NCBI RefSeq assembly: GCF_000292915.1
Contig: NC_018513.1
Coordinates: 2,604,001 to 2,668,000, forward strand
DNA: 64,000 nucleotides
Direction of reading: 5' to 3'
Source of the DNA: Burkholderia cepacia GG4
GTDB lineage: Bacteria > Pseudomonadota > Gammaproteobacteria > Burkholderiales > Burkholderiaceae
The position numbers and the translations under genes were made by a program. A model generated the notes under the pieces. The model did no database searches and was not told the DNA's origin. It saw only the letters and a list, made by a program, of their open reading frames with translations. Positions 1 through 64,000 of the stretch are shown piece after piece. The number at the start of each line of letters is the position of its first letter. Within the stretch, counting starts at the first letter, position 1.

Positions 1-79
1 GCGGCGCGGGCTGCTGCCCGCGGTGCGCGCGCTGCTCGACTTCCTGGCAGAGCGGTTCACCGAACTCGAACCCGATTGA
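1..79 (+). CDS. C-terminal end of a protein, probably a LysR-type regulator (partial)
   Basis: Only the last 25 codons are present, read in the frame starting at base 2 and ending with TGA at 77-79. The peptide reads ...LLPAVRALLDFLAERF and then an acidic end. This Leu/Ala-rich amphipathic ending, with a DFLAERF-like block, is typical of the last helix of LysR-type transcriptional regulators. The assignment rests on that short resemblance alone. The rest of the gene lies left of the window. Confidence 0.5.
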   Translation, partial: RRGLLPAVRALLDFLAERFTELEPD

Positions 80-209
80 GCGGCGTCGCGGGCGCCTGCA
101 CCGCGCGTTCGGCACGGCGCCCGCGAACCACGCGCTGCAAACCGGCGTCGCGTGCCGTAGACTGCGGGACGCGCATCGCGCTTTTCACAACCCTTATCGC
201 ATTTCAGCC

Positions 210-713
210 ATGTTCACGCTGTCCAACGACCCTCACGCCTCCAAGGCCGAACTCTATGCGACGCTCGTCGAGCAGGCACGCGCGCTCGTCGAATCGGAAC
301 GCGACCTGACCGCGAACGCCGCGAACTTCTCCGCGCTCGTCTACCACTCGCTCGACCGCCTCAACTGGGCCGGCTTCTATTTCTTCGACGGGTCGGAACT
401 CGTGGTCGGCCCGTTCCAGGGCAAGCCCGCGTGCGTGCGGATCGCGCTCGGCAAGGGCGTGTGCGGCACGGCCGCGCAGACCCGCGAGACGCAGGTCGTG
501 CGCGACGTGCATGAATTTCCGGGCCATATCGCCTGCGATGCCGCGTCGGAATCGGAAATCGTCGTGCCGCTGGTAGCGGCCGACGGCACGCTGATCGGCG
601 TGTGGGATGTCGACAGCCCGGTCGCCGCGCGTTTCGACGATGAGGACCGCAACGGCATGGAAGCGCTGTGCCGCGTGTTCGTCGAATACGCATGGCAGAA
701 GGCGCGCGGCTAA
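210..713 (+). CDS. msrC: Free methionine-R-sulfoxide reductase (GAF-domain fRMsr)
   Basis: This 167-residue protein is a single GAF domain and matches the length of E. coli fRMsr. The family reduces free L-methionine-(R)-sulfoxide in the cytosol with thioredoxin-type reductants. Three cysteines (C75, C85 and C109) sit at the spacing expected for the catalytic and resolving cysteines, in the contexts KPACVRIA, KGVCGTA and HIACDA. The NWAGFYF segment and GVWDVDS block near the end are family hallmarks. It is transcribed alone toward map, and a hairpin terminator lies between the two convergent genes. Confidence 0.9.
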   Translation: MFTLSNDPHASKAELYATLVEQARALVESERDLTANAANFSALVYHSLDRLNWAGFYFFDGSELVVGPFQGKPACVRIALGKGVCGTAAQTRETQVVRDVHEFPGHIACDAASESEIVVPLVAADGTLIGVWDVDSPVAARFDDEDRNGMEALCRVFVEYAWQKARG

Positions 714-759
714 GCCGCGTCACGCTGCCGGTCGCGCCGCGCGACTGACCGAAAATGAC

Positions 760-793
760 ACGGGCCCCAACGTGATGAACGGGGCCCGTTTTC
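760..793. terminator. Terminator between msrC and map
   Basis: The stem ACGGGCCCC (760-768) pairs with GGGGCCCGT (781-789) across a 12-base loop, and TTTT follows on the plus strand. It lies between convergent genes, so it mainly ends msrC transcription and may also stop transcripts coming from map. Confidence 0.85.
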
Positions 794-823
794 GTTGCGC
801 CGCTGCGCGCGGGTGGCCGCGCG

Positions 824-1630
824 TCAGGCCGCGTGCGTGCCGGAAAGCGCCGCGAGCGCCGGCGGCTTCACGTCGTCCGTCAGCACCTCGAAGCCCTGCT
901 CCGTCACCACCACCATGTGCTCCCATTGCGCGGACAGCGAATGGTCCTTCGTGACGACCGTCCAGCCATCCGCCAGCACGCGCGTGTCGCGCTTGCCTGC
1001 GTTCAGCATCGGCTCGATCGTGAAGATCATCCCCGGCCGCAGCGGCACGCCGGTGCCCGGGCGGCCGTAGTGCAGCACCTGCGGCTCGTCGTGGTACACG
1101 TCGCCGATGCCGTGCCCGCAGTACTCGCGGACCACGCTGAACCCTTCGCGATGCGCGACCTGCTGGATCGCATAGCCGACGTCGCCGAGCGTCGCGCCCG
1201 GACGAACCGCGCGGATGCCGGCATGCATCGCCTCATAGGTCGTCGCGACGAGGCGCCGGGCCAGTTCGCCCGGCTCGCCGACGAAGTACATGCGGCTCGT
1301 GTCGCCGAACCAGCCGTCCTTGATCACCGCGATGTCGAGATTCACGATGTCGCCGTCGCGCATCGGCCGCGACGACGGAATGCCGTGACAGACCACGTGG
1401 TTGACCGACGTGCACAGCGTCTTCGGATAGCCGTGATAACCGATGTTCGCCGGAATCGCGCCGAGTTCGTCGACGATGTATTCACGGCAGCGCGCATCGA
1501 GCTCGTCGGTGGTGACGCCCGGCCTCACGTGCTCGGTGATCATCGTCAGCACCTGGGACGCGAGCTTCGCTGCCTCGCGCGACTTGGCGATTTCCGCGTC
1601 GCCGCGGATCGGGATTTCGCGCTTCGCCAT
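824..1630 (-). CDS. map: Type I methionine aminopeptidase, coupled to a ParD-like gene
   Basis: This 268-residue protein is a complete type I methionine aminopeptidase (E. coli Map has 264 residues). It removes N-terminal methionine from new proteins. All five metal ligands are visible: D99, D110, H173, E206 and E237. H82 (CHGIP) and H180 are also present. The start codon ATG (1628-1630) overlaps the stop of the upstream ParD-like gene as TAATG, so translation is probably coupled. The usual Burkholderia housekeeping map lies beside rpsB, with no sign of that context here. I infer that this is a second copy tied to the small regulator rather than the main enzyme. Confidence 0.9.
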   Translation of the reverse strand: MAKREIPIRGDAEIAKSREAAKLASQVLTMITEHVRPGVTTDELDARCREYIVDELGAIPANIGYHGYPKTLCTSVNHVVCHGIPSSRPMRDGDIVNLDIAVIKDGWFGDTSRMYFVGEPGELARRLVATTYEAMHAGIRAVRPGATLGDVGYAIQQVAHREGFSVVREYCGHGIGDVYHDEPQVLHYGRPGTGVPLRPGMIFTIEPMLNAGKRDTRVLADGWTVVTKDHSLSAQWEHMVVVTEQGFEVLTDDVKPPALAALSGTHAA

Positions 1631-1863
1631 TACGCCACCTGCTCGATGCCGTGGGCCACCGACTCCGTCGGACCCGCGTCGCCGCGTGCCTCGGCCTCGA
1701 TCAGCATCCGGCAGATGTCGCCGTACGACACCGACGGATTGAGTTCCGCCAGCATCCCGACGCGCAGCCAGTGCTCCGCCTGAGCATTGATCGAGCGGCT
1801 CAATGCGGTACTGGTCGAGCGGAGCCGTTCGTGCATCTGCTCGGATATCTTGATGATTCCCAT
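1630..1863 (-). CDS. ParD-like antitoxin-family protein
   Basis: This 77-residue protein has an N-terminal ribbon-helix-helix-like segment (MGIIKISEQMHERLRSTSTALSRSINAQ) shown here in parts: MGIIKISEQMHERL then SRSINAQAEHW. It continues with the longer helical tail of the ParD-like family (Pfam ParD_like). The family name comes from type II antitoxins, but no RelE/ParE-like toxin is next to it. The only partner is the downstream methionine aminopeptidase gene, whose ATG overlaps this stop codon. An inverted repeat and a plausible promoter lie directly upstream, which suggests autoregulation. The antitoxin role is inferred from family naming only. Confidence 0.75.
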   Translation of the reverse strand: MGIIKISEQMHERLRSTSTALSRSINAQAEHWLRVGMLAELNPSVSYGDICRMLIEAEARGDAGPTESVAHGIEQVA

Positions 1864-1877
1864 ATGTCTCTAATTAA

Positions 1878-1897
1878 ACGAAATATAGCTGTTTCGT
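1878..1897. promoter_or_regulatory. Perfect inverted repeat, candidate operator of the ParD-like/map operon
   Basis: ACGAAA (1878-1883) and TTTCGT (1892-1897) form a perfect 6-bp inverted repeat around an 8-base centre. It begins 15 bases upstream of the ParD-like start codon and lies immediately downstream of a candidate -10 element. That is the usual position of an autoregulatory ribbon-helix-helix operator. Binding itself is inferred. Confidence 0.45.
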
Positions 1898-1926
1898 ATA
1901 TTACGCTCGACCCACGCGCCGGGCAA
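1898..1926 (-). promoter_or_regulatory. Candidate promoter of the ParD-like/map operon
   Basis: On the minus strand, TTGCCC (1926-1921) and TAATAT (1903-1898) are separated by exactly 17 bases; each matches 4 of 6 consensus sigma-70 positions. The predicted start, near 1891, falls inside the inverted repeat at 1878-1897. Confidence 0.4.
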
Positions 1927-1972
1927 GCGTTCGGCCGCCATCGAACCGTCCGCCGGGGCAGTACGAATCCCG

Positions 1973-2002
1973 TTGACATCGAATTCCAATTTGCTGGAAA
2001 AT
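1973..2002 (+). promoter_or_regulatory. Candidate promoter of the XRE-cupin/GNAT operon
   Basis: A perfect TTGACA (1973-1978) is followed after 18 bases by GAAAAT (1997-2002, 4 of 6 matches). The predicted start, near 2009, would be only a few bases before the ATG at 2012, giving an almost leaderless mRNA. The TTG of this -35 box is in frame and could be miscalled as a start codon. Confidence 0.45.
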
Positions 2003-2011
2003 AAATCCACC

Positions 2012-2668
2012 ATGCAAGAATCGATCAACGCCCCTGCCGACGACACCGGCATCAACGAACGCATCGCCCGGCGCGTGCGCGACTTGCGCACCCTGAGAGG
2101 CTACACGCTCGATGCGCTCGCCGCGCGTTCCGGCGTCAGCCGTTCGATGATCTCGCTCATCGAGCGTGCGTCGGCGAGCCCGACGGCCGTCGTGCTCGAC
2201 AAGCTCGCGGCGGGCCTCGGCGTGTCGCTGGCCGGGCTGTTCGGCGGCGATCGCGACGACGCACCCGCGCAACCGCTGGTGCGGCGCGCACAGCAGGCGG
2301 AATGGCGCGATCCGGCGTCCGGTTATGTGCGGCGCAATCTGTCGCCGCCCGGCTGGCCGTCCCCGATCCAGCTGGTCGAGGTCGATTTTCCGCCCGGCGC
2401 GCGCGTCGCGTACGACTCGGGCGGGCGCGAAAGCGCACTGCATCAGCAGGTATGGGTCGTCCACGGGCGCGTCGACGTCACGTTCGGCGACCAGCTTCAC
2501 GAACTTCACGAAGGCGACTGTCTGGCCATGCGGCTCGATCAGCCGCTGATCTTCAGCAACCCGTCGTCGCACGTCGCGCGCTACGTCGTCGCGATCTGCG
2601 ATGCATCCGCCGCCGGCGCGCGGCAAGTGTCATCCGTTCAAAGCCGACCGGCGCAGGAGCCCGTATGA
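2012..2668 (+). CDS. XRE-family regulator with C-terminal cupin domain
   Basis: This 218-residue protein has a lambda-repressor-type helix-turn-helix at about residues 15-70 (LRGYTLDALAARSGVSRSM) and a cupin sensor domain at about 110-190, with HQQVWVVHGRVDVTFGD. Proteins of this layout are one-component regulators that sense small ligands. ATG 2012 is preferred because the longer TTG start at 1973 coincides with a -35 box. The gene overlaps the next gene by 4 bases (ATGA), so the regulator probably controls its own operon with the acetyltransferase. It is divergent from the ParD-like/map operon. Confidence 0.85.
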   Translation: MQESINAPADDTGINERIARRVRDLRTLRGYTLDALAARSGVSRSMISLIERASASPTAVVLDKLAAGLGVSLAGLFGGDRDDAPAQPLVRRAQQAEWRDPASGYVRRNLSPPGWPSPIQLVEVDFPPGARVAYDSGGRESALHQQVWVVHGRVDVTFGDQLHELHEGDCLAMRLDQPLIFSNPSSHVARYVVAICDASAAGARQVSSVQSRPAQEPV

Positions 2669-3213
2669 ATTCCCCGAAACAGCGCGACGACGTGCGCCTG
2701 ATCGATTGCAGCGAGGCCGAGCATGCCGCGGCCATCCTCGAGATCCTGAACGATGCGATCGTGAACTCGACCGCGCTGTACGACTACCGGCCGCGCCCGC
2801 CGGAAGCGATGGTCACGTGGTTCGCGACCAAGCGCGCCGGCGGTTTTCCGGTCGTCGGCGCGGTGGATGAATCGGGCACGCTGGTCGGCTTCGCGAGTTG
2901 GGGCACGTTCCGCGCGTTCCCGGCGTTCAAGTACACGGTCGAGCACAGCGTCTACGTGCACCGCGATCATCGCGGCCGCGGGCTCGGCGAGTTGCTGCTG
3001 CGCGAGTTGATCCGGCGTGCGCGCGAAGCCGACGTGCACGTGCTGGTCGGCTGCATCGACGCGACCAACGGCGGCAGCGTCGGGCTGCACACGCGGCTCG
3101 GCTTCGTGCACTCGGGAACGATCACCGAAGCGGGCTTCAAGTTCGGCCGCTGGCTCGATGCGGCGTTCTATCAGCTCAGGCTCGACACGCCGGCGCAGCC
3201 GGTCGACGGCTGA
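2665..3213 (+). CDS. GNAT-family N-acetyltransferase (phosphinothricin acetyltransferase-like)
   Basis: This 182-residue GNAT enzyme transfers acetyl groups from acetyl-CoA. The acetyl-CoA loop reads HRDHRGRGLGELLL, and the following CIDATNGGSVGLHTRLGF block is typical of the phosphinothricin/methionine-sulfone acetyltransferase (Pat/MddA) subgroup. The ATG at 2665 overlaps the upstream regulator stop (ATGA), and AGGAG lies at 2655-2659. The natural substrate cannot be told from sequence. The fused regulator-enzyme arrangement suggests induction by the substrate or a related amino acid analogue. Confidence 0.85.
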   Translation: MNSPKQRDDVRLIDCSEAEHAAAILEILNDAIVNSTALYDYRPRPPEAMVTWFATKRAGGFPVVGAVDESGTLVGFASWGTFRAFPAFKYTVEHSVYVHRDHRGRGLGELLLRELIRRAREADVHVLVGCIDATNGGSVGLHTRLGFVHSGTITEAGFKFGRWLDAAFYQLRLDTPAQPVDG

Positions 3214-3500
3214 TCGGCATCGCGGCGCTGTTCGGCAATTTCTCCGTGGCGGGGGCGGCACAGACGGCCCTCGCCACCGCCATCACCTTCCCTGCAGCGA
3301 CAACGTGCGATCGCGCCACCGCACCGCGTTCTCGCACATCCTCCAGGCGCCACACCCATCCCGGGCCACGGCCCCGCACCTTTGCCCCGTGACCGCGAAT
3401 GTGACGTTCGCCGCATTCTGGCGTGAGAACGGTAGCGATACGGTATTCCCCAGCGGCCGCACCACGGTCGCATACCGATCCATCACTCGGAGGATGCCGT

Positions 3501-3989
3501 ATGAAAACGCCCCATGACTTGCCGCACCATCCCGGGTCGCAACGCGATGCCGGCCTCGCGCGACACGCGGTTCGATACGTTGCGTTGTCGCTTGCCGCCC
3601 TCCCGCTGTTGTGCGGGCAAGCGTTCGCGGCCGGTGCGTGTCCGACGCCGTTTACGTTGAGCGGCAACACCGATCTGCTGTGGAAGGAAGTCACCAATAA
3701 CCAGTGGCGCAACATGCTGCCGCGCGGCTGGACCGACAACGGGTTTCATTTCTACAGCCGGGTACGGAGCCGTGGCCCGGAGAACGGCATCAATACGCCG
3801 TCGGACCTCGAGTCCGAGATGCGCAAGCAGGTCTCGGACGAACCGGCCGGCGGCAACAACCCGGATCGCCGGGCGATCACGCTGCCGATCGCGAACAGCC
3901 GAGGCCAGCATCTGCTCGCGATCTACGACTACGACGGCAAGCGCACGTCGAAGTGCGAACTGGTGACGTTGACGTATCCGGCGGAGTAG
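3501..3989 (+). CDS. Secreted hypothetical protein
   Basis: This 162-residue protein starts at an ATG preceded by TCGGAGGA (3487-3494). A hydrophobic stretch at about residues 27-43 (YVALSLAALPLLCGQAFA) ends in an AFA-AGA signal-peptidase I site after a long, charged N-region. The mature part is about 115 residues, with two cysteines (one near its N-terminus, one near the C-terminus) that could form a disulfide, and no recognisable domain. A strong terminator follows at 4051-4075, so it is a single-gene unit. The function is unknown. Confidence 0.7.
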   Translation: MKTPHDLPHHPGSQRDAGLARHAVRYVALSLAALPLLCGQAFAAGACPTPFTLSGNTDLLWKEVTNNQWRNMLPRGWTDNGFHFYSRVRSRGPENGINTPSDLESEMRKQVSDEPAGGNNPDRRAITLPIANSRGQHLLAIYDYDGKRTSKCELVTLTYPAE

Positions 3990-4050
3990 ACGCGCCGGTG
4001 AAGAACCCATCAAGTCGTGACATAGGGTGACAATTGTTGCCCGCTAAAAC

Positions 4051-4075
4051 GCCCGATGCACCGCATCGGGCTTTT
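4051..4075 (+). terminator. Terminator after the secreted protein gene
   Basis: The perfect 9-bp stem GCCCGATGC / GCATCGGGC has the loop ACC, with AAAA before it and TTTT after it. It can work in both directions, and so also ends the minus-strand gene that stops at 4109. Confidence 0.9.
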
Positions 4076-4108
4076 GCATTTGAGGGCGACATGCGACCGC
4101 ATCACGGC

Positions 4109-4408
4109 TCAGGAATCCTGCCCGGTCCGTATCGTGACCAATCGAACGAAATCGGAAATATTCAGGCGAACAGTATCCGCCTTGGCACTCGAGCGCGTCT
4201 GCCGGGCAACGCCCAGGATCGGGTCCAGGTTTTCATAAAAGCACTCGAGTTGTCGCGCGTCGGATGCCAATCGCCCTAGATCAAGCACCTTTTCAAGAAC
4301 CATCCTCGCAATATGAAAGCGCTGAAGTCCGGGCCCCACGCGAAGCTGAAACACCACGCCATCACTGTTATGCGGCACGCCGACCCACACAAGCGAACTG
4401 CCATCCAT
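4109..4408 (-). CDS. Small hypothetical protein, DUF1488-like
   Basis: This 99-residue protein reads from ATG 4408, with GGGGG 5-9 bases upstream; a longer TTG start at 4423 is possible. Its second half has the pattern GPG-x-F-x-I, then ECFYENLDPILGVAR, then VRLNISDF. The protein at 4923-5201 has the same order ([24 protein letters not shown]), so the two look like diverged paralogs, perhaps of the DUF1488 family. No function is known. It is divergent from the 4612 gene across a low-GC spacer. Confidence 0.5.
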   Translation of the reverse strand: MDGSSLVWVGVPHNSDGVVFQLRVGPGLQRFHIARMVLEKVLDLGRLASDARQLECFYENLDPILGVARQTRSSAKADTVRLNISDFVRLVTIRTGQDS

Positions 4409-4422
4409 GCAACCCCCGGACA

Positions 4423-4488
4423 ATCACAATCGTCCTATCAATATGCCAGTCAGCCCTCAAGTGCACATCAATATTTCAAAATTGTGAT
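4423..4488. repeat. Separated inverted repeat in the divergent islet spacer
   Basis: ATCACAAT (4423-4430) and ATTGTGAT (4481-4488) are perfect reverse complements whose facing ends are 50 bases apart, inside an AT-rich spacer between the divergent genes at 4408 and 4612. This could be a pair of half-operators or a loop-forming operator pair. The surrounding 150 bases are clearly richer in A and T than the rest of the window. Confidence 0.35.
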
Positions 4489-4611
4489 GCTCGGCACATC
4501 GTTCTTTTCGTAACAACCCCGATATTGCATCGCAACATGGATGCCAGTAAGCTGAATTTTCATCTTCAAAGTAATCGCCCTTCAGTCCCCCCCGTGACGG
4601 GAGAGCACGCC

Positions 4612-4827
4612 ATGACGACATCCTCATCGACGCTGAGCCAAGCGCCCCCCGCCCTCCATGTATTCGAACAAGATGGAGGTTGGCATTGGGGTATCACCAT
4701 TCCTCGCTCCATGGGATCCGGCTTCAAACTGATCGCATTCAGCGAGCACGCCTTTTCCACTGAAGACACTGCCCAACGCGACGGCAATCGAGCGCTGAGC
4801 ACCCTGGTGATCAGTCACGGAACCTGA
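4612..4827 (+). CDS. Small hypothetical protein (71 residues)
   Basis: It starts at ATG 4612 with GGGAG at 4599-4603. The protein has a compact core, GGWHWGITIPR followed by GFKLIAFSEHAFSTEDTA, which looks like a short beta-hairpin followed by a helix. I do not recognise a named family. It sits between the two DUF1488-like genes, and the three together form a small islet between a terminator (4051-4075) and pstS. Coding status rests on the good ribosome binding site and protein-like composition. Confidence 0.5.
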   Translation: MTTSSSTLSQAPPALHVFEQDGGWHWGITIPRSMGSGFKLIAFSEHAFSTEDTAQRDGNRALSTLVISHGT

Positions 4828-4922
4828 ACTTGGCGTATTGGGGAAGTACAGTCTCCTTGAGTTTTCGCATCAGGATGCAATACTCCTAGCACCTTTCGAT
4901 ACGAGACCACTCTTCACGCACC

Positions 4923-5201
4923 ATGACTGACCCCGCTACTACTTGCCTGACACACCCGGTCGTCTGCAACGATCTGAGCCTGTCGTTTTCTGCCTATGGC
5001 CCCGGCTGGGGGTATGTTGCGATCAGGCTCCCGGTGGACGTCATTCGAGAAAAGCTCGGCGCAGAGTCGACGACTCCCGAACAGTTGCTCGTAGCATTCG
5101 AAAGCAATCGCGACAGGATCACTGGCGCGGTGAATCGCCGTACGTTGCCGAACGACGGCCGCCACATCCAGCTCGACAAGTCTGACTTCCTGGACATCTG
5201 A
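4923..5201 (+). CDS. Small hypothetical protein, DUF1488-like
   Basis: This 92-residue protein resembles the DUF1488 pattern: [19 protein letters not shown], then [11 protein letters not shown], and a closing IQLDKSDF. It resembles the minus-strand neighbour at 4109-4408 over the whole second half. No strong Shine-Dalgarno sequence lies before the ATG. It follows the 4612 gene on the same strand with a 95-base gap. Its function is unknown. Confidence 0.5.
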
Positions 5202-5313
5202 CCGCTGCGACCCGACCAGCAGCGGCACAAATACGTCGTCGCACGTCACGAAATGCACACAAGCCGGCAGTAGCGTGTTAACCGGTATATCGACAGGGGA
5301 CAGGAGGCGTCAC

Positions 5314-6357
5314 ATGAACATGCCGAACATGCTGAACATGCGGATCTTGGTTCCCTGCGCGCTGGCCCTTGTTGCCGTCGCCGCTCAAGCTGCCGATGTC
5401 ACGGGCGCAGGCAGCACGTTCGCGATGCCGATCTATACGAAATGGGCCGCTGACTATCAGCAGTCCGGCGGCGCGAAGGTGAACTACCAAGGTATCGGCT
5501 CGTCGGGCGGCCTGAAGCAGATCAAGGCGAAGACGGTCGATTTTGCCGGCTCGGACGCTCCGCTGAAGGATGAAGAGCTCGCGAAGGAAGGCCTGTTCCA
5601 GTTCCCGACGGTGGTCGGCGGCGTGGTGCCGGTCGTCAACGTGCCGGGCGTAAAGGCCGGTGAACTGACGCTGTCGGGCCCGGTGCTCGGCGACATTTAC
5701 CTCGGCAAGATCAAGAAGTGGAACGCCCCGGCGATCGCCGCGCTGAACCCGAAGGTCAAGCTACCGGATACGGACATCGCGGTCGTTCGCCGCGCTGACG
5801 GTTCGGGCACCAGCTTCATCTGGACGAACTACCTGTCGAAGGTCAACGACGAGTGGAAGTCGAAGATCGGCGAAGGCACGACGGTCAACTGGCCGACGGG
5901 CACGGGCGGCAAGGGCAACGACGGCGTCGCAGCCTTCGTGCAGCGCCTGCCGGGCGCGATCGGCTACGTCGAGTGGGCGTACGCGAAGAAGAACAACATG
6001 ATCTACACGGCGCTGAAGAACTCGACGGGCACGGTGGTCGAGCCGAAGACCGAAACGTTCAAGGCTGCTGCCGCGAGCGCGAACTGGTCGAAATCGTTCT
6101 ACCAGATCCTGACGAACCAGCCGGGCAAGGAAGCATGGCCGGTCGTCGGCGCGACCTTCGTGCTGCTGCACGCGAAACAGGAGAGGCCGGCGCAGGGTGC
6201 GGAAACGCTGAAGTTCTTCGACTGGGCGTTCAAAAATGGCAATCAGGCCGCCACGAATCTCGACTACATCTCGCTTCCCGATCCAGTCGTGTCCGAAATC
6301 CGCAAGCAGTGGAAAGCGAAAATCAAGGACACCTCCGGTAAAGCGCTGGTCGATTGA
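5314..6357 (+). CDS. pstS: Phosphate ABC transporter substrate-binding protein PstS
   Basis: This 347-residue periplasmic protein binds inorganic phosphate for a PstCAB transporter. The ATG at 5314 follows AGGAGG (5302-5307) by 6 bases. The signal peptide spans roughly residues 9-26, ending AAQA-ADV. Family motifs are [14 protein letters not shown] at the mature N-terminus, [20 protein letters not shown] and [16 protein letters not shown], which supply phosphate ligands. No pstC, pstA, pstB or phoU follows: a terminator and oppositely oriented tRNA genes come next, so this is a solitary copy. Confidence 0.93.
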
Positions 6358-6434
6358 GTGCGCCGGGTGGTTTGAGGCGACTCTGCAGCACGCCAGACGG
6401 CTTTCTCCGGAAGCAGAATGGAGAGTAGAAAAAG

Positions 6435-6461
6435 AAAAGCCCCGCCGAAGCGGGGCTTTTT
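6435..6461. terminator. Bidirectional terminator between pstS and the tRNA operon
   Basis: GCCCCG (6439-6444) pairs with CGGGGC (6451-6456) around CCGAAG. AAAA precedes the stem and TTTTT follows it, so it can end both the plus-strand pstS transcript and the minus-strand tRNA transcript. Confidence 0.88.
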
Positions 6462-6472
6462 CTCGTGCTACC

Positions 6473-6546
6473 TGGAGGCGCGAACCGGAGTCGAACCGGT
6501 CTAAACGGCTTTGCAGGCCGCTGCATAACCGCTTTGCTATCGCGCC
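6473..6546 (-). tRNA. tRNA-Cys (GCA)
   Basis: This is a 74-nt tRNA with encoded CCA. The acceptor stem GGCGCGA pairs with TCGCGCC. The anticodon GCA lies at 6514-6512. It is the last gene of a minus-strand tRNA operon that begins with three tRNA-Gly copies. Confidence 0.95.
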
Positions 6547-6647
6547 AAAAGCGGACTGTCCGGATGCCATGGAGGCAAGCGACAGATTTTTTATTCGAGG
6601 ACCGGAGGTCCATCAAATAAAAAGGGAAGCGTGGCTTCCCCATTACC

Positions 6648-6723
6648 TGGAGCGGGAGACGAGTCTCGAACTCGCGACCTCAACCTTGGCAAGGTTGCGC
6701 TCTACCAACTGAGCTACTCCCGC
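6648..6723 (-). tRNA. tRNA-Gly (GCC), copy 3 in transcription order
   Basis: This 76-nt tRNA has encoded CCA, acceptor stem GCGGGAG and anticodon GCC at tRNA positions 34-36. It is identical to the two upstream copies. Confidence 0.95.
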
Positions 6724-6775
6724 ATTGTCCTGCACCTGCAGCGCTTTGCCGTACCACACGCTGCCAGAAAAAATC

Positions 6776-6851
6776 TGGAGCGGGAGACGAGTCTCGAACT
6801 CGCGACCTCAACCTTGGCAAGGTTGCGCTCTACCAACTGAGCTACTCCCGC
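6776..6851 (-). tRNA. tRNA-Gly (GCC), copy 2 in transcription order
   Basis: The sequence is identical to the other two tRNA-Gly copies. The spacers on its two sides are near-identical to each other, showing that tRNA and spacer were duplicated together. Confidence 0.95.
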
Positions 6852-6903
6852 ATGGGTCCTGCATCTGCAGCGCTTTGCCGTACCACACGCTGCCAGAAAA
6901 ATC

Positions 6904-6979
6904 TGGAGCGGGAGACGAGTCTCGAACTCGCGACCTCAACCTTGGCAAGGTTGCGCTCTACCAACTGAGCTACTCCCGC
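6904..6979 (-). tRNA. tRNA-Gly (GCC), copy 1 in transcription order
   Basis: This is the first tRNA of the operon, lying about 55 nt downstream of a near-consensus sigma-70 promoter (7040-7068). The sequence is identical to the other two copies and CCA is encoded. Confidence 0.95.
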
Positions 6980-7039
6980 GTATTGCGCTACTGCTTCCCC
7001 GTCGCACCTGCTTCGTTCGTCGTGCAGCGGAGAAGCGAG

Positions 7040-7068
7040 ATTATGTCGAAGGCACATTCGTATGTCAA
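7040..7068 (-). promoter_or_regulatory. Strong sigma-70 promoter of the tRNA operon
   Basis: On the minus strand, TTGACA (7068-7063) and CATAAT (7045-7040) are separated by exactly 17 bases. Transcription would begin near 7033 and read through tRNA-Gly x3 and tRNA-Cys. The -35 box directly adjoins a small hairpin (AAGGGCT / AGCCCTT) that ends the pgsA side. Confidence 0.85.
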
Positions 7069-7121
7069 GGGCTTTTCCAGCCCTTTTTCCAAAAATCTGC
7101 GCGACCGAGTCGCGACGTGCA

Positions 7122-7709
7122 TCACGCGCCGCCGCGCTCGCGAATCTGCGGCCATGCGAGCTTCATGTAGTACAGCATCGACCAGATCGTCAGCACCGCC
7201 GCGAGATACATCAGCCACTCGCCCCACACGCGCGTGTCGATCGTCGCGATGCCGAGCGGCAGCGGGCCGTAATACAGCAGCATCGGGATCGCGACCATCT
7301 GGCACGCGGTCTTGAACTTGCCGAGCTGGTTCACCGCGACGCTCTTCGATGCACCGATCTGTGCCATCCATTCGCGCAACGCCGAGATCGCGATCTCGCG
7401 GCCAACGATCACGAGCGCGATCGCCGCGTCGACCCGCGAAATCTGCACGAGGATCAGCAGCGCGGCCGTCACCATCAGCTTGTCCGCGACCGGATCGAGG
7501 AATGCGCCGAACGACGACGTCTGGTTCCACTTGCGGGCGAGAAACCCGTCGAACCAGTCCGTCAGCGCGGCGAGAATGAAGATCGCCGCTGCCGCGAGAT
7601 TGCGGTGCGCGCCGCCCATCACCGTGTCCGGCAGATAGAACACGCCGACGACGAGCGGGATCAGCACGATCCGTACCCACGTCAGGAAAATCGGGAAATT
7701 GAACGGCAT
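7122..7709 (-). CDS. pgsA: CDP-diacylglycerol-glycerol-3-phosphate 3-phosphatidyltransferase
   Basis: This 195-residue integral membrane enzyme makes phosphatidylglycerol-phosphate, the committed step to phosphatidylglycerol and cardiolipin. The CDP-alcohol phosphotransferase signature is complete: DWFDGFLAR, eight residues later G, then AFLDPVAD. About five to six hydrophobic segments are present. The start MPFNFPIFLTWVR at 7709 matches the family; a longer reading to 7763 lacks family support. It lies 93 bases downstream of uvrC on the same strand, the conserved uvrC-pgsA order of proteobacteria. Confidence 0.95.
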   Translation of the reverse strand: MPFNFPIFLTWVRIVLIPLVVGVFYLPDTVMGGAHRNLAAAAIFILAALTDWFDGFLARKWNQTSSFGAFLDPVADKLMVTAALLILVQISRVDAAIALVIVGREIAISALREWMAQIGASKSVAVNQLGKFKTACQMVAIPMLLYYGPLPLGIATIDTRVWGEWLMYLAAVLTIWSMLYYMKLAWPQIRERGGA

Positions 7710-7802
7710 GGCATGCGGGTCAGTAAAGGATTCGCAATTGTGCCGTGTCGACCGGCCTGCCACAAGAACGCGAGAACGCGGGCAGCCGGTCGCACGGCCG
7801 CG

Positions 7803-9821
7803 TCAGTGAAGCTGCTTGTAGATCTGCTCGGCGAGCGCATGCGAGATGCCGTCGACGCTCGCGAGTTCCTCGACACTGGCAGCGACGACGCCGCGCAGCC
7901 CACCGAACCGCGCGAGCAGCCGCTGCCGGCGCTTCGCGCCAACCCCTTCGAGCTCCTCGAGCCGCGAGGTCTGGCGCGCCTTCGCCCGCTTCGCGCGCAT
8001 CCCGGTGATCGCGAAGCGGTGCGCCTCGTCGCGGATCTGCGCGACGAGCATCAGCGCGGCGCTCTCCTTGCCGAGTTCGAGCGGCGTGCGGCCGTCCGCG
8101 AACACGAGCGTCTCGAGGCCGACCTTGCGCCCCTCGCCCTTCGCGACGCCAACCAGCATCGACGTGTCGAGCCCGAGCTCGGTAAACACCTGGCGGGCGA
8201 TCTCGACCTGGCCCTTGCCGCCGTCGATCAGCACGATGTTCGGCAGCAGGCTCGACGCCTCGGCCTGCCTCGTCGATTCGCCGTCGATGCCGGCTGCGTC
8301 GTCGGCGGCCGCCGCCTGCGCGGCCTGCTCGACCATCTTCTCGTAACGGCGCGTGAGCACCTGCCGCATGGCCGCGTAATCGTCGCCCGGCGTGATGCCG
8401 GTGATGTTGTAGCGACGGTACTCGCCCGACTGCATCTTGTGATGGTGGTAGACGACGCACGACGCCTGCGTCGCCTCGCCCATCGTATGGCTGATGTCGA
8501 AGCACTCGATCCGCAGCGTCGCCAGATCGTCGCATTCGAAGCTGAGCGTCTCCGCGAGCGCGCGTGTGCGCGCCTGCTGCGAACCCTGCTCGGACAGCAA
8601 CCGCGCGAGCGCGAGCTGTGCATTCTGCTCGGCCATCGACAACCACGCACGCCGCTGTCCTTGCGGCTGCCGCACCAGCGACACCTTGTGGCCGGCCTGT
8701 TCGGACAGCAGCTCGAGCAGGTCGCGGCTCGCGGGCGCATGGCTCACGACCAGCACGGGCGGCACGCGGTTGCCGAGATAGTGCTGCGCGATGAACGCAT
8801 CGAGCACCTCGGCCTCCACCGACGCCCCCGCATCGCGCGCGCCGGCACCGTCTCCTGCTGGCTGGTCGGGCTGCACCGCGGCGGTGTCCGGCGCCTCGGC
8901 CTCGTCCCCGAGACCACCTTCGGCAAGTGTCAGCGCGCTTTCGACGTGCGTCGGGAAATACGCCTTGTCGCCGAGATGCCGGCCGCCACGCACCATCGCG
9001 AGGTTCACGCACACGCGCCCACCCTGCGCAACGACCGCCAGGATGTCGACGTCGCTGTCGCTGCCGACCTCGATCGCCTGCTGGTGCAGCACCGTCGCGA
9101 GCGAGCTCATCTGGTTGCGCACGGCGGCCGCCTGCTCGAACTTCAGCTCGGCCGCGAACGCGTGCATCTTCTGCTCGAGCTCGTTCATCACTTCCGACTG
9201 CCGGCCAAGCAGGAAGCGCGCGGCGTTCGACACGTCGATCGCGTAGTCGTCCTCGGATATCGCGCCGACGCACGGCGCCGTGCAGCGCCCGATCTGGTGC
9301 AGCAGGCACGGCCGCGTGCGGTTGTTGAAGACCGAGTCCTCGCAGGTGCGCAACTGGAACACGCGCTGCAGGATCTGGATGCTCTCGCGCACGGCCCACG
9401 CGCTCGGGAACGGGCCGAAATACTGGTTCTGCTTGTCGACCGAGCCGCGGTAGTAAGCCATGCGCGGGAAGCGGTGCGCGGTGAGCTTCAGGTACGGATA
9501 CGACTTGTCGTCGCGAAACAGGATGTTGTAGCGCGGCGCGAGCGCCTTGATCAGGTTGTTCTCGAGCAGCAGCGCCTCGGCCTCCGAGCGCGTGACGGTC
9601 GTCTCGATGCGCGCGATGCGCGTGACCATCATCGCGATGCGCGGCGACAGCTGCGTCTTCGTGAAATAGCTCGATACGCGCTTCTTCAGGTCGCGCGCCT
9701 TGCCGACGTAAAGCACGGCGCCCGCCACGTCGTAGTAACGGTAGACGCCCGGCATGTGCGGCAACTGGGCAAGGATCTTCTTCGGTTCGAACGGGGTGTC
9801 GGCGGCTTCTGGGGATGTCAT
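7803..9821 (-). CDS. uvrC: Excinuclease ABC subunit C
   Basis: This 672-residue protein makes the dual incisions in UvrABC nucleotide excision repair. It contains an N-terminal GIY-YIG nuclease ([12 protein letters not shown] then [13 protein letters not shown]), a UVR domain near residues 200-240 ([17 protein letters not shown]), an RNase H-like endonuclease domain, and C-terminal helix-hairpin-helix motifs ([18 protein letters not shown]). It is about 60 residues longer than E. coli UvrC. Part of the extra length is an Ala/Asp/Gly-rich acidic linker around residues 298-335. It is probably co-transcribed with pgsA. Confidence 0.96.
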
Positions 9822-9897
9822 GCGTGATCCGGGTGCCTTGTGGCGCGGAACGGGTCCATTAGAATCGCCAGTTTAGAGCATTCACCGGCCCGCTTCG

Positions 9898-11085
9898 ATG
9901 CCCCGCACCGCCCCCACCTCCCCTGCGCCGCTCGCGCCCGACGAACCCATCGCCTGCGACCTCTTCTGCACCGTGATCGACAACTTCGGCGACATCGGCG
10001 TGTGCTGGCGCCTCGCCCGCCAGCTCGCGCACGAGCACGGCTGGCAGGTACGCCTGTTCGTCGACGACCTGCACACCTTCACGCGGCTGCTGCCGGGGGT
10101 CGATCCCGATGCCGGCCGGCAGACACTCGACGGCATCGTGGTCGAACACTGGCATGCGGAAGTCGGCGATGCGCTGGAGATCGCCGATGTCGTGATCGAG
10201 GCGTTCGCGTGCGAGCTGCCTGGCGCGTACCTCGCGGCGATGGCGCAGCGCGCGCGCCGCCCCGTCTGGATCAATCTCGAATACCTGAGTGCCGAGGACT
10301 GGGTCGCCGATTTCCATTTGCGCCCGTCGCCGCATCCGCGCTACCCGCTGCTGAAGACGTTCTTCTTCCCGGGACTGTCGGCCGGCACGGGCGGCGTGCT
10401 GAAGGAGCGCGACCTCGACGCGCGCCGCACGGCGTTCGAAGCCGACGCGGCGGCGCGCGCCGCCTGGTGGCAGCGTGCGACCGGCGACATGCCGCCGGCG
10501 CCCGGCACGACGATCGTCAGCCTGTTCGCGTATGGAAACCCGGCCGTCGACGCACTGCTCGCGCAGTGGCGCGACAGCCCGTCGCCCATCGTCGCGCTCG
10601 TGCCGGCGGGCCGCGTGTCGCCCGCGCTTGCCCGCTTTTTCGGGGTCGAATCTTTCGATGCCGGCGCACGCGCGCGCAGCGGCAACCTGACCGCATACGG
10701 GCTCGCGTTCGTCCCGCAGGCCGACTATGACGCGCTGCTGTGGGTGGCCGACGTCAACTTCGTGCGCGGCGAGGATTCGTTCGTCCGCGCGCAATGGGCG
10801 CGCAAGCCGTTCGTGTGGCACATCTACCCGCAGGCCGACGATGCGCACCTGCCGAAGCTCGATGCCGCGCTCGCACACCTGTCGGCCGGCCTCGCCGACG
10901 CGCCGCGCGCGGCGCTCGAGCGCTTCTGGCATGCGTGGAACGGCGCCGGCACGCCCGACTGGGCCGATTTGCTGCAACATCGTGCCGTGCTGGACACCAA
11001 CGCGGCCCGCTGGGCCGACGCGCTGGCGAGCGTCGGCGATCTCGCCGGAAAGCTGGCGGAATACGCAAAATCTCAGTTAAAATAA
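9898..11085 (+). CDS. earP: EF-P arginine rhamnosyltransferase EarP
   Basis: This 395-residue inverting glycosyltransferase (GT-B fold, family GT104) attaches rhamnose from dTDP-L-rhamnose to Arg32 of EF-P. N-terminal CDLFCTVIDNFGDIGVCWRL carries the catalytic aspartate region, and RGEDSFVRAQWARKPFVWHIYPQ, quoted in parts as RGEDSFVRAQWA and PFVWHIYPQ, is the nucleotide-sugar binding segment. It is divergent from uvrC and directly precedes efp, the conserved pairing for this modification pathway. Confidence 0.95.
   Translation: MPRTAPTSPAPLAPDEPIACDLFCTVIDNFGDIGVCWRLARQLAHEHGWQVRLFVDDLHTFTRLLPGVDPDAGRQTLDGIVVEHWHAEVGDALEIADVVIEAFACELPGAYLAAMAQRARRPVWINLEYLSAEDWVADFHLRPSPHPRYPLLKTFFFPGLSAGTGGVLKERDLDARRTAFEADAAARAAWWQRATGDMPPAPGTTIVSLFAYGNPAVDALLAQWRDSPSPIVALVPAGRVSPALARFFGVESFDAGARARSGNLTAYGLAFVPQADYDALLWVADVNFVRGEDSFVRAQWARKPFVWHIYPQADDAHLPKLDAALAHLSAGLADAPRAALERFWHAWNGAGTPDWADLLQHRAVLDTNAARWADALASVGDLAGKLAEYAKSQLK
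11078..11083 (+). promoter_or_regulatory. Candidate -10 element for efp
   Basis: TAAAAT overlaps the end of earP, 140 bases upstream of the efp ATG. The same TAAAATA motif occurs upstream of lepA and moaA in this window. No good -35 box is visible, so this is a weak call. Confidence 0.25.
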
Positions 11086-11222
11086 GCGGTTATCCGACGG
11101 CTGACCACGCAAGCGCACGCGTTTGAGCTTTGGGCGCCCACCGGAACGCACCCTCGCTTGCGCCGTCAGCCGTTGCGCAACGCTCAGGCACCTATTTATT
11201 TGATTGGATCAGGACAGTTTTT

Positions 11223-11780
11223 ATGAAGACCGCACAGGAACTCCGCGTAGGCAACGTCGTGCAGATCGGCAGCGAAGCATGGGTCATCGCAAAGGCGGAA
11301 TACAACAAGTCGGGCCGCAACTCCGCCGTCGTCAAGATGAAGATGAAGAACCTGCTGTCGAACGCAGGCCAGGAATCGGTCTACAAGGCTGACGACAAGT
11401 TCGAAGTCGTCATGCTCGACCGCAAGGAAGTGACGTACTCGTACTTCGCCGACCCGATGTACGTGTTCATGGACGCCGACTACAACCAGTACGAAGTCGA
11501 AGCGGAAATGATGGGTGAAGCGCTGAACTACCTCGAAGACGGCATGGCTTGCGAAGTCGTGTTCTACAACGAGAAGGCGATCTCGGTCGAACTGCCGACG
11601 GTCCTGGTTCGCGAGATCACCTACACGGAACCGGCCGTCAAGGGCGACACGTCGTCGGGCAAGGTGCTGAAGAACGCGAAGCTCGCGACGGGCTTCGAAC
11701 TGCAAGTGCCGCTCTTCTGCAATACCGGCGACAAGATCGAAATCGATACGCGCACGAACGAATACCGCAGCCGCGCGTAA
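11223..11780 (+). CDS. efp: Translation elongation factor P
   Basis: This 185-residue EF-P relieves ribosome stalling at polyproline stretches. The three-domain length is normal. The modification loop reads NKSGRNSAV, placing arginine at position 32 where lysine-modified EF-Ps have Lys34. Arg32 is the residue rhamnosylated by EarP, which is encoded immediately upstream. The start at 11223 gives the usual [13 protein letters not shown]-terminus. A C(UUCG)G tetraloop terminator follows at 11805-11828. Confidence 0.97.
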
Positions 11781-11804
11781 TCGTCTGCGACTTTCGCATC
11801 GAAC

Positions 11805-11828
11805 AAAGCGCCCTTCGGGGCGCTTTTT
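11805..11828 (+). terminator. efp terminator with UUCG tetraloop
   Basis: The stem AAAGCGCCC / GGGCGCTTT closes an ultra-stable C(TTCG)G tetraloop and is followed by more T residues. Confidence 0.92.
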
Positions 11829-12048
11829 GTTTGCCCGGCGCCAACAGCGGTCGCGCGCTGCCGCCATATGCAGCACAAAATCCACCGGTAAAGATATTCA
11901 ATTTGTATCATCGGTAACTGTTTTACAGCGCTGGCGAAATAATGCACGTTACGCGTTCAGCGGGGCATAAAATCAGTTTTTAATCTGACATGCGGCTGCG
12001 GCCGGCTCGATGGCCGACAGCCCGCCTCTCACTCGACTCGCGTTCACC

Positions 12049-13434
12049 ATGCCACACGCCCTGATTGTCGAAGACGATCCCAACAGTCTGTCCGGCCTCA
12101 CCGCGCTGCTTGCCGCAGATGGCTTCTCGGTCGACACGGCCACGTCGCTCGCCGAAGCGCGCACGGCACTCGGCCGCTCGATTCCCGATGTCGTCCTCGT
12201 CGATCTGAACCTGCCGGACGGCAGCGGATTCGATCTGCTCCAGCACCTGCCGCAGCAACAGCCGAACGGCTCGCTGCCGGTGATCGTACTGACGGGCAAT
12301 GCGACGGTCGAGAGCGCGATCGAAGGCCTGCGTCACGGCATCTGGGACTACCTGCTGAAGCCGATCAACATTCCGCGCCTGCGCAGCCTGCTGGCCCGGA
12401 TTCCGCGCCCCTACGAACTGATCGACGAAGTGCAGGCGCTGCGCGCGTCGCTGCGCCACCTCGGCCGCTTCGGCGCGCTGGTCGGTCGCAGCGAGGCAAT
12501 GCAGCACGTGTACGACATGATCGAGCACAACGCACGCACCGAAACGGCCGTGCTGTTCGCGGGCGAAGCCGGCACCGGCAAGAAGCTGGCCGCACGCACG
12601 CTGCACGACCTGAGCCGCCGCCGCAAGGGGCCGTTCGTGTCGTTCGACTGCCGCACGATCGCGCAGGCCGGCCGTCACGGCGCATCGCTCGACAGCGTAC
12701 TGTTCGGCCATGAACGCGGCGCGTTCGACGGCGCCGAGCGGCGCGAATCGGGCCTGTTCGAACAGGCCGGCGGCGGCACGCTGTTCCTCGACGAGATCAC
12801 CGCGCTGCCGCTCGTGCTGCAGGAGGCGCTGCTGCATGCGCTCGACTCGCAGAACTTCATGCGCATCGGCGGCACGAGCTCGATCGCGAGCGACTTCCGG
12901 CTGATCGCGACCACCCGCCGCCCAGCGCGCGAAGCAGTCGCGAGCGGCATGCTGCGCGAGGATCTGTGGCTGCGCCTCGATGCGGCTTCGATCACGATGC
13001 CGCCGCTACGCGAGCGTGACGGCGACGCGCTCGCCATCGCGGACGCATTGATCGACGAACTGAATCGCGAAGCACGCGCTACCGGCCGCAGCACGACCGA
13101 CAAGCGCACGGCGCCGGGCTTCGTGCGTGAATGCCTGTCCTACGAGTGGCCCGGCAACGTGCGCGAACTGCAGGAGCGCGTGCGCTTCGCCTACGACGCG
13201 TCCGGCGATTTCATCGAGACGCTGCGCGCGGGCGAAGCAAGCTTCGCGGCCGGCGCCGCGCTGAACGGCAGCAGCGTGCAGATCAAGGTCGGTACCCCGC
13301 TGGCCGACGTCGAGGATCTGCTGATCCGCGCGACGCTCGACGCGGTCGGCGGCACGCGCCATCGCGCAGCGACGCTGCTCGGCATCAGCCCCAAGACCCT
13401 GTACAACAAGTTGCAGCGAATGAAGGTCAACTGA
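12049..13434 (+). CDS. NtrC-family response regulator with variant GAFTGA loop
   Basis: This 461-residue protein has a receiver domain (acidic D9/D10, phospho-acceptor D52 in DVVLVDLNLPD, K near 101 in LLKPIN), an AAA+ sigma-54 activator domain and a C-terminal Fis-type helix-turn-helix (HRAATLLGISPKTLYNKLQ). Walker A reads GEAGTGKK, Walker B GGTLFLDE and the arginine region REDLWLRL. The sigma-54 contact loop reads GAFDGA instead of GAFTGA, which could change or abolish sigma-54 activation. No histidine kinase is adjacent. ATG 12049 is chosen over 12010 because it begins directly at the receiver domain. Confidence 0.88.
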   Translation: MPHALIVEDDPNSLSGLTALLAADGFSVDTATSLAEARTALGRSIPDVVLVDLNLPDGSGFDLLQHLPQQQPNGSLPVIVLTGNATVESAIEGLRHGIWDYLLKPINIPRLRSLLARIPRPYELIDEVQALRASLRHLGRFGALVGRSEAMQHVYDMIEHNARTETAVLFAGEAGTGKKLAARTLHDLSRRRKGPFVSFDCRTIAQAGRHGASLDSVLFGHERGAFDGAERRESGLFEQAGGGTLFLDEITALPLVLQEALLHALDSQNFMRIGGTSSIASDFRLIATTRRPAREAVASGMLREDLWLRLDAASITMPPLRERDGDALAIADALIDELNREARATGRSTTDKRTAPGFVRECLSYEWPGNVRELQERVRFAYDASGDFIETLRAGEASFAAGAALNGSSVQIKVGTPLADVEDLLIRATLDAVGGTRHRAATLLGISPKTLYNKLQRMKVN

Positions 13435-13519
13435 GCGGGCGGCGCTTGTCGGGGGCGCTGCCCGGGCTTGACGGTTAGTTGCATAAGACACGTCGCGTCG
13501 CGCGTCCCGCCGCCATGAA

Positions 13520-13545
13520 AAAAGCCGCGCAAGAGCGCGGCTTTT
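13520..13545. terminator. Terminator between the response regulator and nagZ
   Basis: AAAGCCGCGC / GCGCGGCTTTT stem with AAGA loop, T-rich on the plus strand and A-rich before it. It serves the two convergent genes. Confidence 0.88.
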
Positions 13546-13591
13546 CGTTTTCGGCAACCGGCATGGCGCGATATCGCGCCGCCCTCCCCGG

Positions 13592-14620
13592 TTACGCCAG
13601 TGCGCTGCTCAACAGCGCTTGCGCACGCACATACTCGGGCTGCGCGATCAGCTTGTCCCACTTCAGCGCCTTGCCACGCGCCCGCATCCGCTTGATGCGT
13701 CGCACCGACTCGACCGACGCATGCGCCTTCAGCCCGTTCAGCACGACCTCGGCCGCTTCCGGCTGGTTGCAGACGAGCACCATGTCGCAGCCCGCGGCGA
13801 GCGCCGCGTCGGCCGCCTGCGTGAGCGTGCCGCCTTCGCGCGCCGCCTCCATCGACAGGTCGTCACTGAAGATCGCCCCCGTGAAGCCGAGTTGCCCGCG
13901 CAGGATGTCCTGCAGCCACACGCGCGAGAAGCCGGCCGGCCGCTGGTCGACCTGCGTGTAGATCACGTGCGCGGGAATCACGGCGGACAACGACAAGCCG
14001 AGCCAGTCGTACGGCGCGACGTCCTGCTTGAGGATCGTGTCGAGCGGCCGGTCGTCGGTCGGCAGCGCGACGTGCGAATCGGCCTCCGCGAAACCGTGCC
14101 CCGGGAAGTGCTTGCCGCAGTTCGCCATGCCCGCGAGCGCCAGCCCGTGGTTCAGGCTCTTCGCGAGCAGCGTGACGACGCGCGGGTCGCGATGAAACGC
14201 GCGATCGCCGATCACCTTCGAGTGTCCGTAGTCGAGGTCGAGCACCGGCGTAAAACTCATGTCGATCCCGCATGCGCGCAGTTCGGCAGCGAGGATGTAG
14301 CCGACCGCGGTCGCGACCTCCGTCGCGAGCAGCACGTCGCGGTCCCACAGTTCGCCGAGGCGGCGCATCGCGGGCAGCACGGTGAAACCATCGGTGCGGA
14401 ACCGCTGCACGCGGCCGCCTTCGTGATCGACGGCGATCAGGATGTCCTCGCGCACCGCGCGGATCGAGTCGGTCAGCGCGGTCAGCTGCGCGCGGTTCTG
14501 GAAATGCCGCGCGAACAGGATCACGCCGCCGGTGTTCGGATGCGCAAGGCGCCGCGCATCGTCGCGCGACAGGGCCGTGCCGACGACGTCGAGCATGACC
14601 GGGCCGGGAGTCGTTTTCAT
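13592..14620 (-). CDS. nagZ: Beta-N-acetylhexosaminidase NagZ
   Basis: This 342-residue cytosolic glycoside hydrolase of family 3 removes GlcNAc from anhydro-muropeptides in cell-wall recycling. In other Gram-negatives this step feeds signals for ampC beta-lactamase induction. The motifs AVDHEGGRVQRFR, the KHFPGHG catalytic loop and the SDDLSM nucleophile region are all present. The start MKTTPGPVML at 14620 gives the E. coli length; a longer reading to 14659 would overlap acpS. It is the last gene of the lepA-to-nagZ block. Confidence 0.95.
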   Translation of the reverse strand: MKTTPGPVMLDVVGTALSRDDARRLAHPNTGGVILFARHFQNRAQLTALTDSIRAVREDILIAVDHEGGRVQRFRTDGFTVLPAMRRLGELWDRDVLLATEVATAVGYILAAELRACGIDMSFTPVLDLDYGHSKVIGDRAFHRDPRVVTLLAKSLNHGLALAGMANCGKHFPGHGFAEADSHVALPTDDRPLDTILKQDVAPYDWLGLSLSAVIPAHVIYTQVDQRPAGFSRVWLQDILRGQLGFTGAIFSDDLSMEAAREGGTLTQAADAALAAGCDMVLVCNQPEAAEVVLNGLKAHASVESVRRIKRMRARGKALKWDKLIAQPEYVRAQALLSSALA

Positions 14621-14636
14621 CGAATCGGGAATTCCG

Positions 14637-15077
14637 TCAGGGAGTGGTTCGGGAAACAAGTGCGGGCGCAGGCGGCGGCGCGGCGTCGGTCTCGGCGATC
14701 ACGAACGACACCGCGTAGTCGCGTTCGTCGCTGACCGTCACGCGTGCCGTGATGCCGCGCGCGGTGAGCCAGTCGGCCAGTTCGCCCGACGCGACGACGT
14801 ACGGCTCGCCGCTGCGCTGATTGAGGGTCTGCAGCGCGCGCCAGGTCATCGGCCAGTGCATGCCGAGCCCGATCGCCTTCGAGAACGCTTCCTTCGCGGA
14901 AAAGCGCGTCGCGAGAAACGCGATGCCGCGTGCCTCCGAGCGCGCGCGGCGCGCATGGAACACGCGCAGTTCGTCGGGGCCCAGCACCTTCTCGGCAAAC
15001 CGGCCGCCCGTGCGCTCGAGCACGGCCGCGATGCGGCTCACCTGGACGATGTCGGTGCCGATACCGTAGATCGCCAT
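14637..15077 (-). CDS. acpS: Holo-[acyl-carrier-protein] synthase
   Basis: This 146-residue phosphopantetheinyl transferase converts apo-ACP to holo-ACP using CoA. The N-terminal [12 protein letters not shown] contains the Mg-binding D8, and [15 protein letters not shown] contains the conserved glutamate and lysine. It is about 20 residues longer than E. coli AcpS because of a Pro/Ala C-terminal tail ([17 protein letters not shown]). It lies between pdxJ and nagZ; the pdxJ-acpS pairing is widespread. Confidence 0.95.
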
Positions 15078-15146
15078 GTCAGCGCCCGCCGCGATGCGCA
15101 GACGATGCCGGGAGACGAGCGAAGCGCGCGCGCACGGAATGCATCG

Positions 15147-15923
15147 TCAGCGCACGCCGCCGTGCAGCGCGGCGACACGCGCCGCGACCATGATCGCCTT
15201 CATCTCGCGCACCGCGTTGTCCCAGCCCGCGAAGATCGCGTGCGCGACGATCGCGTGGCCGATGTTCAGTTCGACGATACCGTCGATCGCGGCGATCGGC
15301 TGCACGTTCGTGTAATGCAGACCGTGACCGGCGTTGACCTTCAGGCCCAGTTGCGCACCGGCCTGCACGCCCGCGACGACGCGCTCGTATTCGCGCTGCT
15401 GCTCGGCTTCGTCGTGCGCATCGGCGTAACGGCCGGTATGCAGCTCGACCACCGGCGCGCCGGCTTCGTGCGCGGCGCGGATCTGCGTCTCGTCCGGATC
15501 GATGAACAGCGACACGCGCACGCCGGCGTCGGCCAGCTGCTTGCACGCCGCGCGCACGGCCTCGAAGCGGCCGGCAACGTCGAGACCGCCTTCGGTCGTC
15601 AGCTCCTCGCGCTTCTCGGGCACGAGGCACGCGTCGTGCGGGCGCACTTCGCATGCGATGTCGAGCATCTCGGCCGTGACCGCGCACTCGAGGTTCATCC
15701 GCGTCTTCAGCAACGGGCGCAGCTTGCGCACGTCCGCATCGACGATGTGGCGGCGGTCCTCGCGCAGGTGCAGCGTGATCGCGTCCGCCCCGGCCTCTTC
15801 GGCGGCGAGCGCCGCGCGAATCGGATCGGGATAGCTCGTGCCGCGCGCGTTGCGCAGCGTCGCGACGTGGTCGATGTTCACACCGAGGTCGATGACGGTG
15901 GGCGTTGTCAGGAAGAAGCTCAT
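15147..15923 (-). CDS. pdxJ: Pyridoxine 5'-phosphate synthase
   Basis: This 258-residue TIM-barrel enzyme condenses 3-amino-2-oxopropyl phosphate with deoxyxylulose 5-phosphate to make pyridoxine 5'-phosphate. Motifs include [25 protein letters not shown] and [11 protein letters not shown]. The start codon at 15923 overlaps the recO stop by 4 bases (ATGA), so translation is coupled; the open frame that continues further upstream is recO DNA in another frame. Confidence 0.96.
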
Positions 15924-16759
15924 AGGTTTTGCAGGTCGATCAGGATCTGACGCGTGGCAAGCGGCGTGCCGCCGAGATAGGTGTTCAACAGGAAGCGCAT
16001 CAGCGTCTTGCTTTGCGCGACCGTCTGGGCTCGATGGTAATCGTCCTGCTCCATGTCGAGCAACGTCTGTCCGGTAATCACCGGCCAGTGCGACGGCACG
16101 TCGTCGTCCGCATTGCGCACGCCGCGCTCGGGATCGAACACATAGCGGCGATCGGGTTCGACCGCGCGCCGGGCGACCGTGCGGTTCAGCGCCATCGCAT
16201 AGCCGGTCTCGCGCAGCAGCACGCGCTCGAACGAGCGCAGCACCTGCACTGCCGGTTCGCCGTGCGCGAGGCGCGTGAGGGTCAACACGTAATGATTGAA
16301 GAGCGGCGGCTGAGGATCCTCGCGCGCGCAGAATTTCACGAGCAGTTCGTTCGCGTAGAAGCCGCACAGCAGCCCGTCGCCGCCGAGCGGCAGCATCCCG
16401 CCCACCCACTCGGCACCCGTCAGCGTGCGCACTTCGGATTTGCCCGACCAGGACAGCAGCAGCGGCTGGAACGTCTGCAGCACGCCGCGCAGCGCGGAGT
16501 GCGGGCGCTTCGCGCCCTTCGCGACGAGTGCAAGCCGGCCGTGATCGCGCGTGAGCACGTCGATGATCAGGCTCGTTTCCCGGTACGGATAGCTGTGCAG
16601 CACGAATGCCGGCTGCTCGGCGACGCGGAAATCGGACGTGCGAGACGTCGCGCGCCGCGCCTTGCGACGCGGCGGTTCGGGCGGTGCCGGCAACGGCGCG
16701 TCGTTCGCGCCGGCCGTCACCGCGTCTTCGGTCGACGTCAGCGCGTCATTCGTACCCAT
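15920..16759 (-). CDS. recO: DNA repair protein RecO
   Basis: This 279-residue protein loads RecA at SSB-coated gaps in the RecFOR pathway. After a 40-residue basic, Ala/Pro-rich N-terminal extension, the OB-fold begins near [20 protein letters not shown], followed by [15 protein letters not shown]. coli RecO has 242 residues. The gene overlaps era upstream by 14 bases and pdxJ downstream by 4 bases, so the three are translationally linked. Confidence 0.93.
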
Positions 16760-17645
16760 AGGCGCGCAGCCCCGCCTCGTTGTCGGCCCAGCCGCTCTTC
16801 ACCTTCACGAAGGTCTCGAGATACACGGGGCCGTCGAACAGCTTCTCCATGTCCATCCGCGCCTCGGTGCTGATCTGCTTGAGCTTCTCGCCCTTCTTGC
16901 CGATCACCATCGCCTTGTGCGAATCGCGTTCGACGAGGATCGTCGCGAAGATGCGCTTCAGGCGCCCTTCCTCCTCGAACTTGTCGATCAGGACGGTGCT
17001 CGTGTACGGCAGTTCGTCGCCGGTCCAGCGGAACACCTTCTCGCGCAGGATTTCGGCCGCGAGGAAGCGCGAGCTTCGGTCGGTCAGCTCGTCCTCGCCG
17101 TAGATCGGCTCGCCTTCCGGCAGGTACGGCTTGATCGTATCCAGCAGGCGCTTGATGTCTTCCGGGCGCTGCGCCGACAGCGGCACGAGTTCGGTGAATT
17201 CGCGCAGCCCGCTCATCTGCTGCATGAACGGGAACAGCGTCGCCTTGTCGGCCACGCGGTCGATCTTGTTCGCGATCAGCAGCGTCGGCATGCCGGGCGG
17301 GATCAGGTCGAGCACCTTCTGGTCGTCAGGCCCGAAGCGGCCGGCCTCGATGACGAACAGGATCACGTCGACCGACGTGAGCGTCGACGTGACCGCGCGG
17401 TTCAGCGAGCGGTTCAGCGCGGTGCTGTGGCGGGTCTGGAAGCCCGGTGTGTCGACGAACACGAATTGTGCGTCGTCGAACGTATTGATGCCGGTGATGC
17501 GATGGCGAGTCGTCTGCGCCTTGCGCGACGTGATGCTGATCTTCTGGCCGACGAGTGCGTTCATCAACGTCGACTTGCCGACGTTCGGGCGGCCCACGAT
17601 CGCGATCATGCCGCAACGGAAACCGGTAGGAGCGGGAGTGTTCAT
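16746..17645 (-). CDS. era: GTPase Era
   Basis: This 299-residue Ras-like GTPase has a C-terminal KH domain that binds the 16S rRNA 3' end during small-subunit maturation. GTP motifs are [13 protein letters not shown] and NKID. The KH-domain GxxG element appears in [12 protein letters not shown] near residue 245. The order rnc-era-recO is conserved in proteobacteria and links rRNA cleavage with assembly. Confidence 0.96.
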
Positions 17646-17705
17646 ATCGTTTGGGAGACAGGTTCGGAACCGGCCGCGCGGCGCGCGGCACGATCGATGG
17701 GCAAT

Positions 17706-18932
17706 TTAGTGGTCGGCATCGGCCACGCGCGCCTGGGCGGCAGCGAGGCTCGCGCCGGCCGGCGGCGTATCGGTGTCGGGCGCCGCGGCGTCGCGGGCAC
17801 GCGGCGCCGCACGTGCGGCGGCGTCGGAACCGGCAGCAGGCTTTTCAGCGGACGAGGCGGCCGAATCCGTTGCATGGCCCGCCGGCTTGTCGGCTGCGCG
17901 AGGTGCGGCCTCCGCGGGCTTGTCGGTACGCTCGGCCGGCTTGTCCACGGCGCGCGATCCGGCTTCGCCGCGATCCGATGGTTTGTCGGACGCCGGCTTC
18001 GCCGCCCGCTCACCCTTGTCCGGCGTCGCTTCCACGTGCGCCGCGCGAATCGCGGCCAGCGGCGCCGGAGCTGGCCGCTCGGCGTCGGACGGGGCAGCAG
18101 AGGCCGCCTTCGCGTCGCGCGCCGCCGCACGCTCCTTGCGCTCCGGGGAACGCAGGTCGAGCGCTTCCTGCACACCCTTCACGCCCGGCACGATTTCGGG
18201 TTCGACATGCTTCGACCCGCGCGCATTCTTCGAACGCTTCGGCTTCGCGGCCAGCATCGGCGCGGCCGCCAGCACCTCGTCGAGGGCCTTCTTCGCGGCA
18301 GCCTGCTCGGCCGCACGCCGGCTCGCGCCGGAGCCCGACACCTTCACGTCGAGCTTCGGCACCGTGCATTCGACCTCGAACTGCTGATTGTGCGCAGCAC
18401 CATGCGTCGCCACGACCGTGTAGGTCGGCAGCGCGATCTTGTGCCCCTGCAGGTACTCCTGCAGCAGCGTCTTCGCGTCCTTGCCGAGCGTGCGCGGATC
18501 GATGTGGTCGAGAATCGGGATGTAGAGGCGCTTGATGACCCCTTGGGCGGCTTCGAAGCCGCCATCGAGAAACACGGCCCCGATGATGGCTTCGAATGCG
18601 TCCGCGAGGATCGACGGGCGGCGGAAGCCGCCGCTGCGCAGTTCGCCCTCGCCCAGCCGCAACCCGTCGGAGATATTAAGGGCCTGAGCAATTTCGTACA
18701 GCGACTGCTGCTTGACGAGGTTGGCGCGCACGCGCGACAGGTCGCCTTCGTCCAGCTTGCTGAAACGCTGGAACAAAAGGGCGGCCACCGCGCAATTCAG
18801 AACGGAGTCGCCGAGAAACTCGAGCCGTTCGTTATGCGTGGCACTGTGACTACGATGGGTCAAAGCCTGGCGCAACAATTCCGCATTGCGAAATTCGTAG
18901 CGCAGCCGGCTTTCCAACTGGGATAGGGGCAT
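17706..18932 (-). CDS. rnc: Ribonuclease III with long low-complexity C-terminal tail
   Basis: Residues 1-225 form a normal RNase III, which cuts double-stranded RNA including rRNA precursors. The catalytic signature [13 protein letters not shown] is near residue 33, and the second acidic patch is in [19 protein letters not shown] dsRNA-binding domain spans roughly residues 155-225. About 180 further residues follow, rich in Ala, Lys, Asp and Pro, with repeated DKPA/AEKPA-like blocks and no recognisable fold. E. coli RNase III has only 226 residues, so the tail nearly doubles the protein. Confidence 0.94.
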
Positions 18933-19085
18933 GTGCAGGAGTATAACGCGAGCGCCGGTCGGGCCGAAACGGCACGTCCGGACGCGAAAAGGCGTGACGA
19001 GGCGGTGTTACCGCCGGTTCTTAAAGTCGTTCGGCAATACGCGACGCGGCCCGTGCGTCGCGCATTGCGTGCGCGTCGAACGCGA

Positions 19086-19979
19086 TCAGTTGAAGGAACC
19101 GATGCGCTTGAGGTCGCTGAAGTTCATCCAGATGAAGAACGCGCGGCCAACGATGTTGTTGTCCGGCACGAAACCCCAGTAGCGGCTGTCCGCACTGTTG
19201 TCGCGGTTGTCGCCCATCATGAAGTAGTGACCCGGCGGCACCTTGCAGATCACGCCGCGGCTGTTGTACGTGCAATTGTCGCGATACGGATAGTCGTATG
19301 CGCCCATCACGAACGGCGGCACCGCGGGATTGTTGAGGATCGCGTTCTTCTTCGTGCCGATGGTTTCCTCGAACTGCTTCGCGTAGTTCTGGCGCTCGTC
19401 GTCGAAGAAATCGGGCAGCGGCGTTTCGGGCACCGGCTGGCCGTTGATCGTCAGCTGCTTGTCCTGGTAAGCGACCGTGTCGCCCGGCAGGCCGATCACG
19501 CGCTTGATGTAGTCGACCGACTCGTCCTTCGGATAGCGGAACACGACGACATCGCCGCGCGACAGCGGGCTGCCCTGCGTGATCTTCGTGTTCGTGACGG
19601 GCAGGCGCAGCCCGTATTCGAACTTGTTGACGAGGATGAAGTCGCCGACCAGCAGCGTCGGCACCATCGAGCCCGACGGAATCTTGAACGGCTCGACGAC
19701 AAACGAACGCACGACGAACACCGCCAGGATCACCGGGAAAAAGCTCGCGGTGTACTCGAGCCACCACGGCTGGCGCAGCTTTTCGTCGCGCAGCTTCGAA
19801 CGCGTCTGCACGGCATTTTCGTCCGCGAAACGCTTGTCGACGCGCGACTGCTGGCGATCGAACTCCTCGATCGCCACGTCGGCCGCCTTGCGTCGCCGCG
19901 GCAGGAACACCAGCTTGTCCAACACCCACGCTACGCCCGTCAAGACGACGAGCACAAAAAGAATCAGCGCAAAATTCAT
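19086..19979 (-). CDS. lepB: Signal peptidase I
   Basis: This 297-residue inner-membrane protease cleaves signal peptides from exported preproteins. Two N-terminal membrane segments are visible (starting MNFALILFVLVVLTGVAWVL, and another in FFPVILAVFVVRSFVV). The catalytic serine is in SGSMVPTLLVGD and the lysine in DYIKRVIGLPGD; GDNRDNSADSRYWG is the C-terminal signature. It lies 16 bases downstream of lepA. Confidence 0.96.
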   Translation of the reverse strand: MNFALILFVLVVLTGVAWVLDKLVFLPRRRKAADVAIEEFDRQQSRVDKRFADENAVQTRSKLRDEKLRQPWWLEYTASFFPVILAVFVVRSFVVEPFKIPSGSMVPTLLVGDFILVNKFEYGLRLPVTNTKITQGSPLSRGDVVVFRYPKDESVDYIKRVIGLPGDTVAYQDKQLTINGQPVPETPLPDFFDDERQNYAKQFEETIGTKKNAILNNPAVPPFVMGAYDYPYRDNCTYNSRGVICKVPPGHYFMMGDNRDNSADSRYWGFVPDNNIVGRAFFIWMNFSDLKRIGSFN

Positions 19980-19995
19980 AAAAGGATCAGTCCTG

Positions 19996-21789
<1,794 letters not shown>

Positions 21790-21806
21790 TCAGTGCCGAT
21801 CAAGCG

Positions 21807-21841
21807 AAAAAGGCGCGCTCGACGACTGCGAAGCACGCCTT
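21807..21841 (-). terminator. Terminator-like hairpin in the lepA leader
   Basis: On the minus strand, AAGGCGTGC (21841-21833) pairs with GCGCGCCTT (21818-21810), including one G-U pair, around a 14-base loop and is followed by TTTTTC. It ends only 17 bases before the lepA ATG. It could be an attenuator or a terminator for transcripts arriving from the degP/glutaredoxin side. Confidence 0.55.
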
Positions 21842-21852
21842 GTAAGTCGGTG

Positions 21853-21874
21853 AAAAAACGGCTTATTTTAGCCG
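21853..21874 (-). promoter_or_regulatory. Overlapping hairpin/T-run and TAAAAT element upstream of lepA
   Basis: The minus strand reads CGGCT, AAAATA, AGCCG, then TTTTTT, which is a short terminator with a 5-bp stem. The same bases contain TAAAAT (21868-21863), a likely -10 element. The element may therefore end the upstream operon and start lepA transcription. Confidence 0.4.
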
Positions 21875-21900
21875 AAAAGGCCATTGCCGGGCGGTAATTT

Positions 21901-21942
21901 GGGGCGCCCGGCTAGGGGCGCCCGGCCAGGGGCGCCCGACCG
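21901..21942. repeat. Three tandem 14-bp GC-rich units
   Basis: GGGGCGCCCGGCTA, GGGGCGCCCGGCCA and GGGGCGCCCGACCG follow each other directly, each containing the palindrome GGGCGCCC. They lie between lepA and the glutaredoxin-like gene in a region of almost pure G and C. Confidence 0.85.
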
Positions 21943-22008
21943 GCGGCGCCCCGCCGAAGGCCCCCGCCGCCGAAACCCGCGCGGCGGCGGCCGGTGCCCG
22001 GGCCGGGT

Positions 22009-22245
22009 TCAGCGCCGCGCCATCAGCGCGCCGCGCACCCTCGCCTCGTCGAACCGGTGGCGGCACACTTCCGCGCCGTCCAGCAGCAGCACGGGCACGT
22101 CCTCGTCGTAACGGGCGACGAGCGCCGCATCGGCGTCGATGTCGACATAGTCGACTGCGACACCGAATTCGGCCGCCAGCGGCGCCAGCGCATCGCGCAT
22201 GTCGTCGCACAGGTGGCACCAGCCGCGACCATAGAGCGTCAACAT
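22009..22245 (-). CDS. Glutaredoxin-like thioredoxin-fold protein
   Basis: This 78-residue minimal thioredoxin fold has a CHLC redox motif at residues 10-13 (GWCHLCDDM) and a cis-proline in the DVPVLLLDG segment. The family is glutaredoxin-like (DUF836 type) and likely reduces or carries disulfides or glutathione mixed disulfides in the cytosol. It follows the degP/mucD gene by 8 bases and is probably co-transcribed with it at the end of the rpoE operon. Confidence 0.85.
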   Translation of the reverse strand: MLTLYGRGWCHLCDDMRDALAPLAAEFGVAVDYVDIDADAALVARYDEDVPVLLLDGAEVCRHRFDEARVRGALMARR

Positions 22246-22253
22246 CGGCCGCG

Positions 22254-23759
22254 TTACTTCTGGCTCGGGCGCGGGCGCACCGGCACGAACTGCGTGTTGT
22301 CACCGCGCCGCACAAGCACCGCCACCGTCTTCTGCGGGTCGAGCTGCGCGCTCACTTCGGCGAACTGCTTCGCGCTCGTGATGTCGGTGTCGCCGACGCG
22401 CAGCACGATATCGCCGCGCTGCAGGCCCGCACGGGCCGCCGGGCCGTCGACGCCGTCGATCTGCACGCCGTTCTTCAGCTTCAGCGACTTCATCTGATCC
22501 GCCGTAATGTCGCTGACCGTCAAACCGAGCGAATTGGTCTGGCGCGGCTTCTGCGGCACGTTCTTGCGCTGCTCGGCCTTCGCCGTCGTCTCCGCCGGCG
22601 TCTCGGCGATCGTGATCGGCAGATCGCGTGCCTGACCCTTGCGCCACACGCTGACGGTCGCCTTGGTGCCCGGCTTCGTGTCGCCGACCATGCGCGGCAG
22701 GTCCGACGCCGTATCGACCGACCGGCCGTTGAACTTCAGGATGATGTCGCCCGGCTGGATGCCCGCCTTGTCGGCCGGGCCGCCCGGCTCGACGCTGCTG
22801 ACCAGCGCGCCTTCCGCCTTCGGCAGCCCGATCGAGTCGGCCACGTCCTTCGTCACCTCGCCGATCGCCACCGCGATCCGGCCGCGCGTGACCTTGCCGG
22901 TCGCCTTCAGCTGGTCGGCCACGCGCATCGCCTCGTCGATCGGGATCGCGAACGAAATGCCCATGAAACCGCCGGTGCGGCTGTAAATCTGCGAGTTGAT
23001 GCCGATCACCTCGCCCTGCATGTTGATCAGCGGGCCGCCCGAGTTGCCGGGGTTCACCGCAACGTCGGTCTGGATGAACGGCAGGTAGTCGCCCGTATTG
23101 CGGCTCTTCGAACTGACGATGCCGGCCGTCACGGTGTTGTCGAGGCCGAACGGCGAACCGATCGCGACGACCCACTCGCCGACGCGCACCTTGGTCGAAT
23201 CGCCGATCGCGACGACCGGCAGGTTCGATGCCTGGATCTTGACGACCGCGACGTCCGTGCGATCGTCGACGCCGATCAGCTTCGCCTTGAATTCGCGCTT
23301 GTCGGTCAGCGTCACGTAGATGGTGTCCGCATCGTCGACGACGTGCGCGTTCGTCATCACGTAGCCGTCCGCCGACACGATGAAGCCCGAGCCAACGCCG
23401 CGGTTCTGCTCGGTATCAGGCGGATTGTCCGGCGCCGGCGCGTTCTTGGGGGTGCCGTTGCCGCCGCCATTACCGCTACCGGGCGCCTGCGGCAGCGGAA
23501 TGCCGAAGAAGCGCCGGAAGAATTCCGACATGTCGCCGTTGTCGAAGCCCGGCGGGAGCACGCCGCGCGGGCCTGGCGTCGGCACGTTCGCGGTCGTCCG
23601 GATGTTCACGACGGCCGGGCCGACCTTTTCGACCAGATCGGCGAAATCGGGAAGGCTGGCAGCGGGAGCCGTGGCAGCGGCCGCGGTATGCGGGACGAGC
23701 GGCAGGCAGGCAAACAGCGCCGCCGCCGCGAGCCATTTGCGCAGCGTGAGTTTCGTCAT
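22254..23759 (-). CDS. mucD: Periplasmic serine endoprotease DegP/MucD
   Basis: This 501-residue Do-family protease and chaperone has a cleavable signal peptide ending near AAAA at about residue 28. The trypsin-like triad is His in TNAHVVDD, Asp in DRTDVAVV and Ser in NPGNSGGPL. Two PDZ domains follow, with their carboxylate-binding loops near AGIQPGD and AGLQRGD. A Gly/Asn/Pro-rich loop around residues 90-115 precedes the catalytic domain. Its place after rpoE-rseA-rseB matches MucD, which degrades misfolded envelope proteins and restrains sigma-E. Confidence 0.95.
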   Translation of the reverse strand: MTKLTLRKWLAAAALFACLPLVPHTAAAATAPAASLPDFADLVEKVGPAVVNIRTTANVPTPGPRGVLPPGFDNGDMSEFFRRFFGIPLPQAPGSGNGGGNGTPKNAPAPDNPPDTEQNRGVGSGFIVSADGYVMTNAHVVDDADTIYVTLTDKREFKAKLIGVDDRTDVAVVKIQASNLPVVAIGDSTKVRVGEWVVAIGSPFGLDNTVTAGIVSSKSRNTGDYLPFIQTDVAVNPGNSGGPLINMQGEVIGINSQIYSRTGGFMGISFAIPIDEAMRVADQLKATGKVTRGRIAVAIGEVTKDVADSIGLPKAEGALVSSVEPGGPADKAGIQPGDIILKFNGRSVDTASDLPRMVGDTKPGTKATVSVWRKGQARDLPITIAETPAETTAKAEQRKNVPQKPRQTNSLGLTVSDITADQMKSLKLKNGVQIDGVDGPAARAGLQRGDIVLRVGDTDITSAKQFAEVSAQLDPQKTVAVLVRRGDNTQFVPVRPRPSQK

Positions 23760-23775
23760 GTCGGAAGCCGTAGCG

Positions 23776-24828
23776 TTACTTGGAAGCCTTGTATTCTATG
23801 GCAGACGCGAACTGCTGCAACGTGGCCGGCGGCACTTCGCCGAGCACGGTGATCCAGTAGTCGCCGCGACGCTTCACGAGAACGTGGGTCGCGCCGGTGC
23901 TGCCCGCGCCTTCCTTGCGCGTATTCTTTTCGGCAGGCTCGATGAAGACGGAGATCGTCGCGAGGCCGTCGGTAAACACCGCCTGATCGACCGCGATCGG
24001 CGGATCGCCCGCGTCACGCGCGGCCATCGGCCGGCGGACCTCGCGAATCTTCCGGAATCCGGCGATGTTCGGCGCGATCTGCCAGCCCTGCGCTTCCATG
24101 TCGACCGACGCGACCGGCGGGCGGACGACCGTCCAGCCGCTCAGGTTGCGCATGCCGGCCGCGATCGCGGACTTGTCGCCGGCCGATCCGCCCGTCTGCA
24201 GTTGCGAGAATGCGACCTGCTCGAGCACGTGATCGCTTGCGTCGAGCGTCTGCGAACGCAGCAGCAGCCCAGTGCGGGCATCGGCCCACAGCTTGTACGT
24301 GAAGCGGTACGCATCCTTCGGCACGAGCTCGACGACCTGCGCGTCGATCCCCGCCACGCGGTCCTTGCCGAGCAGCTTCGCGTCATAAACGGACATCACG
24401 TGCTCGCCGCCCGCGCCGAGCAGCGCGGGGAACGAATCGCGCGTCTGGCGGCGCTCGACCACGCACAGCTTGCGCTCGGGCACGAATGTGTACAGCTCGT
24501 CGTTATGTCGCAGTACCTTGCGCGGCTTGCCGTCGAGCGACTCGATCCGCTCGAACTCGCCGTCCCGGGACGCGACGTGCGCGATGCGCGACGACTGGAC
24601 ATACCCGCCGCGCTGGTAGACGAACGTGCCCTCGTAGCTCTGCTGCTGCGCCGCCTGCTGGACGCGGTCGAGCCAGTCCGCCGCACCCTTGCGGGTGGCG
24701 ACGGGATCGTCCGGTTGCTGGGCGCTGGCAGGGAGAGATTGGACGGACAACAGGGCGGCTGCGCAAAGCAGGAGGGCCGGCAGCCGCTTCCATCCGGAGA
24801 TGGCGTGATTCAACTGCAATGTCCGCAT
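23776..24828 (-). CDS. rseB: Sigma-E regulatory protein RseB (MucB)
   Basis: This 350-residue periplasmic protein has a signal peptide (ALLLCAAALLSVQSLPASA). RseB binds the periplasmic part of the anti-sigma factor RseA, protecting it from DegS cleavage, and senses mislocalised lipoproteins or LPS. The N-terminal LolA-like domain (QQSYEGTFVYQRGG) and smaller C-terminal domain are both present. It lies between rseA (5-base gap) and mucD. Confidence 0.94.
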   Translation of the reverse strand: MRTLQLNHAISGWKRLPALLLCAAALLSVQSLPASAQQPDDPVATRKGAADWLDRVQQAAQQQSYEGTFVYQRGGYVQSSRIAHVASRDGEFERIESLDGKPRKVLRHNDELYTFVPERKLCVVERRQTRDSFPALLGAGGEHVMSVYDAKLLGKDRVAGIDAQVVELVPKDAYRFTYKLWADARTGLLLRSQTLDASDHVLEQVAFSQLQTGGSAGDKSAIAAGMRNLSGWTVVRPPVASVDMEAQGWQIAPNIAGFRKIREVRRPMAARDAGDPPIAVDQAVFTDGLATISVFIEPAEKNTRKEGAGSTGATHVLVKRRGDYWITVLGEVPPATLQQFASAIEYKASK

Positions 24829-24833
24829 CGGGT

Positions 24834-25451
24834 TTATTGGCCTGGCGTGGTGGTCACGGCAGCGCGGATCAGCGGCATCGAGCCCGTGACGACGGGCTGC
24901 TGCGCGAATTGCTGGTGCGCTTCAAGGTATTGGTCGAGACTCGCGTCGCGAATGATGTTGCCGTCCTGCAGGCCCGGCTGGGCCGACGCCTGCGCGACCG
25001 TCACGCGCTGCAGGTTACCGCTCTGCGGCGCGCCTGCCGACGCGACCTGGACGGCACCCGGCGAACCGGCCGTCTGCATCTGCGGGACGACGATCCACGT
25101 CAGCGTGGCCGCCGCGGCAGCCACAGCGAACGCGGGCACGACCCGCCGGCGCAGCGACAACAGCGTGCGCGCGACCGGCGCGGCAGCCGGCGCGAGCAGG
25201 TGCGGCTCGCTTGCGAGCGCGGCCGACATGCGCGCGGTGAACGCGACGCTCAGCGCGGGCGACAGCGCGAGCTCGTCCGAGCGCAGCGCATCGCCGATCA
25301 GGTGGTAATGGGCCCACGCAGCGCGATCCGCGCGGTCGAGCTCAGCCAGAAACTGCCCGTGATCCGGGCCGTCGAACAGTTCACCGTCGACCAGAGCGGA
25401 AAGGCGCTCGCCGCGCGAGCACGCTTGCGACTGCGTATTGACCGACCCCAT
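24834..25451 (-). CDS. rseA: Anti-sigma-E factor RseA (MucA)
   Basis: This 205-residue single-pass membrane protein has a cytosolic sigma-binding domain at residues 1-80 (SALVDGELFD, then DRADRAAWAHYHLIGDALRS) and one membrane segment near 105-125 (VVPAFAVAAAAATLTWIVV). A periplasmic tail ends the protein. It holds sigma-E inactive until regulated proteolysis. ATG 25451 is chosen because GGGGAG precedes it by four to five bases; an in-frame ATG lies 12 bases upstream. Confidence 0.92.
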   Translation of the reverse strand: MGSVNTQSQACSRGERLSALVDGELFDGPDHGQFLAELDRADRAAWAHYHLIGDALRSDELALSPALSVAFTARMSAALASEPHLLAPAAAPVARTLLSLRRRVVPAFAVAAAAATLTWIVVPQMQTAGSPGAVQVASAGAPQSGNLQRVTVAQASAQPGLQDGNIIRDASLDQYLEAHQQFAQQPVVTGSMPLIRAAVTTTPGQ

Positions 25452-25539
25452 GATGCTCCCCATCTTGCACACACCCCGTCGTGATTTCACGACTCTATCC
25501 GTAACTAGACCCCGACCCGCGTCGTTGCACCCGACACGC

Positions 25540-26139
25540 TTACCAGCGCTTGCCTTCGGGTGTATCGAGCAGCGGACGCAATTTCGCAGCGATCGCCTCG
25601 CGCGCCCGGAAGATCCGCGACCGGACCGTCCCGATCGGACAGTCCATCATTTCCGCGATCTCTTCGTAGCTCAGGCCCTCGATCTCGCGCAGCGTAATCG
25701 CCTGGCGCAGTTCTTCGGGCAGCAAAGCCATGGCAGCGTTGACCGTCTCGGCAATCTGCTTGCTCATCAACATCGACTCAGGCGTGTTGATATCCCTTAG
25801 TTGGTCTGCGTCGGAGAAAGTTTCCGCTTCCTCTGCATCGGCCTCCGTCGAGGTCGGTGCCCGGCGGCCCTGCGTCGCAAGGTAGTTCTTCGCCGTATTG
25901 ACGGCAATCCGGTACAACCACGTGTAAAACGCCGACTCGCCGCGAAATTGCGGCAGCGCACGATACGCCTTGATGAACGCGTCCTGGGCCACATCCTCGA
26001 CCTCGGCGGGATCCCGCACGAGGCGCGAGATCAGCCGAATGATCTTGCGGTGGTATTTGGAGACCAGGAGTTCGAACGCTGCCTTGTCGCCCTTCTGTAC
26101 GCGCTCGACCAGAGCCTGATCGATTTCTTTTTCACTCAC
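25540..26139 (-). CDS. rpoE: RNA polymerase sigma-E factor (AlgU-type)
   Basis: This 199-residue ECF sigma factor directs the envelope-stress response. Region 2 includes DVAQDAFIKAYRALPQFRGE and FYTWLYRIAVNTAKNYL, and region 4 includes LREIEGLSYEEIAEMMDCPI and GTVRSRIFRARE. It heads the rpoE-rseA-rseB-mucD operon. A TACAAT element on the minus strand (26184-26179) may be part of its promoter; no clear sigma-E autoregulatory promoter was confirmed by eye. Confidence 0.96.
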   Translation of the reverse strand: MSEKEIDQALVERVQKGDKAAFELLVSKYHRKIIRLISRLVRDPAEVEDVAQDAFIKAYRALPQFRGESAFYTWLYRIAVNTAKNYLATQGRRAPTSTEADAEEAETFSDADQLRDINTPESMLMSKQIAETVNAAMALLPEELRQAITLREIEGLSYEEIAEMMDCPIGTVRSRIFRAREAIAAKLRPLLDTPEGKRW

Positions 26140-26230
26140 CTGACAAATCCGTTAACTAGGGATGCAACGCGGAGCACTATTGTAGCGTTCCGGCGCCGGC
26201 CGCTGGTTACGGTCGGTAACCGCGCCGCCG

Positions 26231-26695
26231 TCATGCCTGCCCCGCCGTGCCCGCGGTACGCGCCAGCACGGACAGCGCGCTGAACGACGCAGCATCGAGC
26301 GCGTCGGCCGGAATCAGCAGCGGCCGGGCCCGCCGGGCGCCCTGCCCGACCGACAGCACGAGCAGCAGGCTGCTCCAGTGCGCATGGCCCGTCACGCGGC
26401 CCCGGGCCAGCAGCCGCCCGGTGCGGCCAAACGCCGCGACCTCCCCGAATGCATCGATCCGCAGCTCGGCCGGCAGCCGACGGGCACAGGCCCGCGCGGC
26501 GCACGTGGCAAGCAGCGCAGCGGTCGCCACTGACACGCACGCGCCTGCGGCGGCACCCGAGCGCGGCGCCCAGAACAGGTACGCGGACGCGGCAGCCGCC
26601 GCGACGAACGCGGCCAGCACGAGATACGACACGGCCGGGGCCCGCAACGCAAAGCGCTGCGGACGCCCGGCCGGAGCATCGATTGGATTCGTCAA
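26231..26695 (-). CDS. Small membrane protein, YgfX-like
   Basis: This 154-residue protein starts with TTG at 26695, 11 bases after the fabF stop, with AGGA six bases upstream of the start codon. Two membrane segments (SYLVLAAFVAAAAASAYLFW and a following Ala-rich one) precede a soluble tail with LLLVLSVGQGARRARPLLIP. This layout resembles YgfX/CptA, a membrane protein next to rpoE-linked genes in some proteobacteria and described as a toxin or a flavinator partner in others. The assignment is by layout only. Confidence 0.55.
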   Translation of the reverse strand: MTNPIDAPAGRPQRFALRAPAVSYLVLAAFVAAAAASAYLFWAPRSGAAAGACVSVATAALLATCAARACARRLPAELRIDAFGEVAAFGRTGRLLARGRVTGHAHWSSLLLVLSVGQGARRARPLLIPADALDAASFSALSVLARTAGTAGQA

Positions 26696-26706
26696 GCGAT
26701 CCTGCG

Positions 26707-27939
26707 TCAGACGCGCTTGAACACCAGCGTGCCGTTGGTACCACCGAAGCCGAAGTTGTTCTTTACGGCCACGTCGATCTTCATGTCACGCGCGGTGTTC
26801 GCGCAGTAATCGAGATCGCACTCGGGGTCCTGGTTGAAGATGTTGATGGTCGGCGGCGACACGTTGTTGTGCAGCGCCAGCACCGTGAACACCGATTCGA
26901 GGCCGCCCGCGCCACCCAGCAGGTGACCCGTCATCGACTTCGTCGAGTTCACGACGAGCTTGTACGCATGCTCGCCGAATGCCGCCTTCACCGCGTCGGA
27001 CTCGTTCTTGTCGCCGAGCGGCGTCGACGTGCCGTGCGCGTTCAGGTACTGGACCTCGTCCGCGTTCACGCCGGCGTCGCGCAGTGCCGCAACCATGCAG
27101 CGGCGCGGACCGTCCATGTTCGGCGCGGTCATGTGGTACGCATCGCCCGTCATGCCGAAGCCCGAGACTTCCGCATAGATCTTCGCGCCGCGCGCCTTCG
27201 CCGATTCGTACTCTTCGAGCACCATCACGCCCGAGCCCTCGCCCAGCACGAAGCCGTCGCGGTCCTTGTCCCATGGACGGGACGCGGTGGCCGGATCGTC
27301 ATTGCGGGTCGACAGCGCACGCGCGGCCGCGAAGCCGCCGATGCCCAGCGGCGACACCGTCGATTCGGCACCGCCCGCGACCATCACGTCGGCATCGCCG
27401 GCCTGGATCAGGCGCGCCGCGAGACCGATGCTGTGCAGACCGGTCGTGCAGGCCGTGACGGCCCCGAGATTCGGGCCCTTCAGGCCGAACATGATGCTCA
27501 GGTGACCCGAGATCATGTTGATGATCGAACCCGGCACGAAGAACGGCGAAATCCGGCGTGCGCCGCGATCGACGTAGGTCTGGTGCGTGTCTTCGATCAT
27601 CGGCAGGCCGCCGATGCCGGAGCCGACCAGCACGCCGATGCGTTCCGCGTTGGCTTCGTTCACTTCGATGCCGCTGTCCCGGATGGCCTGGACGCCGGCT
27701 GCGATGCCGTAATGGATGAACGTATCCATGTTGCGGGCTTCCTTCGCCGGGATGTACTCTTCGGCGCTGAAACCCTTCACTTCGCCCGCGAAATGGCAGG
27801 CGAGGTTCGACGCATCGAACTTCGTGACGGTGGCGATGCCGGACTTGCCGGCGACGAGATTGGCCCAGCCGTCGGCAACATTATTGCCAACAGGCGAAAT
27901 CAGCCCCAGGCCTGTAACAACAACACGACGGCGGCTCAC
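26707..27939 (-). CDS. fabF: 3-oxoacyl-[ACP] synthase II
   Basis: This 410-residue condensing enzyme elongates acyl-ACP with malonyl-ACP and controls unsaturated C16-to-C18 conversion. The nucleophile cysteine is in [10 protein letters not shown], and the two histidines are in [11 protein letters not shown] and [12 protein letters not shown]. The GTG start at 27939 follows AAAGAGG by five bases and gives the standard [12 protein letters not shown]-terminus; a longer ATG reading to 27975 has no family support. A terminator separates it from acpP. Confidence 0.96.
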
Positions 27940-27965
27940 GGTAACCTCTTTTCCATTATTGGATG

Positions 27966-28019
27966 ACAAAAACAAAAGCCACAGTGGCCACAGGAACCAG
28001 CCCTGCGAGCCCTGTGGCT
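27966..28019 (-). terminator. Intercistronic terminator between acpP and fabF
   Basis: On the minus strand, AGCCACAG (28019-28012) pairs with CTGTGGCT (27984-27977), and TTTTGTTTTTG follows. It lies inside the fab operon, so it probably lowers fabF output relative to the very abundant acyl carrier protein. Confidence 0.75.
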
Positions 28020-28103
28020 GTTAGTCCGTCCGGCGCGAAGCCGGCAGATTGGCGCGTCAATCGCGAAGATCGCGGCGACGTGGCGGACAAGCGCGAAACG
28101 CGC

Positions 28104-28343
28104 TTACGCCTTGACGTTTGCGCGAGCGTAGTCGATCGCTTGCTGAACGGTCGTGATCTTCTCTGCTTCTTCGTCCGGGATTTCCATGCCGAACTCGTCT
28201 TCCAGAGCCATCACCAGTTCGACCGTGTCGAGCGAGTCCGCGCCCAGATCGTTCACGAACGAAGCTTCGGTCTTGATCTCGGCTTCTGCGACGCCCAGTT
28301 GCTCAGCGACGATCTTCTTGACACGTTGTTCGATGTTATCCAT
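28104..28343 (-). CDS. acpP: Acyl carrier protein
   Basis: This 79-residue acidic four-helix protein carries fatty acyl chains on 4'-phosphopantetheine attached to Ser in [20 protein letters not shown] (shown within that block). It sits in the canonical fabG-acpP-fabF order and would be activated by the AcpS encoded at 14637. Confidence 0.98.
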
Positions 28344-28487
28344 TACCCCTCCGAGGGAAAGTTCAGATTTACAAGTGCGCGCATTTTATCAGGTTTGCTG
28401 ACGCCAAAACGCGCGTTGGCTTGATGGTCGATCAAGCGCCGATCCGCCTGAAAAACGGGATACGGCGCGGATGGTAAACGAAATCCG

Positions 28488-29237
28488 TTACGACATGTAC
28501 ATGCCGCCGTTCACGTGCAGCGTCGTGCCGGTAATGTAACCGGCCTGCGGCGATGCGAGGAACGCGACGGCATGGGCGATGTCTGCCGGGCTGCCGAGGC
28601 GGCCGAGCGGAATCTGGGTCTTGAGCGCGACCTGCTGTTCTTCCGGCAGCGTCTTCGTCATGTCGGTGTCGATGAAGCCCGGCGCGACGCAGTTCACCGT
28701 GATGCCACGGCTGCCGATTTCGCGCGCGAGCGCACGGGTCATGCCCGCCACGCCGGCCTTTGCGGCCGCGTAATTGACCTGCCCCGGGTTGCCGGCCGAG
28801 CCGACCACCGACGTGATGTTGATGATGCGGCCGCCGCGCGCCTTCATCATCGGGCGCAGCACCGCGCGCGACAGGCGGAACACCGACTTCAGGTTGGTGT
28901 CGATCACCGCGTCCCAGTCCTCGTCCTTCATCCGCATCGCGAGCTGGTCCTGCGTGATCCCCGCGTTGTTGACGAGCACGTGGAGTGCGCCGAATTCCTT
29001 CACGGTCGCGTCGATCAGTGCTTCGGCTGCCGCCGCGTCGTTGACGTTCAGCACCGCACCGCGGCCCGTCACGCCCGCTTCCGCAAACCCGGCGGTAATC
29101 GCGGCAGCGCCCGATTCGCTCGTCGCCGTGCCGATCACCGTCGCGCCCAGGCGCGCGAGTTCGAGCGCGATCGCCCGGCCGATGCCGCGCGATGCGCCGG
29201 TCACGATCGCGACCTGTTTATCGAGAGTCTTTTCCAT
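28488..29237 (-). CDS. fabG: 3-oxoacyl-[ACP] reductase
   Basis: This 249-residue short-chain dehydrogenase reduces beta-ketoacyl-ACP with NADPH. The cofactor motif VTGASRGIGRAIA is at the N-terminus, and the catalytic Ser, Tyr and Lys are in ITSVVGSAGNPGQVNYAAAK. The C-terminus GTTLHVNGGMYM is typical of FabG. It lies between fabD and acpP. Confidence 0.97.
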   Translation of the reverse strand: MEKTLDKQVAIVTGASRGIGRAIALELARLGATVIGTATSESGAAAITAGFAEAGVTGRGAVLNVNDAAAAEALIDATVKEFGALHVLVNNAGITQDQLAMRMKDEDWDAVIDTNLKSVFRLSRAVLRPMMKARGGRIINITSVVGSAGNPGQVNYAAAKAGVAGMTRALAREIGSRGITVNCVAPGFIDTDMTKTLPEEQQVALKTQIPLGRLGSPADIAHAVAFLASPQAGYITGTTLHVNGGMYMS

Positions 29238-29273
29238 GAATCGAATATCCGTCTCTTGAGAAAAGGCGCCGCG

Positions 29274-30206
29274 TCAGGCGGTCGCCAGCTTCAGCGCTTC
29301 GTCGAGCGAAGCCGGATCGAACACCGATGCGCCGACCAGGTTGCCGTCGATGCGCTTCGTCAGGCCTGCCAGCACCTTGCCCGGACCGCATTCGATCACG
29401 TGCGTGACGCCCGTGCCCGCGATGTGCTGCACACATTCGACCCAGCGCACCGGACCCGCGGCCTGGCGCACCAGCGCGTCCTTGATCGCGGCCGGATCGC
29501 TGACCACCGCGACGTCGATGTTGTTGACGACCGGAATCTGCGGCGCCTTCACGTCGACGCTCGCGAGATAGTCGCGCAGCTGATCCGACGCCGGCTTGAG
29601 CAGCGACGAATGGAACGGTGCCGAGACCGGCAGCGGCAGCGCGCGCTTCGCGCCCTTCGCCTTCGCGATCTCGCATGCTTTCTCGACGGCCGCCTTCGCG
29701 CCCGCGATCACGACCTGCGCCGGCGCGTTGAAGTTCACGGCTTCGACGACGCCCGCTTCCGCGGCTTCGGCGCACACCGCGCGCACCGTGTCGTCGTCGA
29801 GGCCCAGGATCGCGGCCATGCCGCCCTGGCCGACCGGCACGGCCGTCTGCATCGCCTGCGCCCGGAAGCGCACGAGCGGCACCGCGTCCTTGAACGCGAT
29901 CGCGCCCGCGGCGACGAGCGCCGTGTATTCGCCGAGGCTGTGGCCCGCGACGATCGACGGCGCCGGGCCGCCGGCCTGCTGCCACGCGCGGTAGCACGCG
30001 TAGGCGGCCGTCAGCATCACGGGCTGCGTATTGGTGGTCAGATTCAGCTCTTCGGACGGACCTTCGGCGATCAGCTTGCCGAGATCCTGATTGAGTGCAT
30101 CGGATGCTTCCTGGAGCGTCTCGCGCACAATGGCCAGATCGGCGAATGCGTTGAGCATGCCGACCGACTGCGAGCCCTGCCCCGGAAAAACGAATGCAAA
30201 TTTCAT
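29274..30206 (-). CDS. fabD: Malonyl-CoA-ACP transacylase
   Basis: This 310-residue enzyme loads malonate from CoA onto ACP. The N-terminus MKFAFVFPGQGSQSVGM fixes the start at 30206; the longer frame upstream lacks family similarity. The catalytic serine is in GHSLGEYTALVA, and His is in VSAPFHSSLL. It follows fabH by 85 bases. Confidence 0.96.
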   Translation of the reverse strand: MKFAFVFPGQGSQSVGMLNAFADLAIVRETLQEASDALNQDLGKLIAEGPSEELNLTTNTQPVMLTAAYACYRAWQQAGGPAPSIVAGHSLGEYTALVAAGAIAFKDAVPLVRFRAQAMQTAVPVGQGGMAAILGLDDDTVRAVCAEAAEAGVVEAVNFNAPAQVVIAGAKAAVEKACEIAKAKGAKRALPLPVSAPFHSSLLKPASDQLRDYLASVDVKAPQIPVVNNIDVAVVSDPAAIKDALVRQAAGPVRWVECVQHIAGTGVTHVIECGPGKVLAGLTKRIDGNLVGASVFDPASLDEALKLATA

Positions 30207-30291
30207 ATCGTCCCCAATTGAATCGATTCGGACGGCGCGCACGAACGGCGCGCCGGATTGGGATCCGCGCGCAGCAGTCGCGCGCTGCGGA

Positions 30292-31281
30292 TCAGAAGCG
30301 GAAGACCGACGCGCCCCAGGTGAAGCCGCCGCCAACGCCTTCGATCAGCACGTGCTGACCGCGCTGGATGCGGCCATCGCGCACCGCGGTGTCGAGCGCC
30401 AGCGGGATCGATGCAGCCGACGTGTTGCCGTGCTGATCGACCGTCACGACCATACGCTCCTGCGGCAGGCCGAGCTTGCGGCAGGTGCTGGTCATGATGC
30501 GGATGTTGGCCTGGTGCGGAATCAGCCAGTCGACCTGCTCCGGGGCGAGATTCGCCTTGGCAAGCGCCTCGATCGCGACCTTCTCGAGCACGTTGACCGC
30601 GAGCTTGAACACGGCCTGCCCGTCCATGTACAGGAACGCGCTGCCGTCGATCACGCCGCGATTGACGTTGCCCGGCGTGCAGAGGATGTGCGAATAGCTG
30701 CCGTCCGCATGCAGCGCGCTGCCGAGCACGCCCGGCTCTTCCGAGGCGGACAGGATCACCGCGCCCGCGCCGTCGCCGAACAGCACGCAGGTCGTGCGGT
30801 CCTTGAAATCGAGAATGCGCGAGAACGTCTCCGCGCCGATCACGAGCGCCGTGCGGTGCTGGCCGCTGCGGATGAAGCTGTCGGCCGTCGCCATCGCGTA
30901 CGCGAAGCCCGAGCACACAGCCTGCACGTCGAATGCCGCGCCGCCGTTCTTGATGCCGAGCTTGTTCTGCAGCAGGCATGCCGTGCTCGGGAACACGAAA
31001 TCTGGGGTCGAAGTCGCGACGATGATCAGGTCGATCGACTGCGGATCGATGTCGGCCGCCTCGATCGCGCGGCGCGCTGCCTCGAGCGCGAGATCGCTCG
31101 TCGTGACGTCCGGTGCGGCGAAATGGCGCGCATGGATGCCCGTGCGCGCAACGATCCACTCATCGCTCGTCTCGATGCCTTCCTTCGCGAGACGATCGGC
31201 GAGTTGCTGGTTCGTGACGCGGTCGGGCGGCAGGTAGCTGCCCGTGCCGAGCACGCGGGAATAGAGAGTCGATTGGGCCAT
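30292..31281 (-). CDS. fabH: 3-oxoacyl-[ACP] synthase III
   Basis: This 329-residue enzyme starts fatty acid synthesis by condensing acetyl-CoA with malonyl-ACP. The catalytic cysteine is in [12 protein letters not shown], His in [11 protein letters not shown], and Asn in the following block. Its ATG is immediately adjacent to the plsX stop (TAAATG), so the two are tightly coupled. Confidence 0.96.
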
Positions 31282-32388
31282 TTATGCTTTAGAGGATTGC
31301 GCAGCGGAAGGTTCGGCGTGTTGGCCTGCGGCCGGGCTCGTCTGGCCCGCGCCGCCCGCGTCGTGTTCGCCGTCGCCGAGCGACACCGAATTGTCCGCCA
31401 TCGCACGCGTCAAGCGCTCCAGCACGCCGTTTTTGACGGCATCATAACCCCGTTTGATCGCCCACTCAAACGCGTAGGCATCGGCCGAACCGTGGCTTTT
31501 GATCACGAGGCTCTTCAGCCCGAGCAGCGCCGCGCCGTTGTACTGGCGGTGGTCGACGCGCTTCTTGAAGCGCATCAGGACCGGCAGCGCGAGCAGCGCC
31601 ATCAGCTTCGACATCAACGAACGGCCGAACTCCTCGCGGATGATGTCGGACAGCATCTGCGCGAGCCCCTCGGACGTCTTCAGAGCGACGTTGCCGACGA
31701 AGCCGTCGCACACGATCACGTCGACCGTGCCCTTGTAGATGTCGTTGCCTTCGACGTTGCCGCGGAAATTCAGCGTGCTGGCGCGCAGCAGTTCACCTGC
31801 GCGCTTGATCGTCTCGTTGCCCTTGATGACTTCTTCGCCGATGTTCAAGAGGCCGATCGTCGGACGCTCCTTGCCTTCGAGCGCAGCGACCAGCGCGTGC
31901 CCCATCTCCGCGAACTGCAGCAGGTGCTGCGGCTCGCAGTCGACGTTCGCACCGAGGTCCAGCATCATCGTGTAGCCGGTCGGGTTCGGCAGCGCGAACG
32001 CGATCGCAGGCCGCTCGATGCCGGGCAGCGTCTTGAGCACATAACGGGAAACGGCCATCAGCGCGCCGGTATTGCCGGCGGAGATGCAGGCCTGGGCCGC
32101 GCCTTCCTTGACGTGGTTGAGCGCGACGCGCATCGAAGAATCTTTCTTCTTGCGCAGCGCCACTTCGACAGGGTCGTCCATCGCCACGACTTCGGTGGCG
32201 GGCACGATGGTCAGCGCGGGATCGTCGAGGGCTTTCAGCTTTTTCAGCTGCGCGCGGATCGCGCCTTCGATGCCGACGAGCATCAGGTGCGCATCGGGAT
32301 GCGCGCGGACGAACTTGACTGCCGCGGGAACGGTCACGGACGGGCCGTGGTCGCCTCCCATGCAATCGATTGTGAGCTTTACGGTCAT
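31282..32388 (-). CDS. plsX: Phosphate acyltransferase PlsX
   Basis: This 368-residue peripheral membrane enzyme makes acyl-phosphate from acyl-ACP for PlsY-dependent phospholipid synthesis. Characteristic blocks are [17 protein letters not shown] at the N-terminus, [13 protein letters not shown] and [21 protein letters not shown] terminator-like hairpin (32412-32436) lies only 23 bases before its ATG, inside the rpmF-plsX junction. The C-terminus carries an extra Ala/Gly/Ser-rich tail. Confidence 0.96.
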
Positions 32389-32411
32389 GGAATGCGACGA
32401 ATTTCAGGCAC

Positions 32412-32436
32412 AAAAAAGCGGCAGTTGAATGCCGCC
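32412..32436 (-). terminator. Intercistronic terminator between rpmF and plsX
   Basis: On the minus strand, GCGGCA (32435-32430) pairs with TGCCGC (32423-32418) around TTCAAC, followed by TTTTTT. There is little room for a new promoter before plsX (ATG 32388), so partial read-through or attenuation is likely. Confidence 0.78.
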
Positions 32437-32517
32437 TTTTTGTCGAGCCAGGAAAGTGTCAAGCGAACCAGTTGTCACGCGAACGGCGATCGTAGCGCGC
32501 AACGCGTGACTTGACGC

Positions 32518-32697
32518 TTAGTCGTTCTTCGTCTTGACGACTTTCTTGCCGCGATAGTAGCCGTTCGGGCTGACGTGGTGACGCAGATGCACTTCACCCG
32601 TGCTCGGCTCGACTGCCAGCGGCGCTGCCGTCAGGAAATCGTGCGAACGATGCATGCCGCGCTTCGACGGCGACTTCTTGTTTTGCTGGACTGCCAT
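32518..32697 (-). CDS. rpmF: 50S ribosomal protein L32
   Basis: This 59-residue ribosomal protein was translated directly from the sequence. It begins [20 protein letters not shown] and ends [14 protein letters not shown]. The zinc-binding cysteines of some L32 forms are absent (the central part reads [17 protein letters not shown]), matching the C-minus type common in gammaproteobacteria and betaproteobacteria. It sits in the conserved yceD-rpmF-plsX order. Confidence 0.97.
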
Positions 32698-32795
32698 GAC
32701 TAACTCCTAAATAATTTTCCGGATTCTAACACAGCCCGATCCGGCGCTTAACTACCCTGGCCCAAAGCCCTTACGCCTTCCCGCGCCACAACTGC

Positions 32796-33431
32796 TTAGT
32801 GTTTCTTGCTGCCGTCCCCGTCCTTCTTCAACGCTTCCAGCGCTGCGAACGGATTCGGCCGTTTGCCTTCGTCCTCGTCTTCGACGGACTCATCGTCCGC
32901 TTCTTCCGAAGGACCGCTCGCACCCGACACGAGGCTTTCGTGGACTGCCGGGCAAACCTCGTGCTTGGGCACGAGCGGCAACGAAAGCAGCAACTCCTCT
33001 TCGATCAAGTCGACGAGATCGAACTGGCGTGAGCCCACGATCACATCGGCTTCATCGTCGTCGAGCGGAAATTCTTCAGCTTCTTCTTCGGTCGCGACGA
33101 CCCGGTACGTCATGTCGACGCCGAACGTCTGGTCGTACGGGGTCATGCAGCGCTGGCACGTGAGCCACGCATGACCATGGACCGCAAGGCGCAGATACGG
33201 CTGCTGCCCATCGGCGCCGTCGTCCTGCAACTCCTTCTGGGTGAACCCCTCGGCCTGCCACGTGAACACCGTGTCACGATCCGGCGCATCTGCCGGCACT
33301 TCGTTTAACATGCGCGGCAGTTGCGAGAGACGCACCGCACCCGCTGCCTGCCGCCCGCTGCGGGCGAATTCGAACAGGTCGACTGCGTGCGGATCAAGCG
33401 CTGCCGCAGGCTTGCCAGAAGAAGTGTTCAT
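32796..33431 (-). CDS. yceD: YceD family protein (DUF177), rRNA-linked
   Basis: This 211-residue member of the YceD/DUF177 family is implicated in accumulation of 23S rRNA. Two pairs of cysteines flank the core (LTCQRCMTPYDQTF and VCPAVHE), and an acidic region DDDEADVIVG precedes LVDLIEEELLLSLPLVP. The acidic C-terminal tail is longer than in E. coli (173 residues). It is the first gene of the yceD-rpmF-plsX-fab cluster and has a good promoter 160 bases upstream. Confidence 0.9.
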   Translation of the reverse strand: MNTSSGKPAAALDPHAVDLFEFARSGRQAAGAVRLSQLPRMLNEVPADAPDRDTVFTWQAEGFTQKELQDDGADGQQPYLRLAVHGHAWLTCQRCMTPYDQTFGVDMTYRVVATEEEAEEFPLDDDEADVIVGSRQFDLVDLIEEELLLSLPLVPKHEVCPAVHESLVSGASGPSEEADDESVEDEDEGKRPNPFAALEALKKDGDGSKKH

Positions 33432-33485
33432 GTGCGCTCCTGCCTACAGGCTGACTTGCGGGATCCGGCTTTTGGCACCGCTCAC

Positions 33486-33539
33486 CGTACGCGGCCTGTG
33501 CCACGTACCGCCGCGTACCCGTACCGTACCATTACGTAC
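33486..33539. repeat. Cluster of six CGTAC motifs in the yceD leader region
   Basis: CGTAC occurs at 33486, 33504, 33514, 33520, 33525 and 33535. Four of these (33504, 33514, 33525 and 33535) are spaced 10, 11 and 10 bases apart, about one DNA helical turn. Each contains the palindrome GTAC. The cluster lies between the candidate yceD promoter and the yceD start. Confidence 0.6.
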
Positions 33540-33600
33540 TTTACTTCCGAAGACGCGACAGGCGCCACCACAACGAAAGCCTGCCGACGAAAAGCGGGAA

Positions 33601-33629
33601 AGCATACCTGTTTTACCTTTTGCGGTCAA
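33601..33629 (-). promoter_or_regulatory. Sigma-70 promoter of the yceD-rpmF-plsX-fab cluster
   Basis: On the minus strand, TTGACC (33629-33624) and TATGCT (33606-33601) are separated by 17 bases. Transcription would start near 33594, giving a leader of about 160 nt that includes the CGTAC cluster. Confidence 0.65.
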
Positions 33630-33692
33630 TCACTTAAGCTTGCGTCCGCGCAACGCCGCTTTACACCTGACGACTCACCGACCCAACCGACC

Positions 33693-34322
33693 ATGCCGGA
33701 TACCGTTTGCCGCCCGCCGCGGCTGATTCTCGCCTCCAGTTCCCGCTACCGCCGCGCGCTCCTCGAGCGCCTCGCCGTGCCGTTCGACGTCGCGTCGCCC
33801 GACCTCGATGAAACCCCGCTCGCCGGCGAAACGCCGGCCGCAACCGCGCTGCGCCTCGCCGGCGCGAAGGCGCGCGCCGTCGCCGCGATGATCGACGCGC
33901 CGGACGGCGTGCTTGTGATCGGGGCGGACCAGGTCGCAACCTTCGACGGCCTCCAGATCGGCAAGCCCGGCACGCACGAACGCGCGCTCGCGCAGCTCGT
34001 GTCGATGCAGGGCCGCGACGTCGAGTTCCACAGCGCACTCAGCCTGTACGACAGCCGCACGGGCGAAACGCAGAGCGAGGACGTCGTCACGCACGTCCGC
34101 TTCCGCTCGCTGCCCGAAGCCGAACTCGATGCGTACCTGCGCGCGGAAACGCCGTACGACGTCGCCGGCAGTGCGAAGTCCGAAGGGCTCGGCATCGCGC
34201 TGCTCGACGCGATCGACTCCGACGACCCGACCGCGCTCGTCGGCCTGCCGCTGATCGCGCTCACGCGCATGCTGCGCGCCGCCGGCTATCCACTGTTCGC
34301 TACCCAAGGAGTCCACGCATGA
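33693..34322 (+). CDS. Maf/YceF-family nucleotide pyrophosphatase
   Basis: This 209-residue protein of the Maf family hydrolyses non-canonical nucleoside triphosphates; its neighbourhood next to yceD-rpmF matches the YceF branch, which prefers 7-methyl-GTP. Motifs are LASSSRYRRALLERL at the N-terminus, DLDETPLAGETP, then GADQVATFDG and VGLPLIALTRML. The ATG at 33693 starts at the conserved region. The stop overlaps the next gene ATG by 4 bases. Confidence 0.9.
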   Translation: MPDTVCRPPRLILASSSRYRRALLERLAVPFDVASPDLDETPLAGETPAATALRLAGAKARAVAAMIDAPDGVLVIGADQVATFDGLQIGKPGTHERALAQLVSMQGRDVEFHSALSLYDSRTGETQSEDVVTHVRFRSLPEAELDAYLRAETPYDVAGSAKSEGLGIALLDAIDSDDPTALVGLPLIALTRMLRAAGYPLFATQGVHA

Positions 34323-35041
34323 CGGCCGGCACGCTCTATCTCGTCCCGAATACCCTCGGCGAAGGCGATGCCTCGATGCTCGCCGCTGTACTGCCCGCAG
34401 CCGTGCAAGCACGCGCCGGCACGCTCGGCTATTACATCGGCGAAAACGCGAAGACGACCCGCGCGTTCCTGAAGAAGATCGGTACGACGCGGCCGATCCA
34501 GGAAATCGAAATCCGCGAGCTGAACGTCAACACGCCGGCCGGCGAGATCGACCGGCTGCTCGCGCCCGTGCTGGCGGGCGCGGACGCCGGACTCGTGTCC
34601 GAGGCCGGCTGCCCCGCCGTTGCCGATCCCGGCGCGCTGCTGGTGCGCCGCGCACACGAGCGCGGCGTGAAGGTCGTGCCGCTCGTCGGGCCGAGTTCGA
34701 TCCTGCTCGCGCTGATGGCGTCGGGCCTGAACGGCCAGAGTTTCGCGTTCAACGGCTACCTGCCGGTCGACGCGGCCGCGCGCGCGAAACGCCTGCGCGA
34801 ACTCGAGCAGTTGTCGCGCAAGGGGCGCCAGACGCAGATCTTCATCGAGACGCCGTACCGGAACCACGCGATGCTCGACACGCTCGTCGCGACCTGCGCG
34901 CCGTCGACGCAAATCTGCGTCGCAGCCGACCTGACCCTCGAGACCGAGACGATCGCAAGCCGCACGGTGGCGGACTGGAAAAAAGCGCCTGCGCCGAATC
35001 TGCACAAGCGCCCTGCCATCTTCCTGCTGCTCGCGAACTGA
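34319..35041 (+). CDS. RsmI-like SAM-dependent methyltransferase (tetrapyrrole methylase family)
   Basis: This 240-residue protein has the tetrapyrrole-methylase fold used by RsmI, which 2'-O-methylates C1402 of 16S rRNA. Visible blocks are LYLVPNTLGEGD at the N-terminus, VSEAGCPAVADPGALLVRRA in the centre, and VPLVGPSSILLALMASG. RsmI normally starts LYVVATPIGN; this variant reads LVPNTLGEG, so it belongs to the short sister group often annotated as SAM-dependent methyltransferase with unproven target. It is translationally coupled to maf (ATGA). Confidence 0.82.
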   Translation: MTAGTLYLVPNTLGEGDASMLAAVLPAAVQARAGTLGYYIGENAKTTRAFLKKIGTTRPIQEIEIRELNVNTPAGEIDRLLAPVLAGADAGLVSEAGCPAVADPGALLVRRAHERGVKVVPLVGPSSILLALMASGLNGQSFAFNGYLPVDAAARAKRLRELEQLSRKGRQTQIFIETPYRNHAMLDTLVATCAPSTQICVAADLTLETETIASRTVADWKKAPAPNLHKRPAIFLLLAN

Positions 35042-35067
35042 GACCGCGCTCCGGCGGCGGCGCAGCA

Positions 35068-35086
35068 ACGGGGCGCATGGCCCCGT
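35068..35086. terminator. Hairpin between convergent RsmI-like and SppA-like genes
   Basis: ACGGGGC (35068-35074) and GCCCCGT (35080-35086) form a perfect 7-bp stem with the loop GCATG. There is no T-run, so termination efficiency is uncertain. Confidence 0.5.
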
Positions 35087-35093
35087 GCGCCGC

Positions 35094-36086
35094 TCAGCGC
35101 AGGCTGAACGACGTGCCGCCCGCGGTGAGCGCCTTCATCGCGGCGCCGCCAACGGCCGCGCCGAACTTGCGCGCGACGCGGTTCGTCAGGCTTTCCTTGA
35201 CCGTGTAGTCGACCAGATCGGGCGCCTTCAGCACGTCGCGCGCGACCGTGTCGGTCGTGCCGTAGCTGTCGGCGAGCCCGAGTTCGACGGCTTTCTCGCC
35301 CGTCCAGAACAGGCCCGAGAACATGTCGGGCGTTTCATGCAGCCGCTTGCCGCGGCCATCCTTCACCGCCTTGATGAACTGCGCATGGACCTGGTCGAGC
35401 AGCGCCTGCGCATGGGCGTCCATCTTCGGCGTCTCGGGCGAGAACGGATCGTAGAAGCCCTTGTTTTCACCCGACGTGTGCAAGCGGCGATCGACGCCGA
35501 GCTTGCCCATCAGGCCCGTGAAGCCGAACCCGTCCATCAGCACGCCGATCGAGCCGACGATGCTCGCCTTGTCGACGAATATCTTGTCGGCGGCCGACGC
35601 GATGTAATAACCGCCCGATGCGCACATATCGGTCACGACGACGTACAACGGCTTGTCCGGATACTTCACGCGCAGCCGGCGGATCTCGTCATAGACCATG
35701 CCGGCCTGCACCGGGCTGCCGCCCGGACTGTTGATCCGCAGCACGACGCCTGCCGTGCCGTCGTCCTCGAATGCGGCGTCGAGTGCCGTGTTGATGTCCT
35801 CGGCGTTCGCGTTGACGCCGGCCGCGATCTCGCCGTCGATCGTCACGAGTGCCGTATGCCGGCCGCTCGCCGCGAACTTCGAATCGCTCGAGAACTCGAT
35901 CAGCGCGAACGCGAGCAGCACGAATACGCCGAGGAACGCGAAGCGGAAGAAGATCTTCCAGCGCCGCGCCGCGCGCTGTTCCTTGACGGCCGCGAGCGCG
36001 ATCCGCTCGAGCACCGCGCGCTCCCAGTTCGGTTCGCGGCTGTCGGGACGGGACGAGGAATCGGGGAAATTCGGTTGGTCGGCCAT
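35094..36086 (-). CDS. S49-family (SppA-like) signal peptide peptidase
   Basis: This 330-residue protein has one N-terminal membrane anchor at about residues 47-65 (FFRFAFLGVFVLLAFALIEF) and a periplasmic or membrane-associated serine/lysine protease domain. The Ser region is TDMCASGGYYIASAAD, preceded by LRINSPGGSP. It is the short, single-domain form rather than the duplicated 618-residue E. coli SppA. It is expected to degrade cleaved signal peptides. Confidence 0.9.
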   Translation of the reverse strand: MADQPNFPDSSSRPDSREPNWERAVLERIALAAVKEQRAARRWKIFFRFAFLGVFVLLAFALIEFSSDSKFAASGRHTALVTIDGEIAAGVNANAEDINTALDAAFEDDGTAGVVLRINSPGGSPVQAGMVYDEIRRLRVKYPDKPLYVVVTDMCASGGYYIASAADKIFVDKASIVGSIGVLMDGFGFTGLMGKLGVDRRLHTSGENKGFYDPFSPETPKMDAHAQALLDQVHAQFIKAVKDGRGKRLHETPDMFSGLFWTGEKAVELGLADSYGTTDTVARDVLKAPDLVDYTVKESLTNRVARKFGAAVGGAAMKALTAGGTSFSLR

Positions 36087-36098
36087 GCAGTGGTGTCG

Positions 36099-36509
36099 TC
36101 AGTCGGTCGTGGCGGGAGTGGTCGGTGCAGCGGGACCCAGGTCGGCGTCGGGCACCCAGAATACCGCACGCCCGTCGGAGGTGTCGCGCTCGTCGACCTC
36201 CACCGGCCGCAGGCGGCCGCCGCGGCACGGGCCGCCGACACACTTGCCGGTATCCGGCGCGTAGATCGCGCCGTGCGTCGCGCACATCAGGTAGAGACCC
36301 GACGACTCGAAGAACTGCCCTTCGGCCCAGTCGAGCTCCATCGGCACATGCGCGCAGCGGTTCAGGTAACCGTACGCACGGCCTTCGTAGCGCACGAAGA
36401 ACACGACCGCCTGCTCGCCGCGCAGCGTCGCATCGACGCGCACGCCGGCACCGCCGTCGGCCAGCGCGTCCGATGCGCACACGCGCACGGCTTCGGGCGC
36501 CGCGCTCAT
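36099..36509 (-). CDS. Rieske [2Fe-2S] protein
   Basis: This 136-residue protein has a complete Rieske cluster site: CAH in LNRCAHVPMELDW and CATH in YLMCATHGAIYAPDTGKC. Such small proteins act as ferredoxin-like electron carriers or as soluble Rieske subunits. It starts at ATG 36509, overlapping the phosphatase stop by 4 bases, and lies 12 bases before the SppA-like gene. No oxygenase partner is adjacent. The gph-Rieske-SppA order is recurrent in Burkholderiales as far as I recall. Confidence 0.88.
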   Translation of the reverse strand: MSAAPEAVRVCASDALADGGAGVRVDATLRGEQAVVFFVRYEGRAYGYLNRCAHVPMELDWAEGQFFESSGLYLMCATHGAIYAPDTGKCVGGPCRGGRLRPVEVDERDTSDGRAVFWVPDADLGPAAPTTPATTD

Positions 36510-37165
36510 GCGTGCTCCCGCAGCCACGCCGCCAGCGCGACGACGTCCGGCGCGACGAAGCGCGGCGTCAGCGCGGCCAGCGCATCGGCCGTATGCGCGC
36601 CGTACGAGACGCCGATGCCGGCCGCCCCTGCGCTCGCGGCCATCTGCAGGTCGTGCGTGGTGTCGCCTATCATCACGGTACGCGCAAGATCCTGCCCCAA
36701 TTCGCGGGACAGTTCGTGCAGCATGGCCGGATGCGGCTTCGAGAACGTCTCGTCCGCGCAGCGCGTTGCATCGAACACGCTCGTCAGCTTCGACTGGTCG
36801 AGCACGCGGTTCAGCCCGACCCGGCCCTTGCCGGTCGCGACCGCGAGCAGGTAACCCGTATCGCGCAATTCCGCGAGCAACTCGCGCACGCCGGCGAACA
36901 GCTCGATGCGCTCGTCGTCCAGCAGGTAGTGATAGCGGTAGCGCTCGGCCAGCCGCGGATAGTCGGACGGATCGAGGGTCGGAGCGGTAATCTGCAACGC
37001 ATCGCGCAGGCCGAGCCCGATCACATAGCGGGACGCCTCGTCGGACGGCGTGGGCAGGCCGAGATCGCGGCAGGCCGCCTGGATGCTGTGCGCGATGTGC
37101 GCAGTCGAATCCATCAGCGTGCCGTCCCAGTCGAAGACAATCAGATCAAATTGCTGTCGGGCCAT
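36506..37165 (-). CDS. HAD-family phosphatase, phosphoglycolate phosphatase-like
   Basis: This 219-residue haloacid-dehalogenase hydrolase has motif I FDWDGTLMDS, motif II in LLAVATGKGR and motif III/IV in CADETFSKPHPAML and MIGDTTHDLQMA. It is Gph/YfbT-like; phosphoglycolate from DNA repair is a plausible substrate but specificity is not proven. The ATG at 37165 fits the family and is 5 bases from the rluC stop. The Rieske gene overlaps its end. Confidence 0.87.
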   Translation of the reverse strand: MARQQFDLIVFDWDGTLMDSTAHIAHSIQAACRDLGLPTPSDEASRYVIGLGLRDALQITAPTLDPSDYPRLAERYRYHYLLDDERIELFAGVRELLAELRDTGYLLAVATGKGRVGLNRVLDQSKLTSVFDATRCADETFSKPHPAMLHELSRELGQDLARTVMIGDTTHDLQMAASAGAAGIGVSYGAHTADALAALTPRFVAPDVVALAAWLREHA

Positions 37166-37170
37166 GCGAT

Positions 37171-38175
37171 TCAGGCGGTATCGCGCAGAGCGCTGAGTTG
37201 ATCGAGGAAGCGCCGGCATTCGTCCGGCAGCGGCGCGTCGAACTGCAGCGCCTCGCCGGTCAGCGGGTGCGCGAGCCGCAGCCGGTACGCATGCAGGAAC
37301 ATCCGTTTCAGGGATGGCTGCGCGTTCGCGCGCGCCAGCGCCTTGTTCAGTGCGAAATCGCCGTACTTGGCGTCGCCGGCGATCGGCAGGCCGAGATGCG
37401 CGAGGTGCACACGGATCTGATGGGTCCGACCCGTTTTGAGTTCCGCTTCGACCAGCACGTAGTCCGGCCAGCGCTCGATCAGGTTGAACACCGTGTGCGA
37501 CGGCAGTCCGTCGTCCTGCACCCGCACCCGGCGCTCCCCTTCCGGGGTCGAATACTTGAACAGCGGCGCCTTCACCGCGCGGCGGCGGCCCCAGTCGGGC
37601 TGCCATTCGCCGTGGCCGCATGCAAAGTAGCGCTTGTCCATCCGGTTTTCGCGAATCTGCTCGTGCAGGCCGACGAGCGCCGTGCGCTTCTTCGCGAGCA
37701 TCAGGATCCCGGAGGTCTCGCGGTCCAGCCGGTGCACGAGTTCGAGGAATTTCGCGCGCGGGCGCGCCTGGCGCATCTGCTCGATCACGCCGAACGCGAC
37801 GCCGCTGCCGCCGTGCACGGCGACGCCGGCCGGCTTGTTGATGACGAGCATCGCGTCGTCCTCGTACAGCACGTCGAACTGCGCGGGCGGCACGATCGGC
37901 GTGTCGGCGCGCGCGAGGTCGGCCGCCGCCACCCGCACGGGCGGCACGCGGACGATGTCGCCGAACGCGAGGCGATACTGGGCGTCGACCCGGCCCTTGT
38001 TTACGCGCACTTCGCCGCTGCGCAGGATCCGGTAGATATGGCTCTTGGGCACGCCTTTACAGACGCGCAACAGGAAGTTGTCGATCCGCTGACCGGCCGA
38101 GTTTTCATCGATCTCGATCATCGATACCTGACCGCTTGCAACTGAATTCTGGGATATTTTGCCTAACTCATTCAT
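37171..38175 (-). CDS. rluC: 23S rRNA pseudouridine synthase RluC
   Basis: This 334-residue enzyme makes pseudouridines 955, 2504 and 2580 of 23S rRNA in E. coli. It has an N-terminal S4 RNA-binding domain (QRIDNFLLRVCKGVPKSHIY, then RSGEVRVNKGRV), the catalytic aspartate in HRLDRETSGILML and the RTHQIRVHLAHLG motif. It is divergent from rne, the same arrangement as in E. coli. Confidence 0.95.
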   Translation of the reverse strand: MNELGKISQNSVASGQVSMIEIDENSAGQRIDNFLLRVCKGVPKSHIYRILRSGEVRVNKGRVDAQYRLAFGDIVRVPPVRVAAADLARADTPIVPPAQFDVLYEDDAMLVINKPAGVAVHGGSGVAFGVIEQMRQARPRAKFLELVHRLDRETSGILMLAKKRTALVGLHEQIRENRMDKRYFACGHGEWQPDWGRRRAVKAPLFKYSTPEGERRVRVQDDGLPSHTVFNLIERWPDYVLVEAELKTGRTHQIRVHLAHLGLPIAGDAKYGDFALNKALARANAQPSLKRMFLHAYRLRLAHPLTGEALQFDAPLPDECRRFLDQLSALRDTA

Positions 38176-38897
38176 ACTGAATATAATTTTGCCCAGCCTG
38201 ACGTTGAGGGTGGCCTGACAGGCCGGCCCCGACCGAGTCGGGCAAGGCGCAAGCGCAAACCGCTATTTTACTTGCGCCGGGGGTCTGCTGCTCGCCCCTG
38301 ATCAAAGAGATGCAGCAAGTTGCACGCACGGCGCCGCCCGTCGGCAAGGATCGCGCCCACAGGCGGATTCGGTCGACAAGGCGCCGCGGTAACGGAAAGT
38401 TGGTTGAAAAGAATTTGATCGGCAGCCCGACGGCGCGAAGTGCGTCCGCAGGCTGCCGGTTGCGAAAATTACGGCGTTGCGCCCGATTTGGCCCCGCGAA
38501 GCGTGCGGGGCTTGGCGACGTCAAACCAGGGAAGTACACCCCAAGCGGGAAAGTCGGGCTGGATTCGATACTCCCCGCTGCGGCCCAAGCCGCAGCATCT
38601 GCCGCCCGTCGGCGCGCGCGACACATTGCGCGCGCCCGTGGCAATGCCCGGACTCAGGCTTAGCGCGCTTTTGCAGCGTGCGGTGTGTGAACGCCGTGCT
38701 TTGAAACCGTATTCGCAGGTGCCCTACGGCCGCCGGCCCCGTCTTTCGGGCCCAAGCGCCTCTTCAGGCAATTCTCCCCGCCATCGTTCCCGCTCCAGCG
38801 TGCTCGTGACAACACAACAAGGTGCGGCCTGCCGTCGTTCCCGCCCTCGCGACTGACAACCGCGAGGCGCCGGCAGCGGAGCCGCCTGGAGCCGTTC
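38176..38897 (+). promoter_or_regulatory. Long rluC/rne intergenic region with hairpins, likely rne leader
   Basis: These 722 bases hold no convincing gene. They include three perfect hairpins: GCCCCGC / GCGGGGC (38491-38511), GCTGCGGC / GCCGCAGC with loop CCAA (38577-38596), and GGCGCGCGC / GCGCGCGCC with loop GACACATT (38611-38636). In E. coli the rne 5' UTR folds into hairpins that RNase E uses for autoregulation. A similar role is inferred here from position. A minus-strand TAAAAT (38270-38265) is a candidate rluC -10 element. Confidence 0.55.
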
Positions 38898-41800
38898 ATG
38901 AAACGCATGCTGTTCAATGCGACGCAGCAGGAGGAGCTGCGCGTCGCCATCGTCGATGGGCAGAAGCTCATCGACATCGACATCGAGACCGCCGGGCGCG
39001 AACAGCGCAAAGGCAATATCTACAAAGGTGTCATCACCCGTATCGAGCCGTCGCTCGAAGCGTGCTTCGTCAACTACGGCGAAGACCGCCACGGCTTCCT
39101 GCCGTTCAAGGAAGTCGCCCGCCAGTACTTCAAGGAAGGCATCGACATGCGCTCCGCGCGCATCCAGGATGCCCTGCGCGAAGGCCAGGAACTGATCGTC
39201 CAGGTCGAGAAGGAAGAGCGTGGCAACAAGGGCGCCGCCCTGACGACCTTCATCTCGCTCGCCGGCCGCTATCTGGTACTGATGCCGAACAATCCGCGCG
39301 GCGGCGGTGTGTCGCGCCGGATCGAAGGCGACGAGCGCCAGGAACTGCGCGAAACCATGGCGCAGCTGCAGATTCCGGACGGCATGAGCATGATCGCCCG
39401 TACCGCGGGCATCGGCCGCAGCGCCGAGGAACTGCAGTGGGACCTGAACTACCTGCTGCAGCTGTGGCGCGCGATCGAAGCGGCGTCGCAAAGCGGCAAC
39501 GCCGGCCAGCCGATGCTGATCTATCTGGAATCGAGCCTCGTGATCCGCGCGATCCGGGACTATTTCCAGCCCGATATCGGCGAAATCCTGATCGACACGA
39601 CCGAGATCTACGATCAGGCCCGTGCGTTCATGGACATCGTGATGCCGGACAACGTGTCGAAGGTGAAGCGCTACCACGACGACGTACCGCTCTTCTCCCG
39701 CTTCCAGATCGAGCACCAGATCGAGACCGCGTACTCGCGCACGGTGCCGCTGCCGTCGGGCGGCGCGATCGTGATCGACCACACCGAAGCGCTCGTCGCG
39801 ATCGACGTGAACTCGGCGCGTGCGACCAAGGGCGCGGACATCGAGGAAACGGCAACCCGCACGAACCTCGAAGCAGCGGACGAAGTTGCCCGCCAGCTGC
39901 GCCTGCGCGACCTCGGCGGCCTGATCGTGATCGACTTCATCGACATGGAGTCGGCGAAGAGCCAGCGCGAAGTCGAGCAACGCCTGAAGGACGCGCTCAA
40001 GCACGACCGTGCGCGCGTGCAGATGGGCAAGATCTCCCGCTTCGGCCTGATGGAACTGTCGCGCCAGCGCCTGCGTCCGGCGCTGTCGGAAGGCAGCCAC
40101 GTGACGTGCCCGCGCTGCAACGGCACCGGCCACATCCGCGACACCGAATCGTCCGCACTGCAGGTCCTGCGGATCATTCAGGAAGAAGCGATGAAGGAAA
40201 ACACCGCGGCGATCCACTGCCAGGTGCCGGTCGAGGTGACCGCCTTCCTGCTCAACGAAAAGCGTCAGGAAATCAACAAGATCGAGTCGCGCTTCAAGGT
40301 CGGCATCGTGCTGATCCCGAACAAGCACCTCGATACGCCGCACTACAAGCTCGAACGCCTGCGCCATGACGACGCACGCCTCGACGATCCGCGCGCGTCC
40401 TGGAAGATGGCCGAGGAAGCCGCCCGCGAACTGGAGTCGGAAACCGGCTACAGCAAGCGCGCAGCCGAAGTGAAGCCGAAGCAGGAAGCCGCAGTCAAGG
40501 GCATCACGCCCGAGCGCCCGGCCCCGAGCCCGGCGCCGCAGCGCCCGGCCGAACCGGTTGCGGCACCCGCCCCGGTCGCCGTGGCAAGCGGCGGCTTCAT
40601 CGGCTGGCTGAAGGGCCTGTTCGGCATGTCGCCGGCTCCGGCGCCCGCGCCGGTTGCACCGGCACCGGCGAAGGAACAGGCTGCCCGTCCGGCCCGCGAG
40701 CGGACCGAGAAGACCGACCAGCGCGGCGGCGATCGCAACCGTAACCGTCGCGGCGGCGCCCAGCAGGCTCAGGGTGGTCGCGACCAGGCAGCGGCAGGCC
40801 GTGGCCAGCCGCAACGCCAGGAGCGCGAAGGCAAGGAACTGCGCGAGCCGCGTGAACCCCGCGAGGGTCGTGAACCGCGTGAGGGTCGCGAACTGCGCGA
40901 GGGTCGCGAACCGCGTGAAAGCCGCGAGGGCCGCGAAGGTCGTGAGGGCCGTGGCCCGCGCGAAGGCCGCGAAGGCCGCGAAGGCCGCGAACCACGCGAG
41001 CCGCGCGAAGGCCGCGAACCGCGCGAGCCGCGCGAAAGCCGTGAGCCGCGCGAGAACCGCGAACCGCGCGAGCGCACCGAGCAGTCGGAAGCCGTCGAGG
41101 CTGCCGGCCGCGGCGAGCGTCGCGAGCGCGGTGAGCGCCGCAAGCCGACGCAGCATGCGGCTACGCTCGAGACCGTCACCCGTGGCGAGAACCATCCGGA
41201 AGCGGAAGCCGACCAGGCCGCAGTGGCTGCCCTGCCGGGCGACGATGTGGCTGCCGACGCGGAAGCCGGCGCACGTGACGGCGAGGAACGTCGCCGTCGC
41301 CGCCGTGGCCGCCGCGGTGGTCGTCGCGAGCGCGAGGACGAAGGCGCAGCCGTCGACCACGCCGAACAAGACGCGGACGGTGAAGCGGCAGTGCAGGCCG
41401 TGACGACGGAAGCCCAGGGCGCGGGCGAGCCGGCCCATGCGGCCGCCGTGGCAGCCGTAGCCGCGGCAGGCGCCGTCGTTGCCGAAGCAGCAATCGAGCA
41501 ACGTGCCGAACCGGTTGCACCGGCCGCGGTCGAGCCGCAACCGGCGCCGGTTCGCGTCGAAGCGACACCGGTCGCCCCGCTCGAGCCCGCCGTGGTCGCC
41601 CAGGCAGCCGAACCGGCACCGGTCGCACCGGCCTCCGCTCCGGAAGCCGGCCCGGCTCCGGTCGCGGTTTCGCCGACCGATGCGTTCGAAGTGCCGGCCG
41701 TGCCGGCTGCCGTCGAAGCGCCGCAGTCCGCGCCCGTCGAGCAAGCCGCACCGGCACCGGTCGTCGCAGTCGAAGTGGCCCCGGTAGCCGTCGAACCGGC

Positions 41801-42065
41801 TCACGTCGAAGCTGCACCGGTCGAAGCCGTTGCCGCACCGGTATCGGCACCTGTACAGCCGGTCGCTGCGCCCGCCTCGGCGAGCCTCGATGTCGTGCTG
41901 GAACAAGCCGGTCTCGTGTGGGTGAACACGGACGCCGACAAGTTCCGCGCTGCTCAGGAAGCCGCGTCGCACCTGCCGCGCACGGCCCGCGTGCCGCGCG
42001 AGCGCAAGGCGCTGCCGCCGGTCGATTCGACCCCGATGCAGCAGGTCGAAACGTCGCACCATTAA
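38898..42065 (+). CDS. rne: Ribonuclease E
   Basis: This 1055-residue protein is the main mRNA-decay and rRNA/tRNA-processing endonuclease. The catalytic half keeps E. coli numbering: D303 (IDVNSA), D346 (VIDFIDM) and zinc-link C404/C407 (CPRCNGTG). An S1 domain lies near 37-120. Residues 564-577 read [13 protein letters not shown], an amphipathic membrane-anchor helix at the same position as E. coli segment A. The C-terminal half has an Arg/Glu repeat tract (about 648-728), basic [16 protein letters not shown], and an Ala/Pro/Val-rich stretch. A GGAG lies 6 bases before the ATG. Confidence 0.97.
40841..41082 (+). repeat. Degenerate [14 protein letters not shown] repeat tract within rne
   Basis: About 80 codons encode iterated Arg-Glu-x units ([12 protein letters not shown] and variants RESREGRE). 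DNA repeats are 6- and 9-bp multiples such as CGCGAAGGC and CGTGAACCG. The mixed-charge Arg tract matches the arginine-rich RNA-binding part of RNase E scaffolds. The length is likely to vary between strains by slippage. Confidence 0.85.
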
Positions 42066-42086
42066 GCGACGCATCGCCCGACCAGG

Positions 42087-42112
42087 AAAAGCCCGCCTCC
42101 GGCGGGCTTTTT
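42087..42112 (+). terminator. rne terminator
   Basis: GCCCGCC (42091-42097) pairs with GGCGGGC (42101-42107) around TCC, with AAAA before and TTTTT after the stem. Confidence 0.92.
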
Positions 42113-42163
42113 CGTTTCCGCGCTGCGGGTTTCCGCCCACCGGCCCGACAAGCCGCTTGCGGC

Positions 42164-42169
42164 TAAAAT
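42164..42169 (+). promoter_or_regulatory. Candidate -10 element for moaA
   Basis: GGCTAAAATAC contains a TAAAAT box 28 bases before the moaA ATG, after the rne terminator. No clear -35 is seen. The same GGCTAAAATA context is found upstream of lepA. Confidence 0.35.
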
Positions 42170-42196
42170 ACAGGTCTGGCTCGCACTTCTTTCAAC

Positions 42197-43309
42197 ATGT
42201 CCCGACGCATCATTCCTCTCGCCGACGTCAGCGGCATGCCGGATATCTCCGGCGCCGCGCTCGCCCCTGACGGCGCCCTGGCCGACAAGTTCGCCAGGCC
42301 GCTGCGCGACCTGCGCATCTCGGTGACGGACCGCTGCAACTTCCGTTGCGTGTACTGCATGCCGCGCGACGTGTTCGACAAGAATTATCCGTTCCTGCCG
42401 CACAGCGCGCTGCTCACGCACGAAGAGATCGAGCGCGTGGCGCGGCTGTTCGTCGCCCACGGCGTCGAAAAGATCCGCATCACAGGCGGCGAGCCGCTGC
42501 TGCGCAAGAACCTCGAATTCCTGATCGAGCGCCTCGCGCGCCTGACGACCCATGACGGCCGCCCGCTCGACCTGACCCTGACCACCAACGGCTCGCTGCT
42601 CGCGCGCAAGGCGCGCGCGCTGAAGGACGCCGGACTCACGCGCGTGACGGTCAGCCTCGACGCGCTCGACGACACGCTGTTCAAGCGCATGAACGACGCC
42701 GACTTCGCAAGCGCCGACGTACTCGACGGCATCTTCGCCGCCCAGGCCGCAGGCCTCGCGCCGGTCAAGGTCAACATGGTCGTGAAGCGCGGCACCAACG
42801 ACAGCGAGATCCTGCCGATGGCCGAGCGCTTCCGCGGCACCGGCGTGATCCTGCGCTTCATCGAATACATGGACGTCGGCACGTCGAACGGCTGGAACAT
42901 GACCGAGGTGTTGCCGTCCGCGGACGTCGTCGCGCGGATCGCCGAACAGTTCCCGCTCGTACCGCTCGAGGCCCACACGGCGGCGGAAACCGCGCAGCGC
43001 TGGGGCTATGCGGACGGCAGCGGCGAGATCGGCGTGATCTCGAGCGTCACGCAGGCATTCTGCGGCGACTGCACGCGCGCACGGCTGTCGACCGAAGGCA
43101 AGCTGTACCTGTGCCTGTTCGCGTCTGCGGGGCACGATCTGCGCGCGCTGGTGCGCGGCGGCGCAAGCGACGCCGAGATCGCGACCGCGATCGCCCGGAT
43201 CTGGCAGGCCCGCACCGACCGCTATTCGCAGCTGCGCGGCAGCGCAGCCGGCGACACCGCGCCCGACAGCGCGGGCAAGCGCGTCGAAATGTCGTACATC
43301 GGCGGCTGA
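42197..43309 (+). CDS. moaA: GTP 3',8-cyclase MoaA
   Basis: This 370-residue radical SAM enzyme performs the first step of molybdenum cofactor synthesis with MoaC. The N-terminal 4Fe-4S site is CNFRCVYC, the C-terminal cluster [20 protein letters not shown], and the C-terminal GG is conserved (SYIGG). The protein is about 40 residues longer than E. coli MoaA, mostly at the N-terminus. It is the first gene of moaA-mobA-moeA. Confidence 0.96.
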
Positions 43310-43328
43310 CGCGCCCCGACTTCCCGTG

Positions 43329-43946
43329 ATGCCCGCTTCCGCGTCGCCCTCCATTGCCGGCCTGCTGCTCGCGGGCGGTCGCGCGACCCGCATGGGCGGC
43401 GCCGACAAGGGCCTGCAGCTGCTCGACGATACGCCGCTCGCGCTGCACGTACTGCGCCGGCTGTCGCCGCAGGTCGACGAGACGCTGATCAGCGCGAATC
43501 GCAACGCCGATCGCTACGCCGAGCTCGGTGCGCCGTTCGACGCGCGCGTCGTGCCGGACGAAACACCCGATTTTCCCGGCCCGCTCGCGGGCCTGCTCGC
43601 CGGCATGCGGGCGGCGCGCGCCCCGCTCGTCGTGTGCTCGCCCTGCGATACGCCGTTTTTGCCGGCCGACCTGGTCGCGCGCCTGCACGCGGCGCTCGAC
43701 GCGCAGCAGGCCGACATCGCGATGGCGGTGACCGTCGACGCGCAGCAGGCACGCTCGCCGCAACCGACCTTCGCGCTGCTGCGCACGTCGCTCGCCGACG
43801 ATCTCGCCGCCGGGCTCGCGGCCGGCGAGCGCAAGGTGCGTGCGTGGTACGCACGCCACAAGACGGTCGAAGTCGAGTTTCGCGACGAGCGTGCGTTTTA
43901 CAATGCCAACTCCCGGCAGGAACTCGCCGCGCTTGCCCGCCGCTGA
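43329..43946 (+). CDS. mobA: Molybdenum cofactor guanylyltransferase
   Basis: This 205-residue nucleotidyltransferase joins GMP to molybdopterin to form the MGD cofactor used by DMSO-reductase family enzymes such as nitrate reductase and formate dehydrogenase. The GTP-binding motif is LLLAGGRATRMGGADKGLQL, and PCDTPFLP and RSPQPTFALL are typical. An in-frame GTG lies three bases upstream of ATG 43329. It follows moaA by 19 bases. Confidence 0.92.
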   Translation: MPASASPSIAGLLLAGGRATRMGGADKGLQLLDDTPLALHVLRRLSPQVDETLISANRNADRYAELGAPFDARVVPDETPDFPGPLAGLLAGMRAARAPLVVCSPCDTPFLPADLVARLHAALDAQQADIAMAVTVDAQQARSPQPTFALLRTSLADDLAAGLAAGERKVRAWYARHKTVEVEFRDERAFYNANSRQELAALARR

Positions 43947-44050
43947 CGGCACCGGCACCGTTCCCGCCCACCGCATGCGCCTCCGCGCTCAGGCGCCCTC
44001 TTCGCGCCACCGGCCACGAACCCGATACGCCTTGCGGCGCAGTCCGACTG

Positions 44051-45346
44051 ATGATCACGCAATCCACGCCCGCCTCCCGATCCGCACCCGATTCCGATGC
44101 TCCGCTGTCGCTCGCCGACGCGCAGGCGCTCGCGTGCCGTTTCGCGGTACCGGTCGACGCGTGCGACACGGTGTCGCTGCATGACGCGCTCGATCGCGTG
44201 CTCGCGGCCGACGTGAATGCGCCGTTCGACATTCCCGCGTACGACAACTCGGCGATGGACGGCTACGCGTTCGACGGCAGCGCAAGTGCGCCCGTATCGG
44301 CCGGCGATATCACGCTGACGGTCGCCGGCACGGCATTCGCCGGTCATCCGTTCGACGGCGCCGTGGCGCCCGGCGCGTGCATCCGCATCATGACCGGCGC
44401 GCCGATGCCGGCCGGATGCGATACGGTCATTCCGCAGGAACGCGTTCGCATCGACGGCGATGTCATCCGCTTCGCCGCGCATGACGCCGCGCGCGGCGCA
44501 AACTGCCGCAAGGCCGGCGAGGATCTCGCGCGCGGCGCCTGCGCGCTCGCCGCGGGTCGCATCCTGCGCCCGTCCGATCTCGGCCTGCTCGCGTCATTCG
44601 GGTGCCGCGAGGTCACGGTGCGCCGCCGCGTGCGTGTCGCCGTGTTCTCGACCGGCGACGAACTGCGCGAACCCGGCGAGCCGCTCGATCGCGGCACGCT
44701 GTACGACAGCAATCGCGGGATGCTGATCGCGATGCTGGAAAGACTGCACATCGACGCGCTCGATCTCGGCATCGTCCGCGACGATCCGGCCGCGCTCGAA
44801 CGCGCGCTGCGCGATGCCGTCGCCGCACAGGCCGATGCGGTGATCACGTCGGGCGGCGTGTCGGTCGGCGAAGCCGACTTCACGCGTGACGTGATGGCGC
44901 GGCTCGGCGACGTGACCTTCGCGAGCCTCGCGCTGCGGCCCGGCCGGCCGCTCGCATGCGGCACGCTCGCGCGCGCGGCCGACGGCGCCGGCAGCGTGCT
45001 GTTCTTCGGGCTGCCCGGCAATCCGGTCGCCTCCGCCGTGACGTTCAATGCGATCGTGCGTCCCGCGCTGTTGACGCTGGCCGGCGCGCACACGCCGCCG
45101 CCGGCGATGTACACGGCGCTCAGCACCCAGGCACTGAAGAAGCGCCCGGGCCGCACCGAGTACCTGCGCGCCATCGCGACGCGCGCCGCCGATGGCCAAT
45201 GGCACGTCGCGCCGGCCGGCTCGCAGAGTTCCGCATCGCTGAGCGGCCTCGCGGCCGCCAACTGTTTCATCGTCCTGGGCCACGATACCGCGGCAGTCGA
45301 CGCGGGCGCCCCGGTCGACATCCTGCCGCTCGACGGCCTGATCTGA
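44051..45346 (+). CDS. moeA: Molybdopterin molybdenumtransferase MoeA
   Basis: This 431-residue enzyme inserts molybdate into adenylated molybdopterin. Blocks include IPAYDNSAMDGYAF, IRIMTGAPMPAGCDTVIPQE, FSTGDELREPGEPL, then ITSGGVSVGEADF and FGLPGNPVASAVTF. The start ATG 44051 gives normal length; the frame upstream overlaps mobA. It ends the Moco cluster. Confidence 0.95.
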   Translation: MITQSTPASRSAPDSDAPLSLADAQALACRFAVPVDACDTVSLHDALDRVLAADVNAPFDIPAYDNSAMDGYAFDGSASAPVSAGDITLTVAGTAFAGHPFDGAVAPGACIRIMTGAPMPAGCDTVIPQERVRIDGDVIRFAAHDAARGANCRKAGEDLARGACALAAGRILRPSDLGLLASFGCREVTVRRRVRVAVFSTGDELREPGEPLDRGTLYDSNRGMLIAMLERLHIDALDLGIVRDDPAALERALRDAVAAQADAVITSGGVSVGEADFTRDVMARLGDVTFASLALRPGRPLACGTLARAADGAGSVLFFGLPGNPVASAVTFNAIVRPALLTLAGAHTPPPAMYTALSTQALKKRPGRTEYLRAIATRAADGQWHVAPAGSQSSASLSGLAAANCFIVLGHDTAAVDAGAPVDILPLDGLI

Positions 45347-45383
45347 ATTCCAATCGGTATATCTCTACGGGGGCAATCCGCAC

Positions 45384-45659
45384 ATGAAAAAACAAATCTC
45401 GTCGATCGCCGCGGGGCAAACCGCGAAGGCGCTGATCCTCGTCTACCTGACGTTCAGCGTGCCGATCGTGCTGCTCGGCATTCTGGTCGCATACATCCGC
45501 TACGGGATGGTCGAACTGAGCACGATCCTGAGCGCGCTGCTGCTGAACGCGATCCTCGGGTTCGTGCTGCTGTGGATCGCATGCCACGCGTACAACTGGG
45601 TCGCCTCGCGCTTCGGCGGCATCGAGATCGTGCTGTCCGATCCGCCGGAGGAAGCGTGA
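45384..45659 (+). CDS. Small inner-membrane protein, DUF3566-like
   Basis: This 91-residue protein has two membrane segments (ALILVYLTFSVPIVLLGILV and LNAILGFVLLWIACHAYNWV) and a short tail WVASRFGGIEIVLSDP. The tail pattern asparagine-tryptophan-x-arginine-phenylalanine-GG-I-x-x resembles DUF3566 membrane proteins. Its stop overlaps the GNAT GTG start (GTGA), so the two are translationally coupled. The function is unknown. Confidence 0.65.
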   Translation: MKKQISSIAAGQTAKALILVYLTFSVPIVLLGILVAYIRYGMVELSTILSALLLNAILGFVLLWIACHAYNWVASRFGGIEIVLSDPPEEA

Positions 45660-46141
45660 GCGGCGCGCCGCTGATCCGCACGGCCGAAGCGCGCGACGTC
45701 GGCGCGATCCTCGCGCTGATGCGCGAACTGGCCGAGTTCGAGAAACTCACGCACCTGTTCGTCGCGACCGACGCCGATCTCGCCGACGCGCTGTTCGGCG
45801 AGCGGCCCGCCGCCGAAGCGCTGGTGGCCGAGCTCGACGGCGCGATCGTCGCGTATGCGTTGTTCTTCCACAACTATTCGACGTTCCTCGGCCGTCGCGG
45901 CCTGTATCTCGAGGATCTGTACGTGCAGCCATCACAACGCGGCACGGGCCTCGGCACCGCGATGCTGCGGCACCTCGCGGCACTGGCCGTCGAGCGCCGC
46001 TGCGGCCGCTTCGAATGGTCGGTGCTCGACTGGAACCAGCCGGCGATCGACTTCTACGAGAAGATGGGCGCGACCGTGCTGCCGGAATGGCGCATCGTGC
46101 GCGTAACGGACGACGCGTTGCGCACGCTCGCCGGAAACTGA
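45656..46141 (+). CDS. GNAT-family N-acetyltransferase
   Basis: This 161-residue acetyltransferase starts with GTG 45656, which overlaps the upstream stop and follows GGAGGAAG. It has the acetyl-CoA loop QPSQRGTGLGTAMLRHLA and the closing block WNQPAIDFYEKMGATVLPEW. That pattern is typical of diamine or thialysine N-acetyltransferases (SSAT-like). Substrate is not determined here. Confidence 0.85.
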   Translation: MSGAPLIRTAEARDVGAILALMRELAEFEKLTHLFVATDADLADALFGERPAAEALVAELDGAIVAYALFFHNYSTFLGRRGLYLEDLYVQPSQRGTGLGTAMLRHLAALAVERRCGRFEWSVLDWNQPAIDFYEKMGATVLPEWRIVRVTDDALRTLAGN

Positions 46142-46175
46142 GCGCAGCCCGGCCACGCCGGTCGCTGCTTCAAAA

Positions 46176-46203
46176 GAATACGGGCGCCGCGGCGCCCGTA
46201 TTC
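46176..46203. terminator. Perfect 28-bp palindrome between GNAT gene and rmuC
   Basis: GAATACGGGCGCCG is followed directly by its exact reverse complement. The two convergent genes share this near loop-less hairpin as a likely bidirectional terminator; no T-run follows. Confidence 0.7.
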
Positions 46204-46239
46204 GTTCCCGTCAGTTGCGGCCGAATTCGGCCCCACGCG

Positions 46240-47718
46240 TCATGCGTCGTCCGCATCGGCGCCGTCCGCGCCTTCCGCGCCGAGCAGCCCGGCCGCCGTC
46301 TCGCCCGGCAACGCCTCGACCTGCTTCAGCTTGCGGTTCATCACACGGGTGCGCTGCTCGGCGGCCTCGATCGAACGCGTGACCGTTTCGAGCTGCGCCT
46401 TCGTGCGCGCGAGCACATCGCCGAACTTGCCGAACTCGGTCTTCACCGCCCCCAGCACCTGCCACACTTCGCTCGAGCGCTGCTCGATCGCCAGCGTGCG
46501 GAAGCCCATCTGCAGGCTGTTCAGCAGCGCGGTCAGCGTCGTCGGCCCGGCCACCGTCACGCGATAGTCGCGCTGCAGCAGGTCGGTCAGCCCCGGGCGG
46601 CGCAGGATCTCCGCATAGAGCCCCTCGGTCGGCAGGAACAGCAACGCGAAGTCGGTCGTATGCGGCGGCGCGACGTACTTCTCGGCGATCGTACGCGCCT
46701 CCATCCGCACGCGCGCTTCGAGCGCACGCGCCGCTTCCTCGACTGCCGCCGAATCGGCGCGCTCCTGCGCATCGATCAGCCGCTCGTAGTCCTCGCGCGG
46801 GAATTTCGCGTCGATCGGCAGCCACACCGGCGGCGCGTCACGCGTGCCGGCGTCGCGGCCCGGCAACCGGATCGCGAATTCGACACGTTCGCTGCTCTTC
46901 GGCACCGTCGCGACGTTCTTCGCATACTGGTCGGGCGTGAGCATCTGCTCGAGCAAGGCCTCGAGCTGTACCTCGCCCCACGTGCCGCGCGTCTTCACGT
47001 TGGTCAGCACCTTCTTCAGGTCGCCGACGCCGGCCGCGAGCGTCTGCATCTCGCCGAGCCCGCGATGCACCTGCTCGAGCCGGTCCGACACGAGCTTGAA
47101 CGATTCGCCGAGCCGCTGTTCGAGCGTCGCGTGCAGCTTCTCGTCGACGGTGCGGCGCATCTCCTCGAGCTTCGCCGCGTTGTTCGTCTCGATTTCCTTC
47201 AGCCGCTGCTCGAGCGTCGCCCGCACTTCGCCGATCCGGCGGTCGTTGGCCTCGGTCAGTTGCGTGAGCTGCCGGTTCAACGTGTCGCCGAACAGCCGCA
47301 GCGCGACCGTCTGCTCTTCGCGCGCCTGCTGCGCCTGGCGCTGCACGCTCTCGCGCATCGCATCGAACTGCTGCGCATTGCCGGCGACGAGCTTGCCGAG
47401 CTGCTGCGCGAAACCCTCGATCTGGTTGTTCTGCACGGTCGCGATGCTCGTCAGCTGCGTCGCGAGCGTCTGCTGAAGCTGCGAGAAACTGCCCGCCAGC
47501 TCGGTGCGCGAGCCGCGCGCGTTCTCGACGATCTCGCCGCGCAACTCGCGTTCGAGCCGCTCGACCGCGCGTGCCTGCGCGTGCGCGGCGTCCTCGATCT
47601 GGTCGCCGAGCACCACCGCATCGTCGCGGCTGCCGCCGCCGCGCATGAGCGCGACGACGGCCACCGCCAGCGCGACGGCCAGCACGACGACCGCCGCCAG
47701 CAACAACGTCGTCATCAT
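46240..47718 (-). CDS. rmuC: DNA recombination protein RmuC
   Basis: This 492-residue protein has an N-terminal membrane helix (TLLLAAVVVLAVALAVAVVAL), a long coiled coil (about residues 30-220) and a C-terminal PD-(D/E)XK-type nuclease-like domain (GTWGEVQLEALLEQMLTPDQ; LPIDAKFPREDYERL). The RmuC family limits inverted-repeat-induced rearrangements in E. coli. The ATG overlaps the upstream reductase stop (ATGA). Confidence 0.92.
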   Translation of the reverse strand: MMTTLLLAAVVVLAVALAVAVVALMRGGGSRDDAVVLGDQIEDAAHAQARAVERLERELRGEIVENARGSRTELAGSFSQLQQTLATQLTSIATVQNNQIEGFAQQLGKLVAGNAQQFDAMRESVQRQAQQAREEQTVALRLFGDTLNRQLTQLTEANDRRIGEVRATLEQRLKEIETNNAAKLEEMRRTVDEKLHATLEQRLGESFKLVSDRLEQVHRGLGEMQTLAAGVGDLKKVLTNVKTRGTWGEVQLEALLEQMLTPDQYAKNVATVPKSSERVEFAIRLPGRDAGTRDAPPVWLPIDAKFPREDYERLIDAQERADSAAVEEAARALEARVRMEARTIAEKYVAPPHTTDFALLFLPTEGLYAEILRRPGLTDLLQRDYRVTVAGPTTLTALLNSLQMGFRTLAIEQRSSEVWQVLGAVKTEFGKFGDVLARTKAQLETVTRSIEAAEQRTRVMNRKLKQVEALPGETAAGLLGAEGADGADADDA

Positions 47719-48704
47719 GCGCGCGGCTTCCCGATCACGTCAGGGTTGATCGGGTTCGGCGGCTGCCCCGCGCGCGGCCCTTCGCCCAGCGCGGCAATCA
47801 GGTTGTCGGCGGCGAGGTTCGCCATCGCGCGGCGCGTCTTTTCGGTCGCGCTCGCGATGTGCGGGGTCAGCACGACGTTCGGCACCTCGAGCAGCGCCGG
47901 ATGCACGCTCGGCTCGCCTTCGTATACGTCGAGGCCGGCCGCGGCGATCGTCCCGTCGCGCAGCGCGGCGGCCAGCGCCGCGTCGTCGACGATGCCGCCG
48001 CGCGCGATGTTGGTCAGCGTGGCGGTGGGCTTCATCTGCGCGAGCTCGGCCGCGCCGATCGTGTGATGGTTCTCCTTCGTGTACGGCAGCACCAGCACGA
48101 CGTGATCGGCGCGCGACAGCAGCGCCTCCTTCGACACATACTCGGCGTTCAGTTCGGCCTCGATCTCCGGCGCGACCCGCGACCGGTTGTGATAGATCAC
48201 CTGCATCCCGAAGCCGCGCGCGCGCCGCGCGAGCGCCTGGCCGATGCGCCCCATCCCGATGACGCCGAGCGTCGAGCCGTAAATGTCGCTGCCGAGGAAG
48301 CCGTCGTACGCCCACTTCTGCCAGTGCCCGGCGCGCAGCCAGTGCTCGGACTCGGCGATCCGGCGCGCGGCGGCCATCATCAGCGCCCAGCCGAAATCGG
48401 CGGTCGACTCGTTCAGCACGTCGGGCGTGTTGGTGCCGAGCACGTTCGCCGCGTTGAACGCGGCCATGTCGAAGTTGTTGTAGCCGACCGCCATGTTCGA
48501 CACGACGCGCAGGCGCGGGGCCGCCGCGAGCGCGGCTGCGCCGACCGGGTCGCCCGCCGTCAGCGCGCCGTCCTTGTCGGCGAGACGCGCGGCGAGCGCG
48601 TCGGGGGCGAGCGCGTCGCCGTTGTTCCAGTCGACTTCGAAATATTGCTCGAGCCGCTCGATGACGTCCGGAAAAATCGGACGTGCGACCAGGATCTTTT
48701 GCAT
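47715..48704 (-). CDS. D-isomer-specific 2-hydroxyacid dehydrogenase (GhrB/2-ketogluconate reductase-like)
   Basis: This 329-residue NAD(P)H-dependent reductase has the nucleotide motif LGVIGMGRIGQALARR, the substrate-binding Arg in NIARGGIVDD, and catalytic His in LTPHIASAT. It groups by pattern with glyoxylate/hydroxypyruvate reductase B and 2-ketogluconate reductases. ATG 48704 is preferred because GGAG is six bases away; ATG 48710 abuts it. Confidence 0.88.
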   Translation of the reverse strand: MQKILVARPIFPDVIERLEQYFEVDWNNGDALAPDALAARLADKDGALTAGDPVGAAALAAAPRLRVVSNMAVGYNNFDMAAFNAANVLGTNTPDVLNESTADFGWALMMAAARRIAESEHWLRAGHWQKWAYDGFLGSDIYGSTLGVIGMGRIGQALARRARGFGMQVIYHNRSRVAPEIEAELNAEYVSKEALLSRADHVVLVLPYTKENHHTIGAAELAQMKPTATLTNIARGGIVDDAALAAALRDGTIAAAGLDVYEGEPSVHPALLEVPNVVLTPHIASATEKTRRAMANLAADNLIAALGEGPRAGQPPNPINPDVIGKPRA

Positions 48705-48785
48705 CGCCATCTCCGCATGCCGCGGCCGGAACGCGGCGCATCGTGCGCCGTCGGGACCGTCCGCGCTTGGTTGAAAATCGTCAGC

Positions 48786-50216
48786 CTACGCCGTGAAGAA
48801 AATCCACGACGTCAGCAGGAATATCGGTACCAGCACGACGAGCGCCCAGCCGAGATACGCGAAGAAGCTCGGCATCTTCACGCCGCGCGATTCCGCGATC
48901 GCCTTCACCATGAAGTTCGGCGCATTGCCGATGTAGCTGTTCGCGCCCATGAACACTGCCCCCGCGGAAATCGCGGCGAGCGTCGTCGCGCCCGTCGTCA
49001 TCAGCGACTGCGCATCGCCGCCCGCGAGGTTGAAGAACACGAGGTAGGTCGGCGCATTGTCGAGGAACGACGACAGCAGGCCGGTCGCCCAGAAGTACAT
49101 CGCGTCGATCGGCTTGCCGTCGGGCCCCGTGACGAGATGGACGATCTGCGCGAACGCACCGTCCGCGCCCGCGCGCAGGATCACGATCACCGGCGCGATC
49201 GTCACGAAGATCCCCGCGAACAGCTTCGCCACCTCCTCGATCGGCGCCCAGTTGAACGCGTTGCCCGCGCGTGCCGAACGCGGTGTCAGCGCGAGCGACG
49301 CGAGCGCCACGACGACCAGCGCGACGTCGCGCACGAGATTCTGCAGCGCGACGTGCGTGCCCCACACGTCGAACGTGATGCCCGGTTTCCAGATGCCGCT
49401 CATCAGCACGAGGCCGATCACGGCCGCGAGCAGCGCGAAGTTGACCTTGCCGTCGATCGACAGCGCGGCGCCGTCGGGTGTCGGATCGAGCGCGGCCGGC
49501 CGCACCTCGCCGCCCTTCCGGTAGAAGTACGTATCGAGCAGGAAGAACAGCGTCAGCAGCACCGCGCAGATGAACAGCATCGGCAGCGCGAGATGCGTGG
49601 TCGTCCAGAAGAAGCTCACGCCGTTCAGGAACCCGAGGAACAGCGGCGGATCGCCGAGCGGCGACAGCGAACCGCCCGCGTTCGCGACGAGGAAGATGAA
49701 GAAGATCACGACGTGCACGACATGTTTGCGGTTGTCGTTCGCGCGCAGCAGCGGCCGGATCAGCAGCATCGCGGCGCCCGTCGTGCCCATCACGCTCGCG
49801 AGCAGCGTGCCGAGCGCGAGGATCGCGGTATTCAGCTTCGGCGTGCCGTGCAGGTTGCCGTTCACGCAGATGCCGCCGGCGACCGTGTAGAGCGCGGTCA
49901 GCAGCACGATGAACGGGATGTACTCCTCGAGCAGCGCGTGCACGAGCGTGCCGAACGCGGTGCCCGCGCCGAACGCGAGTGCGAACGGGGCCAGGAATGC
50001 GATCGCCCACGCCGCGGCGATCTTGCCGAAGTGGTGATGCCAGAACACCGGAGCGACGAGCGGGAACACCGCGATGGACAGCAGGATCCCGGCGAACGGG
50101 ATGCCCCAGAGCGCGGACAGCGTGGCACCGTCGAGCGTGGCGGCCGATGCGAGCGCGGGAACGGCGCCAAGCGCGGCTCCCGACGCCATGCCCGCCCAGG
50201 CGGCATGTCGTTTCAT
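48786..50216 (-). CDS. Na+/H+ antiporter, NhaD-like (ion transporter superfamily)
   Basis: This 476-residue integral membrane protein has an N-terminal signal-like helix and about 12 further hydrophobic segments. Conserved polar membrane motifs are NAGGSLSPLGDPPLFLGFL and SSFLDNAPTYLVFFN, found in NhaD-type and arsenite/citrate-type transporters. Annotators often call such genes sodium:proton antiporter; the true substrate could be another ion or organic acid. It follows lutC by 61 bases on the same strand. Confidence 0.82.
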   Translation of the reverse strand: MKRHAAWAGMASGAALGAVPALASAATLDGATLSALWGIPFAGILLSIAVFPLVAPVFWHHHFGKIAAAWAIAFLAPFALAFGAGTAFGTLVHALLEEYIPFIVLLTALYTVAGGICVNGNLHGTPKLNTAILALGTLLASVMGTTGAAMLLIRPLLRANDNRKHVVHVVIFFIFLVANAGGSLSPLGDPPLFLGFLNGVSFFWTTTHLALPMLFICAVLLTLFFLLDTYFYRKGGEVRPAALDPTPDGAALSIDGKVNFALLAAVIGLVLMSGIWKPGITFDVWGTHVALQNLVRDVALVVVALASLALTPRSARAGNAFNWAPIEEVAKLFAGIFVTIAPVIVILRAGADGAFAQIVHLVTGPDGKPIDAMYFWATGLLSSFLDNAPTYLVFFNLAGGDAQSLMTTGATTLAAISAGAVFMGANSYIGNAPNFMVKAIAESRGVKMPSFFAYLGWALVVLVPIFLLTSWIFFTA

Positions 50217-50277
50217 GCAGAACTTCCTTGTGCGAGTGAGTCGAGTCAGTCGAGTGCGGAGGGATCCGGCGGGCGCG

Positions 50278-50940
50278 TCATGCGCCCCGCACGACGATCG
50301 CGTGAACGCGATACGGGCCGTGTGCGCCCAGCACGATGGTCTGCTCGATGTCGCCCGTGCGCGACGGGCCCGATACGAAATTGACCGCGCGCGGCAGTTC
50401 GCCGCGCTCCGCGCGAATCAGCGCGAATGCGTCTTCATGACCCGCGACGATCCGCGACGCCGGCACGATCGCGATGTGCGTCTCCGGCAGCAGGCCGGCC
50501 GATGCATAGGTGTCGGGGCCGGACAGCAGCACCAGCGAACCCGTTTCGGCGGTCGCGCAGAAGCAGCCGGTCAGGCCGACGAGATCGCCGTCGCGCGGCT
50601 TGCGGCATTCGACCGACAGGCCTGCACCGGCCCAGTCGAGCTCGGACAGCGTGCGCCATGCGACGGCCTGCATCGGCAGGCCGTGGGCGGAAAGATAGCG
50701 GGCAGCGGCGGCGGGCGCGTCGGCAAGTGTCGCGACTTCGTCGACCGTGGTCGACAGGCGCGCCGCTTCCTCGACGAATGCGGCGACGAGGTCGGCCGGC
50801 AGCGGCGGGCGTGGCCCCTCGGGATGACGGGCGAGATAGTCGTCGACGCCGTCGCGCTCCGCTGCATCGGGTTCGGCCGCGCGCCCTTGCGCCGCGCGAA
50901 TGCGTGCGAGGATCTGGCGACGGGCAGCGGAAGTGTCCAT
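50278..50940 (-). CDS. lutC: LutC/YkgG-type LUD-domain protein
   Basis: This 220-residue protein has the LUD domain found in the LutC subunit of the iron-sulfur L-lactate oxidation complex LutABC. The block VGLTGCFCATAETGSLVLLSG is characteristic, and IAIVPASRIV and FVSGPSRTGDIEQTIVLGAHGP, quoted here as SGPSRTGDIEQTI and GAHGP, are conserved. No lutA or lutB lies in the neighbouring 5 kb. ATG 50940 gives the domain start. Confidence 0.87.
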   Translation of the reverse strand: MDTSAARRQILARIRAAQGRAAEPDAAERDGVDDYLARHPEGPRPPLPADLVAAFVEEAARLSTTVDEVATLADAPAAAARYLSAHGLPMQAVAWRTLSELDWAGAGLSVECRKPRDGDLVGLTGCFCATAETGSLVLLSGPDTYASAGLLPETHIAIVPASRIVAGHEDAFALIRAERGELPRAVNFVSGPSRTGDIEQTIVLGAHGPYRVHAIVVRGA

Positions 50941-51026
50941 GAACGGTCCTCGTGACGTTGGCGTGCAATACCGTCCGATTATACCGGCCGCCCTCGCCGC
51001 GACGCACCTGGCCGCGCGGCCGATGC

Positions 51027-52226
51027 TTACTTCGATGCGCCGTCGTCGACCGGCTGTGGGATGCCGAACACCTGGCGCAGGTAGGCGAGATACGCCTTGT
51101 CGTCGCACATGCTCTTGCCCGGCGAATCCGACAGCTTCGCGACCGGCTGCCCGTTGCAGCGGACCATCTTGATCACGATCTGCAGCGGCACGTAGCCGAG
51201 ATCGTTCGTGAGGTTGGTGCCGACCCCGAACGCGAGCTTGCAGCGGCCGCGGAACCGTTCGTACAGTTGCATGACCCTCGGGATGTCGAGCGCGTCCGAG
51301 AACACGAGCACCTTGGTGCGCGGGTCGCAGCGATTCGCCTCGTAGTGGCGCAGCATCCGCTCGCCCCACTCGAACGGATCGCCCGAATCGTGGCGCGCAC
51401 CGTCGAACAGCTTGCAGAAGTACATGTCGAAGTCGTTCAGGAACGCGTCCATCCCGTAGACGTCCGACAGCGCGATCCCGAGGTCGCCGCGATACTCCTT
51501 CGCCCACATCTCGAAACCGTAGGTCTGCGAATCGCGCAGCCGCGGGCCGAGCGCCTGGCACGCCTGCAGGTATTCGTGCGCCATCGTGCCGAGCGGCGTC
51601 AGGTCGTGCTTCATCGCGTAGAACACGTTGCTCGTGCCCGCGAACTGCGGCCCGAGCCCGTCGCGCAGCGTCAGCGCGACCTCCTCGTGCCACACCTTCG
51701 AGAAGCGCCGGCGCGTGCCGTAGTCGGCGATCTTGCAGTCCGCGAACTCCGGCTTCGCGCCGAGCAGCTTGACCTTCTCGCACAGCCGCTCGCGGCCTTC
51801 GCGATAGTCGGGCTCGCGCTGCGTGTTGCGGAAATAGACCTCGTTGACGATCGCGAGCACCGGGATCTCGAACAGGATCGTGTGCAGCCACGGCCCCTCG
51901 ATCACGATGTCGATCTCGCCGTTGCCCTTCGGCGAAGGCGTGATCGAGATGTACTTCTCGTTCAGGTGGAACAGCGCAAGGAAGTCGACGAAATCGCTCT
52001 TGATGAAGCGCATCCGCCGCAGGTAGTCGAGTTCGACGTCGGTGAAGCGCAGCGCACACAGGCCGCGCACCTCGTCGCGAATCTCGTCGATGTACGGGAC
52101 GAGATCGACGCCGGGCGTGCGGCACCGGAACCGGTATTCGACGTTTGCGGCAGGAAAGTGATGCAGGACGACCTGCATCATCGTGAACTTGTAGAGATCC
52201 GTGTCGAGCAGCGAAGTGATGATCAT
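51027..52226 (-). CDS. pncB: Nicotinate phosphoribosyltransferase
   Basis: This 399-residue enzyme converts nicotinate, PRPP and ATP to nicotinate mononucleotide in NAD salvage. Signature blocks are [14 protein letters not shown] near the N-terminus, [20 protein letters not shown] (phospho-His region) and [11 protein letters not shown], then [15 protein letters not shown] 52226 gives the E. coli length; a longer start at 52292 adds an unconserved N-terminus. It heads a same-strand run ending with rmuC. Confidence 0.95.
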
Positions 52227-52515
52227 GATTACGGCACCGCCAATATCGTGACAGGGCCCCGGCGCACCGCGCGCCGCCCGGTCTGCGGCCATGTTACCCG
52301 AATGCGGGCCCGACCATCATGAAACCGCCCCCCGCCCTGCCCGGCCCCGACGCGCCGGCGCCGCGTGCGCGGCATCCGCCGTCGGCCCCATAAACTAATC
52401 ACGAAACGATATAAGCCGGATAGCCGACCACGCCATGCGGGTTTTGCGCTTCAGTTACAATGCCGCTTTTGGCGCAAACGCCACCCCATATATACCGCCA
52501 AGCAGGAGCGTTTTA

Positions 52516-52839
52516 ATGACTCACGTTGTGACCGAAGGCTGCATCAAGTGCAAATACACGGACTGCGTGGATGTGTGCCCGGTGGATTGCTTCCGTGAAG
52601 GTCCCAACTTTCTCGCCATCGATCCGGACGAGTGCATCGACTGCGCCGTGTGCGTCGCCGAGTGCCCGACCAATGCGATCTATGCCGAAGAAGACGTTCC
52701 GGGCGACCAGCAGCAGTTCACCGAGCTGAACGCCGAGCTGGCGAAGAACTGGCCGTCGATCACGAAGACCAAGCCGGCACCGGCCGACGCGGACGAGTGG
52801 AAGGACGTGCAGGAAAAGCTGCACCTGCTCGAGCGCTGA
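52516..52839 (+). CDS. fdxA: 7Fe ferredoxin FdxA
   Basis: This 107-residue ferredoxin has one 3Fe-4S and one 4Fe-4S cluster. N-terminal [18 protein letters not shown] and the following [16 protein letters not shown] supply the ligands; the C-terminal extension ending [12 protein letters not shown] is typical. AGGAG lies 10 bases upstream of the ATG, after a divergent spacer with pncB that contains a TACAAT box (52456-52461). Confidence 0.95.
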
Positions 52840-52889
52840 TCGTGCAGCGGTGCCATGAAAAATTTTTTGTGCACCGCCGCCCAAAAGTG

Positions 52890-52918
52890 TTGACAGGTTA
52901 GCGAACACTCCATACAAT
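52890..52918 (+). promoter_or_regulatory. Strong sigma-70 promoter of tRNA-Asn
   Basis: Perfect TTGACA (52890-52895), a 17-base spacer, and TACAAT (52913-52918). The start near 52925 is about 20 bases before the first tRNA-Asn. Confidence 0.88.
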
Positions 52919-52944
52919 CTCGTTTCTCTGCTGTTGTTGTTTGT

Positions 52945-53020
52945 TCCCCGATAGCTCAGTCGGTAGAGCGCCGGACTGTTAATCCGTAGGTCCCTGGTTC
53001 GAGCCCAGGTCGGGGAGCCA
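52945..53020 (+). tRNA. tRNA-Asn (GTT), copy 1
   Basis: This 76-nt tRNA has encoded CCA and acceptor stem TCCCCGA / TCGGGGA, with anticodon GTT at 52978-52980. It is followed by its own hairpin terminator. Confidence 0.96.
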
Positions 53021-53031
53021 AAAAGCAAAGG

Positions 53032-53056
53032 CCCGTTGAAAGTGGACGGGTTTTTT
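53032..53056 (+). terminator. Terminator after tRNA-Asn copy 1
   Basis: CCCGT (53032-53036) pairs with ACGGG (53046-53050) and TTTTTT follows. The stem is short, so read-through into the second tRNA-Asn is possible. Confidence 0.65.
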
Positions 53057-53094
53057 GTTGGTAACCGAACAAGCAAGCAGATGTACCGATTTAT

Positions 53095-53170
53095 TCCCCG
53101 ATAGCTCAGTCGGTAGAGCGCCGGACTGTTAATCCGTAGGTCCCTGGTTCGAGCCCAGGTCGGGGAGCCA
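53095..53170 (+). tRNA. tRNA-Asn (GTT), copy 2
   Basis: It is identical to copy 1 over 76 nt. No clear promoter is visible in the 74-base spacer between copies, so expression may come from read-through past the first terminator. Confidence 0.96.
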
Positions 53171-53177
53171 GACAGCG

Positions 53178-53208
53178 AAAGGCCCGTCATTCGACGGGCC
53201 TTTTGTTT
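53178..53208 (+). terminator. Terminator after tRNA-Asn copy 2
   Basis: AAAGGCCCGTC / GACGGGCCTTT stem with ATTC loop, followed by T-rich sequence. It is stronger than the one after copy 1. Confidence 0.92.
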
Positions 53209-53277
53209 TTCCGGCACCCGTCGGCCACCGACGCGCATGCTAGAGTCTCTGTCCCGCATTCGCATCCGGTTCCGTCG

Positions 53278-53763
53278 ATGAAGCACCGCCTCCTTTCCGC
53301 CGCGCCGTTCGCCCTGCTGTTCTCCGCCTTTGCCACCGCGCCGCTCGCGCACGCGGAGGAAGTCGGCAGCGTCAACACCCACTTCCGCGTGACGGGCTCC
53401 GACCGCGTGGTCGTCGAAGCGTACGACGATCCGCTCGTGACCGGCGTCACTTGCTACGTGTCGCGGGCGCGCACCGGCGGGATCAAGGGCACGCTCGGCG
53501 TCGCCGAGGATCCGAGCGAAGCGTCGATCGCATGCCGGCAGGTCGGCCCGCTCAGCTTCAAGGAGCCGCTCAAGCAGCAGACGGACGTGTTCAGCGAGCG
53601 CATGTCGTTCATCTTCAAGACGCTGCACGTCGTGCGCGTGGTCGACAAGAAGCGCAATACGCTCGTCTACCTGACCTACAGCGACCGCATTGTCAGCGGC
53701 AGCCCGAAGAACGCCGTCACCGCGGTACCGATGCCGGCCGGCACGACGATTCCGGTCAAGTAA
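53278..53763 (+). CDS. creA: CreA family periplasmic protein
   Basis: This 161-residue protein has a signal peptide (LFSAFATAPLAHA) followed by the CreA domain: VGSVNTHFR, DPLVTGVTCYVSRARTGGIK and SIACRQVGPLSF. Two conserved cysteines could form a disulfide. E. coli CreA has 157 residues; its role is poorly known. ATG 53278 fixes the signal peptide N-region. Confidence 0.92.
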   Translation: MKHRLLSAAPFALLFSAFATAPLAHAEEVGSVNTHFRVTGSDRVVVEAYDDPLVTGVTCYVSRARTGGIKGTLGVAEDPSEASIACRQVGPLSFKEPLKQQTDVFSERMSFIFKTLHVVRVVDKKRNTLVYLTYSDRIVSGSPKNAVTAVPMPAGTTIPVK

Positions 53764-53824
53764 GCCCGCGCCGGCCGGGCGCGCGAGCGATACACTGTCG
53801 ATTCGACCGCCCTCGCGCCCGACC

Positions 53825-54730
53825 ATGTCCGCCACCCGTCTTCTTCCGGACTCCGCACGCTACTGGCGCACGCCGCTGTTGCCGGACGCGGATCTGCTCA
53901 CGGCCACCTATCGCGACCATACGTTCGCGCCGCATTGGCACGACGCGTACACGATCCCCGTGATCCTCGAGGGTGCGGAGCGCTACACCTGTCGCGGCAG
54001 CGGCCATGTCGCCGAAACGGGCACCGTGCCCGTGATCAATCCCGGCGAAGTACACACGGGCTCGCGTGCGACCGACGAAGGCTGGTGCTATCGCGTCAGC
54101 TACGTGCCGGTCGATTATATTCACGCGCTCGCGAGCGCGATCGCGGGGCGCCCGCAGGATGCGCCCTGGTTCCCGTCCGGCGTGATCCGCGACCCCGATC
54201 TCGCGGCACGGCTCGCGCTGGCGCACCGGATGATGGAGGCCGGCAGCGAACGCATGCCGCCGTTCTACCCGCACGAGCAGCCGGCCGCCGACGATCCGGC
54301 CACTGCGGCACCGCGCGTCTACGATCCGCTTGCCGCCGAAACGGCGATGCTCGATGCTTTGTCGACACTGATCGCGCGCCATGCGGACGCGCGGCTGCAG
54401 CCGGCGGTGCTCGCGGCCGACGAGCCGCGCGTCGACGCGATGCGCGAACGGCTCGCCGCCGATCTCACGTGCACGGTCACGCTGGACGACGTCGCACAGG
54501 CCGCCGGCCTGTCGACGTTTCACGCAGCGCGCCTGTTCACCCGCACGACGGGGATGCCGCCGCATGCGTGGCGCAACCAGCTGCGACTGCAGCGCGCGCT
54601 TGCGCCGTTGCGCGCGGGCGTGTCGATCGCCGATGTCGCCGCGGCCAGCGGCTTCGTCGACCAGAGCCACTTCACGCGACATTTCAAACGGATGTTCGGC
54701 GTGCCGCCCGGACGCTGGCAGCCGCGCTGA
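53825..54730 (+). CDS. AraC-family regulator with cupin sensor
   Basis: This 301-residue protein has an N-terminal AraC ligand-binding cupin (FAPHWHDAYTIPVILEGAER) and a C-terminal double helix-turn-helix (LDDVAQAAGLSTFHAARLFT; ADVAAASGFVDQSHFTRHFK). It directly precedes azlC-azlD on the same strand, so it is a plausible activator of the exporter. Confidence 0.9.
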   Translation: MSATRLLPDSARYWRTPLLPDADLLTATYRDHTFAPHWHDAYTIPVILEGAERYTCRGSGHVAETGTVPVINPGEVHTGSRATDEGWCYRVSYVPVDYIHALASAIAGRPQDAPWFPSGVIRDPDLAARLALAHRMMEAGSERMPPFYPHEQPAADDPATAAPRVYDPLAAETAMLDALSTLIARHADARLQPAVLAADEPRVDAMRERLAADLTCTVTLDDVAQAAGLSTFHAARLFTRTTGMPPHAWRNQLRLQRALAPLRAGVSIADVAAASGFVDQSHFTRHFKRMFGVPPGRWQPR

Positions 54731-54832
54731 CGCGCGGGCCTCCGGCAGTCGGAGCCGCGGCGTGCGTCGCCAACCGCGGCGGGCGCAAGAACATACAAGC
54801 CGTCGCCGTATCGGCCCGCTATCCTCCGTCTC

Positions 54833-55600
54833 ATGGAGAAGCGTCCCTTGAACCCCACACCCCCGCCCCCGCCTCGCCGTCCGCTCAACGAGTGGCTCGA
54901 CGGCGCGCGCGACACGATCCCGATGATGATCGGCGCGGCGCCGTTCGGCGTGATCTTCGGCACGCTCGTCGGCGGCGGCCCGCTCGCCGCATGGCACGGC
55001 GCGCTGATGTCGCTCGCCGTGTTCGCGGGCTCCGCGCAATTCATCGCGCTCGGCCTGATCGCCGGCAGCGCCAGCTTCGTCGTCGTGCTCGCGACGACGC
55101 TGATCGTGAACCTGCGTCACCTGCTGTACAGCGCGACGCTCGCGCCGTACGTCGCGCACCTGCCGCTCCGCTGGCGCGCAACGCTCGGCGCGCTGATGAC
55201 CGACGAGGTGTTCGCGGTCGCCTACGCGCACTACCGGCACTTCCCGCCCGGTGCGATCGGCCCCCACTACTTCTTCGGTTCGGGCCTCGCGATGTACCTG
55301 AACTGGCAGGTCTGGACACTCGCGGGTATCGGTTTCGGCGCGGCATTCCCGGGCCTCCAGTCGCTCGGCCTCGATTTCGCGATGGCGGCGACCTTCATCG
55401 CGATCGTCGTTCCGCAGCTCGGCACGCTGCGCTATTTCGCGGCGGCCGCGACCGCCGGCACGCTCGCGTACTTCTGGCAGGGCTGGCCATACAAGCTCGG
55501 GCTGCTGGGCGCCGTCGCCGCCGGCGTCGTGGTCGGCGTCGCGCTCACGCTGCTGCACGAGCGCTCGCGCACCGGTTCGCGCACGGAGGCCGCATCGTGA
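54833..55600 (+). CDS. azlC: Branched-chain amino acid exporter subunit AzlC
   Basis: This 255-residue membrane protein has about seven hydrophobic segments and the AzlC signatures APFGVIFGTLV, VFAGSAQFIALGL and NLRHLLYSA. With AzlD it forms a LIV-E-type amino acid exporter. Its stop overlaps the azlD GTG start (GTGA). The N-terminus contains a poly-proline run after MEKRPLNPT. Confidence 0.92.
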   Translation: MEKRPLNPTPPPPPRRPLNEWLDGARDTIPMMIGAAPFGVIFGTLVGGGPLAAWHGALMSLAVFAGSAQFIALGLIAGSASFVVVLATTLIVNLRHLLYSATLAPYVAHLPLRWRATLGALMTDEVFAVAYAHYRHFPPGAIGPHYFFGSGLAMYLNWQVWTLAGIGFGAAFPGLQSLGLDFAMAATFIAIVVPQLGTLRYFAAAATAGTLAYFWQGWPYKLGLLGAVAAGVVVGVALTLLHERSRTGSRTEAAS

Positions 55601-55935
55601 GCTATGCGCTGCTGATCCTCGGGATGGCCATGATCACCTATGCGATCCGGACGACACTGTTCCTGTTCGGCGAGCGGCTGACCTTCCCGCCGCTCGTGCG
55701 GACCGCGCTCGGCTTCGTGCCCGTCACCGTGCTGACCGCGATCATCGTGCCGATGACCGTCTCGCCGCACGGCGGCACGGCCGAGCTGACCTGGCGCAAT
55801 CCGCAGCTCGTCGGCGCGCTCGCCGCCGTGTTCGTATCGGCGACGACGCGACGGCCGCTGGTGACGATCGCGGTCGGGCTCGCGGTGTTCTTCTTGTGGC
55901 AAGGGGTCGTGATGCCGCACTGGCTGCCGGCCTGA
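55597..55935 (+). CDS. azlD: Exporter subunit AzlD
   Basis: This 112-residue membrane protein starts with GTG 55597 (MSYALLILGM in translation) and has about four hydrophobic segments, including AMITYAIRTTLFLFGERLTF and ALGFVPVTVLTAIIVPM. AzlD is the small partner of AzlC. Confidence 0.9.
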   Translation: MSYALLILGMAMITYAIRTTLFLFGERLTFPPLVRTALGFVPVTVLTAIIVPMTVSPHGGTAELTWRNPQLVGALAAVFVSATTRRPLVTIAVGLAVFFLWQGVVMPHWLPA

Positions 55936-56094
55936 GCGGGCTTCGCGGATCGCGCTCAAGTTTCCGCTGCGCGCGCCGATATTGGGAATGAAGACCCGCC
56001 ATCGGCCTCGGCGCGAACCGGTCCGTCGACACTGCGCCCGTACCGGCGCGCGGTGTCGGCCGCCGGCCCGCGCGGGCCGCCATCGAGACGATTC

Positions 56095-56871
56095 ATGGGC
56101 CAGATCACCCTTTCCCTCAAGGACGACACGCTTGCGTCCCTGCGCAAGGACTACGACGCGTTCGTGCGCGTATCGCTGAAACTCGACCCGCAGTTCGCGA
56201 CGCCGTCGTTCGAGGATTTCCTGCGCGCCAAGCTGCTCGACAACATGGTGCCGCTGACCGAGCATGCCGTGCAGCGGATGCTCGAGGGCGGCCAGTACGC
56301 GTGGGCGAAGCGCACGCTCGACAAGGAATTCCCGGACGTCGTCGCGATCCTGATGCGGCAGGCCGGCGAATTCGGCTTCGGCTTCGCGTCGCGCGCCGAG
56401 TGGACGCCCGACGAGCTCGCAAAGGCATGCCGCGACTGGGCCAGGGCGATCGTCGCCGAAGCACAGAGCGATGCGTCGCTCGTCGATCCGCTCGCCGCGC
56501 AGATCAAGAGCGCGGTGCACGACATCCAGGCGCTCGAGGAAATGATGCAGACGCCTGCATGGCGGCTCGCGGAATCGCTGCGGCAGCGCATCTACGAGGC
56601 GAAGCTCGCGTGCGAGATGAGCGTCGGCAGCGCCGCGCGCGACAAGCTCGGCGAACTGCGCGGCCTGCTGCGGCTCGGGCTCGCGCACGGCTCGTTCCAG
56701 AAACAGGAAGCGCAGCAGATCATGGAATACCTGCGGCTCCTGAAACCCGAGATCTTCGTCGACGAGCCAGATGACGTATTCGCGCGGCTCGCCGCGTGGC
56801 TGCGCAGCGTGTTTGCGCCGGCCGCCGCGCGACCGGCGCACGGACCGGGCCCGGAACAGCGCAGGCCATGA
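56095..56871 (+). CDS. Conserved hypothetical protein (258 residues)
   Basis: This soluble, mostly helical protein begins MGQITLSLKDDTLASLRKDY and contains helices such as AVQRMLEGGQYAWAKRTLDK and QAGEFGFGFASRAEW. No family name is recalled, and no membrane segment or signal peptide is seen. It lies alone between azlD and a convergent exported-protein gene. It may be coupled to azlCD transcription only by proximity. Confidence 0.75.
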   Translation: MGQITLSLKDDTLASLRKDYDAFVRVSLKLDPQFATPSFEDFLRAKLLDNMVPLTEHAVQRMLEGGQYAWAKRTLDKEFPDVVAILMRQAGEFGFGFASRAEWTPDELAKACRDWARAIVAEAQSDASLVDPLAAQIKSAVHDIQALEEMMQTPAWRLAESLRQRIYEAKLACEMSVGSAARDKLGELRGLLRLGLAHGSFQKQEAQQIMEYLRLLKPEIFVDEPDDVFARLAAWLRSVFAPAAARPAHGPGPEQRRP

Positions 56872-56890
56872 CGGCCCGCTTCCACCCATG

Positions 56891-56926
56891 AAAAACGGCC
56901 CGGTGCGCGCGAAGCGAACCGGGCCG
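56891..56926 (-). terminator. Terminator after the exported Ala-rich protein gene
   Basis: On the minus strand, CGGCCCGGT (56926-56918) pairs with ACCGGGCCG (56904-56896), followed by TTTTT. Confidence 0.82.
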
Positions 56927-56988
56927 CCGGATGACCGCCGTCACGACGCGCCTTCCGGGGCGAGCGTCGTGCGATGGCCGGGCACCGC

Positions 56989-57399
56989 TTACTGCGTGGC
57001 GCCCTGGGCCGCTGCACCGCCCTGCACGCCGGCCGACGCGCCGCCGTCGGCGGCTTCGTCGCCCACCTTCGACTTCGCCGAACCGGCATGATGCTTGGCC
57101 GACTTCGCCGCATGCTTCGCGTGCTTCTTGGCCGAGTGGACCGACGCCGCCGCCGTATCCTTCGCGCCGTCGCCAGCCGCGCCGACCGCGTCGGTCGCGC
57201 CGCTGACCGCATTGCCCGACGCGTTCGCGCCGGCACCGCCCTGCATACCCGCGCCAGCGCCTGCCCCTGCTGCCGGAGCCTGCGCCTCCACGCCAGCGCC
57301 CGCGGTACCCTGCGTCGCGACGCCCGTCTGGGCAAACGCGGCCGAAGTGGCGAACGCCGTCAGCGCGGCACCGATCAGCATCGTACGAATCTTGGACAT
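56989..57399 (-). CDS. Exported Ala/Gly-rich protein with histone-H1-like segment
   Basis: This 136-residue protein starts at ATG 57399 after AGGAGGA. A signal peptide (TMLIGAALTAFATSAAFA) is followed by an Ala/Gly-rich region with no fold and a basic block HSAKKHAKHAAKSAKHHAG near residues 90-110 that resembles Lys/His-rich histone H1 tails. The composition suggests a secreted or periplasmic low-complexity protein. The function is unknown. Confidence 0.7.
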   Translation of the reverse strand: MSKIRTMLIGAALTAFATSAAFAQTGVATQGTAGAGVEAQAPAAGAGAGAGMQGGAGANASGNAVSGATDAVGAAGDGAKDTAAASVHSAKKHAKHAAKSAKHHAGSAKSKVGDEAADGGASAGVQGGAAAQGATQ

Positions 57400-57669
57400 G
57401 AGAATCCTCCTCAAGAAGTTGTGGGCGCAGACCGCGTCGATGCGATCCGTCGCGTCCCCTGCCGCAACACGCAGCAGGTACGACAAAAGACCCGCGGCCC
57501 GCACGGCCGGTTCTCGAATTTCTCAGACTGTTACCCACCGTTTCATTTGCTGACGAATCGCTCACAGTCCCTAACATCTGCGGGGCGCGAGGGTCCGCGC
57601 TCGCGTGCCGGCCCGCGGTGCCGTATGATGCGGGGCGATTCCTCCCGCGCATCGCGCGCCTCTTTCGTC

Positions 57670-57888
57670 ATGCCCAACCTGGATTTCACGCTGACCGGCG
57701 AATACGTCGAGCTGCACAACCTTCTCAAGATCACCGGCCTCGCGGACAGCGGCGGCACCGCGAAGATGTTCGTCGCGTCCGGCGCGGTGAAAGTCGACGG
57801 CGCGGTCGAACTGCGCAAGACCTGCAAGATCCGCGCGGGTCAGGTCGTGCTGTTCGGGGATACGCGAATCGCGGTCCACGACGCATAG
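57670..57888 (+). CDS. Small S4-domain RNA-binding protein
   Basis: This 72-residue protein is a free-standing S4 domain (LLKITGLADSGGTAKMFVAS, then GAVKVDGAVELRKTCKIRAG). Close in layout to YbcJ-type proteins. It is probably RNA-binding; target unknown. It is divergent from the exported Ala-rich protein gene across 270 bases with no other gene. Confidence 0.88.
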   Translation: MPNLDFTLTGEYVELHNLLKITGLADSGGTAKMFVASGAVKVDGAVELRKTCKIRAGQVVLFGDTRIAVHDA

Positions 57889-58016
57889 CAGTTCCCCTGA
57901 GCCTGACGTGGCCATCGGCGGGCGCGTTCGACACCGTTCGAATAAAGCCGTAAGCTAGCTGTCTCTCAAAATAAATACAGACAGCGCGGGCCCGCACCCG
58001 CGCGAGCGCCCATTCC

Positions 58017-59405
58017 ATGTCGCATTCCGGTCTTACGCGGACGGCCGCCGCGCCGCCGTCCCTGTCCAGTCATGCCGCCGATACCGCGCGCCTCGCCGCG
58101 CCGCTCGCGATCGCGCAGCTCTCGCAGATGGCGATGAGCGTCACCGACACGGTGCTGCTCGGTTCGCTCGGCCCCGATTCGCTCGCGGCGGGTGGCCTCG
58201 GCGCAAACTTCTTCTTCGTCATCGTGACCGTGCTGCAGGGCGTGCTGTCGTCGGTGAGCGTGAGCGTCGCGCATGCGCGCGGCGCGCAGGCAGAGCACCG
58301 CGTGCCGCACATCTACTGGACCGGCTTCGTGCTGTCCATGCTGCTCGCGATTCCGGCGATCGTCGCGCTGTCGCTGTCGGAACCGATCCTGTTGATGTTC
58401 CACGAACCGCCGACGCTCGCGCATCACGTCGGCGAGTACACCGGCATCCTGCGTTTCGCAGCGCTCGGCAGCCTGATCGGCGTCGGGCTGATGCGCGCGT
58501 TCCTGCCCGCGATCGGCGCCGCGCGGCGGTTGCTGTGGGTTTCGATCGGCGGCGTCGGGATCAACGGCGTGCTGAACTACGGGCTGATCCACGGCGCATT
58601 CGGCCTGCCGAGGCTCGGCTTCCTCGGCTCGGCGGTCGCGACGACGATCACGATCTGGCTCACCGCGCTCGCGCTGATCTGGCTGCTGCACGGCCGCCAG
58701 CGTTTCCGCCACTTCGTGACCGCCGCCCGCCCGAAGCTACCCGTGATGGGCGAGCTGATCGGCATCGGCTGGCCGGTGGCGATCACGTACGGGGTCGAAT
58801 CGACGCTCTTTCTCGCCACGGGCCTGACCATCGGCGTGCTCGGCGCGACCTCGCTTGCCGCGCACCAGATCGCGCTGAACGTCGCATCGGTGGCGTTCAT
58901 GGTGCCGCTCGCGATCGGCCAGGCTGCCAACGTGCGGGTTGGCTACTGGGTCGGGGCAGGCGCGCCGGTCGCCGCGCGGCATGCGGGCTTCGTCGCGCTC
59001 GGCCTCGGCGTCGCGTTCATGTCGCTGTCCGGTCTCGTGCTGATCGTCGCGCCGCATGCGATCGTCGGCCTGTACCTGAACCTCGACGATCCGGCGAACG
59101 TCGGCACGGTATCGCTCGCCGCGTCGCTGCTCGGCATCGCCGCGGTGTTCCAGATCGTCGACGGGATGCAGACCGTCGCGTCGGGCGCATTGCGCGGGCT
59201 GAAGGACACGCGCATCCCGATGCTGGCCGCGACCTTCGGCTACTGGGGCATCGGATTCCCGACCGGCTACGTGCTGGCATTCCACGCGGGCCTCGGCGCA
59301 CGCGGCCTGTGGTGGGGGCTCGCGGCCGGCCTCGCAAGCGTCGCCGTGCTGATGGCATGGCGCTTCCATCTGAAGAGTGCGTCGCTCGTCGCGCCGACGC
59401 GCTGA
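58017..59405 (+). CDS. MATE-family efflux transporter (NorM-like)
   Basis: This 462-residue inner-membrane antiporter has about 12 hydrophobic segments arranged as two six-helix bundles. MATE features include IAQLSQMAMSVTDTVLLG at the start and SLAAHQIALNVASVAFM in the second half. NorM-type proteins use Na+ or H+ gradients to export cationic drugs and dyes. The substrate here is not inferable. It lies 128 bases after the S4-domain gene. Confidence 0.92.
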   Translation: MSHSGLTRTAAAPPSLSSHAADTARLAAPLAIAQLSQMAMSVTDTVLLGSLGPDSLAAGGLGANFFFVIVTVLQGVLSSVSVSVAHARGAQAEHRVPHIYWTGFVLSMLLAIPAIVALSLSEPILLMFHEPPTLAHHVGEYTGILRFAALGSLIGVGLMRAFLPAIGAARRLLWVSIGGVGINGVLNYGLIHGAFGLPRLGFLGSAVATTITIWLTALALIWLLHGRQRFRHFVTAARPKLPVMGELIGIGWPVAITYGVESTLFLATGLTIGVLGATSLAAHQIALNVASVAFMVPLAIGQAANVRVGYWVGAGAPVAARHAGFVALGLGVAFMSLSGLVLIVAPHAIVGLYLNLDDPANVGTVSLAASLLGIAAVFQIVDGMQTVASGALRGLKDTRIPMLAATFGYWGIGFPTGYVLAFHAGLGARGLWWGLAAGLASVAVLMAWRFHLKSASLVAPTR

Positions 59406-59546
59406 GCGCGACACGACGCAAAATCGCGGCCGGCGCTATGCTTGTCGGTTGAAGACCCAAGACGCCGCGCGAGCGGCGCGACTGCCTCACGATACGCCAG
59501 ACGCCGCGCGATGCGCGGCCTTTCCCCTTCCCAAGAGGAGTGCATC

Positions 59547-60941
59547 ATGAACGAAGCAGTTCGGATGGAACGCGACACGTTCGGCGAGATCGCCGTGCCG
59601 GCCGACCGGCTCTGGGGCGCGCAGACCGAGCGCTCGCTGCAGAATTTCCGGATTTCGACGGAGAAGCAGTCGCCCGAGCTGATCCACGCGCTCGCGATCG
59701 TCAAGCGCGCTGCGGCCGCCGTGAACCAGTCGCTCGGCGTGCTGGCCGACGACAAGGCGCGCGCGATCATCGACGCGGCCGACGAGATCATCGCGGGCAA
59801 GCATCCGCGCGAATTCCCGCTCGCCGTATGGCAGACGGGCTCCGGCACGCAGACCAACATGAACCTCAACGAGGTGATCGCGAACCGGGCGAGCGAGTTG
59901 CTGGGCGGCGAGCGCGGCGAAGCGCGCAAGGTCCACCCGAACGATGACGTGAACCGCGGCCAGTCGTCGAACGACGTGTTCCCGACCGCGATGCACGTCG
60001 CGGCCGCCTACGCGATCGTCAACCACCTGCTGCCCGCGCTGCGCACGCTGCGCACGACGCTCGACGCGAAATCGAAGGCCTTCGTCGACATCGTGAAGAT
60101 CGGCCGCACGCACCTGCAGGACGCGACGCCGCTCACGCTCGGCCAGGAGTTTTCCGGCTATGTCGCACAGCTCGACCAGTGCGTCCGGCACGTCGAATCG
60201 GCCCTGCCGCACCTGTACGAGCTCGCGCTCGGCGGCACCGCGGTCGGCACCGGGCTGAATGCGCATCCGGAGTTCGCGGTGCGTGTCGCCGACGAGATCG
60301 GCCGGCTGACGAAACTGCCGTTCGTCACCGCCCCGAGCAAGTTCGAGGTGATGGCAGCCGCCGACGCGCTGGTGTTCGCGCACGGTGCGCTGAAGACCGT
60401 CGCGGCCAGCCTGATGAAGATCGCGAACGACGTCCGCTGGCTCGCGAGCGGGCCGCGCTGCGGGCTCGGCGAACTGTCGATCCCGGAAAACGAGCCGGGC
60501 AGCTCGATCATGCCGGGCAAGGTGAACCCGACGCAGTCGGAAGCCGTGACGATGCTGTGCTGTCAGGTGTTCGGCAACGACGTCGCCGTGAACGTCGGCG
60601 GCGCAAGCGGCAATTTCGAGTTGAACGTGTTCCGGCCGATGATCGCGCACAACGTGCTGCAGTCGGTGCGGCTGCTCGCCGACGGCGCGCAGAGCTTCAA
60701 CGACCACTGCGCGGTGGGCATCGAGCCGAACCGCGCGCGCATCGACCTGCTGCTGAACGAATCGCTGATGCTCGTGACGGCGCTCAACCCGCACATCGGC
60801 TATGACAAGGCCGCGCAGATCGCGAAGAAGGCGCACAAGGAAGGCACGACGCTGAAGGCCGCCGCGCTCGCGCTCGGCTACCTGACCGAGGCGGAATTCG
60901 ATGCGTGGGTCCGCCCCGAGGAGATGATCGGATCGCGGTAA
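59547..60941 (+). CDS. fumC: Fumarate hydratase class II
   Basis: This 464-residue iron-independent fumarase interconverts fumarate and malate. The superfamily signature is [15 protein letters not shown], with [14 protein letters not shown] and [14 protein letters not shown] as other active-site blocks. AAGAGGAG precedes ATG 59547 by seven bases. A GC-rich hairpin follows. Confidence 0.97.
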
Positions 60942-60960
60942 TCGCGGCATCGACGCGATG

Positions 60961-60990
60961 ACGGGCGCGGCGCGAACGCGCGGCGCCCGT
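60961..60990. terminator. Hairpin between fumC and thioesterase gene
   Basis: ACGGGCGC (60961-60968) pairs with GCGCCCGT (60983-60990), and an inner CGCG/CGCG pairing closes on AA. No T-run follows. It lies between convergent genes. Confidence 0.6.
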
Positions 60991-60995
60991 TGCCG

Positions 60996-61508
60996 TCAGA
61001 CGGTGCCCTTCGCCACTTCCTCGGGCTTCATCTCGACGATCTTGTCGAGCGCGGCGCGCACGTCCGCCGCGTACTTCGCGAGCACCTTCTGCTCATCGGT
61101 TTCCGGCACGAACGGTGGCACCGGCACCGGGTTGCCGTTCTCGTCGACCGCGACGAACACGACGAGGCAATCGGTCGTCTGGCGCAACACGCCGCCCTTC
61201 GGGTCGCCGGCATGTACGGACACATGGATGTGCATGCTGGTGCGGCCCGTCGCGACGACGCGCGCCTTCAGTTCGACGAGATTGCCGACCAGGATCGGAC
61301 GCTGGAAACGGATGTTGCCGACGCTGACCGTCACGCAATAGCGGCTCGACCAGACCGCCGCGCATGCGTACGCGACCTCGTCGATCCACTTCATCAGCGC
61401 GCCGCCATGCACCTTGCCGCCGAAGTTCACGGACGATGGCTCGGCGAGGAAGCGGAATACGGTTTCGGTACGGTCGAGGGCGGCCGGTACGGGGGACGGT
61501 TGGGACAT
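60996..61508 (-). CDS. Acyl-CoA thioesterase, YciA-like hotdog fold
   Basis: This 170-residue protein has the hotdog-fold pattern NFGGKVHGGALMKWIDEVAY near the N-terminus and RTSMHIHVSVHAGDP in the centre. YciA-like thioesterases hydrolyse short to medium acyl-CoA to free CoA. It lies convergent to fumC. Confidence 0.88.
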   Translation of the reverse strand: MSQPSPVPAALDRTETVFRFLAEPSSVNFGGKVHGGALMKWIDEVAYACAAVWSSRYCVTVSVGNIRFQRPILVGNLVELKARVVATGRTSMHIHVSVHAGDPKGGVLRQTTDCLVVFVAVDENGNPVPVPPFVPETDEQKVLAKYAADVRAALDKIVEMKPEEVAKGTV

Positions 61509-61652
61509 CGTGGTGGCTCCAGGCGGCGGGGGCGCTGCTATCGGCGCATTATACGTTGCACTGCGGCAACGCGTCGCGGTGCCCGCTGCGCAGCGGCCGC
61601 GGCGCGCTCGCCCGCGGGTTGAACCGGCATCGGCCCCGAAAATCGGCGTCCG

Positions 61653-61793
61653 TCAGTGGCGCAACGTGATCCCCTGGTCGATCGTTCCGTACATTTCGAG
61701 GTTGCCGCCCCGCTCGCCGGCGGCGCCCGCGCCGCCCTGCGCACAGGCCGCGCAGACGAGCGCGGCCGCCAACAGGCACAAAATTGTCTTCAT
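61653..61793 (-). CDS. 46-residue exported mini-protein with porin-like tail
   Basis: This short gene was found by direct translation: MKTILCLLAAALVCAAC, a Gly/Ala-rich linker, then NLEMYGTIDQGITLRH and a TGA stop. The first part is a signal peptide or lipoprotein-like sequence, though the lipobox is not canonical (CAAC). The tail pattern L-x-x-Y-G-x-I-D-x-G-I-T is that of the first strand of Burkholderia-type porins. The rest of a porin is absent. It may be a remnant or a genuine small protein. Confidence 0.5.
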   Translation of the reverse strand: MKTILCLLAAALVCAACAQGGAGAAGERGGNLEMYGTIDQGITLRH

Positions 61794-61969
61794 CGTTGCA
61801 TCGTGTCGCATCCGGCGGCCCACTGCCGCCTCGTCCGGCCATTCTACGCGTGCGCGACAGGCGGCCGCTCTCGGTACGCCGCCACTGCATCCGACATTTC
61901 ATCCAAACGCGAAACATCGAATACGCGCAGCGCCTACACTGCAGTCACCCCGCCAGACGAGACACGACG

Positions 61970-62677
61970 ATGACCGATCAAGACGACCACCACTTTCCGG
62001 GCCTGAGCCGCATCGGCGCACTGCTCTCCGATCCGGGGCGCGCGGCGATGCTGTGGGTGCTGATGGACGGCAGCGCACGGCCGGCCGGCGAGCTCACGAT
62101 GATCGCGGGGCTGTCGCCGTCCGCGGCAAGCGCGCACCTCGCACGCCTGACCGAAGGCGGCCTGCTCGCGCTCGACGTGCGCGGCCGGCACCGCTATTAC
62201 CGGCTCGCGTCGGCCGACATCGCGGCATCGCTCGAGGCGCTCGCGAACGTGGCCCGCGCGGCCGCCCCGCACCGCGCGGTGCCGCCGCCGTCGCGCGCGG
62301 TGCCGGCCGAACTGCGCTACGCACGCACCTGCTACGACCACATGGCCGGCGAACTCGCGGTCCGCATCTTCGACGGGCTCACCACACGCGGCTGGCTGCA
62401 CGCGGATGGCGACGCGATCGAGACTACCGAGCTCGGCACGCAGGCGCTCGCACGCTGGGGCATCGACGTCGCTCAGCAGCGCGCCCGCCGACGCCGCTTC
62501 GCATGCGGCTGCCTCGACTGGAGCGAGCGCCGGGCGCATCTCGGCGGCGCGCTCGGCGCGGCCCTGCTCGACAGCTTCTGCGCGCACGACTGGATCGAGC
62601 GCACCGCACGGCCTCGCGTGCTGCGCGTCACCGTGCCCGGACGGCAGGTTTTCGACGATTGGCTTACGTCCGCTTGA
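61970..62677 (+). CDS. ArsR-family winged-helix regulator
   Basis: This 235-residue protein has an N-terminal winged helix (GELTMIAGLSPSAASAHLAR, then LTEGGLLALDVRGRHRYYRL) followed by a longer second domain with Cys-rich FACGCLDWSERRAHLGGALG. That extended ArsR type often senses small organic compounds or redox state rather than metals. It precedes the FecR-like gene by 162 bases. Confidence 0.85.
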   Translation: MTDQDDHHFPGLSRIGALLSDPGRAAMLWVLMDGSARPAGELTMIAGLSPSAASAHLARLTEGGLLALDVRGRHRYYRLASADIAASLEALANVARAAAPHRAVPPPSRAVPAELRYARTCYDHMAGELAVRIFDGLTTRGWLHADGDAIETTELGTQALARWGIDVAQQRARRRRFACGCLDWSERRAHLGGALGAALLDSFCAHDWIERTARPRVLRVTVPGRQVFDDWLTSA

Positions 62678-62839
62678 CGCGCGCATTGCGACCAGGCAAC
62701 AACGGCGCGCGATGGACAGGTTTTGTTACATCGCGTGCCATCCGACTTACAAAACACCGAGCACTGAAACAGGTCGAGCGGATATTGTGAAATGGACGGC
62801 ACGAATCGACGCGCCGCGATAACGACCAAGACGCTCATC

Positions 62840-64000
62840 ATGGCCTCCCTGTTCACGCTCAAGCGAACCGCCCGCTGCACCCTGCTCACGTTCGCCGCAC
62901 TGGCAACCCTGCCCCCCGCATTCGCCCAATCGACAGCGGCTCCGCCCTATGCGGCCGCCGCACGACAGCCGGGCGGCGATCCGCCGAGCCGCGTCGCCCG
63001 GCTCAACTACTTGTCGGGTGCCGTGACGACCGAGCCGGCCGGCTCCGATACGTGGTCGTACGCCGCCGTGAACCGGCCGCTGACGACCGGCGACCAGTTG
63101 TGGAACGATGCCGGCGCGCGCTCGGAGCTGCACATCGGCTCGACCGCGGTGCGGCTCGGCGATTCGACGAGCCTGTCGGTGCTGAACCTCGACGACACGA
63201 CGACGCAGCTGAAGGTCGGACTCGGCACCGTATCGACGCACGTGCGCGCTCTGCCACCCGGCGGGTCGTACGAGATCGACACACCGAATCTGGCGCTCGG
63301 CATCGCGGGCCCCGGCGACTATCGCGTCGATGTGGCGCCGAACGGCGAGAGCACGACGGTCACCGTGCGCAGCGGCAGCGCGACCGTCTACGGCAGCAAC
63401 GGGCAGTATCCGCTGTCGCCCGGACAGCAGGTCGTGTTCACCGGCACCGACCTGCAGGTCGCGCAGCAATCGGCCGCGCCGGACCCCGATGCGCTCGACC
63501 AGTGGGCCGGCAGCCGCGATGCGGCCGAGCAACGCTCGGTATCGGCCCGCTATGTGTCGCGCGACATTCCCGGCTACCAGGATCTCGACGCGAACGGCAC
63601 GTGGCGCGAAACCCCGAATTACGGCTCGGTATGGGTACCGAACGACACGCCGGCCGACTGGGCGCCGTACCACGACGGTCACTGGATCTGGCAGGCACCG
63701 TGGGGCTGGACGTGGGTCGACGATGCGCCGTGGGGCTTCGCGCCGTATCACTACGGCCGCTGGGCTTACGTGGACGACAGCTGGGCGTGGGTGCCCGGCC
63801 CGATGGTCGTCAGCCAGCCACCCGTCTATGCACCGGCGCTCGTCGCGTTCGTGGGCGGCGGCGGCGGTCCGGACTGGAGCGTCGCGCTGACGGTCGGCGG
63901 TGTCGCCGCGGCCGGCTGCGCATGGTTCGCGCTCGGCCCGGGCGAAGCGTGGCATCCCGGCTGGGGCGGCTGGAGCCCGCATTACTACGATCGCGTGAAC
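62840..64000 (+). CDS. FecR-like/DUF6600 exported protein, cut by the window end
   Basis: The open frame runs from ATG 62840 to the last base (387 codons with no stop), so the C-terminus lies outside. A signal peptide (LLTFAALATLPPAFA) is followed by a FecR-like beta domain (SELHIGSTAVRLGDSTSLSV; NGESTTVTVRSGSATVYGS) and then Trp-rich repeats GHWIWQAPWGWTWVDDAPWG and WAYVDDSWAWVPGP typical of DUF6600. The last part is Gly/Trp-rich and hydrophobic. Probable periplasmic location; function unknown. Not detectable as a closed ORF because it has no stop in the window. Confidence 0.8.
   Translation, partial: MASLFTLKRTARCTLLTFAALATLPPAFAQSTAAPPYAAAARQPGGDPPSRVARLNYLSGAVTTEPAGSDTWSYAAVNRPLTTGDQLWNDAGARSELHIGSTAVRLGDSTSLSVLNLDDTTTQLKVGLGTVSTHVRALPPGGSYEIDTPNLALGIAGPGDYRVDVAPNGESTTVTVRSGSATVYGSNGQYPLSPGQQVVFTGTDLQVAQQSAAPDPDALDQWAGSRDAAEQRSVSARYVSRDIPGYQDLDANGTWRETPNYGSVWVPNDTPADWAPYHDGHWIWQAPWGWTWVDDAPWGFAPYHYGRWAYVDDSWAWVPGPMVVSQPPVYAPALVAFVGGGGGPDWSVALTVGGVAAAGCAWFALGPGEAWHPGWGGWSPHYYDRVN

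Follow-up and report, generated by a model that had tools for sequence, protein, structure and literature searches.

Two genes on the minus strand make up the locus described here, which lies in a 64-kb stretch of DNA (the whole stretch analysed, called the window below). The upstream gene (1630..1863) encodes a ParD_like protein of 77 aa with the N-terminus MGIIKISEQ, residues 1-62 of which match the profile PF11903 with a score of 95.8 bits (cut-off 23); in a genome-wide profile search this ORF was the only PF11903 match in the genome. The downstream gene (824..1630) specifies a type I methionine aminopeptidase (MetAP) of 268 aa, of what is called type B below, which matches the equivalog TIGR00500 with 306.9 bits (cut-off 171.35). 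The stop codon of the first gene and the start codon of the second have one base in common in the sequence TAATG (1628..1632, minus strand). ORFs, strands, coordinates and overlap are all as given in the original prediction, which had also described the enzyme as a full-length second MetAP with all metal ligands. The residues aligned to D97, D108, H171, E204, E235, H79 and H178 of E. coli MetAP are indeed present; we take the first five to be the metal ligands of the E. coli enzyme. The genome contains two MetAPs, and the window copy is 60 % identical to the product of the main map gene. The latter was located at G000:C1:1548676-1549455, between two genes that, to judge from their translations, are presumably rpsB and glnD.

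As had been claimed, the ParD_like gene has no toxin gene beside it: the flanking ORFs that were scanned encode GAF, HTH-cupin, and GNAT proteins, and where a type II toxin-antitoxin system would have an adjacent toxin gene, the partner ORF specifies a MetAP. The GAF-domain ORF (210-713) is located tail to tail with the MetAP gene and presumably resembles a free-methionine sulfoxide reductase. An HTH-cupin regulator gene followed by that of a GNAT acetyltransferase, which does not reach the cut-offs of either the ArsN1 or the phosphinothricin family, occupies positions 2012-3213. A general link with free-methionine sulfoxide reductase was considered and rejected, as GAF, HTH, and GNAT genes are neighbors of the pair in only nine of the 80 named loci introduced below, all of them from Burkholderia.

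The two genes had been predicted to be preceded by a perfect inverted repeat located just downstream of a promoter. The repeat (1878-1897, ACGAAA-N8-TTTCGT) does have perfect arms, but these are only 6 bp long and the window contains 68 repeats of this geometry, so that the repeat by itself is at chance level. It is enclosed in a predicted palindromic operator of 26 bp, TATACGAAACAGCTATATTTCGTTTA (1875..1900, minus strand), identified with the position weight matrix (PWM) described below and ending 11 nt before the ATG of the ParD_like gene. The promoter elements are present as a -35-like hexamer TTGCCC (1921..1926) and a -10-like hexamer TAATAT (1898..1903), both on the minus strand and separated by a spacer of 17 nt, but TTGCCC is a weak match and the promoter was absent from the output of a consensus scan. 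The enclosing operator does not lie strictly downstream of the promoter, as it overlaps the -10-like hexamer at its edge by 3 bp. Such an overlap would be expected of the site of a steric repressor, and a conserved palindrome over the -10 region is also what the autoregulatory operator of a type II toxin-antitoxin system would look like.

In a sample of 299 Pseudomonadota genomes drawn across the phylum, PF11903 was matched 85 times in 79 genomes. Thirty-five of these matches, in 35 genomes, lie at most 122 nt upstream of a MetAP gene on the same strand (the distance being that between the PF11903 match and the MetAP match) and are called linked here; the other 50 have no MetAP gene nearby. 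The pair is present in the class to which the window belongs as well as in other classes, and is thus not confined to close relatives. The gene order is fixed, the ParD_like gene preceding the MetAP gene in all 35 adjacent cases and always sharing its strand, and a candidate MetAP start codon overlaps the end of the ParD_like gene by 1-20 nt in 26 of them. All 35 linked genomes carry at least two MetAPs, against six of the 264 others (E ≤ 1e-45; Fisher p 8e-40, for genomes that are not independent of each other). MetAPs were searched in the 79 PF11903 genomes and then in all 299, with at most eight candidates scored per genome, so that some second copies may have escaped notice; in G060, the first of these searches revealed an additional, weak match (144 bits). 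The six exceptions (G206, G240, G008, G189, G201, and G226) contain no PF11903 match, and BLAST revealed no ParD_like gene just upstream of either of their map genes. As these six genomes possess two MetAPs without a ParD_like gene beside the second map, the regulator is dispensable. Within the genus of the window, PF11903 was matched in 55 of 65 genomes. Three of these (G495, G515, and G535) contain a shorter match of about 70 bits, covering profile positions 1-51, which resembles the type A loci discussed below by profile range alone; in the first two it represents an additional copy.

Of at least 590 relatives present in a named collection, the 80 nearest to the protein of the window were retained, a choice that makes them lean towards the window's own type. 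A MetAP gene directly follows the ParD_like gene in 78 of these 80 loci. In L181, the end of the contig falls inside the MetAP gene, while neither a MetAP gene nor an operator was found in the 6.2 kb of sequence examined for L167 (Verticiella), which is likely to be a rearranged locus and in which the protein keeps the usual Met-Gly-Leu start. The pair is also plasmid-borne: 162 PLSDB records contain a match to the ParD protein, and in all seven records inspected map adjoins the ParD_like gene, once in divergent orientation. The operator score is at least 15 in six of the seven and 14.8 in the seventh (L205). The pair resides, for instance, on a conjugative IncFII/IncR plasmid of Klebsiella pneumoniae (L204) and, in L205, on an Acinetobacter baumannii plasmid with an OXA-58 gene some 1.6 kb away. 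A phage origin was rejected, the ParD protein of the window being unmatched in 50,697 phage records (E ≤ 1e-4).

A motif search in the 120 nt upstream of the 35 linked ParD_like starts revealed the 26-bp palindrome, with the consensus TATACGAa.CaTATAcG.ttCgTATA and a total score of 1085, compared to 303-337 in five base shuffles. A PWM was built from 34 sites, that of the window included and that of L015 (score 4.6) left out. In the window, it scores 31.6 at position 1875, the next best value in the 64 kb being 3.2. Upstream of ParD, 77 of the 80 named loci reach a score of at least 15 (the others being L159 with 5.0, L165 with 14.7, and L167 with -5.8), while none of 3740 control tiles taken from these loci does so (maximum 11.9). 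The other MetAP genes of the 35 linked genomes (36 loci) score 2.2 at best. Among the linked loci, the operator is weak or missing in L015, L036, L159, L165, and L205. One of the 15 unlinked ParD loci (L048) has a site, with a score of 20.3, some 0.6 kb beyond the point where the ParD match starts, which counts against full specificity of the operator. Of 38 genomes, 32 have a match to the consensus at the locus when up to three mismatches are allowed (all except G000, G270, G082, G121, G139, and G294), and a reversed control pattern was matched once in the 38, in G121. A wider regulon was considered and rejected: the window's own operator variant has a single site in its genome at up to three mismatches, and the consensus has only three off-locus sites in the 38 genomes (in G294, G050, and G310). 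An operator-like site with a score of 17 is located upstream of a type A MetAP gene without a ParD_like gene in G226 (L099, about 1432-1457), where either the regulator has been lost or another protein is in control.

Four loci were found in which the ParD_like and map genes are divergent with an operator in between. In L208, from a Sulfitobacter plasmid, the two genes are back to back and the intervening operator scores 37.5. The other three came from one further family, of which 199 genomes were scanned and eight contained PF11903. Three of these eight have a protein with the linked-type start (L209, L210, and L212), all divergent from map, with operators scoring 37.1, 28.6, and 39.2, respectively, and with two MetAPs in each genome. 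Of the other five, two were examined for MetAP and had one each.

The linked ParD_like proteins form one clade, with a support of 98/95 in a tree containing all 15 unlinked sequences retrieved (of the 50) and of 100/100 when two long unlinked sequences were omitted and the four divergent proteins added. The ORF downstream of the unlinked gene was scanned in nine cases: seven encode ParE-like toxins (PF15781), one a zeta toxin, and one a P-loop protein below the Pfam cut-offs. The latter two follow the ParD_like genes of L051 and L041, respectively, where no ParE is found. Since unlinked ParD_like genes mostly precede ParE-like toxin genes, MetAP fills the slot of the toxin. The N-terminus of the linked proteins is fixed in length and starts with Met-Gly-Ile in all 35 linked and all four divergent loci, and with Met-Gly-Ile or Met-Gly-Leu in all 80 named loci (the first codon was taken as GTG in L033 and presumed to be GTG in seven of the 80). 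None of the 15 unlinked proteins has Gly in the aligned Gly2 column, as read by eye; most of them do have a small second residue, and that of L039 may start with Met-Gly-Met. The invariant residues of the ParD_like proteins are kept over great distances, while the C-terminal part of the linked ones is poorly conserved. No solved structure resembling the protein by sequence was found in the PDB (best E 0.78); the putative ribbon-helix-helix fold is therefore taken from the family name and the sequence pattern.

At least two lineages are represented among the linked MetAPs. Type A (25 enzymes) groups with the MetAP of G226 on a deep branch (100/100), and type B (10 enzymes, that of the window included; 99/80) falls among housekeeping-like enzymes, starred branches separating the two. 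The four enzymes of the divergent loci (type C) are sister to housekeeping enzymes of other genomes (100/99). A single origin of types A, B, and C was rejected (AU p 1.5e-171), while a common clade of A and B alone, apart from the other enzymes, was not (p 0.135 and 0.086); an AU p of 5.4e-05 was set aside because the exception rows, one of which is nested in type A, had counted as outsiders. D99, D110, H173, E206, E237, and H82 are invariant in 103 aligned MetAPs (type C excluded), and by this alignment the predicted catalytic residues of a type I MetAP are intact. All 25 type A enzymes have Q65, N73, M179, A109, and E103, where the 56 other enzymes have Y (100 %), C (100 %), F (84 %), G (100 %), and I (91 %), respectively, and all ten of type B have A101 (T in 98 % of the others) and Y179. 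Positions 65, 73, and 179 align with Y62, C70, and F177 of the E. coli enzyme (chain numbering), which we take to be residues of the methionine pocket. The altered residues at pocket positions suggest that the second MetAP is specialized and not merely redundant.

Taken together, we consider it probable (about 0.8) that a clade of former antitoxins serves as an autorepressor dedicated to a conditional second MetAP. The ParD_like clade would have left toxin-antitoxin life and bind the 26-bp operator overlapping the -10 region of its own promoter. Bound protein would hold down expression of the parD-like/map operon or, in the divergent loci, from the promoters of both genes; upon relief of repression the spare MetAP would add capacity for N-terminal methionine excision, probably at times when the housekeeping enzyme is not sufficient. 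We infer DNA binding, repression, and the inducing condition. The original prediction of an autoregulated two-gene module is supported by the wide linkage, the phylum-wide operator, and the divergent version in which the operator is kept. Of the two activities it allowed for the small protein, repression is favored over direct binding to the enzyme, as the partner MetAPs differ in lineage, the C-terminus of ParD is poorly conserved, and the divergent layout preserves only the shared DNA site.

The pair could instead be a true toxin-antitoxin system, with the second MetAP as a toxin that ParD_like binds and inhibits and with a complex that autoregulates. The family is the same as that of antitoxins with a ParE partner, gene order is identical with short overlaps, and some copies are on plasmids. 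Yet the enzyme has its catalytic residues intact as in a normal cellular enzyme, the antitoxin-first operon is broken in the divergent loci, and MetAPs of at least two lineages argue against a matched pair. Type II antitoxins usually bind their toxin through the C-terminal part, precisely the part that is poorly conserved here, and we regard such a system as very unlikely. That a selfish or decaying antitoxin came by chance to lie upstream of a laterally moved map gene would fit the plasmid carriage and the retention in G226 of MetAP and operator-like site without ParD_like. Such a relic is extremely improbable in view of residues invariant over great distances, an operator shared by 77 of the 80 named loci, and a linkage that survives changes of orientation and of MetAP lineage.

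The autorepressor reading is compatible with a refinement, to which we give a rather low probability, in which MetAP cleaves the Met-Gly-Ile start of ParD_like and only the processed form represses, so that a drop in total MetAP activity would derepress the spare enzyme. Expression of the reserve MetAP would then be set by the balance between the processed and the unprocessed form of the repressor, and the Gly2 exposed by MetAP would lie within the predicted DNA-reading strand. Gly2 is present in all linked, named, and divergent loci at an N-terminus of fixed length and in none of the unlinked proteins at the aligned column; the regulated enzyme is the very one able to process this N-terminus, and a system that responds to activity, and not to a surface, would be compatible with MetAPs of interchangeable lineage. 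Against this, Gly2 and Ile3 may be mere DNA contacts or serve strand packing, and MetAP acts on many bacterial proteins whose second residue is small, as it is in most unlinked proteins, that of L039 with its possible Met-Gly-Met among them.

The autorepressor system proposed here shares with PF11903/PF15781 pairs the antitoxin family, the small upstream gene, and the short overlap, but its partner is a metalloenzyme instead of a ParE-like toxin, and the linked proteins have their own clade, fixed Met-Gly-Ile/Leu N-terminus, and operator. The enzyme belongs to the same family as the housekeeping type I MetAP encoded beside rpsB and has the same metal ligands; it differs in being a second copy with its own regulator and, in lineage A, in having Q, N, and M for Y, C, and mostly F. 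CopG and MetJ are autogenous ribbon-helix-helix repressors, small proteins with palindromic repeats over the promoter. ParD_like resembles them, as they are generally described, in size and in the palindrome over its promoter, but is dedicated to a MetAP, and nothing seen suggests a small-molecule ligand. Among the matches listed, no account of the pair was found in the open-access literature: nothing on it was found in PMC11481867, PMC11340326, or PMC13083405, and PMC3948609 is an unrelated relBE paper.

In many proteobacteria, proteins annotated as ParD-like antitoxins are probably regulators of a reserve MetAP instead, and an antitoxin family would have turned into an enzyme regulator while retaining the genomic slot of the toxin. 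MetAP is an antibacterial drug target, and a second copy that is under regulation and has changes at pocket positions might be of importance during metal starvation, under oxidative stress, or in the presence of natural MetAP inhibitors. The system also offers a ready test of bacterial sensing of N-terminal methionine excision; if the sensor reading were true, the cell would gauge an essential co-translational activity via the N-terminus of the repressor that controls the gene.
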